Source: Pseudomonas sp. WS 5079
Lineage (GTDB): Bacteria; Pseudomonadota; Gammaproteobacteria; Pseudomonadales; Pseudomonadaceae
Direction of reading: 5' to 3'
DNA: 64,000 nucleotides
Assembly (NCBI RefSeq): GCF_012985465.1
Contig: NZ_JAAQWN010000002.1
Location: forward strand, 682,001-746,000
Shown here piece by piece: positions 1-64,000 of the stretch (the first letter of the stretch is position 1; each line of letters begins with the position of its first letter). A model generated the notes under the pieces. It searched no databases and was not told the origin of the DNA. It saw nothing but the letters and a program-made list of their open reading frames with translations. Made by a program: the position numbers and the translations under genes.

Positions 1-383
1 ACCTCACGCTGATTGATCGCAATCGAACCTTTGGCGGAATCGCCGGCAAGGTGGCTGATATTGGCCTCGAAGTCATGCAAGTCCTGGTCGCGGACACTCG
101 CGGCCAAGGTGCTGGCAGGCGAGATATCGTCGCTTCCCCAGGAATAGTCGGCACCAGCGTTGGCGCGGATCCGGTCGAGCATGTCGTAGGCGATGAAACT
201 CGCCTGGCTGATCATCCTGGAACTGTCGGTGTACTTGAGCGCATTCAGCTGGATCAGCCCGGCCCCCAGCAGGCCAACACCGAGAATCAGCAGCGAGACG
301 AGCACTTCGATCAGGCTCATGCCGGCCTGTCGGGCGGTAGCAGGGGAGGCACAAGAGGTTGCCGGGCAGGTTCGCATAGCCAT
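1..383 (-). CDS. pilV: Minor type IV pilin PilV, N-terminal part (runs off the left edge)
   Basis: This is the first ~127 residues of a type IV prepilin, read leftward and cut by the window edge. After a basic leader ending RQAG comes MSLIEVLVSLLILGVGLLG, the classic prepilin-peptidase cleavage context: Gly before the cut, Glu at +5, then a hydrophobic helix. The next part (LIQLNALKYTDSSRMISQAS) and the motif DMLDRIRAN are typical of PilV/GspI minor pilins. I chose the ATG at 383 because AAGG lies six bases upstream; ATGs at 389, 377 and 320 are also in frame. Minor pilins prime pilus assembly in the inner membrane. The rest of a pilW/X/Y1/E operon probably lies to the left. Confidence 0.75.
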   Translation of the reverse strand, partial: MAMRTCPATSCASPATARQAGMSLIEVLVSLLILGVGLLGAGLIQLNALKYTDSSRMISQASFIAYDMLDRIRANAGADYSWGSDDISPASTLAASVRDQDLHDFEANISHLAGDSAKGSIAINQRE

Positions 384-569
384 CGTCATCCTTGTCGAAG
401 GTCATCAAAACGACCGAGAGAGCCGTGTGTTGCCCAAGACTAGCGCCGCTCCCGTAACCGCGCTGCCTCTCGGAATAAAGGGAAATACTTTGGACAGAAA
501 GGCCATCACCGCCCTGCCCGCAGTGCCGCTATAACTAGTTCAGCCACACGGTCCATGGAGGGACGAGGT
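384..569. promoter_or_regulatory. Divergent intergenic region between pilV and the FimT-like pilin gene
   Basis: These 186 bases separate two minor-pilin genes transcribed away from each other, so both promoters should lie here. TATAAC at 530-535 could be a -10 for the rightward gene, but I see no well-spaced -35 box. I see no clear sigma-54 (GG-N10-GC) element either. Confidence 0.35.
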
Positions 570-1148
570 ATGAAACAACGAGGTTTTACATTGATCGAAC
601 TGCTGCTCGGCTTGATCGTCAGCGGCATCCTGGCGCAATTGGCGGTACCCGGCTTCAAGAGCCTGCTGGACTCACAAACGCGACTGAGCGCCGCACAAAC
701 GCTAGCGTCCGGCCTGCGCTACGCGCGCACCCAAGCCATTGCACGTAATCGAACGGTGATCATCCATGCGCTGGATGATGACTGGAGCCGAGGCTGGAGA
801 GTGGTGGTGGACATGAATGGGCGCGGTCATCTGGACGACGACAATCCGGTCCTGCTGGAGCGCCAGGACAATGGGCGGATCCCGATCGTGGGCAATACTC
901 CGGTGCGCACGCAGATTCGTTTCAGCGGGTTGGGCGAACCCCTGCTGTCTGCGGGCGGGTTTCGCGCTGGCACCGTACATGTGTGTTCAACGGACCAGCC
1001 GCTGAGCCTGCATCAAGTGGTGCTGGCGCCCACCGGCCGGATCAGCCTGCGCAGCGACAAGGCCGAGCAGGCCTTGTGCCGCGGGTACGACGAGTTGGGG
1101 CTCAGAGCAGCGAACGAACCCGCAGCTCCTTGGGCATGGAAAAAGTGA
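570..1148 (+). CDS. GspH/FimT family minor pseudopilin
   Basis: A 192-residue prepilin. MKQRG followed by [20 protein letters not shown] gives a five-residue leader, Glu at +5 and the N-terminal hydrophobic helix. The ATG at 570 is preferred over 555 because it gives the standard short leader. The middle ([19 protein letters not shown]) and a C-terminal region with two cysteines are typical of GspH/FimT/FimU, which cap or prime type IV pili. Unlike PAO1, where fimT/fimU precede pilV on one strand, this gene diverges from pilV. Its last 47 bases overlap the end of ispH on the other strand. Confidence 0.85.
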
Positions 1149-2049
1149 TGTTTTCTTCACGTCCTGCCAGCTCGTCGGCGCCTGTCGCACCCCACGCCTG
1201 CAACTGCTGGATCACGCCGCGCACCAGGACTTCCGGCGCCGAGGCGCCCGCCGTGATACCGATGCGCTCGACACCGTCGAACCAACTGCGCTGCAGGTCT
1301 TCGGCGCCATCGATCAGGTACGCCGGGGTGGCCATGCGCTCGGCCAACTCGCGCAGGCGGTTGGAGTTGGAACTGTTGGGGCTCCCCACAACCAGCACCA
1401 CGTCGCACTCGTCGGCCAGTTGCTTGACGGCATCCTGGCGGTTTTGCGTGGCGTAGCAGATATCGTCCTTGCGTGGCCCACCAATGGCGGGGAAACGGGT
1501 ACGCAGGGCGTCGATGACACGACTGGTGTCATCCATAGACAAGGTAGTCTGGGTCACGAATGCCAACTTCTCAGGGTTATGCACTTGCAACTCGGCGACG
1601 TCTTTTTCGTCTTCCACCAGGTAGATCGCGCCGCCGTTACTGGCGTCGTACTGGCCCATGGTGCCTTCGACTTCGGGGTGGCCGGCATGGCCGATCAGGA
1701 TGCACTCACGGCCGTCGCGGCTGTAGCGCGCCACTTCGATATGCACCTTGGTTACCAGCGGGCAGGTTGCGTCGAAGACTTTCAGGCCGCGGCCTGCTGC
1801 TTCGGTGCGCACGGCCTGGGAAACGCCATGGGCGCTGAAGATGACGATAACGTCATCCGGCACCTGATCCAGTTCTTCGACAAAAATCGCGCCACGGGCC
1901 CGCAGGTCTTCGACCACGAACTTGTTGTGCACCACTTCATGGCGCACGTAGATCGGCGGCCCGAAGACTTCCAGGGCGCGATTGACGATTTCGATCGCCC
2001 GGTCCACCCCGGCGCAGAAGCCACGGGGGTTGGCGAGTTTGATTTGCAT
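1102..2049 (-). CDS. ispH: 4-hydroxy-3-methylbut-2-enyl diphosphate reductase
   Basis: IspH (LytB) carries out the last step of the methylerythritol phosphate pathway, reducing HMBPP to IPP and DMAPP in the cytosol. The 315-residue product has the normal length. The three conserved 4Fe-4S cysteines are visible in [19 protein letters not shown] and [10 protein letters not shown], and the active-site motifs HEVVHN, SAHGVS and [11 protein letters not shown] are present. It is the distal gene of the leftward ileS-lspA-fkpB-ispH run, separated from fkpB by a REP element, and its stop lies inside the convergent pilin gene. Confidence 0.97.
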
Positions 2050-2066
2050 GCTGTGCCTCGTGTCTT

Positions 2067-2153
2067 TGTGGGAGCTGGCTTGCCGGCGATGGCAGCGCCT
2101 CGGAGTAACGGGTACACCGAGGTGATGCCATCGCCGGCAAGCCGGCTCCTACA
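2067..2153. repeat. REP doublet between fkpB and ispH
   Basis: Two inverted copies of the Pseudomonas REP core (GGGAGCTGGCTTGCCGGCG and its near complement ending GGCTCCTACA) flank a ~45-base spacer. It lies inside an operon-like run, so it could act as an mRNA hairpin between fkpB and ispH. Confidence 0.85.
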
Positions 2154-2170
2154 GGAACCGGTTTCGTCAG

Positions 2171-2623
2171 TTAGAGCGCTTTAACGTCGATGATTTCAAC
2201 ATCAAAGGTCAAGGTCTTGCCGGCCAACGGGTGGTTGAAGTCGATGGTCACCTGAGTGTCATCGAAGGTTTTGACCACGCCGGGCAGTTCGGTATTCGCC
2301 GCATCGTTGAAGATCACCAGCAAGCCTTCCGACAGCTCCATGTCCTGGAACTGCGAACGCGGGATGACCTGTACGTTTTGCGGGTTGGGCTGGCCAAAGG
2401 CGTTTTCCGGCGGGATCTGCAGGTTGCGCTTGTCGCCGGCCTTGAAGCCGAACAATGCCGCCTCGAAACCCGGCAGCAGGTTGCCGTCGCCGACCTTGAA
2501 GGTCGCCGGGGCCTTGTCGAAGGTGCTGTCGACCGTGTCGCCGTTCTCCAGGCGCAATGCAAAATGCAAGGTGACTTCCGTGTTCTGGCCAATGCGTTGT
2601 TCGGCCAATACTTGTTCAGTCAT
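2171..2623 (-). CDS. fkpB: FKBP-type peptidyl-prolyl isomerase, SlpA-like
   Basis: A 150-residue SlpA/FkpB-type isomerase expected to act on peptidyl-proline bonds in the cytosol. The FKBP core is seen in TFKVGDGNLLPGFEAALFGF and in the C-terminal strand TLTFDVEIIDV. The insert-in-flap segment around ENAFGQPNPQNVQVIPRSQF also confers chaperone activity in this subfamily. Its ATG overlaps the lspA stop by eight bases, indicating translational coupling. The lspA-fkpB-ispH order is conserved in many gamma-proteobacteria. Confidence 0.94.
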   Translation of the reverse strand: MTEQVLAEQRIGQNTEVTLHFALRLENGDTVDSTFDKAPATFKVGDGNLLPGFEAALFGFKAGDKRNLQIPPENAFGQPNPQNVQVIPRSQFQDMELSEGLLVIFNDAANTELPGVVKTFDDTQVTIDFNHPLAGKTLTFDVEIIDVKAL

Positions 2624-3125
2624 TTACAGCTTCTCCGGGTTTGTTGCCCTTGAACATATCCAGCGCCAGCATGATTGCGCCAACGCAGATGGCGCTGTCG
2701 GCAAAGTTGAACGCCGGGAAGTAATGGCGGTTCTGCCAGTGCACCAGAATGAAGTCGATCACATGGCCCAGGGCAATGCGGTCGTACAGATTGCCCAGCG
2801 CACCGCCCAACACCAGTGCCAATGCGATAGCCAGCCAAGTATCGTTGCGGCCCAGGCGCTTGAGCCAGACCACCAGCACCGCACTGACCACCACGGCGAT
2901 CAGGGCGAACAACCAGCGCTGCCAGCCACCACCGTCAGCGAGGAAGCTGAAGGCGGCGCCGGTGTTGTAGGCCAGGGTCCAGCTGAAGTAGTCAGGAATC
3001 ACCACGATCTGCTGGAACATTTCCAGGGTGCCCTCGAAGTGAGCCTTGCTGACCTGGTCGATGACCAGGACCAGCAAGCTCAATGCGAGCCAACCCAGAC
3101 GTCCGAACCGGCTGGATTTAGGCAT
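2616..3125 (-). CDS. lspA: Lipoprotein signal peptidase (signal peptidase II)
   Basis: LspA cleaves prolipoprotein signal peptides at the inner membrane after lipidation of the +1 cysteine. The 169-residue protein has four hydrophobic segments and both catalytic aspartate motifs, [15 protein letters not shown] and [11 protein letters not shown]. The start [12 protein letters not shown] at 3125 overlaps the ileS stop by eight bases; an in-frame ATG further upstream at 3146 would give an unusual N-terminus. It overlaps fkpB at its other end. Confidence 0.97.
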
Positions 3126-5949
3126 AGTGGCGAACCTCGCCAGCACCGCTGATGTTGTCGACGCAACGACCGCAGATTTCCGGATGCTCCGGGTTCACGC
3201 CGACGTCTTCACGGCAGTGCCAGCAACGGGCGCACTTGGCGAAGGCCGACTTGACCACCTTGAGCTTGAGGCCCGGCACTTCGGTTGCGACCGCATCAGC
3301 CGGGGCCTGGGCGAATGGCGCCAGGCTGGCTGTGGAGGTAATCAGCACGAAGCGCAGCTCGTTGCTCAACTTGCCCAGGTCGGCGGTCAGGCCGTCCTCG
3401 GCAAACAGGGTGACTTCGGCCTGCAGGTTGCCACCGACGGCCTTGGCCGCACGCTGGACTTCCAGTTCCTTGTTCACCGCGACCTTGACGGCCATCACGC
3501 CTTCCCAGTACTCGCGACCCAGTTCGAAGTCGGCCGGCAATTCGGTCAGGCCTTCGTACCAGGTGTTGAGCATCACGGACTCGTTACGCTCGCCCGGCAG
3601 GTATTCCCACAGTTCGTCGGCGGTGAAGGCCAGGATCGGCGCGATCCAGCGCACCAGCGCTTCAGAGATGTGGTACAGCGCGGTCTGTGCCGAACGGCGG
3701 GCCTTGCTGTTGGCGCCAGTGGTGTACTGGCGGTCCTTGATGATGTCGAGGTAGAAGCCACCCAGCTCCTGCACGCAGAAGTTGTGGATCTTCGAGTAGA
3801 CATTCCAGAAACGGTATTCGCCGTAGTGTTCCTGCAACTCGCGCTGCAGCAACAGGGTACGGTCCACGGCCCAACGGTCCAGGGCGAGCATTTCGTCGGC
3901 CGGCAGGATGTCGGTAGCCGGGTTGAAGCCGGTCAGGTTCGACAGCATGAAGCGTGCGGTATTACGGATTCGACGGTAGGCATCGGCGCTGCGCTGCAGG
4001 ATCTGCTCCGAAACGGCCATCTCACCCGAATAGTCGGTCGAAGCCACCCACAGGCGCATGATATCGGCGCCCAGGGTGTCGTTGACCTTCTGCGGCGCGA
4101 TCACGTTGCCCAGGGACTTGGACATCTTGCGACCGTTCTCGTCGACGGTGAAGCCGTGGGTCAGCAGTTCACGGTACGGAGCGTGATCGTCGATGGCGCA
4201 ACCAGTCAGCAGGGACGAGTGGAACCAGCCACGGTGTTGGTCCGAGCCTTCCAGGTACAGGTCGGCGCGCGGGCCGGTCTCGTGACCCATCAGGTGCGAG
4301 CCGCGCAGCACGTGCCAGTGGGTAGTGCCCGAGTCGAACCACACGTCGAGGGTGTCGCTGATCTTGTCGTACAGCGGCGCTTCGTCACCGAGCAACTCGG
4401 CAGCGTCCAACTTGAACCAGGCCTCGATGCCTTCCTGTTCAACGCGCTGGGCCACCACCTCCATCAGTTCGACGGTACGTGGGTGCAGCTCGCCGCTTTC
4501 CTTGTTCAGGAAGAACGGAATCGGCACGCCCCAGTTGCGCTGGCGGGAGATGCACCAGTCCGGACGATTGGCGATCATCGAGTGCAGGCGCGCCTGGCCC
4601 CAGGCCGGGACGAACTTGGTGTCTTCGATGGCTTTGATCGCACGCTTGCGCAGGGTTTCGCCAGCTACAGGCTCTTTGTCCATGCCGATGAACCACTGCG
4701 CGGTGGCGCGGTAGATCAACGGGGTCTTGTGGCGCCAGCAGTGCATGTAGCTGTGCTTGATGGTTTCGGTGTGCAGCAGCGCCCCGACTTCTGACAGTTT
4801 GTCGATGATCGGCTGGTTGGCCTTGAAGATGAACTGGCCGCCGAAGAACTCCAGCGACGGCGCGTACACGCCATTGCTCTGCACCGGGTTGAGGATCTCA
4901 TCGTTGACCATGCCATAGGCCTTGCAGGTCACGAAGTCGTCCACGCCGTAGGCCGGTGCGGAGTGAACCACGCCAGTACCCGAGCCCAGCTCGACGTAGT
5001 CAGCCAGGTATACCGGCGACAGGCGGTCGTAGAACGGGTGACGGAAATTGATCAGTTCCAGCGCGGAGCCGGTGGTGGTGGCGATCACCGCACCTTGCAG
5101 CTCGTAGCGGGCCAGGCAGGCCTCGACCATTTCCTCAGCCAGTACCAGCAGGCGATCACCAACGTCCACCAGGGCGTAGGTGAATTCCGGATGCACGTTC
5201 AGCGCCTGGTTGGCCGGGATGGTCCACGGGGTGGTGGTCCAGATCACGATGGCGGCAGGCTTGGCCAGGCTTGCCAGGCCAAAGGCCTCGGCCAGCTTGG
5301 TATCGTCGGCAATCGGGAACGCGACGTCGATGGTCGAGGACTTCTTGTCTTCGTATTCGACTTCCGCTTCGGCCAGGGCCGAGCCACAGTCAAAGCACCA
5401 GTTCACAGGCTTGAGGCCCTTGAACACGAAGCCGCCCTTGACGATCTCGGCCAAGGCACGGATTTCCCCGGCCTCGTTCTTGAAGTTCATGGTCTTGTAC
5501 GGGTTGGCCCAGTCGCCCAACACACCCAGGCGGATGAATTCGGACTTCTGCCCTTCGATCTGCTCGGTGGCGTAGGCACGGCACAGTTCGCGGGTCTTGT
5601 CGGCGCCCAGGTTCTTGCCGTAGGTCACTTCGACCTTGTGTTCGATCGGCAGGCCGTGGCAGTCCCAACCCGGGACATAAGGTGCGTCGAAGCCCGCCAG
5701 GGTTTTCGAGCGGATGATCATGTCCTTGAGAATCTTGTTCAGCGCATGACCGATGTGAATCGTGCCGTTGGCATAAGGAGGGCCGTCGTGCAGGACGAAC
5801 TTCGGACGATCCTTGCCAATCTCGCGCAACTTTCCGTACAGGCCAATACTGTCCCAGCGCTGCAGGATCTGCGGTTCGCGCTGTGGCAGGCCGGCCTTCA
5901 TTGGGAAGGCGGTGTCCGGAAGGTTTAGCGTGGCTTTATAGTCGGTCAT
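3118..5949 (-). CDS. ileS: Isoleucyl-tRNA synthetase
   Basis: A 943-residue class I synthetase that charges tRNA-Ile. The HIGH motif is in [11 protein letters not shown] near residue 70, and KMSKS is in [13 protein letters not shown] near residue 605. A C-terminal zinc knuckle CARCWHC...CGRCVDNI closes the protein, as in the bacterial (mupirocin-sensitive type) IleS. It sits 13 bases downstream of ribF and is translationally coupled to lspA, the usual ribF-ileS-lspA arrangement. Confidence 0.98.
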
Positions 5950-5962
5950 TTAAGGCTCTTCA

Positions 5963-6901
5963 TTAGCGATGGGCGCTAGGTGCGGCTAGTGCACGGGCGG
6001 CGGCGACATCCGCATTGATCGCCGTTTTCAGCGCCTCCAGGGAGGCGAATCGCTGCTCTTCACGCAGCTTTTGGTGGAAAACCACCGTCAAACGCCGGTC
6101 ATACAAATCCCCGGCAAAATCCAAAAGGTGAACTTCCAGGTGGGCCTTGCCATCACCTGCAACCGTTGGCCTGACGCCTATATTGGCGACTCCGGGCCAC
6201 GGTTGGCCGTCGATATCGACACTCACCAGGTACACCCCGGTCAGTGGCACGCGACGGCGCTTGAGCTGCACGTTGGCGGTTGGCGTGCCCAGTTGGCGCG
6301 CCAGCTTCTGGCCGTGCAGGACCCGCCCGGCAATCCGGAACGGGCGACCGAGCAAACGCTCGGCCAAGGCGAAGTCGGCAGCGGCCAGGGCATTTCGCAC
6401 CTGGGTACTGCTCACGCGCAGGCCGTCCAGTTCGACGGTTTGCGCGGCTTCGACAGTAAAACCCTGGGTCACGCCGGCCTGTTGCAGGAAGTCGAAATCC
6501 CCTACCCGGTCGCAACCGAAGCGGAAGTCGTCGCCGACCTCCAGGTGCTGCACGCCCAGGCCATCGACGAGGATGCGGTCGACGAACTCCGTGGCGCTGA
6601 GGCTGCGCAAACGCTGGTTGAACGCCAGGCACAGCACCCGGTCCACACCCTCTTCAGCCAACAGCTGCAGTTTGTCCCGCAGGCGAGCCAAACGGGCCGG
6701 GGCCGTCTCGGGGGTGAAGAATTCACGGGGCTGCGGCTCGAAAATCACCACGCAGCTGGGCACGCCCAACTCGACTGCGCGCTCGCGCAGCCGCGCCAGG
6801 ATAGCCTGGTGGCCACGGTGAACACCGTCAAAGTTGCCAATAGTGGCGACGCACCCCCGATGCTCGGGGCGCAGGTTGTGGAGACCTCGAACCAGCTGCA
6901 T
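5963..6901 (-). CDS. ribF: Bifunctional riboflavin kinase / FAD synthetase
   Basis: RibF phosphorylates riboflavin to FMN and adenylates it to FAD. The 312-residue protein starts MQLVRGLHNLRPEHRGCVATIGNFDGVHRGH, where GNFDGVHRGH is the FAD-synthetase nucleotide-binding site. The C-terminal flavokinase domain carries GTPTANVQL and GVYLVSVDI. The ATG at 6901 matches family N-termini; upstream in-frame starts (6919, 6976) add non-conserved residues. It heads the ribF-ileS-lspA-fkpB run. Confidence 0.96.
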   Translation of the reverse strand: MQLVRGLHNLRPEHRGCVATIGNFDGVHRGHQAILARLRERAVELGVPSCVVIFEPQPREFFTPETAPARLARLRDKLQLLAEEGVDRVLCLAFNQRLRSLSATEFVDRILVDGLGVQHLEVGDDFRFGCDRVGDFDFLQQAGVTQGFTVEAAQTVELDGLRVSSTQVRNALAAADFALAERLLGRPFRIAGRVLHGQKLARQLGTPTANVQLKRRRVPLTGVYLVSVDIDGQPWPGVANIGVRPTVAGDGKAHLEVHLLDFAGDLYDRRLTVVFHQKLREEQRFASLEALKTAINADVAAARALAAPSAHR

Positions 6902-7019
6902 AACGCGCTTCTTGCTCATAAAGTGGTCGATTATAACCACACCCAGCCCTGGGCGACAGGCAACAGCGCAGGCCAAATGATTCGAATCGAAAAAACAGCC
7001 GGCTTATTGTTGATTGTGA

Positions 7020-8558
7020 TCAATTCAGCGCCTTGCGATTGAAATCCCGCAGGCGAAAGCCCAGCACCAGCAACATGCCAAAGTAGGCGACCACCCCGGC
7101 CACGACCAGCAGGCCCAGGCGCAGGAATCGCTCGAGCATCTGCCCTTCGTCCCACGCGGGCATCCAGTGCATCAAGCCCAGCAATACCGCCGACATCACC
7201 GCCACCGCCACCAGCAATTTAAGGGCGAACACGCCCCAACCCGGCTGCGGCTGGTACATTTTCTGTTTACGCAGTTGATAAAACAGCAGGCCGGCATTGA
7301 TGCAAGCCCCGGCGCTGATCGCCAAGGCCAGGCCCGCGTGCGCCAGAGGCCCGATGAAGATCAGGTTGAACAGCTGGGTAACCACCAGGGTGAAAATTGC
7401 GATCTTCACCGGGGTCCGGATGTTTTGCTGGGCATAAAAGCCCGGCGCCAGGACCTTGATCACGATAATCCCCAGCAACCCTACCGAATAGGCGACCAGC
7501 GCGCGCTGGGTCATCAAGGCGTCGAACGCGCTGAACTGGCCGTACTGGAACAGCGAAACCGTCAGCGGCTTGGCCAGGATCCCCAGGGCCAGGGAGCACG
7601 GCAGCACCAACACAAAGCACAGGCGCAGGCCCCAGTCGAGAATGCGCGAGTATTCGTGGCGGTCCTTGCTGGCATAGGTGCGGGCCAGGGTCGGCAGCAA
7701 GATGGTGCCCAGCGCCACGCCGAGCACGCCGGAGGGTAATTCCATCAGACGGTCGGCGTAATACATCCACGACACCGAACCTGAGACCAGCAACGAAGCG
7801 AACGCAGTGTTGATGATCAACGAAATCTGGCTCACCGACACCCCGAGAATCGCCGGCAGCATGTTTTTCATGACCCGCCACACGCCCGTGTCCTTGAGGT
7901 TCAGGCGCGGCAACACGAGCATGCCGATCTTTTTCAGGTGCGGCAGTTGATACAACAGTTGCGCCAGGCCACCGGCCAGCACTGCCCAGCCAAGTGCCAT
8001 GACGGGTGGATCGAAGTACGGCGTGAGGAACAGGGCAAAGATGATCATGCTGACGTTAAGCAGGGTCGGCACAAACGCCGGTACCGAGAAGCGGTTCCAG
8101 GTATTGAGGATCGCGCCCGCCAGGGACGACAGGGAAATCAGCAATATATAAGGAAAGGTCACCCGCAACAGGTCACTGGTCAGGGCGAATTTTTCTGGAG
8201 TGTTGGCAAACCCGGGCGCCGTGGCCCAGATAATCCAGGGTGCGGCGAGCATGCCGGCGATGGTCACCAACATCAGTACCAGGGTCAGAAGCCCCGAGAC
8301 ATAGGCAATGAATGTGCGAGTGGCTTCCTCACCCTGCTGGGTCTTGTACTCGGCCAGGATCGGCACGAATGCCTGGGAAAACGCACCCTCGGCGAAGATC
8401 CGCCGCAACAGGTTGGGCAGTTTGAACGCGATAAAGAAGGCGTCCGTGGCCATGCTCGCGCCAAAAATACGCGCGATGAGGGTGTCACGCACAAACCCCA
8501 GAACCCGGGAAATCATCGTGATAGAGCTGACGGCGGCCAACGATTTGAGCAGATTCAT
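7020..8558 (-). CDS. murJ: Lipid II flippase MurJ (MviN)
   Basis: A 512-residue MOP-superfamily transporter with about 14 hydrophobic segments that moves lipid II across the inner membrane for peptidoglycan synthesis. N-terminal motifs [18 protein letters not shown] and [24 protein letters not shown] (split here as [10 protein letters not shown] and [19 protein letters not shown]) contain the arginines and the central-cavity signature of the family. It lies 118 bases upstream of ribF in the same direction and diverges from rpsT, the standard Pseudomonas order. Confidence 0.97.
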
Positions 8559-8729
8559 TGAAAGAGTTTTTGCCTATAGATAAAGAGCAGGCGAACAAAG
8601 CGCCTACTTATGCGATACTGCGCGCCTGCAACAGCACAGAGCCAAAGCTCGCGAGTTTACAGGTCAAGCGCCGGAAATAAATCACCCGCCTCTTCAGATC
8701 GACCACTCAGCAGTTCGCATCAGCCGCCC

Positions 8730-8758
8730 TTGACAAGACGTCAACTCATCGGCATGAT
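8730..8758 (+). promoter_or_regulatory. Putative sigma-70 promoter of rpsT
   Basis: A perfect -35 box TTGACA at 8730-8735 is followed after 17 bases by CATGAT at 8753-8758, four of six matches to the -10 consensus. It lies about 50 bases upstream of the rpsT start, as expected for a strongly expressed ribosomal gene. Confidence 0.6.
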
Positions 8759-8811
8759 TCGCGGCCTATTTTGTTTGCTATTTCCTAAAAAGTCTTTCGA
8801 GGAGCTCGACG

Positions 8812-9090
8812 GTGGCCAACACACCTTCCGCCAAAAAACGTGCAAAACAGGCTGAGAAGCGTCGCAGCCACAACGCCAGCCTGCGTTCCATGGTTCGTAC
8901 CTACATCAAGAATGTAGTTAAGGCCATTGACGCAAAAGACGCTGAAAAAGCTCAAGCTGCTTACGTTCTGGCCGTGCCAGTTATCGACCGCATGGCCGAT
9001 AAAGGCATCATCCACAAGAACAAAGCTGCTCGCCATAAAGGTCGTCTGAATGGCCACATCAAGGCTCTGAACCTTGCTGTTGCAGCCTAA
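8812..9090 (+). CDS. rpsT: 30S ribosomal protein S20
   Basis: A 92-residue, very basic protein starting [21 protein letters not shown], diagnostic for S20, which binds 16S rRNA in the 30S body. The start codon is GTG at 8812, about ten bases after GAGGAG; non-AUG starts are common for rpsT. A strong terminator follows directly, so it is monocistronic. Confidence 0.98.
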
Positions 9091-9104
9091 GCGATAAGCT
9101 TGTT

Positions 9105-9133
9105 AAAAAACCGACCCCAGGGTCGGTTTTTTA
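9105..9133 (+). terminator. Rho-independent terminator of rpsT
   Basis: The hairpin ACCGACCC/GGGTCGGT is followed by a run of six T, 15 bases after the rpsT stop. The A-run on the left arm means it could also work leftward. Confidence 0.9.
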
Positions 9134-9166
9134 TTACCCACGATTTATGCCACACCCCAAAACAAA

Positions 9167-9255
9167 TGTAGGAGCTGGCTTGCCTGCGATGGGTATTAAC
9201 ATTCAACATTAATGTCGACTGTTGAACCGTTATCGCAGGCAAGCCAGCTCCCACA
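9167..9255. repeat. REP doublet between rpsT and creA
   Basis: Two inverted REP cores (TGTAGGAGCTGGCTTGCCTG and its complement ending CAGCTCCCACA) surround an AT-rich spacer that itself holds short inverted repeats (AACATTCAACATTAATG). The element lies between convergent genes. Confidence 0.88.
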
Positions 9256-9279
9256 TAATGCAGAGCAGAGTTGCCAGGT

Positions 9280-9744
9280 TTATTGCGCGCTAGGCCACGG
9301 CAAGATCGGAATCGCCGTCACCGCATTCTGCGGACTGCCTTCGATCAAGCGATCGCTGTAGACCAGGTACACCAGGGTATTACGCTTCTTGTCGAGGAAC
9401 CGCACCACCTGCATGGTCTTGAACACCAGCGAAGTGCGCTCCTTGAACACCTCGTCACCATCTTTCAGCTCACCCTTGAAGCGAATCGGCCCCACCTGGC
9501 GACAAGCAATCGACGCCTCGGCACGATCCTCAGCCAAGCCCAGGCCACCCTTCACTCCGCCCGTCTTGGCGCGGGACAGGTAGCAGGTCACGCCATCCAC
9601 CTTGGGATCATCAAAAGCCTCGACCACGATCCGATCGTTTGGCCCGACAAACTTGAACACCGTCGATACCTGGCCAATCTCTTCAGCCGAAGCCAGCAGC
9701 GGCATCGCCACCAGCAGACCGAGCAAACCCTTCATCACGCGCAT
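9280..9744 (-). CDS. creA: CreA family periplasmic protein
   Basis: A 154-residue protein with a signal peptide ([17 protein letters not shown], cleavage before EEIG). The conserved CreA body follows: [34 protein letters not shown] and [11 protein letters not shown]. The molecular function of CreA is not established. The gene begins 12 bases after proB in the same direction, so the two are probably cotranscribed. Confidence 0.9.
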
Positions 9745-9756
9745 CGCAGTTTTCCT

Positions 9757-10875
9757 TTAGACCAGAATCAGGTTGTCGCGGTGAACCAGCTCCGGCTCAG
9801 CCATGTAACCCAACAGACCGACAATCGACTCAGACGACTGCCCAATGATTTTCTGCGCCTCGAGGGCACTGTAGTTGGCCAGGCCGCGGGCGATTTCACG
9901 ACCGTCGGGCGCCACGCACACCACCATTTCACCACGACGAAAGCTGCCCTGGACCAGCTTGACGCCTACCGGCAGCAAGCTCTTATTGCCTTGGGACAAC
10001 GCAGAAACAGCCCCCGCATCCAGCACCAAGGTACCGCGCGTCTGCAAGTGACCAGCCAGCCACTGCTTACGCGCCGCCAGCATGCCGCGCTCCGGCGACA
10101 GCAGCGTGCCGATGCGCTCACCGGCCTTGAGGCGATCCAGCACGCGCTCCAGGCGCCCACCCACGATGATCGTATGGGCACCAGAACGGGCAGCCAGGCG
10201 CGCCGCGCGCAGCTTGGTCTGCATGCCGCCTCGACCCAGCGCACCACCAACACTGCCCGCCACCGCGTCAAGCGCCGGATCATCGGCCCGCGCTTCGTAA
10301 ATCAGCTGGGCGTGCGGATTGTTGCGCGGATCGGCGTCGAACATGCCATCGCGATCCGTGAGGATCACCAGCAGGTCGGCCTCCACCAGATTGGCCACCA
10401 GCGCGGCCAGGGTGTCATTGTCACCAAAGCGGATTTCGTCGGTCACCACGGTGTCGTTTTCGTTGATCACCGGGATCACCTTGAGCTCGACCAGGGCACG
10501 CAAGGTGCTGCGGGCATTGAGGTAGCGCTTACGGTCGGACAGATCGTCATGGGTCAGCAGAATCTGCGCGGTATGGCGGCCGTGCTCGGCAAAGCTGGAT
10601 TCCCAGGCCTGCACCAGCCCCATCTGGCCAATCGCAGCAGCGGCCTGCAACTCATGCATCGCGCTGGGTCGCGCGGTCCAGCCGAGGCGGCTCATCCCGG
10701 CGGCAACCGCCCCGGACGACACCAGCACCAACTCGACACCTGCCTCATGCAAGGCCACCATCTGTTCAACCCAGACGCTCATGGCTGCGCGATCCAGCCC
10801 CTTGCCATCCGCCGTCAGCAGCGCACTCCCGATCTTTACGACCCAGCGTTGCGCACCCGTCACTTTGCTCCGCAT
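9757..10875 (-). CDS. proB: Glutamate 5-kinase
   Basis: ProB phosphorylates glutamate in the first step of proline synthesis. The 372-residue protein has the kinase motifs [34 protein letters not shown] and [13 protein letters not shown], and a C-terminal PUA domain (about 275-365). The start [14 protein letters not shown] at 10875 matches the length in other pseudomonads; an ATG lies one codon upstream and a longer in-frame start at 10902. It follows obgE after a hairpin and precedes creA. Confidence 0.96.
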
Positions 10876-10953
10876 CATCTTCAACCTTAGATTGAGGGCC
10901 ACGCGACCCAGCGCCGCCCATAACGTTATTCGTGACTACCGATTTCCAGATAC

Positions 10954-10983
10954 TAAAACGCCGCTCGATTGAGCGGCGCTTAA
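10954..10983 (-). terminator. Hairpin between obgE and proB
   Basis: Read leftward, GCGCCGCTC/GAGCGGCG with a four-base loop is followed by TTTTAG. It lies 16 bases after the obgE stop and could attenuate transcription into proB. Confidence 0.7.
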
Positions 10984-10998
10984 GTTTATCGCAACAGA

Positions 10999-12252
<1,254 letters not shown>

Positions 12253-12273
12253 TTAAGAAACCAAGACATAAGA

Positions 12274-12355
12274 CTCTTGCAAAAATGAGCGCAGCGACCT
12301 CAATCAGCGACCGCAAATCCCGCTGCCTTCGCCATTACAAACAGCTTTGCAAGAG
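12274..12355. repeat. Separated inverted repeat between rpmA and obgE
   Basis: CTCTTGCAAA at 12274-12283 and TTTGCAAGAG at 12346-12355 are exact complements 62 bases apart. TTGCAA also resembles a -35 box, and the 12277-12282 copy could serve obgE, although its -10 would be poor. Confidence 0.45.
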
Positions 12356-12369
12356 ACTCACCCCACAAA

Positions 12370-12402
12370 CGAAAAAGCCCCGTCGCAAGACAGGGCTTTT
12401 CC
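12370..12402 (-). terminator. Rho-independent terminator of rplU-rpmA
   Basis: Read leftward, AAGCCCTGTC/GACGGGGCTT with a short loop is followed by TTTTTC. It lies about 14 bases beyond the rpmA stop. obgE therefore probably has its own promoter or depends on read-through. Confidence 0.85.
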
Positions 12403-12415
12403 AGCGAGCTCGCAA

Positions 12416-12673
12416 TTAAGCCGAGACAACGCTCACGTAACGGCGGTTGAACGCGCCTTTTACTTCAAACTTGATCACCCCTTCGATTTTCGCGAAGAGA
12501 GTGTGATCTTTACCCATGCCTACACCGTAACCGGCGTGGAATTGGGTGCCGCGCTGACGCACGATGATGTTGCCCGGAATGATTTTCTGGCCGCCATACA
12601 TCTTAACGCCAAGGCGTTTGGCTTCTGAGTCGCGACCGTTACGGGTACTACCACCAGCTTTTTTGTGTGCCAT
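12416..12673 (-). CDS. rpmA: 50S ribosomal protein L27
   Basis: An 85-residue L27 with the mature-type N-terminus [20 protein letters not shown], which reaches the peptidyl-transferase centre. There is no extra N-terminal peptide of the Firmicutes kind that needs processing. It follows rplU by 34 bases. Confidence 0.98.
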
Positions 12674-12707
12674 GAGTCAATTCTCCTAGTGAGGAATTAG
12701 GCTGAAA

Positions 12708-13022
12708 TTAAGCCTGAATACCGGTGATTTTGATCTCGGTGTACCACTGGCGGTGGCCCATACGCTTCATGTGGTGCTTACGACGACGGAACTTGATGAT
12801 GCGGACTTTATCGTGACGACCTTGGGAGATCACTTCAGCCACAACGGTAGCGCCAGCAACAACTGGAGCGCCGATGTTCACGTCATCGCCATTGGCGACC
12901 AACAGAACGCGATCAAAAGTAACGGATTCGCCGGTAGCGATTTCCAGTTTTTCGATCTTCAGGTATTCACCTGGGGCGACCTTGTATTGCTTGCCACCAG
13001 TAACAATTACTGCGTACGACAT
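12708..13022 (-). CDS. rplU: 50S ribosomal protein L21
   Basis: A 104-residue L21 starting [15 protein letters not shown] and containing the signature [18 protein letters not shown] near the C-terminus. An in-frame extension to 13112 exists, but MSYAV is the universal start. It leads the rplU-rpmA operon and is preceded by a good promoter. Confidence 0.98.
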
Positions 13023-13153
13023 GGTATTTCTCCGATAATCCTGCTCACCCAGCGCTTTATAAGAAGAGGTATTGGCTGGCATGGCTGCATGGGATGGACG
13101 TCCCGAATGCAATTGCGTAAGGCAGGTGCTGCCCAGGAAGTTCAGGGTGCGCG

Positions 13154-13182
13154 ATTGTACGCAAGCTGCAAGAGGCTTGCAA
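13154..13182 (-). promoter_or_regulatory. Sigma-70 promoter of rplU-rpmA
   Basis: On the minus strand, TTGCAA (13182-13177) and TACAAT (13159-13154) are separated by exactly 17 bases. They lie about 130 bases upstream of the rplU start, leaving a leader of roughly 125 bases. Confidence 0.7.
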
Positions 13183-13200
13183 GTAGCCGTCTATCGCGCC

Positions 13201-13229
13201 TTGACACCCAGGGGCGCGGGTCCTAGCAT
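13201..13229 (+). promoter_or_regulatory. Sigma-70 promoter of ispB
   Basis: TTGACA at 13201-13206 and TAGCAT at 13224-13229 are separated by 17 bases, about 30 bases upstream of the ispB ATG. It lies back to back with the rplU promoter, with 18 bases between the two -35 boxes. Confidence 0.6.
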
Positions 13230-13261
13230 GCCGCGCAACCCTTCTGGAGCGACTGTCGCTG

Positions 13262-14230
13262 ATGCAACCCCAAGCTTTCTACCGCGCGGTGGCGGACGAT
13301 TTTAGCGCCGTCGACGGCATCATCAAGAAGCAGCTGACTTCTAAAGTGCCACTGGTCTCCAAAATTGGCGACTATATTACTTCGGCCGGCGGTAAACGCC
13401 TGCGTCCATTATTAGTGTTGCTGTGTGGCAAGGCCCTGGGCCGCGAAGGCGATGACCTGCGCCTGCTGGCCGCCACTATCGAGTTCCTGCATACCGCCAC
13501 CCTGCTGCACGACGATGTGGTCGACATGTCCGGCATGCGCCGTGGCCGTGAGACCGCCAACGCCATGTGGGGCAACGCGCCCAGCGTGTTGGTGGGCGAC
13601 TTCCTGTATTCGCGCTCGTTCGAAATGATGGTCGAGCTGGGCTCGATGCCGGTGATGAAGATCCTGTCCCAGGCCACGCGCATCATCGCCGAAGGCGAAG
13701 TGCTGCAGCTGTCCAAGGTGCGTGACGCGAGCACCACCGAAGAAACCTATATGGAAGTGATTCGCGGCAAGACCGCGATGCTCTTCGAAGCCTCGACCCA
13801 CAGCGCCGCCGCCCTGTGCGAAGCGAGCGCCGAACAGGCCGAAGCCCTGCGCACCTTTGGCGATCACCTGGGCGTGGCCTTCCAGTTGGTGGATGATCTG
13901 CTCGATTATCGCGGTGACGCCGAAACCCTGGGCAAGAACGTCGGTGACGACCTGGCCGAAGGCAAGCCGACCCTGCCGCTGATCTACACCATGCGCGAAG
14001 GCACCCCGGAACAGGCGGCACTGGTGCGCAAGGCGATCCAGAAAGGCGGCATCGAAGACCTGGAAAGCATCCGCGCCGCCGTGGAAGCCTCGGGTTCGCT
14101 GGACTACACCGCACAGCTGGCCCGCGACTACGTGGCCCGCGCCATCAAATGCCTGGAAGCCCTTCCAGCCAGCGAATACCGGGACGCCCTGGTGGAGCTG
14201 AGTGAGTTTGCGGTAGCCCGTACTCACTAA
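13262..14230 (+). CDS. ispB: Polyprenyl (octaprenyl/nonaprenyl) diphosphate synthase
   Basis: A 322-residue trans-prenyltransferase that makes the ubiquinone side chain from IPP and FPP. The two Asp-rich motifs are LLHDDVVDMSGMRRG (first) and FQLVDDLLDYRGD (second); GGKRLRPLLVLL is the IPP-binding region. Pseudomonads use UQ-9, so a nonaprenyl product is likely, but chain length cannot be read from sequence alone. It diverges from rplU. Confidence 0.95.
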   Translation: MQPQAFYRAVADDFSAVDGIIKKQLTSKVPLVSKIGDYITSAGGKRLRPLLVLLCGKALGREGDDLRLLAATIEFLHTATLLHDDVVDMSGMRRGRETANAMWGNAPSVLVGDFLYSRSFEMMVELGSMPVMKILSQATRIIAEGEVLQLSKVRDASTTEETYMEVIRGKTAMLFEASTHSAAALCEASAEQAEALRTFGDHLGVAFQLVDDLLDYRGDAETLGKNVGDDLAEGKPTLPLIYTMREGTPEQAALVRKAIQKGGIEDLESIRAAVEASGSLDYTAQLARDYVARAIKCLEALPASEYRDALVELSEFAVARTH

Positions 14231-14235
14231 CACTC

Positions 14236-14322
14236 TGTGGGAGCCGGCTTGCCTGCGACAGCATCACCTCGCTACAGCTGATAGACCGAGGTGTCTGCAT
14301 CGCAGGCAAGCCGGCTCCCACA
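14236..14322. repeat. REP doublet after ispB
   Basis: Inverted cores TGTGGGAGCCGGCTTGCCTG and the complement ending GGCTCCCACA flank a spacer containing CACCTCG/CGAGGTG. It begins six bases after the ispB stop and could protect the mRNA 3' end. Confidence 0.88.
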
Positions 14323-14402
14323 TTGAGACCGCATCGCCCCGCCCCCGGCAAAACCCTATATAATGTGCGACTTTTAGCCATCCTGACTTTCAAGGAGCTT
14401 TA

Positions 14403-14744
14403 GTGAGCACGTTGCCACCCTGCCCAAAATGCAATTCCGAATACACCTACGAAGACGGCGCCCAGCTGATCTGCCCGGAATGCGCCCATGAGTGGTCCGT
14501 CGGTGGTGAAGCCGAAGCAGCCAGCGATGAAACCGTGAAGAAAGACTCCGTTGGTAACGTCCTGCAAGACGGCGACACCATCACCGTGATCAAGGACCTC
14601 AAGGTCAAGGGCACCTCGCTGGTGGTCAAGGTCGGCACCAAGGTCAAGAACATCCGCCTGTGCGATGGCGACCACGATATCGACTGCAAGATCGACGGTA
14701 TCGGCCCGATGAAGCTCAAGTCCGAGTTCGTCCGCAAGGTCTGA
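14403..14744 (+). CDS. PhnA/YjdM family zinc-ribbon protein
   Basis: A 113-residue protein starting at GTG after AAGGAG. The N-terminal zinc ribbon is [20 protein letters not shown] (CxxC...CxxC), and the C-terminal PhnA domain runs through [18 protein letters not shown] and SEFVRKV. The family is named alkylphosphonate utilisation protein PhnA, but direct involvement in phosphonate breakdown is not shown for most members; no phn gene is nearby. TATAAT at 14359-14364 is a good -10, with no convincing -35. Confidence 0.9.
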
Positions 14745-14751
14745 CCTACCT

Positions 14752-14776
14752 CCATCCCGCGCCCCGCGCGGGATGG
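14752..14776 (+). terminator. Strong hairpin after the phnA-like gene
   Basis: A perfect ten-base stem CCATCCCGCG/CGCGGGATGG with a five-base loop starts eight bases after the stop. No T-run follows, so it is either a Rho-assisted terminator or an mRNA stabiliser. Confidence 0.6.
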
Positions 14777-14880
14777 CGCTTCACCCTCCCCGTACCACCC
14801 CCTCCCCAGTAGCAAAAGGCCAGCCCTTTTGACCTTGAACAATGCCCACACAGAAAAACCAGGAAATTGCCAATAGGGAC

Positions 14881-14912
14881 TTGCTATTCTTTGAATAAGA
14901 ATTATTCTCATT
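14881..14912 (+). promoter_or_regulatory. Promoter with overlapping Fur box
   Basis: TTGCTA (14881-14886), a 16-base spacer and TATTCT (14903-14908) form a plausible promoter. The sequence TTGAATAAGAATTATTCTCA at 14891-14910 across the spacer and -10 is an interrupted palindrome close to the Fur consensus. Fur-Fe(II) binding here would block RNA polymerase. Confidence 0.7.
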
Positions 14913-14937
14913 GAAACCCTTCAAGGAGATGCGACCC

Positions 14938-15195
14938 ATGACTTATTTGATTGATGCCTGGCTGGACCGTCCGCACCCTTACCTGCGGATCCTTCATCGG
15001 GAAACCGGCGAAGTCTGTGCGGTGCTGGAAGAAGAAGCGCTCAATGAACTGCAGGACCAGGGCGACCTGGACGTCAACGGCCTGAGCTCCAGTGAACCCG
15101 GGGTGCTTAAAGAGGTGGTGAGGAATCTGTTTCTGTTCTGCTATGCCCGAGCGTTGCGCCCGGTGACGGAGCTGCATGGCAAGTTTCATCCATGA
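14938..15195 (+). CDS. Small conserved protein, predicted iron-starvation induced
   Basis: An 85-residue soluble protein (MTYLIDAWLDRPHPYLRILH...) with a good Shine-Dalgarno AAGGAGAT ten bases upstream. I recognise it as the counterpart of PAO1 PA4570, a protein of unknown function reported from memory to be strongly induced by iron limitation. The Fur box over its promoter fits that. It is acidic, has no signal peptide or membrane segment, and has two cysteines too widely spaced for a standard metal ribbon. Function unknown. Confidence 0.85.
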   Translation: MTYLIDAWLDRPHPYLRILHRETGEVCAVLEEEALNELQDQGDLDVNGLSSSEPGVLKEVVRNLFLFCYARALRPVTELHGKFHP

Positions 15196-15227
15196 GCAAC
15201 CGCGCAGAACCTGATTGCATGGCCCTC

Positions 15228-15319
15228 TGCAGGAGCTGGCTTGCCGGCGATAACATCACCTCGGTGTAACCCATACCGAGTCGTCTGTATCGCCGCGACC
15301 CGCCAAGCCAGCTCCTACA
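15228..15319. repeat. REP doublet, right copy decayed
   Basis: The left core AGGAGCTGGCTTGCCGGCGA is intact. The right copy carries an insertion or rearrangement (CGCCGCGACCCGCCAAGCCAG in place of CGCCGGCAAGCCAG), so the pair is degenerating. It lies between convergent genes. Confidence 0.8.
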
Positions 15320-15337
15320 TAGAGCCATCAGCAGGTC

Positions 15338-15955
15338 TTACAGAACGTCGAGCAGCTCGACGTCGAATACCAGAACGCTGTGCGGCGGGATGCTGCCAAC
15401 ACCTTGTGCGCCGTAAGCCAGTTCGCTCGGCACGTACAGGCGCCATTTGCTGCCGGCATTCATCAGTTGCAGGGCTTCGGTCCAGCCAGCGATCACACCA
15501 CCGACCGGGAATTCTGCCGGCTGGCCACGCTCGTAGGAGCTGTCGAACACAGTGCCGTCGATCAGGGTGCCATGGTAGTGGGTACGCACCTGGTCTTCAC
15601 GGGTCGGCTTGGCGCCGTCGCCGGCGGTCAGCACTTCAAATTGCAGGCCGGAAGCCAGGGTGGTGATGCCGTCACGCTTGGCGTTCTCAGCCAGGAATGC
15701 CAGGCCCGCGCCCGCGGCTGCTTCAGCCTTGGCCGCTGCTTCGGCTTGCATGATGTCGCGAATCACTTTGAAGCTGGCAGCCATTTGCTCCTGGTCAACA
15801 CGGCTTGGCTTGCCGCCGAACGCGTCGGTCAGGCCAGCCAGGATCGCGTCCAGGCTGACGCCCGGTGGCGGGTTGTCGCGCAGTTGGTCGCCCAACTGAC
15901 GGCCAATGCCGTAGCTGACGCGGGTTTCGTCGGTGGACAGATTGACTTCGGACAT
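15338..15955 (-). CDS. fklB: FKBP-type peptidyl-prolyl isomerase FklB
   Basis: A 205-residue FklB/Mip-like isomerase. The N-terminal dimerisation domain has VSYGIGRQLGDQL and an Ala/Glu-rich helix (FKVIRDIMQAEAAAKAEAA). The C-terminal FKBP domain has VRTHYHGTLIDGTVFDSSYE, GVIAGWTEALQLM, LAYGAQGVGSIPPHSVLVF. The start MSEVNLST at 15955 follows AGCCTTT; an upstream in-frame ATG at 16021 gives an unlikely extension. No signal peptide, so probably cytosolic. Confidence 0.93.
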   Translation of the reverse strand: MSEVNLSTDETRVSYGIGRQLGDQLRDNPPPGVSLDAILAGLTDAFGGKPSRVDQEQMAASFKVIRDIMQAEAAAKAEAAAGAGLAFLAENAKRDGITTLASGLQFEVLTAGDGAKPTREDQVRTHYHGTLIDGTVFDSSYERGQPAEFPVGGVIAGWTEALQLMNAGSKWRLYVPSELAYGAQGVGSIPPHSVLVFDVELLDVL

Positions 15956-16102
15956 GGAAAGGCTCCGCTGTAGGACAACTGCAAAAATCCGCAAAAACGC
16001 GGGGTCTGGCGTGTCATCCAAACTAAAAGGGCGAGCAGACTAGCACACTCGCCCCAGGCTTGATGAGCCCAAAATCCCGGGCCGGCAGGCGCCGGTCATG
16101 GA

Positions 16103-16591
16103 TCAATGCTTGGTCAGTTTATCCAGGTAGCCCATGGCAAACGCCGAGATCACGAAGGTCATGTGAATGATCACGTACCACATCAGGTGCTGTGGATCGA
16201 CATTCTTGGCATCCATGAAGATCCGCAGCAGGTGGATCGAGGAAATTGCCACGATGGACGCCGCCACCTTCATCTTCAGCGACGAAGAGTCCATGGTGCC
16301 CAGCCAGTTGAGCTTCTCCTTGTTGTCGTCGATATCCAGTTGCGAGACAAAGTTCTCATAGCCGGAAATCATCACCATCACCAACAAGCCACCCACCAGG
16401 GCCATGTCGATCAACGACAGCAGCACCAGGATCAGCTCCGACTCGGCCATCGCAAAGACATTGGGCAGCAAATGGATCACTTCCTGGAAGAATTTCAGCG
16501 CCAACGCCAGCAGCCCGAGGGACAAGCCGAAATAGATCGGCGCCAGCAGCCAGCGGGAGGCGTACATTGCATTTTCGATAAAGCGTTCCAT
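16103..16591 (-). CDS. YqhA/UPF0114 family inner-membrane protein
   Basis: A 162-residue membrane protein ([20 protein letters not shown]...) with three or four hydrophobic segments, including [19 protein letters not shown] and [14 protein letters not shown]. It belongs to the TIGR00645/UPF0114 family (E. coli YqhA, PAO1 PA4574); no biochemical role is firmly assigned. It diverges from the lipoprotein gene at 16756. Confidence 0.9.
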
Positions 16592-16755
16592 GGAATCTCA
16601 CACAGCTTGGCTAGAAATGGCGGCGAGTATATCAGCCGCGTACATTGCGCCATAACCACCCGGAAACTGACCTGTAGCGCTTCTGTAAGACAATTTTTCT
16701 GCTAGTGTCGGCCTCATCAACGTGGCTCGATGCTGCCGGACAGGAATCTCAAATA

Positions 16756-18579
16756 ATGGATGTGCGATCTCCCTTGGCCAGTCTTGGCCTATGTGTGGCA
16801 TTACTGGCGGCCAGCGGCTGCTCCCCCAGCGACGAGCACAAGCAAGCCTCTCTGGAAGAAAAAACCACCCAGTTCGAACAATCCCTGGATACGATCCAGG
16901 ATCCGCGCCTCAAGGAGGCCGTGGGCGAGCTGGGCGGCTCGCTGCTATTGCTGGAGCGGGCGCGCATCAAGCTCGACACCAAGCCAGTGGAGACCGAGTA
17001 CGGGGAAAACAGCCTGGCCGTGCTTGCGCACTACCCTACCCCGCAAGCTCTGGTGGATACCTACATCAACGGGCTGTTCGTCCTACGCAAGAACTCGCAC
17101 TCGGACTACCTGACCGATCTGCAACCGGTGTTCCCGTTCAGTTTCAATATGCCGGACCAATTCCCATTTCCCCATGGCCTGGAATGGCAATCGGTGACCT
17201 TGAGCAACAACAAGATCATCCCGTTCCAGCCGGAATGGTCGGAAACCGACCCCGGCATTCAGTTGAGCCCCAGCAGCTCTAACCTGACCAACCCGGACGA
17301 CCTGACCGTCACCTATCCCTTCATCGAAGGCATCGAGACGGACAACAAGAGCCAGCCCCAACCCGTCACCCTCAAGGGCCGGGTCGAGGTGATTGCACCC
17401 AGCAAAGTGCTGACCTTCGACCTGACCCGCAAAGACGTGGGCCACAAGCGCACCGAGGCAAACATCACGCTGACCCTGCTGGCCCTGGAGAACAACTACG
17501 CCGAGATCGAACTGACCAACACCAGCCCCCTGGCGCCACAAGTGGCGGATGAGTCGCCCAACCCGCTGCTGGTCCAGGCCCGGGACACCACCGGGCAATT
17601 TCTTTCCCGTGCCGGTTCGATCAATGAAAGCGCCGCCCAGGTGGCGTTCTACGAGCAGCAACTGGCGCAGATGCGCAAGCAGACAACCTGGTCCGAGGCC
17701 TTTGAAAAGCAGTTGCAAGACGAGCAGAAAACCTTCGAACAAAAGCAGGCCAGCCACTACGCCAAGGTCTACTTCAACGGGGCGATCGATAGCCTGCAAG
17801 TCAGCGTGCTGGATTTCTCCGACGCTACAGTCACCCGCAAGGACCTGGAACTGCCGATACGGCGCTTCGACAAGAACAGTCTGGAGAAAACCGTGCAGGG
17901 CCTGCCTATGCCCGTCACGGTGTATGACGATGAGGCCGCAGGCTGGCTCCAAAGTGCCAGCCTCTCCGAAGACCAGTTGAAAAGCAGCGTCACCATCAGC
18001 CAGTCGGTGGACGACGCCAGCGCCGCCCACATCGCCTTTGACCATCCCTTCACCTTCAATGACGACCTGATCGGCTCGACTCGCACCAGCAACGACGCCC
18101 CGCTGACGTTCTTCACCGCAAATGATCAAGGCAAGCGCGGCGAGCCCATCGAGCTGCCCACCGAGGCCTTTGAGGTCGACCCATGGCGCGCCACCATCAC
18201 CTACGACCTTAATTTATTCCCGGAAACCCCGGCATTTGCCGTGGGATCGATCCCGCTGTTCCTGGCCACCATCGAAAAGAACACCGTCAACACCGCCCAA
18301 CTGCCCAAGGGCCTGTCGATCCAGGACAACGCGCTGATTGTCGACCAGGCGTTGTTCCCTTCCGATAGCTGGCGCTTCTTTGCCAAGGACGCCAGTGGCA
18401 AGTACTTGAAGGAAATCCTCGGCGTCAGCCACCGCGCTGCGGAATATGGCACCGCGCTGTTTGATGTGCATTACTTTTATGGCCAGCCGACCGCGCTTGA
18501 AACCTACCAGCGCACGGCGTTGAACACCGTGCAATACGGTTTTGAGGTCAAGCTGGACAAGCCCGAGAGCAAATTGTAG
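16756..18579 (+). CDS. Large predicted lipoprotein of unknown function
   Basis: A 607-residue protein. The N-terminus MDVRSPLASLGLCVALLAASGC gives a lipobox (LAASGC) with the lipidated Cys at 22; Ser-Pro at +2/+3 favours the outer membrane. A short coiled-coil stretch follows (EKTTQFEQSLDTIQDPRL), then a long beta-rich body. A second charged helix (FYEQQLAQMRKQTTWSEAFEKQ) lies near residues 295-335. I recognise no enzymatic motif. ATG 16756 is used because the signal peptide begins there. Its stop codon lies inside a REP palindrome. Monocistronic. Confidence 0.85.
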   Translation: MDVRSPLASLGLCVALLAASGCSPSDEHKQASLEEKTTQFEQSLDTIQDPRLKEAVGELGGSLLLLERARIKLDTKPVETEYGENSLAVLAHYPTPQALVDTYINGLFVLRKNSHSDYLTDLQPVFPFSFNMPDQFPFPHGLEWQSVTLSNNKIIPFQPEWSETDPGIQLSPSSSNLTNPDDLTVTYPFIEGIETDNKSQPQPVTLKGRVEVIAPSKVLTFDLTRKDVGHKRTEANITLTLLALENNYAEIELTNTSPLAPQVADESPNPLLVQARDTTGQFLSRAGSINESAAQVAFYEQQLAQMRKQTTWSEAFEKQLQDEQKTFEQKQASHYAKVYFNGAIDSLQVSVLDFSDATVTRKDLELPIRRFDKNSLEKTVQGLPMPVTVYDDEAAGWLQSASLSEDQLKSSVTISQSVDDASAAHIAFDHPFTFNDDLIGSTRTSNDAPLTFFTANDQGKRGEPIELPTEAFEVDPWRATITYDLNLFPETPAFAVGSIPLFLATIEKNTVNTAQLPKGLSIQDNALIVDQALFPSDSWRFFAKDASGKYLKEILGVSHRAAEYGTALFDVHYFYGQPTALETYQRTALNTVQYGFEVKLDKPESKL

Positions 18580-18594
18580 GAGCCGGCTCCTACA
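18575..18594. repeat. Minimal REP palindrome overlapping a stop codon
   Basis: TGTAGGAGCCGGCTCCTACA is a perfect 20-base palindrome: the two REP ends joined with no spacer. The TAG at 18577-18579 that ends the lipoprotein gene is part of it. Confidence 0.85.
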
Positions 18595-18605
18595 GTGGTT
18601 GCGGT

Positions 18606-18926
18606 TTACAGGTGCAGGGCCTGGGGCCGTCCGCCATTGAGCTGGCGCAGGTGGGCCTGCAAGTGCAGGCACCAGATCTGCGGGTCGTCGGCCAGTTCGT
18701 AGCCGTGCAGGGTCAGGCTTTGCACGATGGATTCAAGAATGTTTTCCGCGACGAACGGGCCATGGAACGGCCCTTGGGACTTGATGGTCGAGGGCTGCTC
18801 ACCTGTCATTCCGGCGGCAAACAGCAACGTCCACATCCCGGCATCCCCCGCAAGAGGACGAATGGAACATTCAATTCGGGTGACCAGGCCCAGGCACTGG
18901 CGGGTGAGGCAAAGGCTGCGCGGCAT
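18606..18926 (-). CDS. Small conserved hypothetical protein (PA4575-like)
   Basis: A 106-residue protein, MPRSLCLTRQCLGLVTRIEC..., with a compact conserved N-terminus (four Cys in the first 30 residues if the later ones are counted loosely) and an amphipathic second half (ILESIVQSLTLHGYELADD, LHLQAHLRQLNG). It corresponds from memory to PAO1 PA4575, between the YqhA homologue and LonB. No function is known, and no signal peptide is convincing. Confidence 0.75.
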   Translation of the reverse strand: MPRSLCLTRQCLGLVTRIECSIRPLAGDAGMWTLLFAAGMTGEQPSTIKSQGPFHGPFVAENILESIVQSLTLHGYELADDPQIWCLHLQAHLRQLNGGRPQALHL

Positions 18927-19104
18927 GGCGGCGACCCTCGGTAGATCCGGTGTTCAGCCTCCAGACACAAGGCCGTCTCTATCCCATGACTCCTGTAGAT
19001 ATCCCTTGAGCTGAGAATAGAAGAAAACCGGTACAAACCAAGATTGTAGGGACCAACGGCCATCAGCTCCCCACAACCCAGCCAAAAATATGGCGCTTTC
19101 CCCG

Positions 19105-19169
19105 CTCGGACCCGACTTGCCGGCGATAGCGATACATCGAGCGCCATCGCCGGCAAGTCGGCTCCTACA
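19105..19169. repeat. REP doublet, short spacer, upstream side degraded
   Basis: The inverted cores CCCGACTTGCCGGCGAT and ATCGCCGGCAAGTCGGCTCC are separated by only about 20 bases. The left end has lost the usual TGTGGGAG arm. Both copies share the G-A variant (GACTTGCC for GGCTTGCC), suggesting they were duplicated together. Confidence 0.8.
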
Positions 19170-19184
19170 ATGGGTGATTCCGCA

Positions 19185-21623
19185 TCAGCTTGGCTTGGCT
19201 TCGACCAACGCCTGCTGCGCCAGCTCCTTTTCCGCTTCCTTGAGGTCTTCCTCGCTGATCATCTCGGCAATCGCCCGCAGACGTTCAACCACGCGCGCGT
19301 TGACGCTACCCTCGGGGAATTGCCCTTCGGCATCCGGCTCGCCGGCAGGCTCGCCCACCAACAGGCTCAACGCCTCGTCGGCCTGGCGCACGGCATACAC
19401 GTGGAACTGCCCTTGCCTTACCGCCTGCAAGACCTTCTCGTCGAGCATCAGCGTCGCAACGTTGGCCTGGGGAATGATCGCGCCCTGCTCGCCCGTCAAG
19501 CCACGGGCCTCGCACAGGCGGAAAAAGCCTTCGATCTTCTCGTTGACCCCGCCCACCGCCTGCACTTCACCGAACTGGTTGATTGAGCCTGTAATGGCGA
19601 AACACTGCTTGAGCGGGGTCTTCGACAGCGCCGAAATCAACGTACAGGCCTCGCCCAACGAGGCGCTGTCGCCGTCGACATAACCGTAGGATTGCTCCAG
19701 GGCAATGCTCGCAGAGATCGCCAGGGGGAATTCCTGGGCATAACGGCTGCCCAGGTAACCGGTGAGGATCATCACGCCCTTGGAGTGGATCGGCTGGCCG
19801 AGGTTGACCTCACGCTCGATATCGACAATGCCACTGCCACCCGGGTACACCGTGGCAGAAATGCGCGCCGGCACACCGAACGCCGAATCACCGACCTCCA
19901 GCACGGTCAGCCCGTTGCATTTGCCCACTGCCGCGCCGGCGGTGTCGATCAGGATCACCCCGGCGAGCATGTCGTCGAGGATCCGCGCCGAGACCCGGCC
20001 GGTGCGCGTGGCCTTGGCCTTCAACGCGCGCTCGATGTGCCCGGCGTCGGTGCGTTCATCACCCGCCAGGTGGCGGATGAAGTCCGCCTCGCTGACCAGC
20101 TGGAACAGGTCGCCGATGCGCGCCGACAAACGTCCCTGGTGCTCCGCCAGCCGTGCGCTATAGGTCGCCAGGCGTGCCACCGCATCCGAGGTCAGCGGCG
20201 CCATGCCTTCTTCCGAGGTGCGGGTTTTCAGCAACTGGGCGAACTGCTCCAGGCTTTCATCGACCATCGGGATGTCTTCATCGAAATCCACCAGCACCCG
20301 GAACATCTCCTGGAAGTCCGGATCCAGGTCTTGCAGGGTGTAGTACAGCGAGCGGGCGCCGATGATGATGACCTTGACCTGCAACGGGATCACTTGCGGG
20401 TTGAGGGTCACGGTGGCCAGGCGGCCCAACTCGCCCAGAGGCGACTCCATCTTCAACTTGCGCGACTGCAGCGCGCGCTTGAGCGCGTCCCAGACAAACG
20501 GCTCGCTGAGCATTTTCTCGGCTTCGAGGATCAGGAAACCGCCGTTGGCACGATGCAACGCCCCCGGACGCAGTTGCCGGTAGGTGGTGTAGAGCGCGCC
20601 CTGGTCGGTGCTGTACTCGATCCGGCCAAACAGGTTGTCGTAGGTCGGGTGCGGTTCGAACACCACCGGCGCGCCGCCATTGAGCGGATGTCCCACCACC
20701 AGGCTCGGGCAGTACTGCTCTTCCAGCAACTTGCGCGCCTGGGCGTCGGTTTTGGCGTCATCCACCAGCAGTTCGACCACGGTCTTGAGCAGATAGACCT
20801 GCATCGCCTGCAGGTAGCCGCAGACGCCGGCGTTCTCGGCGTACTTCTCGGACAACGGTGCCAGCAATGGCTGCAAGGCCAGGGTGATGGTCTCTTCGTT
20901 GAACTGGCGCATCTGGTTGTTGGACTCGCGCTTCCACTGCGGCAGGCTGGCGAGTTCTTCGTTGAGGCGCTCTTCGAGCTCGGAAATATCCGTGTGGAAA
21001 CGCTCACGGTCGGCTTCCGGCAGTTGCGAGAACTCGGCCTCGTCCAGGGCCTTGCCATCGAGCATCGGGGTAAAGGCGATATTGCTGCTGTCACGGTACA
21101 GCGCCACGTCCTTTTCCAGGGCCAGGCGCTCGATCACATCCAGGGCGCGGTCGTAGCGCTGGTTGAAGGCGCGGTCGATCGCGCTTTTGCGCTGTTGATA
21201 CGTCGGGTGCTCGAACACTGCCGGGAAGGTGGCGACCAGGTTGTCGATCAGGCCACTGATGTCTGCGATGAACGGGGCCGCGCCGCCCGCAGGCAATTCC
21301 AGGGCGCGGGGCTCGCGGGGCTCGTCGAAGTTATTGACGTAGACCCAGTCTGCCGGGGTCTGCAGGCGCTTGCCTTCGGCCTTGAGGTAGCGTTTGACGA
21401 ACGAAAAGCGGCCGGTACCGGGCTCGCCCATGACAAATACGTTGTAACCGGGGCGTGGCATGGCCACACCGAACTGCAACGCTTCAACCGCGCGTTCCTG
21501 GCCAAGCACACCGCGAAAGGGCTCCAAGTCATTGGTGGTCGAGAAGCTGAACTGTTCAGCGGAGAAAGGACGGGTCAGCGCTTCGGGCGCTAGACGCAAG
21601 CTGGCAGCAACAGGATCAGGCAT
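19185..21623 (-). CDS. LonB-type ATP-dependent protease family protein
   Basis: An 812-residue protein of the LonB-like family (AAA_32 plus S16 peptidase; PAO1 PA4576). The C-terminal protease domain has a Ser in GDSASLGEACTLISALS and Lys in VQAVGGVNEKIEGFF, matching the Lon Ser-Lys dyad. The ATPase part is atypical: the P-loop is GEPGTGRFSFV (Arg for the Walker A Lys) and Walker B is LILEAE. A long helical middle (about 170-290) replaces the usual Lon substrate domain. Possibly a regulatory or low-ATPase Lon. It is the only gene on its strand here. Confidence 0.9.
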   Translation of the reverse strand: MPDPVAASLRLAPEALTRPFSAEQFSFSTTNDLEPFRGVLGQERAVEALQFGVAMPRPGYNVFVMGEPGTGRFSFVKRYLKAEGKRLQTPADWVYVNNFDEPREPRALELPAGGAAPFIADISGLIDNLVATFPAVFEHPTYQQRKSAIDRAFNQRYDRALDVIERLALEKDVALYRDSSNIAFTPMLDGKALDEAEFSQLPEADRERFHTDISELEERLNEELASLPQWKRESNNQMRQFNEETITLALQPLLAPLSEKYAENAGVCGYLQAMQVYLLKTVVELLVDDAKTDAQARKLLEEQYCPSLVVGHPLNGGAPVVFEPHPTYDNLFGRIEYSTDQGALYTTYRQLRPGALHRANGGFLILEAEKMLSEPFVWDALKRALQSRKLKMESPLGELGRLATVTLNPQVIPLQVKVIIIGARSLYYTLQDLDPDFQEMFRVLVDFDEDIPMVDESLEQFAQLLKTRTSEEGMAPLTSDAVARLATYSARLAEHQGRLSARIGDLFQLVSEADFIRHLAGDERTDAGHIERALKAKATRTGRVSARILDDMLAGVILIDTAGAAVGKCNGLTVLEVGDSAFGVPARISATVYPGGSGIVDIEREVNLGQPIHSKGVMILTGYLGSRYAQEFPLAISASIALEQSYGYVDGDSASLGEACTLISALSKTPLKQCFAITGSINQFGEVQAVGGVNEKIEGFFRLCEARGLTGEQGAIIPQANVATLMLDEKVLQAVRQGQFHVYAVRQADEALSLLVGEPAGEPDAEGQFPEGSVNARVVERLRAIAEMISEEDLKEAEKELAQQALVEAKPS

Positions 21624-21888
21624 CGGGCTTCCTTACATCAGGCGGGGCAATGGCGGCATTCTGGCGCCGTGCGTAGCTGGCTGGCAAGGCACGACTGAGG
21701 TAAAGCATAGACACGGGATGCGGCCTGCAAAAAAACCAGTCTGCATTGATTGTTTTACAAAAAAGCACGGAACCCTTGGAACATGCCTAAACTCCAAACT
21801 GCGCGGGTTGGACTAATAACTGGCCCCTAGGGTGCTTTGCGGCGCCTGAACCCTTGTCCATTGGTTTGCACACTAAGAGAACAAAGCT

Positions 21889-22377
21889 ATGAAACGGATC
21901 CTTCTCGGTACTCTCTTCACCGTTGTCTCCCTCAATGCAATGGCCGAAGCGCCAGGTGGCCCTAACTGCGGTTGGGGCAACATGCTGTTCGAAGGCCAGC
22001 GCGGCACGCCGGCTCACTTCCTCGCTTCCACCACCAACGGCACCTCCGGTAACGCCACCTTCGGCATGACCTCGGGCACCAACGGTTGCAGCACCAACAG
22101 CGCGCTGACTTACGGCGGCAAATCGTGGATTGCCATGAATGGCATGATGAACGAGCTGTCCGAAGACATGGCCAAAGGCAATGGCGAAGCACTGACCACC
22201 TATGCCGTGGTCCTGGGCGTTGCTCCAGAAGATCGTGATCACTTCGCCGCTGTGACTCACGAACACTTCCAGCAGATCTTCAGCAAGGCTGACGTGACCG
22301 CAGAAGACGTGCACTCCAACACCATCGCTGTTCTCAAGGGCGACGCCCGCCTGGCGAAATACGCCACCCAGGCTTAA
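21889..22377 (+). CDS. DUF3015 family secreted protein
   Basis: A 162-residue protein with a signal peptide (MKRILLGTLFTVVSLNAMA, cleavage before EAPGG). The mature part begins NCGWGNMLFEGQRGTPAHFLA and TTNGTSGNATFGMTSGTNGC, typical of DUF3015, with two Cys that may form a disulfide. Pseudomonads often carry two tandem paralogues; only one is present here. Role unknown. A strong terminator follows. Confidence 0.88.
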   Translation: MKRILLGTLFTVVSLNAMAEAPGGPNCGWGNMLFEGQRGTPAHFLASTTNGTSGNATFGMTSGTNGCSTNSALTYGGKSWIAMNGMMNELSEDMAKGNGEALTTYAVVLGVAPEDRDHFAAVTHEHFQQIFSKADVTAEDVHSNTIAVLKGDARLAKYATQA

Positions 22378-22387
22378 GCTCGACCTG

Positions 22388-22421
22388 CCCGCGCCCTTAC
22401 CCGGCGCGGGTTTTATTTTTT
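22388..22421 (+). terminator. Rho-independent terminator of the DUF3015 gene
   Basis: CCCGCGCC/GGCGCGGG stem with a seven-base loop, followed by TTTTATTTTTT. Confidence 0.92.
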
Positions 22422-22471
22422 GGACCTGCCCCTTTCCCGGGTCTTTATTTATTCCGACTTAAGTTGCCCCT

Positions 22472-24325
22472 ATGCTCAAACGCCTTGCCTGCCTGGCACT
22501 CTTCGCCTGCGCCCCGCTATCTGCGGCGCCGCACCTTGATGATCAACGTTTGCAGCAATTGGCCAATGATCCATTCTGGCTTTCATTGGGGCACTACGAA
22601 GCCGGCAAGCTCAAAGGCTGGCGCAGCTATGTCAGCGACCAGAAATTCTTCCTCGCCAAAGACGGCGCCCACCACCCGGACGCCGAACTCAAGGCCACCG
22701 TAGACGCACTGTACGCCCCGGCCAGCCTCGGCGAAAAACATGCCCAATGCGTGTACCCGGCCCGCACCCGCTGGCTCAAGGACCAGTTGCACCTGACTGA
22801 CCTGCCCGCCGTGGACTGCGTCGAGTTCAAGCAATGGTTCAAGGACGTCGCGCCCCACAGCGCGGTGATGATCTTCCCGGCGGCCTATCTCAACAGCCCA
22901 TCGTCGATGTTCGGCCATACCTTGCTGCGTATCGACCAGGCTGATGTGCAAAGCAACAAGACCGCCTTGCTCAGCTACGCGATCAACTTTGGCGCCTACA
23001 TTGAAGGCTCGGACAACAGCATCCTCTACGCCTGGAAAGGCCTGATGGGCGGCTATCCCGGCCTGTTCGCCCTTGTGCCCTACCAGGAAAAACTCTCGGA
23101 ATACCGCAGCCTGGAGAACCGCGACCTGTGGGAATACCGCCTGAACCTGACCCAGGTCGAAACCGAGCGCATGGTCGAGCACGTGTGGGAGCTCAAGCAG
23201 ATCCAGTTCGACTACTTCTTCTTTGACGAAAACTGCTCATATCGCCTGCTGGAACTGCTGCAAGTGGCCCGCCCCGGCCTGCGCCTGACCGAACAGTTCC
23301 CGCTCACCGCCATTCCCACCGACACCGTAAAAGCGGTGAAGGACGCGGGCCTGGTGGAGAAAATCGATTATCGCCCGTCCCGCGAACGTGAGTTGCTGGA
23401 GCGCGCCAAGCCCCTGGACAGTGACGAGCAGCAATGGGTGCTGAAGGTCAGCGATGACCAGAAACAATTGCAAGATCCAACGTTCAAGGCCCTTGGCAAA
23501 GACCGCCAGGCCCTGATCATCGACGCCGCCTACCGCCTGGGCCGCTACCGCGCCAACGGCCTTGAGCGCGACAGCGAACGCTCCCAGCGCAGTTTCGAGT
23601 TGCTGCGGGCAATCAACCAGAACCCGGCGCCGGACCTACAGATCGAGCGCCCCGGCCTGCCGGAAAACGGCCATGAATCGCGCACCTGGCAAGCAGGTAT
23701 CGGCACCCGTGGCGACAAAGCCTTCGGCGAATACGGCCTGCGCATGGCCTACCACGACCTCAACGACAACGCCGAAGGCTTCCCCCTGGGCGCGCAGATC
23801 GAAATCCTGCAGATGAAACTGCGCCAGTACGAAGGCAACAACTGGCAACTGCAACAACTGGACCTGGCGACCATCCGCTCCCTGACTCCGCGCAATGAGC
23901 TGCTGCAACCGCTGTCCTGGCAAGTCACCGGCGGCCTGGAGCGGGTACCGGGCAAACATGACGACGAAACCCTGGTCAGCCACGTCAACGGCGGCGCCGG
24001 CGGCACCTGGCAACTGCACGACGACATGCTCGGCTTTGCCCTGGGCACCGTGCGCGTGGAACACAACAACGACTTCAGCGAATTCATCTCCCCCGCTGCC
24101 GGCTTCAACACCGGGCTGCTGTGGAAAAACCCGCTAGGCAACCTGAGCCTGGAGGCCAAGGGCGACTTCTTCACCAATGGCGAGGTACGACGTAGTATCA
24201 GCCTGAATCAGCAGTGGGAAGTATCACGCAACCTCGGCGTGCGCCTGAGTGCGCAACGGGAGTTCAGCCACATGGCGACGCCGGTCAACGAGGTGATGCT
24301 TGAAGTGAAGTGGTATCACTACTGA
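22472..24325 (+). CDS. DUF4105 (Lnb-type) envelope protein with predicted C-terminal beta-barrel
   Basis: A 617-residue protein with a signal peptide (MLKRLACLALFACAPLSAAPH). The middle holds a DUF4105 domain. SSMFGHTLLRID (His) and FFDENCSYRLLELL (Cys) look like the thiol catalytic residues of the NlpC/P60-like fold used by Enterococcus lipoprotein N-acyltransferase Lnb. From about residue 405 the sequence alternates polar and hydrophobic residues (GTRGDKAFGEYGLRMAYHDL, GALGTVRVEHNN-like strands) and ends VMLEVKWYHY, an aromatic-terminated strand as in outer-membrane barrels. Substrate unknown. Confidence 0.82.
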   Translation: MLKRLACLALFACAPLSAAPHLDDQRLQQLANDPFWLSLGHYEAGKLKGWRSYVSDQKFFLAKDGAHHPDAELKATVDALYAPASLGEKHAQCVYPARTRWLKDQLHLTDLPAVDCVEFKQWFKDVAPHSAVMIFPAAYLNSPSSMFGHTLLRIDQADVQSNKTALLSYAINFGAYIEGSDNSILYAWKGLMGGYPGLFALVPYQEKLSEYRSLENRDLWEYRLNLTQVETERMVEHVWELKQIQFDYFFFDENCSYRLLELLQVARPGLRLTEQFPLTAIPTDTVKAVKDAGLVEKIDYRPSRERELLERAKPLDSDEQQWVLKVSDDQKQLQDPTFKALGKDRQALIIDAAYRLGRYRANGLERDSERSQRSFELLRAINQNPAPDLQIERPGLPENGHESRTWQAGIGTRGDKAFGEYGLRMAYHDLNDNAEGFPLGAQIEILQMKLRQYEGNNWQLQQLDLATIRSLTPRNELLQPLSWQVTGGLERVPGKHDDETLVSHVNGGAGGTWQLHDDMLGFALGTVRVEHNNDFSEFISPAAGFNTGLLWKNPLGNLSLEAKGDFFTNGEVRRSISLNQQWEVSRNLGVRLSAQREFSHMATPVNEVMLEVKWYHY

Positions 24326-24353
24326 CCGGCCCCAACGCCTATTGAAGATCCAG

Positions 24354-24442
24354 TGTGGGAGCGGGCATGCCCGCGATAGGGGTGTGTCAGTCGCTGTGGA
24401 TATGACTGATCTACCGCCATCGCGAGCAAGCCCGCTCCCACA
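24354..24442. repeat. REP doublet before the chorismate mutase gene
   Basis: Inverted cores TGTGGGAGCGGGCATGCCCG and the complement ending CCCGCTCCCACA. Both carry small deviations (GGCATGCC, GCGAGCAAGCCC). It ends about 40 bases before the downstream start. Confidence 0.85.
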
Positions 24443-24484
24443 TTTGGCCCGCGTTTATCCCACACCCTAAGGAGCTCTTACGAC

Positions 24485-24787
24485 ATGGCCGTTACCTGCA
24501 CCAGCCTTGAACACGTCCGGGAAAACATCGACCGCCTTGACCGCCAGATCGTCGCCCTGCTGGCCGAGCGCGGCAGTTTCGTGTCCCAGGCCGCCCGCTT
24601 CAAAAAAGACAGCGAAGGGGTCAAGGCACCCCAACGGGTCGAACAAGTGATCCACAAGGTTCGCGATTTAGCGCAAACCCTCGGCGCCAACCCCGACGTC
24701 ACGGAGCAGGTGTACCGCGCGATGATTGGCGCATTCATCCAGCAAGAACTGGCCGAACACGCTGCGCTCGCGCAACCCACCGCCTAA
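24485..24787 (+). CDS. Chorismate mutase, AroQ/PchB-like
   Basis: A 100-residue all-helical AroQ-fold protein after a Shine-Dalgarno AAGGAGCTCTT. Active-site residues align with PchB: Arg in NIDRLD and AERGSF, Lys in ARFKKD, Arg in APQRVE, and Gln in IQQELAE. PchB is an isochorismate pyruvate lyase with weak chorismate mutase activity; monofunctional mutases share the same fold. No salicylate or siderophore genes are nearby, so the substrate is uncertain. No signal peptide, hence cytosolic. Confidence 0.85.
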   Translation: MAVTCTSLEHVRENIDRLDRQIVALLAERGSFVSQAARFKKDSEGVKAPQRVEQVIHKVRDLAQTLGANPDVTEQVYRAMIGAFIQQELAEHAALAQPTA

Positions 24788-24901
24788 GCCCCTGTGGCGA
24801 GTGAGCCGCCCAAACAAATTGCTCACCCCGTTTTCACATCGCCCCGACGAATCCCCTTCTAGACTTCCCTTATCAGCCGCTCAACGGCCTGGGAGTATGA
24901 G

Positions 24902-25258
24902 ATGTGGCGGTTCGCTGTGATGTTGGGTGTAGTGATGGCGCTTTCAGGCTGCCAATCCACCCACGATGAGTTACTGGCCAAGGGTTATCCACCGCCCTTC
25001 GCCGACGGTTTTGACGATGGCTGCAGCAGCGGGCGCCAGGCGGCCGGGGTGATTACTGGGGAGTTTCGCAAGAACGTCCCGCGCTATTTGAAAGTCCAGG
25101 CGTACGCCGAAGGCTGGGAGGACGGCTTTCGCCAGTGCAAGGCCATGCGCGAGAGCGAGGACCAGAATGACTACCGCGAGCGCCATTGGGACGAGCGCGA
25201 ACGCGCCTGGCAGCAGGAGAAGGACCGCGACGCCGCACGGGCTTATCGCAGCCAGTAA
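24902..25258 (+). CDS. Small predicted lipoprotein
   Basis: A 118-residue protein with signal sequence and lipobox MWRFAVMLGVVMALSGC (Cys 17), followed by QST, which favours outer-membrane sorting. The mature part has FADGFDDGCSSG and AEGWEDGFRQCK, a repeated Gly-Phe/Trp-Asp-Gly pattern with paired Cys. A highly charged C-terminus follows (RERHWDERERAWQQEKDRD), probably a single helix. Function unknown; common in Pseudomonas next to chorismate mutase and gdhA. Confidence 0.82.
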   Translation: MWRFAVMLGVVMALSGCQSTHDELLAKGYPPPFADGFDDGCSSGRQAAGVITGEFRKNVPRYLKVQAYAEGWEDGFRQCKAMRESEDQNDYRERHWDERERAWQQEKDRDAARAYRSQ

Positions 25259-25270
25259 CACCAGAGCGAA

Positions 25271-25378
25271 TGTGAGAGCTGTCGAGCCCCAACGAGGCTG
25301 CGATTGCGCTGGGCCAGACAGTAAACCTGTGCTGACCTACCGCTATCGCAGCCGCGCTGGGGCTCGACAGCTCCCACA
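25271..25378. repeat. Variant REP-like inverted repeat between convergent genes
   Basis: TGTGAGAGCTGTCGAGCCCC and the complement GGGGCTCGACAGCTCCCACA form 20-base arms, with a second inner stem (GAGGCTGCGAT/ATCGCAGCCGCG). The core differs from the main REP family (GCTGTCGAGC for GCTGGCTTGCC), so it is a separate subfamily. Confidence 0.8.
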
Positions 25379-25408
25379 ATTGATCATCGGTGTCGCTCAG
25401 CTCGCGGT

Positions 25409-27045
<1,637 letters not shown>

Positions 27046-27046
<1 letters not shown>

Positions 27047-27079
27047 AAAAAAAACGGAGCCCGAAGGCTCCGTTTTGTT
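27046..27079 (-). terminator. Rho-independent terminator of ettA
   Basis: Read leftward: ACGGAGCC/GGCTCCGT with a TTCG loop, followed by eight T. It lies 15 bases past the ettA stop. The other arm also has TTTTG, so it may work both ways. Confidence 0.92.
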
Positions 27080-27093
27080 CAAACCAACCCGAA

Positions 27094-28758
27094 TCAGGCG
27101 AGTTTTTTGTGCCGTACACGATGCGGCTGGGCAGCCGCTTCGCCCAGGCGCTTCTTGCGATCGGCTTCGTATTCGGTGTAGTTGCCTTCAAAGAACACCG
27201 CTTGCGAATCGTCTTCGTACGCCAGGATGTGCGTCGCCACACGGTCAAGGAACCACCGATCGTGAGAGATCACAATCGCGGCGCCCGGGAAGTCCAGCAG
27301 GGCTTCTTCCAGGGAACGCAGGGTTTCCACGTCGAGGTCGTTGGACGGTTCGTCGAGCAGCAACACGTTGCCGCCTTCTTTGAGAGTCAGGGCCAGGTGC
27401 AAGCGACCGCGCTCACCACCGGACAGGTCCTTGACGAACTTCTGCTGGTCGCCGCCCTTGAAGTTGAAGCGGCCAACGTAGGTGCGCGACGGGATTTCAT
27501 AGTTGCCGATACGGATCTGGTCGGAACCGTCGGAGATCTGCTGGAACACGGTCTTGCTGCCGTCGAGGTCTTCGCGGCTCTGGTCCACGCAAGCCAACTG
27601 CACGGTTTCGCCGACTTCGATGGTGCCCGAATCCGGTTGTTCCTTGCCCATCAGCATACGGAACAGCGTGGATTTACCCGCACCGTTACCGCCGATCACG
27701 CCGACGATGGCGCCTTTAGGCATGGAGAAGGACAGGTTGTCGATCAGCACGCGATCGCCATAGCCTTTGCAGACGTTCTTGAATTCGATGACCTTGTCAC
27801 CCAGGCGCGGGCCGGCCGGGATGTAGATTTCGTTGGTCTCGCTGCGCTTCTGGAATTCCTGGGACTGCATTTCCTCGAAGCGTTGCAGACGGGCCTTGGA
27901 TTTCGACTGACGGGCCTTGGCGCCTTTGCGCACCCACTCCAGTTCGTCCTTCATGGCCTTTTCATGGGCCGACTGCTGCTTGGATTCAGCGGCCAGACGG
28001 TCGGACTTGGCTTCCAGCCAACCGGAGTAGTTGCCCTCGTAAGGGATACCGGCGCCACGGTCGAGCTCCAGGATCCAGCCGGCGACGTTGTCCAGGAAGT
28101 ACCGGTCGTGCGTGATCGCAACCACGGTGCCCGGGAAATCATGGAGGAAGTGCTCCAGCCAAGCCACGGAATCGGCGTCCAAGTGGTTGGTCGGTTCGTC
28201 GAGCAGTAGCATGTCAGGGGCGGACAGCAGCAGGCGGCACAGGGCCACGCGGCGTTTTTCACCACCAGACAGGTGCTCGACCTTGGCGTCCCAGGCCGGC
28301 AGGCGCAGCGCATCGGCGGCGACTTCCAGCTGGCGCTCCAGGTTGTGACCGTCGCCAGCCTGCAGGATGGCTTCGAGCTTGGCCTGTTCGGCAGCCAGTT
28401 TGTCGAAGTCGGCATCCGGCTCGGCGTAGGCGGCGTAGACCTCGTCCAGGCGGGCCTGGGCGTCCTTGATCACGCTGACGGCTTCCTCGACCACTTCACG
28501 CACGGTCTTGGACGGGTCCAGGATCGGCTCTTGCGGCAGGTAGCCGATGTTCAGTTCAGGCATCGGGCGGGCTTCGCCTTCGAACTCGGTATCGACGCCA
28601 GCCATGATTTTCAGCAGCGTGGACTTACCCGAACCGTTGAGGCCGAGTACGCCGATCTTGGCGCCCGGGAAGAAGGACAGCGAAATGTTTTTCAGGATTT
28701 CCCGCTTCGGTGGAACAACTTTGCCCAACCGATGCATGGTGAAAACGTATTGAGCCAA
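27094..28758 (-). CDS. ettA: ABC-F ribosome-associated ATPase EttA
   Basis: A 554-residue protein with two ABC domains that gates the ribosome E site according to energy state. Walker A motifs are GLNGSGKST and GGNGAGKST; signatures are LSGGEKRRVAL and LSGGERGRLHL; Walker B motifs are LLLDEPTNHLD and LLLDEPSNDLD. The arm and linker lie between about 95-140 and 240-320. The family N-terminus (MAQYVFTMHRLGKVV) requires a TTG start at 28758, with GAGG about nine bases upstream. An ATG at 28824 would add 22 non-conserved residues. Confidence 0.95.
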   Translation of the reverse strand: MAQYVFTMHRLGKVVPPKREILKNISLSFFPGAKIGVLGLNGSGKSTLLKIMAGVDTEFEGEARPMPELNIGYLPQEPILDPSKTVREVVEEAVSVIKDAQARLDEVYAAYAEPDADFDKLAAEQAKLEAILQAGDGHNLERQLEVAADALRLPAWDAKVEHLSGGEKRRVALCRLLLSAPDMLLLDEPTNHLDADSVAWLEHFLHDFPGTVVAITHDRYFLDNVAGWILELDRGAGIPYEGNYSGWLEAKSDRLAAESKQQSAHEKAMKDELEWVRKGAKARQSKSKARLQRFEEMQSQEFQKRSETNEIYIPAGPRLGDKVIEFKNVCKGYGDRVLIDNLSFSMPKGAIVGVIGGNGAGKSTLFRMLMGKEQPDSGTIEVGETVQLACVDQSREDLDGSKTVFQQISDGSDQIRIGNYEIPSRTYVGRFNFKGGDQQKFVKDLSGGERGRLHLALTLKEGGNVLLLDEPSNDLDVETLRSLEEALLDFPGAAIVISHDRWFLDRVATHILAYEDDSQAVFFEGNYTEYEADRKKRLGEAAAQPHRVRHKKLA

Positions 28759-29009
28759 AATGTGGACCTCGTAAAAAGATGAGAACAGGGCCTGCGTAGC
28801 GTCATGGCGCTGTACGTAGCACATCGAATGATCAAGGTTAACCTAAGTCGGCGGCGGCGGGCAGATTGACAGGCGCTTTTGAGCCGCGCTTTTTCCTGCA
28901 GCGGGCCAGATGTAACACAATACCCGGCAACCCCTCCCTAGAAGAAGACACATGGCACATACATGCAGGATCACGCCTTACCCCCTGACAGTCGCGCAAG
29001 ACAGCTTCC

Positions 29010-29618
29010 ATGCTTAGTGTCATGTCTGCGCTGGGGTTGTTGCTATTGATGCCGGGACCGACCAATACCCTGTTACTGCGCGCAGGCGTGCTCTCGGGTT
29101 TCAGGCGGGCCTGGACCCTGAGCCTGTTGGAGTGCCTGGCTTACCTGCTGCAGATTGCTTTTTGGGGCTACGTCCTCAGCCATATGGGGGCCAATGCAAC
29201 GTGGTGTTTGAAGGTGATGCAGTTCGTCTCGATCTGTTACCTGGTCAAGACCTCGTACAGCCTGTGGCGCGAGCCCGCCGCCGATCTGCCCCCATTGCCC
29301 GGAGAGCGGGTGTCGAGGTGGCATTTCTTTTTACTGACGCTGATCAACCCGAAGGGTTTGCTGGTGGTTTCGTTCATCGTGCCGGTGCAGACCTTTGCCG
29401 ACATGGCCTTGTACGGGCAGTTCGCCATGCAATTCACGGCGGTGGTGATCCCCGTAGGGTGCGCCTGGGTGCTGTTCGGCGCACGCCTCAAACGCAGCGG
29501 ACATGCCTGGCTGACCCCGCAGAACATAAACCGCACATCTTCTGTGGTTATCAGTTGCTTTGCACTGGCGATTCTATTCAGACTGGCGGATGCCCTGATC
29601 AGTACCGGCCCGGCCTGA
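29010..29618 (+). CDS. LysE/RhtB family exporter
   Basis: A 202-residue membrane protein with about six hydrophobic segments. The N-terminal family signature is LLLLMPGPTNTLLLRAGVLSG; LINPKGLLVVSFIVP is the conserved mid-protein motif. LysE-family proteins export amino acids and derivatives across the inner membrane; the substrate cannot be assigned. It diverges from ettA with 250 bases between them and precedes morA. Confidence 0.88.
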   Translation: MLSVMSALGLLLLMPGPTNTLLLRAGVLSGFRRAWTLSLLECLAYLLQIAFWGYVLSHMGANATWCLKVMQFVSICYLVKTSYSLWREPAADLPPLPGERVSRWHFFLLTLINPKGLLVVSFIVPVQTFADMALYGQFAMQFTAVVIPVGCAWVLFGARLKRSGHAWLTPQNINRTSSVVISCFALAILFRLADALISTGPA

Positions 29619-29736
29619 TAGTCCCGCCAGGCGGGGCTGGCACTTTGCCACAACTCAAGGCATGCTAGCCGCCCTCCGGGCGTCCGGCTTATAGTGCACG
29701 TCGCGCGCCAGTACAGCCAAACCGCAGGATCACAGC

Positions 29737-32700
29737 TTGACCAACGTAACAAAGCCAAGCCCCTTGCGCGCAGCGCATATTGCGCCCGGCGCCCCCCTGC
29801 ACGGAACCCTCAAGGGCGCGCTGGCGACGCTGGTCCTGTTGCTGCTCGCGTTATTGTTCTGGCAGTTGCTGGACCAATTGCAGCAGAACCAGAAGAACCA
29901 GCAGCAATACACCATCGACTACAGCGCCGACCTGGCCGAACAGATCAGCCTGAACATGGCCCTGAGCGCGCAAATCGCCCTCAACCTGCTGCCGATCGTC
30001 GAACCTCCACGCAATGAAGAACAGCACCAGGCCCTGATGCGCAGCCTGCAGCGCTCGTTGCCGGAACTGCGCAGCGTCGCCCTGCTCGCCCCCAGCGGCG
30101 CGATCATCAGTGATACCGCCGACAACAGCCAGGATAGCGCCTGGCTTGAAGAGCTGGTCAAGCGCAGCCACGCCCAGTCCTATTACCTGAGCAATAACAG
30201 CGACGGCTCCATCATCTACCTGCTGCTGCACCAACCCAGCGGCGGCGCCAAAATGTACTGGGCGTTGCGCCTGGCCCCCAATTACCTGGCCAACCTGACG
30301 CGCCAGGACGGCCAGGGGCCACGGCCGATGTGGGCGATTGAAAACCAGTTGAACCACCGGGTGGTCAGTCGTGACAGCGGCATGCCCAGCCAGTGGTCGG
30401 CCGGGCTGACCCCGGAAGAGCTGAACAAGACCGTACTGGTCACGCCCTTGAGCAAAAGCGACTGGCAACTGCGCGGGCTGTTTGATCGCGCCGCCGTGCT
30501 GGAGCAACTGCTGCCGGCGTTTATCGGCAAGTGCCTGCTGGGCCTGGCCTTTTCGCTGATCCCGGTGCTGGTGCTGCTGAACATGCGGCGCCGCCAGCGC
30601 CAGGTCAATGAAGGCCGGCGCCGCTACCAGGATATTTTCGAAGGTACCGGCGTGGCCTTGTGCGTGCTCGACCTGTCGGGCCTGCGCGGTTTCTTCGACA
30701 AGGCCCAGTTGCACACCCGCGAACAACTGCAGGATTGGCTGCAAAACAGCCCCGAGCAACGCCAGCAACTGCTCAAGGAGCTGCGCATCACCGAGGTCAA
30801 CCAGGTCGCGGTGCGCCTACTGAATGTGGCGTCCTGCGAACAGGCGTGGGAACGCTTGATCGACGGTTGCCCGCTGGACACCAGCGCCATTGGCTACGCA
30901 GTGCTTGAGGCAGTGCTGACCCAGCAGAAACAGCTGGAGTTGGAGATTCAACTCAGCGACATCGAAGGCAACGACCAGTACCTGTGGCTGGTGATGCGCC
31001 TGCCGGAAGAACAGCACGACTATAAGGCGGTGATCCTCAGCATCAGCGATATCACCAGCCGCAAACTGGTGGAGCTGTCGCTGGTGGAGCGCGAGGCGTT
31101 CTGGTCGGACGTGGTGCGCACCGTGCCGGATCACCTGTATGTGCAGGATGTGATCAGCCAGCGCATGATCTTCAGCAACCACCACCTGGGCCACACCCTG
31201 GGCTACAACAAACACGAACTGCAGCAGATGGGCGAGTATTTCTGGGAGATCCTGCTGCACCCCGAAGACGCCGAGCACTACCACGACCTGCGCCAGCAGC
31301 AACGCGCCGCCGGGTACCTGGCGCAGTTGCAATGCCAGTTGCGCTTTCGGCACCGCAACAATCAGTGGCGGCGCTTCGAGATCCGCGAACAGGCCCTGGC
31401 CCGGGACAAGACCGACCAGGTCACGCGGATCATTGGCGTGGCCAAGGACATTACCGACCAGATCGAAGCCAGCGAATCCCTGCGCGACAGCGAACAGCGC
31501 TACCGCATGCTGGCCGAAAGCATCAGCGACGTGATTTTCTCCACCGACAGCAAACTGGCCCTCAACTACGTCAGCCCGTCGGTGAATGCGGTGCTGGGCT
31601 ATGAAGTCGACTGGATCTTCAAGAACGGCTGGCAATCGACCATCGCCAACCCACAGCAACTGACCGGCATCTACACCCTTGTGGAACGGGTCAGCCGCGC
31701 CCTGGACCAGCCCGAAGCCCTGGCCTTGTTGCGCGATGACGTGCAGACCCAACTGTTCCTGTTCGATTGCCTGCGGGCCGATGGGCGCAAGGTGCCGATC
31801 GAACTGCGCCTGGTGCTGGTGTGGGACGAGCACGGCGCGTTCGAAGGCATCCTCGGCGTGGGCCGCGATATCAGCCAGCAACGCCGCGCCGAGAAAGACT
31901 TGCGCATGGCGGCCACGGTATTCGAACACTCCACCTCGGCGATCCTGATCACCGACCCCGCCGGCTATATCGTGCAGGCCAACGAAGCCTTCAGCCGGGT
32001 CAGCGGCTATGCCGTGGCCGATGTGCTCGACCAATTGCCGAACATGCTCACCGTCGACGAACAGCAGGAAGCCCACCTGCGCTATGTGCTCAAGCAGTTG
32101 CACCAGCACAGCACCTGGGAAGGTGAAGTGTGGCTCAAGCGCCGCAGCGGCGAGCATTACCCGGCCTGGGTCGGCATTACCGCCGTGCTCGATGACGAGG
32201 GCGACCTGGCCAGCTACGTGTGCTTTTTCAGCGACATCAGCGAGCGCAAGGCCAGCGAACAACGCATCCACCGCCTGGCCTACTACGACGCCCTGACCCA
32301 CCTGCCCAACCGCACGCTGTTCCAGGACCGCCTGCACACCGCGTTGCAATCGGCGGAGCGGCAGAAGTCGTGGGTGGTGCTGATGTTCCTCGACCTCGAC
32401 CGCTTCAAACCGATCAACGACTCCCTGGGCCATGCCGCGGGCGATCGCATGCTCAAGGAAATGGCGACCCGCCTGCTCGGCTGTGTGGCCGAGGACGATA
32501 CCGTGGCGCGCATGGGCGGTGACGAGTTCACCTTGCTCCTGCAACCCCGGGTCAGTCGCGAGATGGCGTTGAACCGCGCGATCCACGTGGCCGAGCAGAT
32601 CCTCGCCAGCCTGGTGAAGCCGTTTGTGCTGGAGGGCCGCGAGTTTTTTGTCACCGCCAGTATCGGCATCGCCCTGAGCCCTCAGGACGGCAACGAACTG

Positions 32701-33588
32701 AGCCAACTGATGAAAAACGCCGACACCGCGATGTACCACGCCAAGGAGCGCGGCAAGAACAACTTCCAGTTCTACCAGGCCGACATGAACGCCAGCGCCC
32801 TGGAGCGCCTGGAGTTGGAGAGCGACCTGCGTCATGCCCTGGACCAGAACGAATTCGTGCTCTATTACCAGCCGCAGTTCAGTGGCGATGGCAAACGTTT
32901 GACCGGCGCCGAAGCCCTGCTGCGCTGGCGTCACCCGCGCCGTGGCTTGGTGCCGCCGGGGGATTTCATCCCGGTGCTGGAAGAATTGGGCCTGGTGGTG
33001 GACGTGGGCGACTGGGTAATCGACGAGGCATGCCGCCAACTCAAGACCTGGCACCAGAACAAGGTGCGGGTGCCCAAAGTCTCGGTGAACATCTCGGCGC
33101 GGCAGTTCTCCGACGGGCAGTTGGGCACGCGGATCGCCACCATCCTCAAGGAAACCGGCCTGCCGCCGGCGTGCCTGGAGCTGGAGCTGACCGAAAGTAT
33201 CCTGATGCGCGAAGTCAACGAGGCCCTGCAGATCCTTGCCAGCCTGAAAAACCTCGGCCTGAGCATCGCCGTGGACGACTTCGGCACCGGCTACTCATCG
33301 CTCAACTACCTCAAGCAATTCCCCATCGACGTGCTGAAGATCGACCGCACGTTCGTGGACGGCCTGCCCTCCGGCGAGCAGGACGCGCAAATCGCCCGGG
33401 CAATCATTGCCATGGCCCACAGCCTGAACCTGGCGGTGATCGCCGAAGGCGTGGAAACCCATGAGCAACTGGACTTCCTGCGCGAGCATGGCTGTGACGA
33501 GGTGCAGGGTTATCTGTTTGGGCGACCGATGCCGGCCAATCGGTTTGAGGCGCAGTTCTGTAACGACGCCCTGTTCATGTTTGACTGA
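29737..33588 (+). CDS. morA: Membrane PAS-GGDEF-EAL c-di-GMP protein MorA
   Basis: A 1283-residue dual c-di-GMP enzyme equivalent to P. putida/PAO1 MorA, which affects motility and biofilm. A TM helix at about 27-47 and another at about 260-285 enclose a periplasmic sensor. Four PAS regions follow, starting near 294, 452, 585 and 726. The GGDEF motif is intact at 927-931 but lacks the inhibitory-site arginine (AEDD where RxxD is expected). EAL is intact at 1059-1061 with [17 protein letters not shown] and AEGVET. The start is TTG at 29737, after AGGA. It precedes glyA as in PAO1. Confidence 0.95.
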
Positions 33589-33614
33589 AAATCATGTGGC
33601 GGTGCAGATGGCCT

Positions 33615-33680
33615 CATCGCGGGCAAGCCCGCTCCCACAGTTGAAATGCGCTCCCATGTGGGAGCGGGCTTGCCCGCGAA
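33615..33680. repeat. REP doublet, tail-to-tail, between morA and glyA
   Basis: CATCGCGGGCAAGCCCGCTC followed by a partial arm (TGCGCTCCCATG) and then GGGAGCGGGCTTGCCCGCG. The spacer carries a third partial REP end, a sign of nested insertion or duplication. Confidence 0.8.
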
Positions 33681-33811
33681 GGGCCCTCAAATACGCCATC
33701 CATCTCTGGATGAACGCCACTTGTCCGCGACATGATGTCCTTTCATATGCCATCTAAAACCCATTGGGTTAGAATGCCCCTCTTTTCTGCCCCCGATCCT
33801 TGAGGACCGCC

Positions 33812-35065
33812 ATGTTCAGCCGTGATTTGACTATTGCCAAGTACGACGCCGATCTCTTTGCCGCCATGGAGCAAGAAGCTGTGCGCCAGGAAGAGCACAT
33901 TGAGCTGATCGCTTCGGAAAACTACACCAGCCCTGCGGTGATGGAGGCTCAAGGTTCGGTTCTGACCAACAAGTACGCCGAAGGTTATCCGGGCAAGCGT
34001 TACTACGGCGGTTGCGAATTCGTCGATATCGTCGAGCAACTGGCCATCGACCGTGCCAAGGAACTGTTCGGCGCCGATTACGCCAACGTCCAGCCACACG
34101 CCGGCTCCCAAGCCAACGCGGCCGTTTACCTGGCCCTGCTGCAAGGCGGCGACACCATCCTGGGCATGAGCCTGGCCCACGGCGGTCACCTGACCCACGG
34201 TGCCAGCGTTTCCTCCTCCGGCAAGCTGTACAACGCTGTGCAGTACGGCATCGACGGCAACGGCCTGATCGACTACGACGAAGTCGAGCGCCTGGCGGTC
34301 GAGCACAAGCCAAAAATGATCGTGGCCGGGTTCTCTGCCTACTCGCAGATCCTCGACTTCCCACGCTTCCGTGAGATCGCTGACAAGGTTGGCGCCTACC
34401 TGTTCGTCGACATGGCCCACGTGGCCGGTCTGGTCGCCGCTGGCGTCTACCCGAACCCGGTGCCTTACGCTGACGTGGTGACCACCACCACCCACAAGAC
34501 CCTGCGCGGTCCACGTGGCGGCCTGATCCTGGCTCGTGCCAACGCCGATATCGAGAAGAAGCTCAACTCCGCCGTCTTCCCGGGCGCCCAAGGTGGCCCG
34601 CTGGAGCACGTGATCGCTGCTAAAGCGATCTGCTTCAAGGAAGCGTTGCAGCCTGAGTTCAAGACTTACCAGCAACAAGTGGTGAAGAATGCCCAGGCCA
34701 TGGCCAGTGTGTTCATCGAGCGCGGTTTTGACGTGGTGTCCGGCGGTACTGAGAACCACCTGTTCCTGCTGTCGCTGATCAAGCAGGACATCTCCGGTAA
34801 AGATGCTGACGCTGCCCTGGGCAAAGCCTTCATCACCGTGAACAAGAACTCGGTACCGAACGATCCACGTTCGCCGTTTGTCACCTCGGGCCTGCGCTTC
34901 GGCACCCCGGCCGTGACCACTCGTGGCTTCAAGGAAGCAGAGTGCAAGGAACTGGCTGGCTGGATCTGCGACATCCTGGCTGATCTTTCCAACGAAGCCG
35001 TGATTGACGCGGTACGTGAGAAGGTCAAGGCCATCTGCAAGAAGCTGCCGGTATACGGCGCTTGA
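33812..35065 (+). CDS. glyA: Serine hydroxymethyltransferase
   Basis: A 417-residue PLP enzyme that converts serine plus tetrahydrofolate to glycine plus methylene-THF. The PLP lysine is in [16 protein letters not shown]; other family motifs are [25 protein letters not shown] and [11 protein letters not shown]. The ATG follows GAGGA by six bases, and a candidate -10 TAGAAT lies at 33770-33775. Codon choice is noticeably more biased to preferred codons than in morA, in keeping with high expression. Pseudomonads usually carry a second SHMT elsewhere. Confidence 0.98.
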
Positions 35066-35082
35066 TTGCAGGCGCTTGAATA

Positions 35083-35113
35083 AAAAGCCCGGCTCTTGAG
35101 CCGGGCTTTTTTA
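35083..35113 (+). terminator. Rho-independent terminator of glyA
   Basis: AAAGCCCGGCTC/GAGCCGGGCTTT stem with a two- to three-base loop and a T-run, starting about 17 bases after the stop. Confidence 0.93.
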
Positions 35114-35136
35114 TGCCTGTTGGAACGCGGTCAACA

Positions 35137-35225
35137 TGTGGGAGCGGGCTTGCCTGCGATAGCAGTGGGTCTGCCAACTCATCATTGACTGGTCTACCGC
35201 TATCGCAGGCAAGCCCGCTCCTACA
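35137..35225. repeat. REP doublet after glyA
   Basis: Inverted cores TGTGGGAGCGGGCTTGCCTG and the complement ending CCCGCTCCTACA, head-to-head orientation, spacer about 45 bases, between convergent glyA and the GTPase gene. Confidence 0.88.
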
Positions 35226-35241
35226 CTGGTCGCGTTTCAAG

Positions 35242-36201
35242 TCAGGGTTGGTAGACCCGCTGGAAACCCGCGCGAATCTTCTCTTGCGGCAACTCATCGG
35301 CAATAAACACAATCACGCTTTCCCGCGGCTCGCCTTCAGCCCATTCGGTGTCCCAATCGAACCCGTAGAGCTTGAGCACGCCCTGGAACACCATGCGCCG
35401 ATCTTCACCGGCGATGTTCAGCACGCCCTTGTAGCGCAGCAGTTGTTTGCCGTGCTCTTCCAGCAACTCGTTCATGAACTCGCTGAGGCGGTCGATATCC
35501 AGCGGCTGGTCGGTGCGCAGTACCAGGCTGGAAATGCGGTCGATGGACGGCGCCTGGCTGACCGGGCGCAAGGTCATGCCTGCGTTGAGGTTGAAGCCGC
35601 GCACATCCAGCAGTTCAGCCAAGTCGATCTTGCCATGTTCCACCACACGGATCGGCGCGCGACGGTTGATTCGGCTCAGGCGCTGGCTGAGGGCCTCGAA
35701 GCTGGCATCGTCGACCAGGTCGCGCTTGCTCACCAGCAGGCGGTCGGCAAAGCCGATCTGCGCCTGGGCGATGGTCTGGGTCAGATGGTGCTCGGCGTGG
35801 GCCGCGTCCACCAGGGTGATGATGCCGTCGAGAAGATAGCGCTCGCGCAGTTCTTCATCGATAAAAAAGGTCTGGGCCACCGGCGCCGGGTCGGCCAGGC
35901 CGGTGCATTCGATCACCAGGCGGTCGAAGGCGATTTCGCCGCTGTCCAGGCGTTCGAGCAGCAGGTACAGGGCCTTGGTCAGGTCGGTGTGGATGGTGCA
36001 GCACACGCAACCGTTGGACAGGGTCATGACTTGGACCGGTTCATCACCCAACAGCTGGGTGTCGATGCCGGCGTCACTGAATTCGTTTTCGATCACGGCG
36101 ATTTTCAAGCCGTGCTCGGCCTTGAGCAGGTGGCGCAGCAAGGTGGTCTTGCCAGCGCCGAGGAAGCCGCTGAGGACGGTGACGGGGATGGGAGAGGACA
36201 A
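35242..36201 (-). CDS. COG0523/CobW-type GTPase, YjiA-like
   Basis: A 319-residue G3E GTPase expected to act as a metallochaperone. Walker A is SGFLGAGKTTLL; the metal-binding motif is SNGCVCCTIH (CxCC); switch and Walker B elements include VIECTGLADPAP and the guanine motif SKRDLVD. The start is most likely TTG at 36201 (SSPIPVTVLSGF), six bases after AAGGAG; the longer frame to 36270 begins in a REP remnant. Downstream of the CstA/BtsT-like transporter and YjiX, as in the E. coli btsT-yjiX-yjiA operon. Confidence 0.9.
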   Translation of the reverse strand: MSSPIPVTVLSGFLGAGKTTLLRHLLKAEHGLKIAVIENEFSDAGIDTQLLGDEPVQVMTLSNGCVCCTIHTDLTKALYLLLERLDSGEIAFDRLVIECTGLADPAPVAQTFFIDEELRERYLLDGIITLVDAAHAEHHLTQTIAQAQIGFADRLLVSKRDLVDDASFEALSQRLSRINRRAPIRVVEHGKIDLAELLDVRGFNLNAGMTLRPVSQAPSIDRISSLVLRTDQPLDIDRLSEFMNELLEEHGKQLLRYKGVLNIAGEDRRMVFQGVLKLYGFDWDTEWAEGEPRESVIVFIADELPQEKIRAGFQRVYQP

Positions 36202-36231
36202 AATATTCTCCTTGAGGAAACACAAAACAAA

Positions 36232-36271
36232 TGTGGGAGCGGGCCCGCTCCCACACAGGCCCGCTCCCACA
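36232..36271. repeat. Collapsed REP remnants
   Basis: A fused palindrome TGTGGGAGCGGGCCCGCTCC followed by another REP end (AGGCCCGCTCCCACA). The inner GCTTGCC core has been lost in both, so the element consists of arms only. Confidence 0.78.
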
Positions 36272-36300
36272 GGGGATCACATAGGCCCAAGCCTATGGGT

Positions 36301-36498
36301 TCAACAGCACTTGGGCCCGCCCTTGCCGCCGTAACGGGCTTCCTGGCGTTCCCGGAAGAACGCCTTGTAGTCCATCATCGGCTTGTCCGGGTGCTTGGTT
36401 TGCATATGCTCGACGTAGGTGTCGTAGTCGGGCATGCCGACCATCAGGCGGGCTGCCTGACCGAGGTATTTACCGAGGCGACCAATGTCATTGAACAT
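36301..36498 (-). CDS. YbdD/YjiX family small protein (DUF466)
   Basis: A 65-residue protein, [31 protein letters not shown]..., of the YbdD/YjiX family, which is encoded next to CstA/BtsT transporters in many bacteria. The motif [12 protein letters not shown] and the tail [11 protein letters not shown], ending in two Cys, are typical. Its biochemical role is unknown; a partnership with the transporter is inferred from conserved linkage. It starts 15 bases after the transporter stop. Confidence 0.93.
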
Positions 36499-36513
36499 GT
36501 TTGCAACCCTCTA

Positions 36514-38580
36514 TCACGCGTCCGGCATGGCTTGGAATGGTGCTTCTTTATCCGTACGTTCCTTGGTACCCCAGGCGGCCACGCCGACTTTGATCGCATA
36601 GAACAGGATGCTGAAGACCACGAACAGGAACAATACCGTCAGCGTGGCGTTGGTGTAGGCATTCCAGATCACGTGCTGCATCTGGTCGATGCTCTTCGCC
36701 GGGGCCAGAATCTGCCCGTTGGCCAACGCATCGCTGTATTTTTTCGCCAACGACAGGAAGCCGATCGCCGGGTTAGCGTCGAACAGCTTGATCAGGCCGG
36801 CGGTCACGGTGCAGATCAGCAGCCAGACAGCCGGCAGCATGGTCACCCAAATGTAGCGCTGGCGTTTCATTTTGATCAGCACAACCGTGGCGAGCATCAG
36901 CGCGATACCGGCCAGCATCTGGTTGGAGATGCCGAACAGTGGCCACAAGGTATTGATGCCACCCAGCGGGTCGATCACGCCCTGGTACAGCAAGTAGCCC
37001 CACATCGCCACGCAGCCGGCGGTGGCGATCAGGTTGGCAGTCCACGACTCGGTACGCTTGAGCGCCGGGACGAAGGAGCCGAGCAGATCCTGGAGCATGA
37101 AGCGCCCGGCACGGGTCCCGGCGTCAACGGCGGTCAGGATGAACAGCGCTTCGAACAAGATCGCAAAGTGGTACCAGAACGCCATGGTGTTTTCACCCGG
37201 CAGCACGCTGTGCAGGATCTGCGCGATGCCGACCGCCAGGGTCGGCGCACCGCCGGCACGGGCCAGGATGGTGGTTTCACCGATGTCATTGGCCACCGCT
37301 TGCAGCGCTTCCGGGGTAATCGCAAAGCCCCAACTGCTGACGGTTTGCGCAACAGTCACCACATCGGTGCCGACAATCGCCGCAGGGCTGTTCATGGCGA
37401 AGTACACGCCTGGCTCGATCACCGACGCGGCAACCATGGCCATGATGGCGACGAACGACTCCATCAACATGCCGCCATAACCGATGTAGCGCGAGTGGGC
37501 TTCATTGGCCAACAGCTTGGGCGTGGTGCCCGAGGAAATCAGTGCGTGGAAACCCGATACCGCGCCACAGGCGATGGTGATGAACAGGAACGGGAACAGG
37601 CCGCCCTTCCAGACCGGACCGGTGCCATCGACAAACTGGGTCAGTGCCGGCATTTTCAGGTCGGGCATGGTGACCAGGATGCCGATTGCCAGGGCAATGA
37701 TGGTGCCGATTTTCAGGAATGTAGACAGGTAGTCACGCGGGGCCAGGATCAGCCACACCGGCAATACCGCAGCCACGAATCCGTAGCCGACCAGCATCCA
37801 GGTGATCTGGATCCCGGTGAAGGTGAAGGCCTTGGCCCATACCGGATCAGCAGCAATCTGCCCGCCCAGCCAGATCGAGCCCAGCAGCAACAGCACGCCA
37901 ATGATCGAGATCTCGCCGATGCGGCCCGGGCGGATGTAACGCATGTAGACGCCCATGAACATCGCGATCGGGATGGTCGCCATCACCGTGAAGATGCCCC
38001 ACGGGCTTTCGGCCAGGGCCTTGACTACGATCAGCGACAACACCGCGAGGATGATGATCATGATCAAAAAGCAGCCAAACAGCGCGATGGTCCCGGGAAT
38101 GCGGCCCATCTCTTCGCGGACCATGTCCCCCAGGGAACGGCCGTTGCGACGGGTGGACAGGAACAGGATCATGAAATCCTGCACGGCCCCCGCCAGCACC
38201 ACGCCGGCAATCAGCCATAGCGTACCCGGCAGGTAACCCATCTGCGCCGCCAATACCGGGCCGACCAGAGGTCCCGCACCCGCGATGGCCGCGAAGTGGT
38301 GACCGAACAGAATGTGTTTGTTGGTCGGCACATAGTCCAGACCGTCGTTGTTGATCACCGCGGGGGTGGCCCGCCGTGGATCGAGTTGCATCACATTATT
38401 TGCGATGAACAGGCTGTAGTAACGATAAGCCACCAGATAAATGGCGACTGCCGCGACTACAATCCACAAGGCGTTGATCGCCTCGCCGCGACGCAAAGCC
38501 ACTACGCCCAGGGCGCACGCTCCTACGATTGCCAGCAACAGCCAGGGTAGATGGCGTAGCAGGCTATTATTATTTTTCAT
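36514..38580 (-). CDS. cstA: CstA-family transporter (pyruvate/peptide uptake type)
   Basis: A 688-residue inner-membrane protein with about 16-18 hydrophobic segments. Family motifs include NKHILFGHHFAAIAGAGPLVG, split here as NKHILFGHHF and AAIAGAGPLVGPVLAAQMG, and STRRNGRSLGDMVREEMGR. E. coli CstA and BtsT (YjiY) are both in this family. BtsT is a pyruvate/proton symporter and lies upstream of yjiX-yjiA exactly as here, so pyruvate uptake is a reasonable inference. It diverges from mapZ. Confidence 0.92.
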   Translation of the reverse strand: MKNNNSLLRHLPWLLLAIVGACALGVVALRRGEAINALWIVVAAVAIYLVAYRYYSLFIANNVMQLDPRRATPAVINNDGLDYVPTNKHILFGHHFAAIAGAGPLVGPVLAAQMGYLPGTLWLIAGVVLAGAVQDFMILFLSTRRNGRSLGDMVREEMGRIPGTIALFGCFLIMIIILAVLSLIVVKALAESPWGIFTVMATIPIAMFMGVYMRYIRPGRIGEISIIGVLLLLGSIWLGGQIAADPVWAKAFTFTGIQITWMLVGYGFVAAVLPVWLILAPRDYLSTFLKIGTIIALAIGILVTMPDLKMPALTQFVDGTGPVWKGGLFPFLFITIACGAVSGFHALISSGTTPKLLANEAHSRYIGYGGMLMESFVAIMAMVAASVIEPGVYFAMNSPAAIVGTDVVTVAQTVSSWGFAITPEALQAVANDIGETTILARAGGAPTLAVGIAQILHSVLPGENTMAFWYHFAILFEALFILTAVDAGTRAGRFMLQDLLGSFVPALKRTESWTANLIATAGCVAMWGYLLYQGVIDPLGGINTLWPLFGISNQMLAGIALMLATVVLIKMKRQRYIWVTMLPAVWLLICTVTAGLIKLFDANPAIGFLSLAKKYSDALANGQILAPAKSIDQMQHVIWNAYTNATLTVLFLFVVFSILFYAIKVGVAAWGTKERTDKEAPFQAMPDA

Positions 38581-38731
38581 TTTTATATTCCAGCCAGGTT
38601 GGACAGAAAGACAGCCAGTCCGAGTTTAGCGCGCTGTGCCCTAAAGACCAGCCCCCTACGTTGGTCTAGAGCCTTGCCGGGGCGAAAAAAAAGCGAAATA
38701 AACGCCCAATAATGGCGCAAGGCTACAATCC

Positions 38732-38743
38732 CTGTATCTACAG
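38732..38743 (+). promoter_or_regulatory. Short palindrome in the mapZ leader
   Basis: CTGTATCTACAG (five-base arms, two-base centre) lies between a -10-like TACAAT (38724-38729) and the mapZ Shine-Dalgarno. It is too short for the 16-base LexA consensus. Confidence 0.35.
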
Positions 38744-38754
38744 AGGGTTTCACC

Positions 38755-39123
38755 ATGAGCGACCAGCCGTCAGATCGCCGCCGTTTTCGGCGGATTGCCT
38801 TCGATGCCAAGACCGAACTCATGCAGGACGGCCAGCAATGGCCGGTGCAACTGGTGGATTTATCGCTCAAGGGCTTGCTGGTGCAAAAGCCTGCGCCGTG
38901 GCTGGGCAAGGGTGACGAGCCCTTTGATGTGGACATTCACCTGGACGCCGACACGGACGTGCGCATGCAAGTGCGGCTGAGCCATGACGACCAGGGGCAA
39001 CTGGGGTTTGTCTGCGAGCATATCGATCTGGACTCGATCAGCCATTTGCGCAGGTTGATCGAGCTCAATCTGGGGGATGAGGAGGAGCTGCATCGGGAGC
39101 TGGGCGAGCTGCTCAACATCTGA
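38755..39123 (+). CDS. mapZ: PilZ-domain c-di-GMP receptor MapZ-like
   Basis: A 122-residue stand-alone PilZ protein matching PAO1 PA4608 (MapZ). The c-di-GMP motifs are RRRFRRIAF (RxxxR) and DLSLKG ([D/N]xSxxG). In P. aeruginosa MapZ binds the chemotaxis methyltransferase CheR1 and lowers its activity when c-di-GMP is high; the same role here is inferred. Located 5 kb from morA, which makes or degrades the ligand. Confidence 0.92.
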   Translation: MSDQPSDRRRFRRIAFDAKTELMQDGQQWPVQLVDLSLKGLLVQKPAPWLGKGDEPFDVDIHLDADTDVRMQVRLSHDDQGQLGFVCEHIDLDSISHLRRLIELNLGDEEELHRELGELLNI

Positions 39124-39185
39124 CGATGTGCACACATCAATGTGTCTAGCTTGCCTGCTCCCACAGGGGGCTGTGGTGGTGCGGG

Positions 39186-40553
39186 TTATTCGAACAAGGC
39201 ATCCAGTGCCTGTTCCAGCCGCGTCACCGCAATAACCTGCAAGCCGGGCGGCGCCTCCTTCGGCGCATTGCCCTTGGGTACGATGGCGCGCTTGAAGCCA
39301 TGCTTGGCAGCTTCCTTGAGCCGTTCCTGGCCGCTGGGCACCGGGCGCACTTCGCCCGACAGGCCCACTTCGCCAAATACCAGCAGGTCATGGGGCAGCG
39401 GTCGATTGCGCAGGCTGGACATCACCGCCGCCATCAATGCCAGGTCCGATGCGGTTTCCAGCACCTTGACGCCGCCCACCACGTTGAGGAACACGTCCTG
39501 GTCATGGGTCGGAATCCCGCCATGGCGATGCAACACCGCCAGCAACATCGCCAGGCGGTTCTGATCCAGGCCCAGGGTCACGCGGCGCGGGTTGGCCAGG
39601 TGGCTGTCGTCCACCAGGGCCTGGACTTCCACCAGCATCGGCCGGGTGCCTTCCCACGTCGCCATCACCACGCTGCCCGGTACTTCTTCCTGGGCGCGAG
39701 TCAGAAAGATCGCCGAAGGGTTGGAGACTTCTTTCAGCCCCCGGTCAGTCATGGCGAACACACCCAGCTCGTTGACCGCGCCGAAACGGTTTTTCACCGC
39801 CCGCAACAGGCGCAGGCGTCCATCGGACTCACCCTCGAAATACAGCACCGTATCCACCATATGCTCCAGCACGCGCGGGCCGGCCAACGCGCCTTCCTTG
39901 GTGACATGGCCCACCAGGAAAATCGCCGTGCCGCTTTGCTTCGCGTAGCGCACCAGCAACGCCGCGCTTTCCCGCACCTGGGACACCCCACCCGGCGCCG
40001 ATTGCAGCTGCTCGGTGAAGATTGTCTGGATCGAGTCGATCACCATCACCTTGGGTTTTTCCACGCGGGCGGTGGCGATGATGCTTTCAATGCAGGTTTC
40101 GGTCATGACCCGCAGTTGGTCCTGGGGCAAGCCCAGGCGGCGGGCGCGCATGGCCACTTGTTGCTGGGATTCTTCGCCGGTGACGTACAGGGCCGGCATG
40201 CGGCTGGCGATGCTGCACAGGGTCTGCAGGAGGATGGTCGATTTGCCGATACCCGGGTCGCCGCCAATCAACACCACCGAGCCGTCCACCAGGCCGCCGC
40301 CGAGCACCCGGTCGAGCTCGCCGGACGCGGTGGAGAAACGCGGGATTTCCTCGACGCTGACTTCTGCCAGGGTCTTGATCTGGGCTTGCTGCCCGGTCCA
40401 GCCGGAGCGCCCGCTGGGCGCCGCAGCCCCGCCGCTTTCAATCATGGTTTCAGTGAGGGTGTTCCACGCCCCGCATTCGCCACACTGGCCCGCCCATTTG
40501 GGAAAGGTCGCGCCGCACTCCGTGCAGCCGTACATGCGCTTGGCCTTTGCCAT
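39186..40553 (-). CDS. radA: DNA repair ATPase RadA (Sms)
   Basis: A 455-residue RecA-like branch-migration ATPase. The N-terminal C4 zinc finger is YGCTECGATFPKWAGQCGEC, Walker A is GGDPGIGKST, the RadA-specific motif is VKNRFGAVNELGVF, and a Lon-like C-terminal domain follows (residues about 300-455). It matches the family length and the PAO1 order (PA4609). Confidence 0.97.
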   Translation of the reverse strand: MAKAKRMYGCTECGATFPKWAGQCGECGAWNTLTETMIESGGAAAPSGRSGWTGQQAQIKTLAEVSVEEIPRFSTASGELDRVLGGGLVDGSVVLIGGDPGIGKSTILLQTLCSIASRMPALYVTGEESQQQVAMRARRLGLPQDQLRVMTETCIESIIATARVEKPKVMVIDSIQTIFTEQLQSAPGGVSQVRESAALLVRYAKQSGTAIFLVGHVTKEGALAGPRVLEHMVDTVLYFEGESDGRLRLLRAVKNRFGAVNELGVFAMTDRGLKEVSNPSAIFLTRAQEEVPGSVVMATWEGTRPMLVEVQALVDDSHLANPRRVTLGLDQNRLAMLLAVLHRHGGIPTHDQDVFLNVVGGVKVLETASDLALMAAVMSSLRNRPLPHDLLVFGEVGLSGEVRPVPSGQERLKEAAKHGFKRAIVPKGNAPKEAPPGLQVIAVTRLEQALDALFE

Positions 40554-40588
40554 CTGAGAACCTCCAACCGAAAAACCGCGATGATAGC

Positions 40589-41119
40589 TCAGCGCGGCGC
40601 TGCGGTACGGATTTCACCGTTGGCCAATCGTGTAGCACTGTTGCCCAGCGGGTCTTCGGCATTCAGGTCGGCGCCCTGGGCCTTGAGTGCATCGAGCAGT
40701 TCGACGCGCTTGAACAGCCCGGCGTACATCGCCGCCGTCTGTCCGGCGCCGTTGCGTTGGTCGGGGTTGCAGGCGGTACCCAGCAAACGCCGGGCAATGC
40801 TCAACTCGCCCTTGAAGATCGCGCCCATCAGCGCTGTATTGCCGCGATTGTCCTGGACACAGGCATCGGCACCGGCCGCCAACAGTTGTTCCACAGCAGG
40901 GGCCTGGCCGTGGTAGGCGGCGAGGATCAGTGCGGTGTAGCCCTTGTCATCGACGGTATTGAGGGAATAACCGGATTCGATAAAAGTCTTGAGCATTTCC
41001 ACGTCGCCACGCCGGGCGGCGTCGAAGTAGTAGTCCTGCAACTGCGCCTTGAGGGCCTGTGGGTCGGCGAATACGCTCAAGGACCAGCAGGCCAGTAGTG
41101 CCCCTATAAAGCTACGCAT
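40589..41119 (-). CDS. ankB: Periplasmic ankyrin-repeat protein AnkB
   Basis: A 176-residue protein with a signal peptide (MRSFIGALLACWSLSVFA, cleavage before DPQ) and four ankyrin repeats: YFDAARRGDVEMLKTFIESG, GYTALILAAYHGQ, GNTALMGAIFKGEL and GQTAAMYAGLFKRVELL. In P. aeruginosa AnkB is needed for full activity of the neighbouring catalase KatB. ATG 41119 is chosen over 41128 because AGAGGA is then eight bases upstream. It follows katB in the same direction, separated by a REP. Confidence 0.92.
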   Translation of the reverse strand: MRSFIGALLACWSLSVFADPQALKAQLQDYYFDAARRGDVEMLKTFIESGYSLNTVDDKGYTALILAAYHGQAPAVEQLLAAGADACVQDNRGNTALMGAIFKGELSIARRLLGTACNPDQRNGAGQTAAMYAGLFKRVELLDALKAQGADLNAEDPLGNSATRLANGEIRTAAPR

Positions 41120-41143
41120 AATCAACATCCTCTGCAGGTCCCT

Positions 41144-41227
41144 TGTAGGCGCCGGCTTGCCGGCGATGGCCCCCCAAAGATCACCATCGTCTTCAGCGAC
41201 CTCATCGCCGGCAAGCCAGCGCCTACA
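41144..41227. repeat. REP doublet inside the katB-ankB unit
   Basis: Inverted cores TGTAGGCGCCGGCTTGCCGG and the complement ending CCAGCGCCTACA. The arm variant is GGCGC instead of GGAGC on both sides, so compensatory change has kept pairing. It occupies most of the katB-ankB gap. Confidence 0.88.
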
Positions 41228-41240
41228 GGGAGATGTGCCG

Positions 41241-42782
41241 TTAGTCCGTCAGCTTTTCAGCCAGCGCCCTGACTCGCGCCAGGTCGCCCTTGGCTACTTT
41301 GGCCACGCCCGTGCCGTACTCCGGGTCAGCTTTGTAGAGGAACGACAGGATGATGTGTTTGCTGACGTCATCCGAGGTCGCCAGGGAGCCGCCAAAGTTG
41401 TCGATCAAGTCCTGGCGTTCCTTCTTGCTGTAGGACCGATACAAATCGCCCGCCTGCTTGAAGTTCTGCTCACGCTGGATCTTCGCTTGCTGGGTGCTGC
41501 CGGCCAGGGGCATCTGGCTGTAACGCGCGCTTTGCGGCTCTTCCCGGGGTACCAGGCGGCTCGGCTGATAGTTCACGCCAGTGCTGGTCTTGCCGACGTT
41601 CATCGCGCCATCCTGGTTACCGTTGTTGACGGTGACCCGTGGAGCGTTGATCGGCAGTTGCAGGGCATTGGCGCCCAGGCGATACATCTGCGTATCGGCG
41701 TAGGAGAACACCCGACCTTGCAGCATGCGGTCTTCCGACGGCTCGATACCCGGTACCAGGTTCGCCGGGGCCATGGCCACTTGCTCGGTTTCCTGGAACA
41801 CGTTGCCGGGGTTGCGGTTCAGCACCATTTGCCCGACTTTGCGCTCGGGAACATCGGGCCAGATCTTGGTGGCGTCCAGTGGGTCGAAATCAAACTTGGC
41901 CAGCTCTTCAGGCTTGAGCACTTGCACATACAAGTCCCACTTGGGGAAGTCGCCCTTGTTGATATGGGTAACCAGGTCGTTAGTCATATGGCTGTAATCA
42001 CGGCCCTGGACCTCGACAACTTGTTTGGGGTCCAGGTTCTTGATGCCCTGCAGGCTCTTCCAGTGAAACTTCACGTAGTGCACTTCACCCTTGGCGTTGA
42101 TCAACTTGTAGGCATGTACGCCATTACCGTCCATCTCCCGATAACTGGCGGGGGTGCCGGAGTCCGAATACAACTCAGTGAGTGTGCGGGTGGACTCGGG
42201 AACATGGGAGAAGAAGTCAAAACGCCGGGAGTCATCATCCAGGTTAGTGCGCGGGTCCGGCTTGAAGGCATGGACCATGTCCGGGAACTTGATCGCGTCG
42301 CGGATAAAGAAGGTCGGGAAGTTATTGCCGACCAAGTCCCAGTTACCTTCGGCGGTATAGAACTTGGTGGCGAAGCCGCGTGGGTCGCGCAGGGTTTCCG
42401 GGGAGTGGTTGCCGTGCACAACAGCAGAGAATCGCACAAACACCGGCGTGGCCTCACCGGCGGCAAACACTTTGGCCTTGGTCAGGTCGCCGAGGTTGTC
42501 GGTGACGGTGAAGGTACCGTGGGCGCCGGTGCCACGGGCGTGCACCACACGCTCCGGGATGCGTTCACGGTCAAAGCGCTGCAGCTTCTGGATCAGTTGT
42601 ACATCTTGCAGCAGGACCGGGCCGTTGGCGCCGGCGGTCTGCGAGTTCTGGTTGTCACCCACGGCCGCGCCATTATCGCGAGTGAGGTTGGCGGCACTGA
42701 CCGACAACGACAACAAACTGGTACTGGCAATCAATAGCAGATTGCGCGCAGCAATAGACCTGCGGCTAATAAGGTTTTTCAT
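41241..42782 (-). CDS. katB: Catalase KatB (periplasmic, clade-type monofunctional haem catalase)
   Basis: A 513-residue haem catalase that dismutates hydrogen peroxide. A signal peptide (MKNLISRRSIAARNLLLIAS...SVSA, cleavage before ANL) points to the periplasm. The catalytic His is in RVVHARGTGAHGTF, the distal Asn region is GNNFPTFFIRDAIKFPD, and the proximal Tyr is in RVFSYADTQMYRLG. The ATG at 42782 follows AGAGGA; the 69-codon extension to 43010 is not family-like. ankB follows, as in P. aeruginosa where the pair is under OxyR. Confidence 0.95.
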   Translation of the reverse strand: MKNLISRRSIAARNLLLIASTSLLSLSVSAANLTRDNGAAVGDNQNSQTAGANGPVLLQDVQLIQKLQRFDRERIPERVVHARGTGAHGTFTVTDNLGDLTKAKVFAAGEATPVFVRFSAVVHGNHSPETLRDPRGFATKFYTAEGNWDLVGNNFPTFFIRDAIKFPDMVHAFKPDPRTNLDDDSRRFDFFSHVPESTRTLTELYSDSGTPASYREMDGNGVHAYKLINAKGEVHYVKFHWKSLQGIKNLDPKQVVEVQGRDYSHMTNDLVTHINKGDFPKWDLYVQVLKPEELAKFDFDPLDATKIWPDVPERKVGQMVLNRNPGNVFQETEQVAMAPANLVPGIEPSEDRMLQGRVFSYADTQMYRLGANALQLPINAPRVTVNNGNQDGAMNVGKTSTGVNYQPSRLVPREEPQSARYSQMPLAGSTQQAKIQREQNFKQAGDLYRSYSKKERQDLIDNFGGSLATSDDVSKHIILSFLYKADPEYGTGVAKVAKGDLARVRALAEKLTD

Positions 42783-43070
42783 CAAGCAATCCTCTGGCTT
42801 TTTTAAATGCACTTTTACGGGTGCTTGCCAGAGGCTAGTGATCCTGGCGCCAGAAGATAAATAGAAAAGCCACACCAACCCGATTAAAAAAATAGTGTGG
42901 CAAGACACTGAAATGCCGGGTATTTCGCGCGCGATTGGTGGCACTTTGCAAACTATTTGCGTTTTAATGTGTCGATTGCAACGAACAGTGTTAACAGTTG
43001 TGTCGAGCAAGTCACTGCAGACTGACTTACACTGAGTTCCTCTCCTCTCAACTGTAACAAGGAATAACCT
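42783..43070. promoter_or_regulatory. katB-mscL divergent regulatory region
   Basis: This 288-base AT-rich region must hold both promoters. GCCACAC (42869-42875) and GTGTGGC (42895-42901) form an inverted repeat around a 19-base AT-rich loop, about 90-120 bases upstream of katB. ATAG tetramers occur at 42861 and 42892, but they do not fit the 22-base spacing of the full OxyR consensus. Confidence 0.45.
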
Positions 43071-43487
43071 ATGGGCGTGATCAGTGAGTTCAAGGCCTTC
43101 GCGGTCAAAGGTAATGTGGTCGACATGGCGGTCGGTATTATCATCGGCGCCGCCTTCGGCAAAATTGTTTCGTCCTTCGTAGGCGACGTGGTGATGCCGC
43201 CCATCGGCCTGCTGATCGGCGGTGTGGACTTCGGTGACCTGGCGGTAACGCTCAAGGCAGCCCAGGGCGATGCACCTGCGGTGGTCCTGGCCTACGGTAA
43301 ATTCATCCAGAGCGTCATTGACTTTGTGATCGTCGCGTTCGCGATCTTCATGGGTGTCAAGGCCATCAACCGTCTCAAGCGTGAAGAAGCCGTGGCGCCA
43401 AGCCTGCCACCGGTCCCCACCAAGGAAGAGGAACTGCTGGGGGAGATCCGCGATCTGCTCAAGGCCCAGAACAACAAGCCCCTGTAG
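43071..43487 (+). CDS. mscL: Large-conductance mechanosensitive channel MscL
   Basis: A 138-residue channel that opens under hypo-osmotic membrane tension. [36 protein letters not shown] (starting at residue 1) contains the amphipathic N-terminal helix and TM1 with the hydrophobic gate. TM2 is [20 protein letters not shown], and the C-terminal bundle ends [12 protein letters not shown]. It follows the standard Pseudomonas order katB-mscL-fprB. Confidence 0.97.
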
Positions 43488-43514
43488 CCGACCCGCAATA
43501 CCTGTCGGCCACAG

Positions 43515-43548
43515 AAAAAGGCGCCCCTGACCGGGCGCCTTTTTTCTA
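43515..43548. terminator. Bidirectional terminator between mscL and fprB
   Basis: AAAAAGGCGCCC/GGGCGCCTTTTTT stem with loop CTGACC serves mscL rightward. The complementary A-run gives a T-run leftward, where the fprB stop overlaps its outer edge. Confidence 0.9.
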
Positions 43549-44322
43549 CCAGTAGTTTTCTACCGCCACCTGCCCGGGCCGACGCGCCAGGCTCAGTTGC
43601 ATATCACGCTGCTTGAGCAGTTGCCGGGTGTCATCGATCATCTGCGGATTGCCGCAAATCATCACCCGCGAATGCAAAGGCGTCAGCGCTACGCCCGCCG
43701 CACGCTCCAGCTCGCCATTTTCGATCAGGGTCGTGATCCGCCCATTCAATGCACCCGGCCGCTGCTCACGGGTCACGATAGGCAGGTAGGTGAGTTTATG
43801 GGCGTGTTCGCTCAAGTACTCGCGCTCACCCAATTCCTTGATCAGGGTCTGGTAGGCCAGCTCCCGAGCTTCCCTGGCGCTGTAGACCAGGATGATCCGC
43901 TCAAATTTTTCCCAGGCTTCAAAGTCCTGCAGGATCGACAGAAATGGCGCGATCCCCGTGCCGGTGCCCAGCAGCCAAAGGTCACGACCATCGACAAAAC
44001 GATTCAGGGTCAAGAAACCGGTGGCCTGGCGCTCCACCAGCAACTCGTCGCCCACCCGCAGGCGACTCAGCTCACTGGTGAACTCACCACCGGGCACCAC
44101 AATAGAGAAAAACTCCAGGAACTCATCAAAGGGCGACGACACCACCGAATAGGCACGCCACACCAGGCTGCCATCGGGTTTGGTCACGCCCAGGCGAACA
44201 AACTGCCCGGCGGTGAAACGGAACCCCGGGTCCCGGGTAGTACGCAGGGTAAACAGGCTGGGGGTCAACGACTGCACATCGATCAGGGTCTGGCGTGTGA
44301 ATTTTTCCGCACTGGCCGTCAT
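43546..44322 (-). CDS. fprB: Ferredoxin-NADP reductase FprB
   Basis: A 258-residue bacterial FNR that moves electrons between NADPH and ferredoxin or flavodoxin. The FAD-binding motif is RAYSVVSSP, the pyrophosphate loop is PGGEFTSEL, and the NADP-site motif is LLGTGTGIAPFLSIL. The end VENYW and start MTASAEKFTRQTL fit the FprB subfamily rather than FprA. The ATG at 44322 is used; the frame extends upstream to 44439 with non-conserved residues. Confidence 0.92.
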   Translation of the reverse strand: MTASAEKFTRQTLIDVQSLTPSLFTLRTTRDPGFRFTAGQFVRLGVTKPDGSLVWRAYSVVSSPFDEFLEFFSIVVPGGEFTSELSRLRVGDELLVERQATGFLTLNRFVDGRDLWLLGTGTGIAPFLSILQDFEAWEKFERIILVYSAREARELAYQTLIKELGEREYLSEHAHKLTYLPIVTREQRPGALNGRITTLIENGELERAAGVALTPLHSRVMICGNPQMIDDTRQLLKQRDMQLSLARRPGQVAVENYW

Positions 44323-44735
44323 GGGGGGCTCCGGTCTACAGGTAACCCCTAGTGTCCCCCAAAGCGACGCCTGGAAACACCGTTGGTTTGTAGTGACATC
44401 CTGCGTGCCTCCACTGACCAATACAGAAAAGATGGCCATCTGCCTTCAATTCAAACCATTTGGCTATTAAGTCCTACTCATAACCCCTACATGAAAATTC
44501 ATAAACTGTGTCGCAACCCTGCCCTAAGCAAATGAATGACAAAGAAATTCACTCACATCATCAGCCCCCCCGCCCGCGCGCCCAGGACCATGGGTATCAA
44601 TCAGTTCTACTAAAAAACGCAACGCTAAGTGCGAAAATTCCCATCTGGGTTTTACATGCTGTCCTACACTCGATTCGGTAACGCTAAGGGGACCGCGTTG
44701 CGAACAATCAGTGTGCGACTCATGGAGATTTACCA
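44323..44735. promoter_or_regulatory. fprB-luxR divergent spacer with repeats
   Basis: These 413 bases have no convincing gene. Visible structure: palindrome AGATGGCCATCT at 44430-44441; direct repeat AACGCTAAG at 44621-44629 and 44680-44688; and inverted repeat CGCAACGC (44618-44625) / GCGTTGCG (44695-44702). The last two bracket the DNA just upstream of the LuxR-type gene and could be autoregulatory. I find no canonical lux box. Confidence 0.5.
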
Positions 44736-45446
44736 ATGGTCAACTGGCGAAACACACGTCTACCCAAACTAGAAGGTGAGGATGAGGTGACGACTATGTT
44801 CGAGGCTGCTCTGAACATTACCTATGAGCTGGGCTTTGAATATTGCGGTTTTATGATGGGCTCCAATGCGGTTTATCAGCCATTCAAGAACATCCACCTC
44901 AATAATTATCCAAGTGAATGGAACACTCTCTACAAAACAGAACATTACTTCGATATGGACCCGCTGGTCAGCCACTGCAAACGCGATGTACTGCCCATCG
45001 TCTGGGAAGAAAAAACCTACTCTGCAGTGCCGGACATGTGGGTTCACTTGCAAGCCCAGGGTCTCAATTTTGGCTGGGCGCAGTCGGTGCATGACTTCCG
45101 TGGCTTTTTCAGCATGATCAACCTGGGACGACGCCAGGAACCGGTGCAAGCCCAGGAACTGTATGAGAAAGCCGGCCAGGTCTTGTGGATCTGCCATGCC
45201 TTGCATACCGTCGCGGCCCAGGCCTATGCCAAGGAGCCGGCCTGCCAGTGCCCCACCAAGCTCACCAGTCGCGAGACCGAAATCCTGCAATGGTCGGCAC
45301 TGGGCAAGACAGCTGCCGATATCGCGACAATTCTCTGCCTGTCCGAGCGCACTGTCGGTTTTCATATCAGCAGTGCGATGCGCAAGCTGGGGGTGAGCAA
45401 TAAGATTGCCGCGGTGATCACGGCAGTCAAACACGGCCTTTTTTGA
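44736..45446 (+). CDS. LuxR-type quorum-sensing regulator (orphan/solo)
   Basis: A 236-residue regulator with an autoinducer-binding domain (about 15-165) and a C-terminal LuxR helix-turn-helix (LTSRETEILQWSALGKTAAD...TVGFHISSAMRKLGV). All six residues usual in AHL receptors are present: W62, Y66, D75, P76, W90 and G113. The plant-signal subgroup (OryR/PsoR) replaces the first two, so an AHL or close analogue is the more likely ligand. No luxI homologue is in the window, hence solo. Upstream DNA has repeats. rlmG follows on the same strand. Confidence 0.92.
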   Translation: MVNWRNTRLPKLEGEDEVTTMFEAALNITYELGFEYCGFMMGSNAVYQPFKNIHLNNYPSEWNTLYKTEHYFDMDPLVSHCKRDVLPIVWEEKTYSAVPDMWVHLQAQGLNFGWAQSVHDFRGFFSMINLGRRQEPVQAQELYEKAGQVLWICHALHTVAAQAYAKEPACQCPTKLTSRETEILQWSALGKTAADIATILCLSERTVGFHISSAMRKLGVSNKIAAVITAVKHGLF

Positions 45447-45621
45447 GTACAGCCCGCGCCCCCATGTTGAAAACACCGAATGTAATCCGCCAGAAAAAAA
45501 CGTAACATTTACGGCCAGTTCTGAGTGATGACGCCGCTCGTCAACGCCCGCGTCGCAGTCCACTCAGAAGGTTCCGCGCCAGGCCCGGAACACCCGTCGA
45601 TTATCCAGAGTTCCCCCCGCC

Positions 45622-46746
45622 ATGCCCCTGCTCGATAGCCCCTTCGCCCAACTCGACCTGATCCGCCAGCCCGAGCAGCAAAACGAACCGCTGCAAGCCT
45701 TCGATGCGGCCGACGAGTATCTGCTTGCCTACCTGGCCGAGCAGCAACCGGCCAGCAGCACCCGCGTACTGGTGCTCAATGACAGTTTTGGGGCATTGGC
45801 GGCCAGCCTTGAGGGGCATGTGCATGTCACCAGCAGCGGCGATTCATTCCTCGGCGCCCAGGCCCTGCAAAAAAACCTGATGCGCAATGGCAAGGCCTTC
45901 GATGCCCTTTCGTTCGTGCCTGCCAGCCAGGTGCCCAGCGGGCCCTTCGATCGGGTACTGATCCGGGTACCAAAAACCCTGGCGCTGCTCGAAGAACAAT
46001 TGATCCGCCTGCAGGACCAATTGGCGCCAGGTGCCGAAGTGATCGCGGGGGCCATGGTCAAGCACCTGCCCCGCGCCGCCGGTGAACTGCTGGAGCGTTA
46101 CATCGGGCCGATGCACGCGTCGCTGGCGGTGAAAAAGGCCAGGTTGCTGATCGCCACCCTGGCTGATCGCCCTCGCGTCGTATCGCCCTACCCCACGCGT
46201 TATCGCCTGGACGCGCCGGCCATCGAGCTACTCAACCACGCCAATGTGTTCTGCCGCGAAGGCCTGGATATCGGCACCCGTGCCTTCCTGCCCCATCTGC
46301 CGCACAACCTGGGGAATGCCCGCGTGGCTGACCTGGGTTGCGGCAACGGCGTGCTGGCGATTGCCAGCGCCCTGCACAACCCCGAGGCGCAGTACACCTT
46401 GGTGGACGAGTCCTATATGGCCGTACAGTCGGCCGCCGAAAACTGGCGCGCGGCCCTGGGTGAGCGGCCCGTGATGATTCGCCCCGGCGACGGCCTGGCG
46501 GACCAGGAGCCGCAATCGTTGGACGTGGTGCTATGCAACCCGCCGTTCCACCAGCAGCAGGTGGTGGGGGATTTCCTTGCATGGCGCATGTTCCAGCAGG
46601 CCCGCGAAGCGCTGGTAGTCGGCGGCGCGTTGTACATCGTCGGCAACCGCCACCTGGGTTATCACAGCAAGCTGGCGCGGCTGTTCCGTGGTGTGGAGCA
46701 GGTGGCGGCGACACCAAAGTTCGTGATTCTCAAGGCCCGCAAATAA
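45622..46746 (+). CDS. rlmG: 23S rRNA (guanine-N2) methyltransferase RlmG
   Basis: A 374-residue SAM-dependent methyltransferase expected to modify G1835 of 23S rRNA. The N-terminal half is the degenerate methyltransferase domain (PLQAFDAADEYLLAYL, LIRVPKTLALLEEQL). The C-terminal half has motif I VADLGCGNGVLAIAS and catalytic motif NPPFHQQQ. Length and both domains match E. coli RlmG; the related RsmC is shorter and lacks this N-terminus. Confidence over RsmC is good. Confidence 0.93.
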   Translation: MPLLDSPFAQLDLIRQPEQQNEPLQAFDAADEYLLAYLAEQQPASSTRVLVLNDSFGALAASLEGHVHVTSSGDSFLGAQALQKNLMRNGKAFDALSFVPASQVPSGPFDRVLIRVPKTLALLEEQLIRLQDQLAPGAEVIAGAMVKHLPRAAGELLERYIGPMHASLAVKKARLLIATLADRPRVVSPYPTRYRLDAPAIELLNHANVFCREGLDIGTRAFLPHLPHNLGNARVADLGCGNGVLAIASALHNPEAQYTLVDESYMAVQSAAENWRAALGERPVMIRPGDGLADQEPQSLDVVLCNPPFHQQQVVGDFLAWRMFQQAREALVVGGALYIVGNRHLGYHSKLARLFRGVEQVAATPKFVILKARK

Positions 46747-46753
46747 CACAGGC

Positions 46754-46780
46754 AAAAAAAACCCTCCATTAAAGGAGGGT
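46754..46780 (-). terminator. Terminator between rlmG and the cio operon
   Basis: Read leftward: ACCCTCC/GGAGGGT with a six-base loop, followed by eight T. It ends the cioAB-DUF2474 transcript 18 bases after its last stop and faces rlmG. Confidence 0.88.
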
Positions 46781-46797
46781 CAAGACTGCATGGGATG

Positions 46798-46965
46798 TCA
46801 GTGAGTGCTCAGGCCCGCGGCGTTCATGAACATGCGCATCAGGCTGGCCACCACGAACAGGGCCAGGACGCTGCCGGTCCAGATCATTGCCAACCAGCCC
46901 AGGCGTTGCCACAGCGGCTTTTTCTCGGCCTGTTCGATATCGTCCAGTGAAGGTTTACCGGTCAT
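46798..46965 (-). CDS. DUF2474 micropeptide of the cyanide-insensitive oxidase operon
   Basis: A 55-residue protein starting MTGKPSLDDIEQAEKKPLWQ at 46965. A soluble acidic/basic N-terminus of about 23 residues is followed by a single TM helix (LAMIWTGSVLALFVVASLM) and a short tail. AGGAGG lies seven bases upstream of the ATG. It begins 12 bases after cioB and is the last gene of the operon. Its place matches that of CydX, the small third subunit of E. coli cytochrome bd, so an accessory role in CIO assembly or stability is inferred. Confidence 0.88.
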   Translation of the reverse strand: MTGKPSLDDIEQAEKKPLWQRLGWLAMIWTGSVLALFVVASLMRMFMNAAGLSTH

Positions 46966-46977
46966 GGTCCAAGCCTC

Positions 46978-47985
46978 CTAGTGATAGCCATCTTCATGGG
47001 TCACCTTGCCGCGGAACACGTAGTAGCTCCAGAAGGTGTAGCCCAGGATGAACGGGATGATGAACAGCGTACCCACCAGCATGAAGCCCTGGCTTTGCGG
47101 CGGCGCGGCGGCATCCCAGATCGACACCGACGGCGGGATGATGTTCGGCCACAGGCTGATGCCCAGGCCGCTGTAGCCGAGGAAGATCAACACCAGCGTC
47201 AGCAGGAACGGCGCGTAATGGGCATTGCGGGCCACGGCACGCACCAGCGCATACATGGTCACCAGCACCAGGATCGGCACCGGCAGGAACCAGAACAGGT
47301 TCGGCAGGGTGAACCAGCGCGAGGCGATGTCCGGGTGGGCCAGGGGCGTCCAGATGCTGACGATGCCAATCACCGCCAACACGACGAACGCCAGGGGTCG
47401 CGCCAGGTTGTGCATCTGCTCTTGCAGCTTGCCTTCGGTCTTCATGATCAGCCAGGTGCAGCCCAGCAGGGCATAGGCCACGATCAAGGCCACGCCGCAA
47501 AACAGGGCAAACGGCGAGAACCAGTCCAATGAGCCGCCGGCGAACTGGCGGTCAACCACCGGAATGCCTTCAATGAATGCCCCCAGCGCCACGCCCTGGA
47601 AGAAGGTCGCCGCCAGCGAGCCGCCGATAAACGCCTTGTCCCACAAGTGGCGCTTGTCATCCTTGGCCTTGAAGCGGAACTCAAAGGCCACGCCACGGAA
47701 GATCAGGCCGATCAGCATCAGGATCAGCGGCAGGTACAGCGCCGAGAGCACCACCGAGTAGGCCAATGGGAAGGCGCCAAACAATGCCGCGCCCCCCAGC
47801 ACCAGCCAGGTTTCGTTGCCGTCCCACACCGGGGCGACGGTATTCATCATCACGTCACGGTCAGTCTTGCCCGGGATAAACGGGAAGAGAATGCCGATCC
47901 CCAGGTCAAAGCCATCCATGACCACGTACATCATGATGCCGAAGATGATGATCACGGCCCAGATCAGCGGAAGATCAATACCCAT
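46978..47985 (-). CDS. cioB: Cyanide-insensitive terminal oxidase subunit II
   Basis: A 335-residue CydB-family subunit with about eight to nine TM helices. The N-terminal signature is YVVMDGFDLGIGILFPF and VAPVWDGNETWLVLGGAALFGAFP (here given as VAPVWDGNETWLVLGG). It pairs with CioA to oxidise quinol with oxygen. cioA stops three bases upstream, so translation is coupled. Confidence 0.95.
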   Translation of the reverse strand: MGIDLPLIWAVIIIFGIMMYVVMDGFDLGIGILFPFIPGKTDRDVMMNTVAPVWDGNETWLVLGGAALFGAFPLAYSVVLSALYLPLILMLIGLIFRGVAFEFRFKAKDDKRHLWDKAFIGGSLAATFFQGVALGAFIEGIPVVDRQFAGGSLDWFSPFALFCGVALIVAYALLGCTWLIMKTEGKLQEQMHNLARPLAFVVLAVIGIVSIWTPLAHPDIASRWFTLPNLFWFLPVPILVLVTMYALVRAVARNAHYAPFLLTLVLIFLGYSGLGISLWPNIIPPSVSIWDAAAPPQSQGFMLVGTLFIIPFILGYTFWSYYVFRGKVTHEDGYH

Positions 47986-47988
47986 GAC

Positions 47989-49428
47989 TCAATTCCCCTT
48001 GTTCAGAGTGTCGCCGTGATCGGCGTCGCCGCTGTCATCGGCTGCCGACAATGGACGCGCCGGGGTACGTTGCTGCCCGGGGCCGCCGTGGGCCGGTTCG
48101 GTGCTGTCGTGGGTGACCGGGCCTTTGCGCACCAGGCGCATCATGTAGCCAAGGCCTGCGCCGAACAGGGCGAAGTACACCACCACAAACAGCGCCAGGG
48201 TGATGCTCATCTGCACCACGCTGTGGTTGGAAGAGGCGTCCGCCGTGCGCATCAAGCCGTAGACCACCCAGGGCTGGCGCCCGATTTCGGTGGTGAACCA
48301 GCCGGCCAGGATCGCAATCAACCCCGACGGGCCCATCCATAGCGCCAGGTACAGGAACGGTTTGTTGGTGTACAGCCTGTCGCCCTTGCGCAGCCAGAGG
48401 CTGAACAGGCCGGTGAAGATCATCAGCATGCCCAGGCCGACCATGACCCGGAACGACCAGAACACGATGGTCGAGTTGGCACGATCCTCAGGTGGGAACT
48501 CCTTGAGGGCCGGCACTTGCTTGTCCAGGGAGTGGGTGAGGATCAGGCTGCCCAGGTAGGGGATTTCCACCTTGTACTTGGTGCGCTCTTCCTTCATGTC
48601 CGGCCAGCCGAACAGGATCAGCGGGGTCGGCTCATTGCCGATGTTTTCCCAGTGGCCTTCAATCGCCGCAATTTTCGCCGGCTGGTGCTTGAGGGTGTTG
48701 AGGCCATGGAAGTCACCGATCACCGCCTGGATCGGCGCGACGATCAGGGCCATCCACATCGCCATCGACAGCATGGTGCGGATCGCCGGGTTGTCCTTGC
48801 CCCGCAGCAGATGCCAGGCCGCCGACGATCCGACAAAAAACGCGGTGGCGACAAACGCCGCCGTGGCCATGTGCGCCAGGCGATAGGGGAACGAAGGGTT
48901 GAAGATCACGGCCAGCCAATCGGTGGGGATCACCCGGCCGTCGATGATTTCAAAGCCTTGTGGCGTCTGCATCCAGCTGTTGGAGGCGAGGATCCAGAAG
49001 GTCGAGATCAGCGTACCGACGGCCACCATCACCGTGGCAAAGAAGTGCAGCTTGCGCCCGACCTTGTTCCAGCCAAACAGCATCACCCCAAGGAAGCCCG
49101 CTTCGAGGAAGAACGCGGTGAGCACTTCATAGGTCAGCAACGGCCCCGTGACAGAGCCGGCGAAGTCCGAGAAGCGGCTCCAGTTGGTACCGAACTGATA
49201 GGCCATGACCAGGCCCGAGACCACCCCCATGCCGAAGTTGACGGCAAAGATCTTCGACCAGAAATGGTAGAGGTCACGGTAGGTATCGTTGTGGGTCTTG
49301 AGCCACAGGCCCTCCAGTACCGCGAGGTAACTGGCCAGGCCAATGGTGATGGCCGGGAACAGGATATGGAACGAGATGGTGAATGCGAATTGAATTCGGG
49401 CGAGATCTAGCGCCTCCAAACCGAACAT
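47989..49428 (-). CDS. cioA: Cyanide-insensitive terminal oxidase subunit I
   Basis: A 479-residue CydA-family subunit. Haem ligands: His in FTISFHILFPAITIG (b595), His in YRLAHMATAAF (b558), and Met near VVFWSFRVMVGLGM (b558 partner). GRQPWVVYGLMRTADA is the conserved C-terminal motif. The Q-loop between helices 6 and 7 is short, as in the CIO subclass rather than E. coli bd-I. CIO supports respiration in the presence of cyanide. Regulatory DNA upstream has an Anr box. Confidence 0.95.
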   Translation of the reverse strand: MFGLEALDLARIQFAFTISFHILFPAITIGLASYLAVLEGLWLKTHNDTYRDLYHFWSKIFAVNFGMGVVSGLVMAYQFGTNWSRFSDFAGSVTGPLLTYEVLTAFFLEAGFLGVMLFGWNKVGRKLHFFATVMVAVGTLISTFWILASNSWMQTPQGFEIIDGRVIPTDWLAVIFNPSFPYRLAHMATAAFVATAFFVGSSAAWHLLRGKDNPAIRTMLSMAMWMALIVAPIQAVIGDFHGLNTLKHQPAKIAAIEGHWENIGNEPTPLILFGWPDMKEERTKYKVEIPYLGSLILTHSLDKQVPALKEFPPEDRANSTIVFWSFRVMVGLGMLMIFTGLFSLWLRKGDRLYTNKPFLYLALWMGPSGLIAILAGWFTTEIGRQPWVVYGLMRTADASSNHSVVQMSITLALFVVVYFALFGAGLGYMMRLVRKGPVTHDSTEPAHGGPGQQRTPARPLSAADDSGDADHGDTLNKGN

Positions 49429-49772
49429 AAGTCTTCCTCTGTCAGGTAATACCGGCTACAGGCAGGGAGGCCTGCACCCACTGCTCCCACGGATATGGAG
49501 TGTGGCGAATTGCAATTCGTTCTTTTTTTACCAACCACGTAGGGATTCTGGCTTCTTGACCCCCACACCAACGCTGCAATCGGCATTGATCTGGATCAAG
49601 CATCGTTGAAAGAGTAGTCCCATTTTCCAGGTTGGACTGTGTGGTCTTTTGCCGCGTGACAGGTTGACTCAGCCAAATAGATGCCTTGCTAAGGATATTT
49701 GCCTGGTAGCAACTATTTGTTACAGCTTGATGCTAACCTCGGCACTTCCCAGGTTCAGTCCAGTCCTTGCCG
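49429..49772. promoter_or_regulatory. cioA-MFS divergent regulatory region
   Basis: This 344-base spacer holds two clear motifs. CGAATTGCAATTCG at 49506-49519 is a perfect 14-base palindrome about 80 bases before cioA. TTGATCTGGATCAA at 49586-49599 is a perfect Anr/FNR box about 160 bases before cioA and 175 before the MFS gene. I see no ORF with family character here. Confidence 0.7.
49586..49599. promoter_or_regulatory. Anr/FNR box upstream of cioAB
   Basis: TTGATCTGGATCAA matches the TTGAT-N4-ATCAA consensus at all ten defined positions. In P. aeruginosa Anr represses cioAB at low oxygen; the same control is inferred here. The divergent MFS gene could share it. Confidence 0.85.
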
Positions 49773-51005
49773 ATGCCCAGTGAAACCCCGCTGCTGTTAC
49801 GTCATCACCGCCCTTTTATCGCGTTCTGGCTGGCCCGGATTTTTACCGCCAGCGGCTTCCAGATGCTCACCGTGGCCATCGGCTGGAACCTCTACCAACT
49901 GACCGGCAACGTGCTGGACCTGGGCTTGGTGGGCCTGGTGGAATTTGTCCCACGGGTGCTGTTCATGCTGCACACCGGGCATGTGGCCGACCGTTACGAA
50001 CGGCGCAGGGTCGCCGCCATTTGCCAGACGTTGCAGGCGTTGATCGCCCTGGCCCTGGTCATCGGCAGCCTGACGGACAATGTCACCCGCGAGATGATTT
50101 TTACCCTCGCCTTCCTGCTGGGCGCAGCCCGCTCCTTCGAACTGCCCACCACCCAGGCGCTGTTGCCGAGCATCGTGCCCAGCGCCCTGTTTCCACGGGC
50201 AGTGGCGGCGGCGCAGTCGGCCCAGCAATCGGCAACCATCGTCGCGCCGGCCCTGGGCGGCTTGCTCTATGCCTTCGGCAGCGCCTGGGTGTATGGCCCG
50301 ACGGTGCTGCTGTACCTGATTGCCTGCATGCTCACCCTCAACCTGCCCGCGCGGCAGACCCCACTTAACAAGGGCAAGGCCACCCTCGACTCGCTGCTCG
50401 CGGGGATTCGTTTTATCCGCAGCCGGCCGGACATCCTCGGGGCGATCTCCCTGGACCTGTTCGCCGTGCTGTTGGGCGGCGCCACGGCGTTGCTGCCGGT
50501 GTTTGCCAAGGACATCCTGCTGACCGGCCCCTGGGGCCTTGGGCTGCTGCGCTCGGCGCCGGCGGTTGGGGCGCTGTTGATGTCATTGTGGCTAGCGCGG
50601 TTTGCCGTGGACCGGCACGTGGGCCGCGTGATGTTTACCGCTGTCGGGGTATTTGGCGTAGCGACCATCGCGTTCGGCCTGTCCACCTCGTTCTGGTTTT
50701 CGCTGGCGGTGCTGGTGGTGCTGGGGGCGGCAGACATGATCAGCATGGTGATCCGCGCCTCATTCGTGCAACTGGAAACCCCCGATGAAATGCGCGGGCG
50801 GGTCAGTGCGGTCAATGGGCTGTTTATCGGGGCGTCCAATCAGTTGGGCGAATTTGAATCCGGCGTCACCGCCCACTGGCTGGGCACAGTGCCAGCCGTG
50901 GTATTGGGCGGGGTCGGGACGTTGGTGGTGACGGGGGTATGGATCAAGCTGTTCCCGACGCTGGCCAAGCGGGACCGCATGCATACCCCGGCCGAAACGC
51001 CCTGA
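49773..51005 (+). CDS. MFS exporter of the MFS_3/EntS-like group
   Basis: A 410-residue transporter with about 12 TM helices. FIAFWLARIFTASGFQMLTV opens the N-terminus; HTGHVADRYERRRV is the loop-2/3 MFS signature. SQRRV-type loops are followed by ATALLPVFAKDILLTGPWGLGLL and ETPDEMRGRVSAVNGLFIGA, which are typical of the enterobactin-exporter-like group. The substrate is not predictable. ATG 49773 is chosen; a TTG two codons upstream is also open, and no strong Shine-Dalgarno is visible. Confidence 0.82.
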   Translation: MPSETPLLLRHHRPFIAFWLARIFTASGFQMLTVAIGWNLYQLTGNVLDLGLVGLVEFVPRVLFMLHTGHVADRYERRRVAAICQTLQALIALALVIGSLTDNVTREMIFTLAFLLGAARSFELPTTQALLPSIVPSALFPRAVAAAQSAQQSATIVAPALGGLLYAFGSAWVYGPTVLLYLIACMLTLNLPARQTPLNKGKATLDSLLAGIRFIRSRPDILGAISLDLFAVLLGGATALLPVFAKDILLTGPWGLGLLRSAPAVGALLMSLWLARFAVDRHVGRVMFTAVGVFGVATIAFGLSTSFWFSLAVLVVLGAADMISMVIRASFVQLETPDEMRGRVSAVNGLFIGASNQLGEFESGVTAHWLGTVPAVVLGGVGTLVVTGVWIKLFPTLAKRDRMHTPAETP

Positions 51006-51008
51006 ACC

Positions 51009-51108
51009 TGTCGGAGCCGGCTTGCCGGCGAAAAACCAGAGAGCAACACGGGCCACCAGGCACCCAGCGTTATCGTTGACGATTTTCGCCGGCAAGCCGG
51101 CTCCTACA
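51009..51108. repeat. REP doublet after the MFS gene
   Basis: Inverted cores TCGGAGCCGGCTTGCCGGCG and the complement ending GGCTCCTACA, spacer about 58 bases, between convergent genes. Confidence 0.85.
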
Positions 51109-51116
51109 GGGGGCCA

Positions 51117-51563
51117 TCATTGGATGCGCAGCTGAGTCTTCAGGGTATTGCGCGGCGCATTGATCGATGTGTTGCTGTACTCGAACCAACCGGCGGCGCG
51201 GATATCCACGTCAAATACATAGATGTAGCCCATCAATGTGCCAGCGCCATTGCAGGCCTGGCTGACGGAGCCGACCTGGCAGATCGCGGTCTTTTGCCCC
51301 GCAAGCCGCGCCCCATCAAAGGTGGCGATGGAATTATTGCCCAGCCCCACTTCCATCACCGAGACCTGTGTCGGCCCACGGTGCTGGCACTGCCGGGTGC
51401 TGTCGACGCCCTCGGCGATGGACTCTTTGCACGCCTGGGACTGCACCTGGAATACCCGCACCTCGCTCAAGGCCGGTGCAGGCGCGCCCCACGCCGGTGC
51501 CGCCGCCAGCCACAGGCCGATACAGGCGAACGGAGCTAGACTCCACGCGATGGCTTTTTTCAT
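51117..51563 (-). CDS. Small secreted protein, possibly DUF4879/YolA-like
   Basis: A 148-residue protein starting MKKAIAWSLAPFACIGLWLA with a signal peptide cleaved near AWGA-PAPA. The mature part is beta-rich (VRVFQVQSQACKE, VSVMEVGLGNNSIATFDG, YVFDVDIRAAGWFEYSNTSI), with four Cys that could form two disulfides. The ending (SNTSINAPRNTLKTQLRIQ) resembles DUF4879 proteins, but I hold that only loosely. The frame extends upstream to 51698 without family support. Function unknown. Confidence 0.7.
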   Translation of the reverse strand: MKKAIAWSLAPFACIGLWLAAAPAWGAPAPALSEVRVFQVQSQACKESIAEGVDSTRQCQHRGPTQVSVMEVGLGNNSIATFDGARLAGQKTAICQVGSVSQACNGAGTLMGYIYVFDVDIRAAGWFEYSNTSINAPRNTLKTQLRIQ

Positions 51564-51774
51564 GCTTTGGATGACCCTGGACTGAACATCGACGGAGTAT
51601 GCCTCAAGGCCACACTCAACAAAACCGAGGCTGGGCGCCACAGGCCGTCGACCTGCTGGTATGATGCGCCGCTTTTTCCGATCCTCTGTAGAAAACACGC
51701 GGCGCTTGGCGCAGTTTGTGCTTTGACTTTGAGGTCAACAAATCACGGCGCCGAGCGCGCCACAGGGAGCAGGC

Positions 51775-53070
51775 ATGCTGGAAAAGCTGTTTCAACTCAA
51801 GGCACACAACACCAACGTGCGTACCGAGATTCTCGCCGGTATCACGACATTCCTGGCCATGGCCTACATCCTGTTCGTCAACCCGAGCATTCTCGGCGAG
51901 ACCGGCATGGACAAGGGCGCGCTGTTTGTCGCCACTTGCCTGGCGGCGGCCATCGGCTCGACGATCATGGGCCTGATCGCCAACTACCCGATTGCCCTGG
52001 CACCGGGCATGGGCCTGAACGCCTTCTTTACCTACACCGTGGTCCTGCACCTGGGCCATACCTGGCAAGTGGCGCTGGGTGCGGTGTTTATCTCCGCCGT
52101 GCTGTTTTTCCTGCTGTCGATCTTCCGCATCCGCGAATGGATCATCAATGCCATCCCCCTGCCCCTGCGCTCGGCGATTGCCGCCGGTATCGGCCTGTTC
52201 CTGGCGCTGATCGCCCTGCATAACGCCGGCATCGTGGTCAGCAACCCGGCGACCATGCTGGGCATGGGCGACCTGGCCAAACCCGCCCCCATCCTCGCCA
52301 CCCTGGGGTTCTTCCTGATCGTGGCCCTGGAAGCCTTGAAAGTGCGCGGCGCGGTGTTGATCGGCATCCTCGCGGTGACCATCGCCGCCATTGCGCTCGG
52401 CGTCACCCCATTCGGCGGCGTGGTATCGATGCCTCCGTCCCTGGCCCCGACCTTCCTGCAACTGGACATCGCCGGCGCCCTGGACGTGGGCTTGATCAGC
52501 GTGATCTTCGCTTTCCTGTTCGTTGACCTGTTCGACAACTCCGGCACCCTGATCGGCGTCGCCAAGCGCGCCGGCCTGATGGGCAAGGACGGCCACATGC
52601 CGAAAATGGGCCGCGCCCTGATTGCCGACAGCACTGCGGCCATGGCCGGTTCGTTGCTGGGTACCTCGACCACCACCAGCTACATCGAGTCGGCGGCTGG
52701 CGTGAGTGCGGGTGGCCGCACTGGCCTGACGGCCATCGTGGTCGCGATCATGTTCCTGCTGGCGCTGTTCTTCTCGCCGCTGGCGGCCAGCGTCCCGGCA
52801 TTTGCCACCGCACCCGCGCTGCTGTTTGTCGCAGTGTTGATGACCTCGGGCCTGGCGGAAATCGACTGGGACGATATTACTGTTGCCGCGCCGGTGGTGA
52901 TCACCGCCCTGGCGATGCCCTTCACTTACTCCATCGCCAACGGCATCGCCTTCGGCTTCATCGCCTGGACCGGTATCAAGCTGCTGACAGGCCGCTACCG
53001 TGAACTCAACCCAGCGCTGGTGATCCTGTCGATCCTGTTCGTGATCAAGCTAGGCTGGTTCCCCGCATGA
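51775..53070 (+). CDS. NCS2/AzgA-type purine permease
   Basis: A 431-residue permease with about 13 hydrophobic segments, probably importing adenine, guanine or hypoxanthine. Family motifs are [56 protein letters not shown] and [15 protein letters not shown], all typical of the AzgA (not UraA/XanQ) subgroup. Its last codons overlap the trmA start (ATGA), so the two form a unit. Confidence 0.92.
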
Positions 53071-54146
53071 CTTTTGACGCAGCAAGTTACGCCCTGCAAC
53101 TGCAAGAAAAGGTCACGCGCTTGCGTGACCTGCTCGCGCCGTTCGATGCGCCCGAGCCACAGGTATTCGATTCGCCCCTGCAGAACTTCCGCCTGCGCGC
53201 CGAGTTCCGCCTGTGGCGCGAAGGCGGTCAGCGCCATTACGCGATGTTCTCCCAGGACGACAAGCGCACGCCGATCCTGATCGAAGAGTTTCCCATCGCC
53301 AGCCTGCGCATCAACCAGTTGATGCCGCAACTCAAGGCCGCCTGGCAAGCCAGCGCCGCCCTGAGCCACAAGCTGTTCCAGGTGGAGTTCCTCACCACCC
53401 TGGCCGGCGATGCGATGATCACGCTGTGCTATCACCGCCCGCTGGACGAGCATTGGCACGCGGCTGCCAACAAGCTGGCGGCCGACCTGAACGTCAGCAT
53501 CATTGGCCGTTCCAAGGGCAAGCGCGACGTGATCGGCCACGACTATGTGGTGGAGAAACTCGATGTCGGCGGTCGCACCTTCAGCTATCGCCAGCCCGAA
53601 GGCGCCTTCACCCAGCCCAACGGCACGGTGAACCAGAAAATGCTCAACTGGGCCTATGAGGCCCTGGGCGATCGCAGTGATGACCTGCTGGAGCTGTACT
53701 GCGGCAACGGCAACTTCACCCTGCCCCTGGCTACCCGCGTGCGCAAAGTGCTGGCCACCGAGATCAGCAAGACCTCGGTCAACGCCGCCCTGAGCAACCT
53801 CGATGAAAACGCGGTGGATAACGTCACCCTGGTGCGCCTGTCCGCCGAAGAACTGACCCAAGCCCTGAACGAAGTGCGGCCATTCCGACGCCTGCACGGT
53901 ATCGACCTCAAGAGCTATGAGTTCGCCAGCATCTTCGTCGACCCGCCCCGCGCAGGCATGGACCCGGACACCTGCGAGTTGACCCGACGCTTCGAGAACA
54001 TCCTGTACATCTCCTGCAACCCGGAAACGCTGGCGGCGAACATTGCGCAACTGCACGACACGCACCGCATCACCCGGTGTGCGATGTTCGACCAGTTCCC
54101 GTGGACCCACCATATGGAATCGGGCGTGCTGCTGACCCGGCGCTAA
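53067..54146 (+). CDS. trmA: tRNA (uracil-54,C5)-methyltransferase TrmA
   Basis: A 359-residue SAM-dependent enzyme that makes T54 in tRNA. The SAM motif is [16 protein letters not shown], the catalytic region is [16 protein letters not shown], and the nucleophilic Cys is in [14 protein letters not shown]. The N-terminal RNA-binding part is present and the length matches E. coli TrmA (366). Translationally coupled to the purine permease. Confidence 0.97.
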
Positions 54147-54174
54147 ACCCTCGGTCCCGGCAGATCTGGAAAAA

Positions 54175-54263
54175 TGTGGGAGCGGGCTTGCCCGCGATTG
54201 CGGTGTATCAGTCAAAATCTATCTGGCTGACCCACCGTAATCGCGGGCAAGCCCGTTCCCACA
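54175..54263. repeat. REP doublet after trmA
   Basis: Inverted cores TGTGGGAGCGGGCTTGCCCG and the complement ending GCCCGTTCCCACA, in the convergent gap with the haem receptor gene. The remaining ~130 bases to 54393 show no further gene or clear motif. Confidence 0.87.
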
Positions 54264-54393
54264 TAAGCCCGCTACCCCGGCTGTGCATCATTGCTCCTTG
54301 CATGGCCGGCCGCCCTGCTTGCCATTGGCGCGGGCGGCGGCCGACTTGGCGACTCCTTCTAAGTGCCCAGGCCGGAACGCTGGAACACCTTGC

Positions 54394-57144
54394 TCAGAAC
54401 TTGTACTCAAGCATCCCGCTCAACGTACGGCCCCGCGCCAGGCTGAGGTTGTTGGCGTCGCCCATGGCCACGAAATAGGCTTCATCGGTGGCGTTTTCCA
54501 GGGCCAGGCCAAGGTTCAAGTGGTCGGTCATCCAGTAACTGGCATACAGGTCGTAGAGGGTGTACTGCGGCCACAGCGCCTGGTCGATAAAGTCATAACC
54601 CTGCTGGTTGAGGTTGGCACCGTTGCCCGAGCTGTAGCGCACCCGCACGCCGGTATCCAGGCGTTTTTCCAGGAACCGCGCGCCCAACGTCACCGAGCCG
54701 CGATCCGCCGGCATATAGGTGGCGTTGCCCATGATCCGCCCGCAACTTTCCTTGTTGTTGGCAACGTCATCATCCAGCACTTCATAAGTAGTGACCGGCC
54801 GGATGCCGGGGCGCCCATCCGGGCGGATGTAGGACTCGATCCGCGTAGTCCGCGGCCCGCTGGTCTTGGCTCCGCCCATGTAGTAGTTCTTCGAGCAGAA
54901 GTCGTTACTGCCGATCATATGGGTGTAGCTCAAGTTGGCGTAGGCCCGGCCCATGTCGTAGTTGAGCTGGTACTCCATACCGCGAAAGCGCGTCGGGCCG
55001 GTGTTGTTGACGTAGGCCATGGTTCCGAGAAAACCGCCGACACTGGTGTCTGGCAAGCTGACGCTGTGGTTGAGGAACGAGAAGTTGTCGATCTTGGTAT
55101 CGAAGTAGGCGACCTTCATGCCCAGGCGGTCGTCGTTGAAAAACAGCCCTTCCTTGAACACGTTGACGCCCATTTCCCAATCCCGCGACTCTTCAGCCTT
55201 AAGGTACGGGTTGGGGAACACCCGCTCTGCCGAGCTGCCACCATGGGGGCGACCGGTCATGAAGGTTTCCGTGACCGCCGGCGGGCGCCAGCCCTTGCCC
55301 CAACGCGCATAGAGTTGCATCCACTCAAGCCCCGGCTTGACGCCGATGCCGAAGGTGGGCGAGAAGTGCCCCTCTTCATTATCGATATCAAACACCTCGG
55401 CCACACGCTTGGCGCCCACCAGGCTGTTGTAGAAGCGGTCGCGCTTGTACAGGGTCATCCCGGTTTTGCCTTCAAGCCGGTAGCGGTCGTAACGCAGGCC
55501 GGCATCCAGGGTCAGCCAGTTGCCATATTCGTATTGCAGGTTGTTGAACAAGCTGGCGATGGTGCGTTTACCGCCCGGGGTGTCGCCTTCGACATACGGC
55601 AGCAGCCCCTGGAGGTTGACCGCCTCGACCTTGTTGGTGCGCGGCTTGAATTGGTCCTGGTACATCTCCAGGCCGTAGTTCCATTTGACCCGGCCCAGTG
55701 CCTCGAAATCGAAGCGCGAGGTGTTGTCCGCTTGCAGGCCCCAGGTATCGGTCTGGAAGTGATCGGTGTAGCCGCCGACCTCGTTGCCCGTACCAGGTGA
55801 CGACAGGTTTGGCGCATTGGTGCGTTCCAACTGGGTGCTGACGTAATACGCCTTGGCCTTGAAATCGATCAGCGGGTTGTCTGGCGTGTAGCTATAGTCC
55901 AGCGCGACGTTCTTGGCCGCAAGGTTGTTCTTGCTCACGCGCCGGTAGTAAACGCTTTGTGCATCGTCGGCGGTATAGGCCCAGGCGTCGTTGCTGTCGC
56001 TGTCGCTTTGCAGGTAGCTCAGTTGCACACGCTGGTCATTGGGCAGGTTCAGGCCCAGTTTGACGATCTGCGAGCGAGTCACGCTGCCCATATCGCCGAC
56101 CTCGCTGTTCAACCAATCGTCAAACGCCTCGGGCTGATACTTGCGCGCGCGCAGGTTGGTGCCCAGCTTCTGGTCGTTGTGGGTGCCGGCGTGGTAATCG
56201 CCGAAATGCCGCTCGCTGTAACCCAGCAGCACATCGCCACGCTCATCGCCAAAGGCAAATACACCGCTGCCATTGAAGTGGGTGCCATTGCCCAGTTTGC
56301 CGATGCCATTACCCGCGCGCAGACGCCCGCCGTACTCCTTGCCATCGGCCAGGAACTCGCTGGCGTCCAGGGTCTTGAATGACGCAATGCCACCGAGCAC
56401 CGCCGCACCGCCCATGCCCGACTGGCTGCCTTTGTCGATCTCGATGCTGGAGATAAATTCAGGGTCGATCACCATCGTGCCGTTGCGCTGCTGGTGGCCG
56501 TTGACGTTGAAGTTCTGGCGCATGCCGTCAATGTTCATATTGACCCGGCCATAGTCCTGCACCCCACGGATATTCACCGACAAGCCAGGGTCACGCTGGT
56601 TGACGGCGGTGTAGACACCGGCGGTTTCCTCGAGCATGTCGGCGGCGTGCCGGGGTGGGCGCTTGTCGATCTGCTCGCGGGTGATCACCGCCACCGAGCG
56701 CGGGGTTTCATACACCCAGTCACTGGGCTTGCCGTTGGTGTTGGCGTTGATGGTGGTGGTGCCGACGGTCAACGCGTTGTCCTGTTCGACATTGACGCGA
56801 TTGAGGGTGACCTGGCGCTCGCCGGTGAAGCGATACTCCACCGGCGCACTGCCCAGCAAACGCCCCAGGCCTTCCTGGACACTGTATTGGCCCTTCAGCG
56901 CGGTGCTGCTGAGGCCTTGCAGGCGGGGGCTATCGAACAGCACCTGCAAACCAGCCTGGTCGGCAAACGCCAGGACCGCGCCGCCCAGGGGTTGGGCGGG
57001 AATATCGAACATCAGCGTCGCAGGCTGCGAAGCGCCGGCCACCGGGGCGGCGGCGTAGGCCTGCCCGGCGCAGGCAAACAGACCCAAGTGAATGGCCAGG
57101 GCCAACCGGCTGCCGGTGACGCGCCCTTTGGTGATTGCAGACAT
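54394..57144 (-). CDS. TonB-dependent haem receptor, HasR/HxuA type
   Basis: A 916-residue outer-membrane receptor. Signal peptide to about residue 32; an STN signalling domain (LMFDIPAQPLGGAVLAFADQ... about 43-118); the plug (VYETPRSVAVITREQIDKRP); and a 22-stranded barrel ending LSGMLEYKF. NGHQQRNGTMVIDPEFISSI and GGAAVLGGIASFKTLDASE are typical of haem/haemoglobin receptors. The STN domain means it signals to the adjacent FecR and sigma factor. No HasA haemophore gene is in the window, so an HxuA-like function is possible. ATG 57144 is preferred over 57201. Confidence 0.9.
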   Translation of the reverse strand: MSAITKGRVTGSRLALAIHLGLFACAGQAYAAAPVAGASQPATLMFDIPAQPLGGAVLAFADQAGLQVLFDSPRLQGLSSTALKGQYSVQEGLGRLLGSAPVEYRFTGERQVTLNRVNVEQDNALTVGTTTINANTNGKPSDWVYETPRSVAVITREQIDKRPPRHAADMLEETAGVYTAVNQRDPGLSVNIRGVQDYGRVNMNIDGMRQNFNVNGHQQRNGTMVIDPEFISSIEIDKGSQSGMGGAAVLGGIASFKTLDASEFLADGKEYGGRLRAGNGIGKLGNGTHFNGSGVFAFGDERGDVLLGYSERHFGDYHAGTHNDQKLGTNLRARKYQPEAFDDWLNSEVGDMGSVTRSQIVKLGLNLPNDQRVQLSYLQSDSDSNDAWAYTADDAQSVYYRRVSKNNLAAKNVALDYSYTPDNPLIDFKAKAYYVSTQLERTNAPNLSSPGTGNEVGGYTDHFQTDTWGLQADNTSRFDFEALGRVKWNYGLEMYQDQFKPRTNKVEAVNLQGLLPYVEGDTPGGKRTIASLFNNLQYEYGNWLTLDAGLRYDRYRLEGKTGMTLYKRDRFYNSLVGAKRVAEVFDIDNEEGHFSPTFGIGVKPGLEWMQLYARWGKGWRPPAVTETFMTGRPHGGSSAERVFPNPYLKAEESRDWEMGVNVFKEGLFFNDDRLGMKVAYFDTKIDNFSFLNHSVSLPDTSVGGFLGTMAYVNNTGPTRFRGMEYQLNYDMGRAYANLSYTHMIGSNDFCSKNYYMGGAKTSGPRTTRIESYIRPDGRPGIRPVTTYEVLDDDVANNKESCGRIMGNATYMPADRGSVTLGARFLEKRLDTGVRVRYSSGNGANLNQQGYDFIDQALWPQYTLYDLYASYWMTDHLNLGLALENATDEAYFVAMGDANNLSLARGRTLSGMLEYKF

Positions 57145-57395
57145 CGTTGTGATCCCTTCGCTGAGCGTTTTTTGTTTATGCGAATACTTCTCGATTAGCA
57201 AGACGCGTCAGGGATAGAGACTCAGTAAGTGTTTCTGAAAATTGTTTGAAGATCAGCCAGGAATGCGGGCTTGTGTAGGAGCTGGCTTGCCGGCGATGCA
57301 GGCAACTCGGTCTACCAGGTAGACCGAGGTGATGCTATCGCAGGCTAGCCAGCGCCCACACAAAAGCGCCCGTTCACAGGGAGGTTTGCGGTATG
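57145..57395. other. Spacer between fecR-like and receptor genes
   Basis: These 251 bases hold a REP pair and the likely ECF-dependent promoter of the receptor within the ~125 bases just upstream of it. The ECF promoter cannot be assigned by eye. Confidence 0.5.
57274..57360. repeat. REP doublet between receptor and anti-sigma genes
   Basis: The left core TGTAGGAGCTGGCTTGCCGG is intact; the right copy has point changes (GCAGGCTAGCCAGCGCCCACA). The spacer carries an inner hairpin ACTCGGTCTACC/GGTAGACCGAGGT. Confidence 0.87.
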
Positions 57396-58382
57396 TCAGT
57401 AGATCAGGCTGACGCCCGCCAGATCAAAGCGTCGCACCTGCAACTCTTCGGTCAAGGTGCCCAGCGCCTGGTCCAGCATGTCGAGGCGGAACACCGCGCT
57501 GACTTCACGCTTGCCCAGTTCGGCATTGCGCAGCACCACCCGCCCGGGGCGGTAGCGATTGAGCTCTGCAACCACCTTGGCCAGCGGCTGGCGGTCGAAC
57601 ACCAGCACTCCGCGCCGCCAACTGGTGGCCCGCGCCAGGTCGAAGCCGGGCAGGCCTTTCACACCGTCCTGCGCACTGTAGCGGGCGGCCTGCCCCTCCT
57701 CGAGGACCGTAGTTTGCGGCCGGTCTTGCTGGGTCACGGCCACGCTGTGTTGCAGCACACCCACCCACGCCTGGTCGTCTGCCTCGCGGCCGACCACAAA
57801 ACGCGTGCCCAGGGCCCGGGTTTGCCCGCCGGCACTTTGCACCACGAACGGCCGGGTTTCCTGCCCGGCCATGGGCGCCACGTCAAAAATCGCCGAGCCG
57901 GCCAGCAGGCTGATCCGCCGCTGCTCGCCGTCGAAATCCAGGCGGATGGCGCTGGAGGAATCCAGCTCCACGGTACTGCCGTCCGCCAGGCGCACCATGC
58001 GCACTTCGCCCTTGGCGGTCAGGTAGTCGGCCTGCATCTGCAGCAAGGCTTGCGGCGCCTGCACCCAGCCAACACCGGCGACCACCAGCAACAGCGCGAC
58101 ACTTGCGGCCACGCGCCATGGCCGGCGCCGCTGGGCGCGGCGCAGTGGAACGCTAGCAGACGGTGGACGCTGACGATGCACTGACGTATCCACGTGCAAG
58201 TCCCCCAGCGCCGCCCAGGTCTGCCGGGCAAAATCCAGTTCCGCGGCGTGGCGGCTGTCGCTGGCAATCCAGCGTTGCAGTTCGGCGTGTTCCTGCACAC
58301 CCAGCCCGCCCGCATGCAGGCGCACCGCCCAATCGGCGGCGACCTCGGTAATGCTGGGCTGTTGCGACTCCTGGCTATTCAC
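57396..58382 (-). CDS. FecR-type anti-sigma/sigma-activating protein
   Basis: A 328-residue inner-membrane regulator. The cytoplasmic N-terminal domain is AADWAVRLHAGGLGVQEH and LDFARQTWAALGD (DUF4880). A single TM helix lies at about 83-105 (RVAASVALLLVVAGVGWV), followed by the periplasmic FecR domain (VRLADGSTVELDSSSAIRLD, TRALGTRFVV, LDQALGTL). It should read the STN domain of the receptor and control the sigma factor 62 bases upstream. Confidence 0.93.
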   Translation of the reverse strand: MNSQESQQPSITEVAADWAVRLHAGGLGVQEHAELQRWIASDSRHAAELDFARQTWAALGDLHVDTSVHRQRPPSASVPLRRAQRRRPWRVAASVALLLVVAGVGWVQAPQALLQMQADYLTAKGEVRMVRLADGSTVELDSSSAIRLDFDGEQRRISLLAGSAIFDVAPMAGQETRPFVVQSAGGQTRALGTRFVVGREADDQAWVGVLQHSVAVTQQDRPQTTVLEEGQAARYSAQDGVKGLPGFDLARATSWRRGVLVFDRQPLAKVVAELNRYRPGRVVLRNAELGKREVSAVFRLDMLDQALGTLTEELQVRRFDLAGVSLIY

Positions 58383-58444
58383 GTGTGAGTCTCGAATTCT
58401 CGTTGTATGAAACAGTGACGTTTGAGCAGCGTTTTTTCAGTAAA

Positions 58445-58966
58445 TCATTCGTCGGACGGCGTCACATCGCCCTCCCGCAAACGCTGCATGACATGCGCCA
58501 GTGCCTTGGCCAGATGCTTTTGCACTGAACTGTCGGAAATTTCAAGATGCCGCGCAACCTGGGCGTGGGTCATGCCCTCGACGCGGTTGAGGCGGAAAAT
58601 CTGCTGGGTGCGCTCCGGCAGTTCCGCCAACGCCTGCTTCAATGCCTGTCGCTGTTGCTGCGCCATTGCCTGAGCCTCCAACCCGGCCACTTCATCTTCA
58701 ATCTCGGCCAACGCCTCATGGGGCACGGAGTCGGTCTTGCGCCGGGCCTCCTGGCGGATATGGTCGATCAAAAGATTGCTCGCCGTGCGGTAGAGATAAC
58801 CCTGGGAGTTGTCGATCCGCTCGCTGGACGGCTTTTGCGCCAGGCGCAGGAAGCTCTCCTGCACCAGGTCCGCAGCCAACTGAGGGTCCCGTACCTTGCG
58901 CAGCAAATACCGGCGCAGGGTATCGGCATGCTTGAGAAACAGGCCCTTGAGATCCACGTCCGACAA
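58445..58966 (-). CDS. ECF sigma factor, FecI/HasI-like
   Basis: A 173-residue ECF (FecI group) sigma factor. Region 2 has LADLVQESFLRLAQKP and GYLYRTASNLLIDHIRQEAR; region 4 has LPERTQQIFRLNRVEGMTHAQVA and SDSSVQKHLAKALAHVMQRL. It should direct RNA polymerase to the receptor promoter when haem is bound outside. A Fur box lies about 55-70 bases upstream, which gives the usual two-level control: iron state plus surface signal. Confidence 0.95.
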   Translation of the reverse strand: MSDVDLKGLFLKHADTLRRYLLRKVRDPQLAADLVQESFLRLAQKPSSERIDNSQGYLYRTASNLLIDHIRQEARRKTDSVPHEALAEIEDEVAGLEAQAMAQQQRQALKQALAELPERTQQIFRLNRVEGMTHAQVARHLEISDSSVQKHLAKALAHVMQRLREGDVTPSDE

Positions 58967-59017
58967 ACCGACTCCCTGGGGATGTAAAGGAAACAGGCGG
59001 GCATCTTAAGCGTTGTC

Positions 59018-59036
59018 GAGAATGATTTTCAATTGA
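59018..59036 (-). promoter_or_regulatory. Fur box upstream of the ECF sigma gene
   Basis: GAGAATGATTTTCAATTGA matches the 19-base Fur consensus at about 13 positions, with the central AATGAT and TCA-T conserved. It lies 52 bases before the sigma-factor ATG. Expression should therefore rise under iron limitation. Confidence 0.7.
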
Positions 59037-59182
59037 TATCAACTCTTGGGCAGTACCGGCAGGCCGTATTCAGCGTTCGATAATCGAACGGTTATCCACG
59101 GCATGACGCCTGGCCAATTGACCAAATTAACCATTCAGTACATTTTGTCCCCATCAATAAAAACAACAGTGGAGACATCCCC

Positions 59183-59620
59183 ATGCCGCCTATCGTACTG
59201 GTCCTCAACGGCCCCAACCTGAACCTGCTCGGCACCCGCGAACCGGCCACCTATGGCCACGAGACCCTGGCTGACGTCGCCGCGCTATGTGGGCGCAGTG
59301 CCGAACAGTTCGGGCTGAAACTGGAATTTCGCCAGACCAACCACGAAGGCGAGTTGCTGGACTGGATTCATGGCGCCCGTGCCCGGTGCGCCGGGATTGT
59401 GATCAACCCGGCGGCCTGGACCCACACCTCGGTGGCCATCCGCGACGCCCTGGTGGCCAGTGAACTGCCAGTGATCGAAGTGCATCTGTCCAACGTGCAT
59501 GCCCGTGAACCCTTCCGCCATCACTCCTTTGTTTCCCCTATCGCCAAGGCCGTGCTCGCCGGGTTTGGCAGCCACGGTTATCACCTGGCCCTCGAACATT
59601 TCAGTCGGGAGCTCAAATGA
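59183..59620 (+). CDS. aroQ: Type II 3-dehydroquinate dehydratase
   Basis: A 145-residue dodecameric-type dehydroquinase. The catalytic Arg and Tyr are in [15 protein letters not shown], the base is in [11 protein letters not shown], and substrate motifs are [16 protein letters not shown] and [17 protein letters not shown]. Its place with shikimate dehydrogenase, QuiC and an MFS transporter points to quinate catabolism. Housekeeping aroQ is probably elsewhere; this resembles the second copy (aroQ2) of PAO1. Its end overlaps the next start by four bases (ATGA). Confidence 0.94.
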
Positions 59621-60471
59621 AACCGCGCATTCTTGCCGGCCTGATCGGCGCCGGCATCCAGGCGTCCCGCACGCCGGCCCTGCATGAGCAGGAAGGCGAT
59701 GCCCAGGGTCTGCGCTACTTGTATCGACTGATCGACCTGGACCCGCTGCAACTGGACAGCAGCGCCCTGCCCGAGCTGCTCAAGGCCGCCGAGCAGATGA
59801 ACTTCACCGGGTTGAACATCACCTACCCGTGCAAGCAGGTGATCCTGCCGCTGCTCGATGAGCTGTCGCCCGAAGCCCAGGGCATCGGCGCGGTCAACAC
59901 CGTGGTCTGGCGCGATGGCAAGCGCATCGGTCACAACACCGACTGCCTGGGTTTCGCCGAAGGGTTTCGCCGTGGCCTGCATGAGGCTGCGCGCCAGCGC
60001 GTGGTGCAGATGGGCGCTGGTGGCGCGGGCGCGGCAGTGGCCCATGCGCTGCTGGCCGAAGGTGTCGGGCAGTTGAGTATTTTCGATGTGGACCATGGGC
60101 GCGCGCAAAGCCTGGCGGATAACCTCAACCAGCATTTCGGCCCCGGCCGCGCGCATGCCGCCAGTGATCTGGACAGCGCGATGGCGGCGGCTGACGGGCT
60201 GGTCAATACCACGCCCATGGGCATGGCCAAGCTGCCGGGCATGCCAGTGCCAGCCGTGTTGCTACGCGCAGATTTGTGGGTCGCGGAAATCGTCTACTTC
60301 CCGCTGGAAACCGAGCTGCTGCGCAGCGCCCGGGCCTTGGGCTGCCGCACGCTGGATGGAGGGAATATGGCGGTGTTCCAGGCGGTGAAGGCCTTTGAGT
60401 TGTTCAGTGGTGAGAAAGCAGATGCACAAAGGATGCTCGATCATTTCCAATACATGAATACCTCACTGTAG
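59617..60471 (+). CDS. Shikimate/quinate 5-dehydrogenase family protein
   Basis: A 284-residue enzyme interconverting dehydroshikimate and shikimate (or dehydroquinate and quinate). The catalytic Lys is in NITYPCKQ, the Asp is in [12 protein letters not shown], and the NAD(P) loop is [18 protein letters not shown] followed by [11 protein letters not shown]. An Asp at the end of the second strand (FDVD) favours NAD over NADP. The YPCKQ and NTDCLGF variants differ from biosynthetic AroE (VPHK, NTDW-GF) and fit a catabolic enzyme. Coupled to aroQ. Confidence 0.92.
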
Positions 60472-60486
60472 AAACCGGATCCTAAT

Positions 60487-60514
60487 GTGGGAGCTGGCTT
60501 GCCAGCTCCCACAC
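60487..60514. repeat. Single collapsed REP palindrome
   Basis: TGTGGGAGCTGG-CTTG-CCAGCTCCCACA: twelve-base perfect arms around CTTG, lacking the usual spacer. It lies between the convergent shikimate dehydrogenase and TetR genes and could work as a shared terminator-like hairpin. Confidence 0.85.
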
Positions 60515-60545
60515 AAGCCCGCACGACATTGAATTCGGCGGTGGA

Positions 60546-61211
60546 TCAGGCCTGTAGGTAACGCAGCACCGACTCGCAGATCATCGCGCGATGCCGTTGC
60601 TTGATCGCTTCATCCGACAATTCGATCTGAAAAATCTCACTGAAGGTATGGCGGTTGGAGACCCGGTAAAAGCTGAACGAGTTGATCAGCAAATGCACAT
60701 CCAGCGGCTCCAGCCCCGCGCGAAATACCCCCAGCTCCGCGCCCCGGCGCAAGGTCGCGCCCAACGCCTCCAGGATATTGCTGTTCATCGCCTTGATCGC
60801 ATCCGACTGTTTCACATACTCGGCGTTGTGAATGTTCTCGATGCTGACAATCCGCACAAAATCCACGTTCTGGTCGTGGTGATCGAAGGTGAATTCCACC
60901 AGGCGCCGGATCGCTTCCCGGGGTTCCAGCTCGGTGAGGTTCATCCTTGTTTCGGTGTTGCGGATATCACCGTAGAGCTTTTCCAGGACCTCGACGTACA
61001 GCTGCTCCTTGCTGCCGAAGTAGTAATAGATCATGCGCTTGGAGGTGTGGATGCGCTCAGCGATGGCGTCCACCCGCGCCCCGGAAAGCCCCTGCTGCAC
61101 GAACTCGACAATGGCCTCTTGCAGAATGTTCTCGCGGGTCTTTTCCGGGTTGTTCTTGCGACTCTTGCGCGGCGCCAGGGGGGCGTCGGGCAGTTCGGAC
61201 GTCGGGGTCAT
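60546..61211 (-). CDS. TetR/AcrR-family regulator of the quinate cluster
   Basis: A 221-residue repressor-type regulator. The N-terminal HTH is TRENILQEAIVEFVQQGLSG and RVDAIAERIHTSKRMIYYYF, and the ligand-binding C-terminal part is of the TetR_C_33-like kind. It matches PAO1 PA0243, which lies between quiC and the shikimate dehydrogenase gene. Control of quinate/protocatechuate genes is inferred from position. quiC starts upstream on the same strand, ending 71 bases away. Confidence 0.9.
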   Translation of the reverse strand: MTPTSELPDAPLAPRKSRKNNPEKTRENILQEAIVEFVQQGLSGARVDAIAERIHTSKRMIYYYFGSKEQLYVEVLEKLYGDIRNTETRMNLTELEPREAIRRLVEFTFDHHDQNVDFVRIVSIENIHNAEYVKQSDAIKAMNSNILEALGATLRRGAELGVFRAGLEPLDVHLLINSFSFYRVSNRHTFSEIFQIELSDEAIKQRHRAMICESVLRYLQA

Positions 61212-61282
61212 GGTGCGCTCACGGCCATTTATGCAGGCCGTGATTATGGGCCGCCGCGTCTCACGAAGGAAGCGCCAACGCC

Positions 61283-63178
<1,896 letters not shown>

Positions 63179-63432
63179 GGGGTGACTCCCGGCAATGAAG
63201 GCTGGTCTTGTTTGCGGCAAATTATTGGCCGCGCGCGATAAAGCAGCAATTTAAAATGTACCAACCGGTTAGTTTTATGGGCGATTATCGAACACAATGG
63301 CGATTGGCGAATTGACGATTTTTTAGCCACTGCGCACCATCGATTGCGCATCCAGGGCCGTTTTCTCAAGGCGCCTACCTGTGATCAAGACCCAGAACAC
63401 ACCATAAAAATTTCAAAAAACGGGTACCTCTC
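63179..63432. promoter_or_regulatory. quiC-MFS divergent spacer
   Basis: This 254-base AT-rich region must carry promoters for quiC and the transporter. ACCAACCGGTTAGTT around 63260-63275 includes the dyad AACCGGTT, a candidate operator for the TetR regulator. I see no gene. Confidence 0.45.
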
Positions 63433-64000
63433 ATGCCTTCGCAAAATTCCGCCGTGGCCCCGCGCCCCGGCAACCCGCAAGCGGCCATTGGCGACAAGAT
63501 TCGCGGCGCCCTCGCCGTTGGCAAAACCCGCTGGGGCATGCTGGCCCTGGTGTTTTTCGCCACCACCCTGAACTACATCGACCGCGCCGCCCTGGGCGTG
63601 ATGCAACCGATCCTGGCCAAGGAGATGAGCTGGACGGCGATGGACTACGCCAACATCAACTTCTGGTTCCAGGTCGGCTACGCCATTGGTTTTGTGTTGC
63701 AAGGCCGGTTGATCGACCGGGTCGGCGTCAAGCGCGTGTTCTTCTGCGCAGTGCTGTTGTGGAGCATCGCCACCGGCGCCCACGGCCTGGCGACCTCGGC
63801 GGTAGGCTTTATGGTCTGCCGCTTTATCCTCGGCCTGACCGAAGCGGCCAACTACCCCGCTTGCGTCAAGACCACCCGCCTGTGGTTCCCCGCCGGCGAG
63901 CGAGCAGTGGCTACCGGGATCTTCAACGCCGGCACCAACGTCGGCGCCATGCTCACGCCAATGTTGCTGCCGCTGGTGCTGCATGTGTGGGGCTGGCAGG
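63433..64000 (+). CDS. MFS transporter, anion:cation symporter type (partial)
   Basis: The first 189 residues of an MFS transporter, cut by the right edge. TRWGMLALVFFATTLNYIDR is TM1 with the NYIDR motif of the ACS/hexuronate family. GRLIDRVGVKRVFFCAVLLW holds the loop-2/3 signature, and GLTEAANYPACVKTTRLWF is the TM4 motif. Divergent from quiC, so quinate, shikimate or dehydroshikimate uptake is the likely role. The ATG follows AAAACGGGTACCTCTC without a strong ribosome site. Confidence 0.88.
   Translation, partial: MPSQNSAVAPRPGNPQAAIGDKIRGALAVGKTRWGMLALVFFATTLNYIDRAALGVMQPILAKEMSWTAMDYANINFWFQVGYAIGFVLQGRLIDRVGVKRVFFCAVLLWSIATGAHGLATSAVGFMVCRFILGLTEAANYPACVKTTRLWFPAGERAVATGIFNAGTNVGAMLTPMLLPLVLHVWGWQ

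What the first reader, a model, noticed from the sequence alone, without database searches (positions are those of the whole stretch)
44323..45446. LuxR solo with intact AHL-pocket residues and a repeat-rich leader
All six conserved ligand-pocket residues are present, yet no synthase gene lies within 20 kb. The 413-base upstream spacer has a direct repeat (AACGCTAAG twice) nested with an inverted repeat (CGCAACGC/GCGTTGCG) just before the gene, but no canonical lux box. It may listen to AHLs from neighbours and recognise a non-standard operator.
Basis: partly seen in the sequence, partly recalled or inferred. Interest (0 to 1): 0.5.

Follow-up and report, generated by a model that had tools for sequence, protein, structure and literature searches.

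The report
Ordinary PpoR-type LuxR solo
This is one more copy of a known signal-receptor gene (PpoR) that sits between the same two genes in many Pseudomonas species; the repeats in front of it look accidental, and this bacterium carries two genes of its own for making that class of signal.

Summary
The gene (44736-45446, 236 aa) is a real LuxR-type receptor with all six AHL-pocket residues. It is a known kind: PpoR, or 'subgroup A' LuxR solos, defined by fpr and rlmG neighbours; that order holds in 66 of 66 relatives fetched (62 distinct, chosen by similarity). Conserved instead are a promoter-like CCTACA[A/C]T box (61 of 63 loci) and an fpr-side block. 'No synthase within 20 kb' is right but misleading: the genome holds two luxI genes, each beside its own luxR, one pair Las-like, one Rhl-like, so the solo may read home-made AHLs as P. 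aeruginosa QscR does. Both synthases come and go in close relatives while the solo stays. The protein diverges fast but under purifying selection (dN/dS 0.065-0.13), with nearly invariant pocket anchors. Best reading: a relaxed-specificity AHL receptor for own and foreign AHLs, targets unknown, ordinary for the genus. Response to AHLs could not be tested here.

The parts
44736..45446 (+). ppoR-type luxR solo, 236 aa: autoinducer-binding domain (aa 20-158) and GerE HTH (aa 175-229)
   Evidence: W62 Y66 D75 P76 W90 G113 and HTH E180 L184 G190
43546..44322 (-). fpr-type ferredoxin-NADP reductase, divergent neighbour that defines the locus
   Evidence: PF00970/PF00175; NF008178 228.7 bits, under its cut-off of 390; beside the solo in 66 of 66 loci
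45622..46746 (+). rlmG-type 23S rRNA methyltransferase, downstream neighbour that defines the locus
   Evidence: PF05175; NF011577 287 bits, under its cut-off of 468; 66 of 66 loci (in L051 only residues 84-374 were matched)
44663..44670 (+). CCTACACT, a -10-like promoter box; CCTACA[A/C]T found in 61 of 63 loci at 53 to 82 bases before the start codon
   Evidence: the role as -10 is inference; a sigma-70 consensus scan of the spacer found nothing
44724..44727 (+). GGAG, probable ribosome-binding site of ppoR
   Evidence: sequence; conserved in the alignments
44345..44400 (.). conserved fpr-side block, probably fpr promoter or regulatory site
   Evidence: 33 close loci, then 63 loci; its TAGTGTC core is exact in 45 of 63; function inferred from position
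44621..44629 (+).
44680..44688 (+).
44618..44625 (+). CGCAACGC, left arm of the inverted repeat; judged coincidental
44695..44702 (+). GCGTTGCG, right arm of the inverted repeat; judged coincidental

Best explanation
Shown: by sequence and position the gene belongs with PpoR and the subgroup A LuxR solos, in a pseudomonad whose closest named relatives at this locus are P. gessardii and P. brenneri, and whose genome also holds a Las-like and an Rhl-like luxI/luxR pair. Inferred: the protein is a dimeric transcription factor that binds AHLs with relaxed chain-length specificity; it is expressed from the conserved box at 44663 and adjusts a dispersed set of genes in response to AHLs made by the cell's own two synthases and by neighbours. 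Its targets are not identified here. The AACGCTAAG and CGCAACGC/GCGTTGCG repeats are coincidental and not an operator. The single confidence figure blends the identity part (about 0.95) with the mechanism part (about 0.5).
For: Domains; best solved-structure match QscR, 135 bits, ahead of LasR 108. fpr-luxR-rlmG order in 66 of 66 fetched loci, 62 distinct, matching the published context of subgroup A and of PpoR. Six pocket residues each kept in 56-61 of 61 proteins; on a tree of 60, anchors average 0.57 changes, pocket-lining sites 8.15, other ligand-domain sites 12.5, one-sided permutation p 0.008. dN/dS 0.065-0.13 against five close relatives. Two luxI in the genome, each beside a luxR: one synthase nearest LasI, 1.2e-68, with a LasR-like partner, 1.8e-70; the other nearest AHL synthase 3p2f, 9.9e-35, with an RhlR-like partner, 2.4e-104. 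PpoR binds 3-oxo-C6-HSL (abstract); PplR binds C6, C8, 3-oxo-C10 and 3-oxo-C12-HSL (passages).
Against: No ligand or target test on this protein. Ppu16R of the same subgroup gave no detectable response of its own or flanking promoters with or without AHLs, and AHLs did not change its solubility. P. putida KT2440 PpoR is reported to act independently of AHLs (cited in PMC11543582; the original paper was not seen). At the position of LasR S129 this protein has N, found in 2 of 61 proteins including itself (T in 32, S in 25), and at LasR A105 it has L (8 of 61 including itself), so its ligand range may differ. Five of 61 proteins have A at the G113 position. In 2 of 62 relatives the gene has an in-frame stop, so it is not indispensable. 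Dimerisation and use of the box at 44663 rest on family knowledge and conservation alone.
Confidence: 0.75

Rival explanations
1. Eavesdropper only: the solo responds to exogenous AHLs from neighbours and is insulated from the cell's own signals by specificity.
For: The solo is kept in relatives with no luxI found: 41 of the 60 genomes fetched, including G052 and G260. PpoR is listed as class B, exogenous AHLs.
Against: This genome holds two AHL synthase genes, and the studied relative PplR binds a broad AHL range.
Confidence: 0.3
2. Ligand-independent or non-AHL regulator: the pocket is a leftover or binds another small molecule, and activity follows growth phase.
For: Ppu16R negative results; KT2440 PpoR reported as AHL-independent (cited); strict growth-phase expression of ppoR; unusual N129.
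Against: Anchors are nearly invariant, and pocket-lining sites change less than the rest of the domain, so binding of some ligand seems to be under selection.
Confidence: 0.25
3. One reading: the nested direct and inverted repeat is a non-standard self-regulatory site.
For: Both repeats together in the last 130 bases occurred in 0 of 1000 shuffles, for a stretch chosen after the fact.
Against: Common in shuffles of the full spacer and absent in 66 of 66 relatives; copy 2 lies after the conserved -10-like box, so probably inside the transcript; P. putida ppoR does not regulate itself.
Confidence: 0.04

Closest known systems
PpoR of Pseudomonas putida (PMC2703642) and PplR of P. plecoglossicida (PMC11543582)
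   Same: Length (PpoR 235 aa), two domains, fpr/rlmG neighbours, unpaired; PplR's pocket residues W62 Y66 D75 W90 G113 carry the same numbers as here
   Different: No AHLs were detected from PplR's host, while this genome holds two luxI genes; N at the LasR-S129 position here; PpoR's and PplR's own sequences were not aligned with this protein
Subgroup A LuxR solos of fluorescent pseudomonads, Ppu16R (Bez et al. 2021, PMC8546723)
   Same: Defined by the same two flanking genes; pocket like that of paired AHL receptors; low sequence conservation within the subgroup (31-52% for A and G)
   Different: Nothing found that separates it; this strain also has complete luxI/R systems, a combination which that paper found in 8.9% of its genomes
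QscR of Pseudomonas aeruginosa
   Same: Best solved-structure match; third LuxR receptor beside a LasR/I-like and an RhlR/I-like pair
   Different: QscR sits beside phenazine genes, not between fpr and rlmG; orthology not tested by a tree
SdiA
   Same: AHL-pocket LuxR solo; best NCBIfam score (91.8 bits)
   Different: Far under the family's cut-off of 350 bits; other gene context

Membership tests
LuxR solo | Autoinducer-binding domain plus GerE HTH in one protein | tested here: met
   PF03472 6.4e-25 and PF00196 6.3e-17
LuxR solo | No cognate luxI next to it | tested here: met
   Both luxI genes found in the genome lie on other contigs, each beside its own luxR
LuxR solo | Stricter sense used by some: no luxI in the genome at all | tested here: not met
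   Two luxI over the PF00765 cut-off
PpoR / subgroup A | Flanked by ferredoxin-NADP reductase and 23S rRNA methyltransferase | tested here: met
   definition
PpoR / subgroup A | AHL-type pocket with W57, Y61, D70, W85, G113 (TraR numbers) | tested here: met
PpoR / subgroup A | Binds AHLs | not testable with these tools
   Reported for PpoR and PplR, inconclusive for Ppu16R
QscR | Same gene context (beside phenazine genes) | tested here: not met
   Context is fpr/rlmG; QscR context
QscR-like role | Responds to AHLs made by the cell's own synthases | not testable with these tools
   Synthase genes present; response untested
SdiA | NCBIfam NF007561 cut-off 350 bits | tested here: not met
   91.8 bits
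Plant-responsive (PAB, subgroup C) solos | W57 replaced by M, Y61 by W; pip gene beside it | tested here: not met
   W62 and Y66 kept; neighbours are fpr and rlmG; definition

The most novel reading that the evidence does not exclude
In this group of fluorescent pseudomonads a fixed-locus receptor (PpoR) works as a third, integrating receptor for two patchily distributed Las-like and Rhl-like circuits: a P. aeruginosa-like layout (Las, Rhl, QscR-like) in which the third receptor sits at a different locus from qscR. Its local changes at the LasR S129 and A105 positions (N/N/S/R/C/S and L/V/A/V/A/A across six close species) would retune it to whichever AHLs each species makes.
Probability: 0.2. 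Interest if true: 0.45.

Novelty: already known. Interest (0 to 1): 0.15.

Why it matters
As a single gene it adds one more PpoR-type solo. The wider setting could be useful: close relatives at the same locus carry both, one or neither of the two synthases, a natural series for asking whether a LuxR solo's specificity follows the signals its own cell makes. It also shows that a luxI search limited to a 20 kb neighbourhood can mislead.

Tried and rejected
Repeat operator: rejected on chance and non-conservation. Canonical lux box in the spacer: none; the one symmetric CT...AG dyad that my scan printed (N8-14, at least 70% symmetric) is at 44336 on the fpr side, 12 of 17 symmetric, and two CT-N16-AG matches that end in the repeats are not symmetric (4 and 2 of 10). 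Sigma-70 promoter and terminator consensus in the spacer: none. Leader RNA structure: 44677-44750 folds about as well as shuffles (z -1.06); no Rfam family at gathering threshold in the window. 'Diversifying pocket' idea (pocket-lining sites evolve fastest): rejected genus-wide, they are slower than the other ligand-domain sites (using a LasR contact list recalled from memory), and not enriched among sites variable in six close species (6 of 20 pocket sites, 46 of 132 over all non-anchor sites, p 0.80). Receptor swapped at the locus: not supported; PpoR distances track Fpr (r 0.88) and RlmG (r 0.84) over 60 genomes. That is after dropping L051; with it in, PpoR-RlmG was 0.15 and Fpr-RlmG 0.19, because my reading of its rlmG was set from a partial match and was out of frame. 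NCBIfam gave no model above its cut-off for the solo.

Rows dropped: L006, L008, L009, L010 as repeats of genomes fetched again as L044, L048, L049, L050 (judged by equal contig lengths and spacings); L052 and L060 from protein counts (in-frame stops); L051 from the tree and the final distance test. keep all 66 loci. Those 60 are 41 of the 44 best-scoring relatives plus 19 lower-scoring ones picked by me, not a random draw, so 66 of 66 synteny is not a genus-wide rate. Of 298 genus genomes, 94 by my count by eye (list typed into) had a best hit weaker than 1e-30 or none, so the gene is probably not universal; synteny was not checked there.

Full report
What is there. The window holds an ORF at 44736-45446 (236 aa) with an autoinducer-binding domain and a GerE helix-turn-helix. 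It lies between a divergent ferredoxin-NADP reductase gene (43546-44322) and an rlmG-type methyltransferase gene (45622-46746), with mscL on the fpr side and, beyond rlmG, an oxidase-like gene pair at 46978-49428 (the oxidase naming is from the look of the sequence and was not searched). This is the context published for P. putida PpoR (passages of PMC10134790) and for 'subgroup A' LuxR solos, described as occurring in almost all fluorescent Pseudomonas species analysed (parts 1 and 2 of 3 of the Results of PMC8546723).

The repeats. In 1000 dinucleotide shuffles of the 413-base spacer, 26% had a direct repeat at least as long and 37.5% an inverted repeat at least as long within 150 bases. The test that settles it for me is conservation: 0 of 66 relatives' leaders carry AACGCTAAG or both arms, and the alignment of 13 of them with the window shows the sequence changed even at 83-87% protein identity.

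What is conserved. Two features of the intergenic region stand out: a box CCTACA[A/C]T at 44663, found in 61 of 63 loci 53-82 bases before the start codon, and a block next to fpr (about 44345-44400). The first looks like a -10 element; from memory, CTACACT resembles the stationary-phase sigma -10 pattern. A plain sigma-70 scan does not report it, and P. putida ppoR expression rises with growth but did not depend on rpoS, psrA or gacA (one section read). If it is the promoter, the second AACGCTAAG copy lies in the transcript.

The synthase question. The genome (6.33 Mb, 35 contigs) has three autoinducer-binding receptors and two luxI genes. Each luxI has a luxR directly upstream. One pair is Las-like (synthase to LasI 1.2e-68; receptor to LasR 1.8e-70). 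The other receptor is Rhl-like (2.4e-104); its synthase is nearest AHL synthase 3p2f (9.9e-35), and a glycosyltransferase-like reading frame lies upstream (all models under their cut-offs; rhlB by my reading, not tested). So the solo is unpaired but not in a cell without AHL synthase genes. Among seven relatives tested, G032 has both synthases, G143 only the Las-like, G295, G262 and G218 only the Rhl-like, G052 and G260 neither (identities 94-96% and 89-96%). In the genus draw 61 of 298 genomes have a luxI, as do 19 of the 60 genomes whose solo I fetched. Comparing positions for those 19, no luxI lies near the solo: it is on another contig (distance then unknown) or more than 400 kb away on the same one.

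The protein. Its mean protein distance is about 3.6 times that of its neighbours (0.45 against 0.13 and 0.12 over 60 genomes), but it is under purifying selection (dN/dS 0.065-0.13 against five relatives; its synonymous distances are also higher than those of its neighbours). The six pocket residues are each kept in 56 to 61 of 61 proteins. Pocket-lining sites change less than other ligand-domain sites (8.15 against 12.5 changes, p 0.008). This suggests that a ligand is still bound and argues against free drift. At the LasR S129 position this protein has N, and five close relatives have N, S, R, C and S; this may shift chain or oxo preference, untested.

How it most likely works. By analogy with PpoR, which binds 3-oxo-C6-HSL (abstract), and PplR, which binds C6 to C12 AHLs (passages), it is a broad-range AHL receptor that could read both own signals and those of neighbours. 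Its targets are unknown. In P. putida an over-expression microarray from one biological sample moved 62 genes, among them PP4650, a cyanide-insensitive oxidase subunit, down threefold (one section read). Against this, Ppu16R gave no reporter response, and the KT2440 protein is reported to act without AHLs (cited; original not seen).

Verdict. A confirmed but ordinary LuxR solo of a published subgroup; the operator idea fails and the 'neighbours only' idea is weakened by two home synthase genes. P. fluorescens PF08 with RhlI/R is already in print (passages). Two searches, for this solo in P. gessardii relatives (12 of 545 papers listed) and for PpoR with an inverted repeat (8 of 16 listed), were seen as listings only, so no claim of absence from print is made.

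Noticed in passing
G000 contig C1:103820-104326 (L001) and contig C11:902957-903460 (L002): Two luxR-luxI pairs in the same genome, one Las-like and one with an Rhl-like receptor downstream of a glycosyltransferase-like frame: with the solo, a P. aeruginosa-like set of three receptors.
   Followed up: partly
L052 (G186) and L060 (G090): The orthologous solo gene has an in-frame stop in these two relatives, although the flanking genes are kept: sporadic loss of the solo.
   Followed up: no
window 44345-44400: Block next to fpr, the longest conserved stretch of the spacer across 63 loci; probably the fpr promoter or a regulator site.
   Followed up: partly
window 46978-49428: Oxidase-like gene pair just beyond rlmG; a P. 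putida cyanide-insensitive oxidase subunit gene, PP4650, near ppoR (PP_4647) by its number, went down threefold on PpoR over-expression, so this pair is a candidate target.
   Followed up: no
window protein residues 105 and 129 (45048-45050 and 45120-45122): At the LasR A105 and S129 positions six close species show L/V/A/V/A/A and N/N/S/R/C/S, although most pocket sites are stable.
   Followed up: partly
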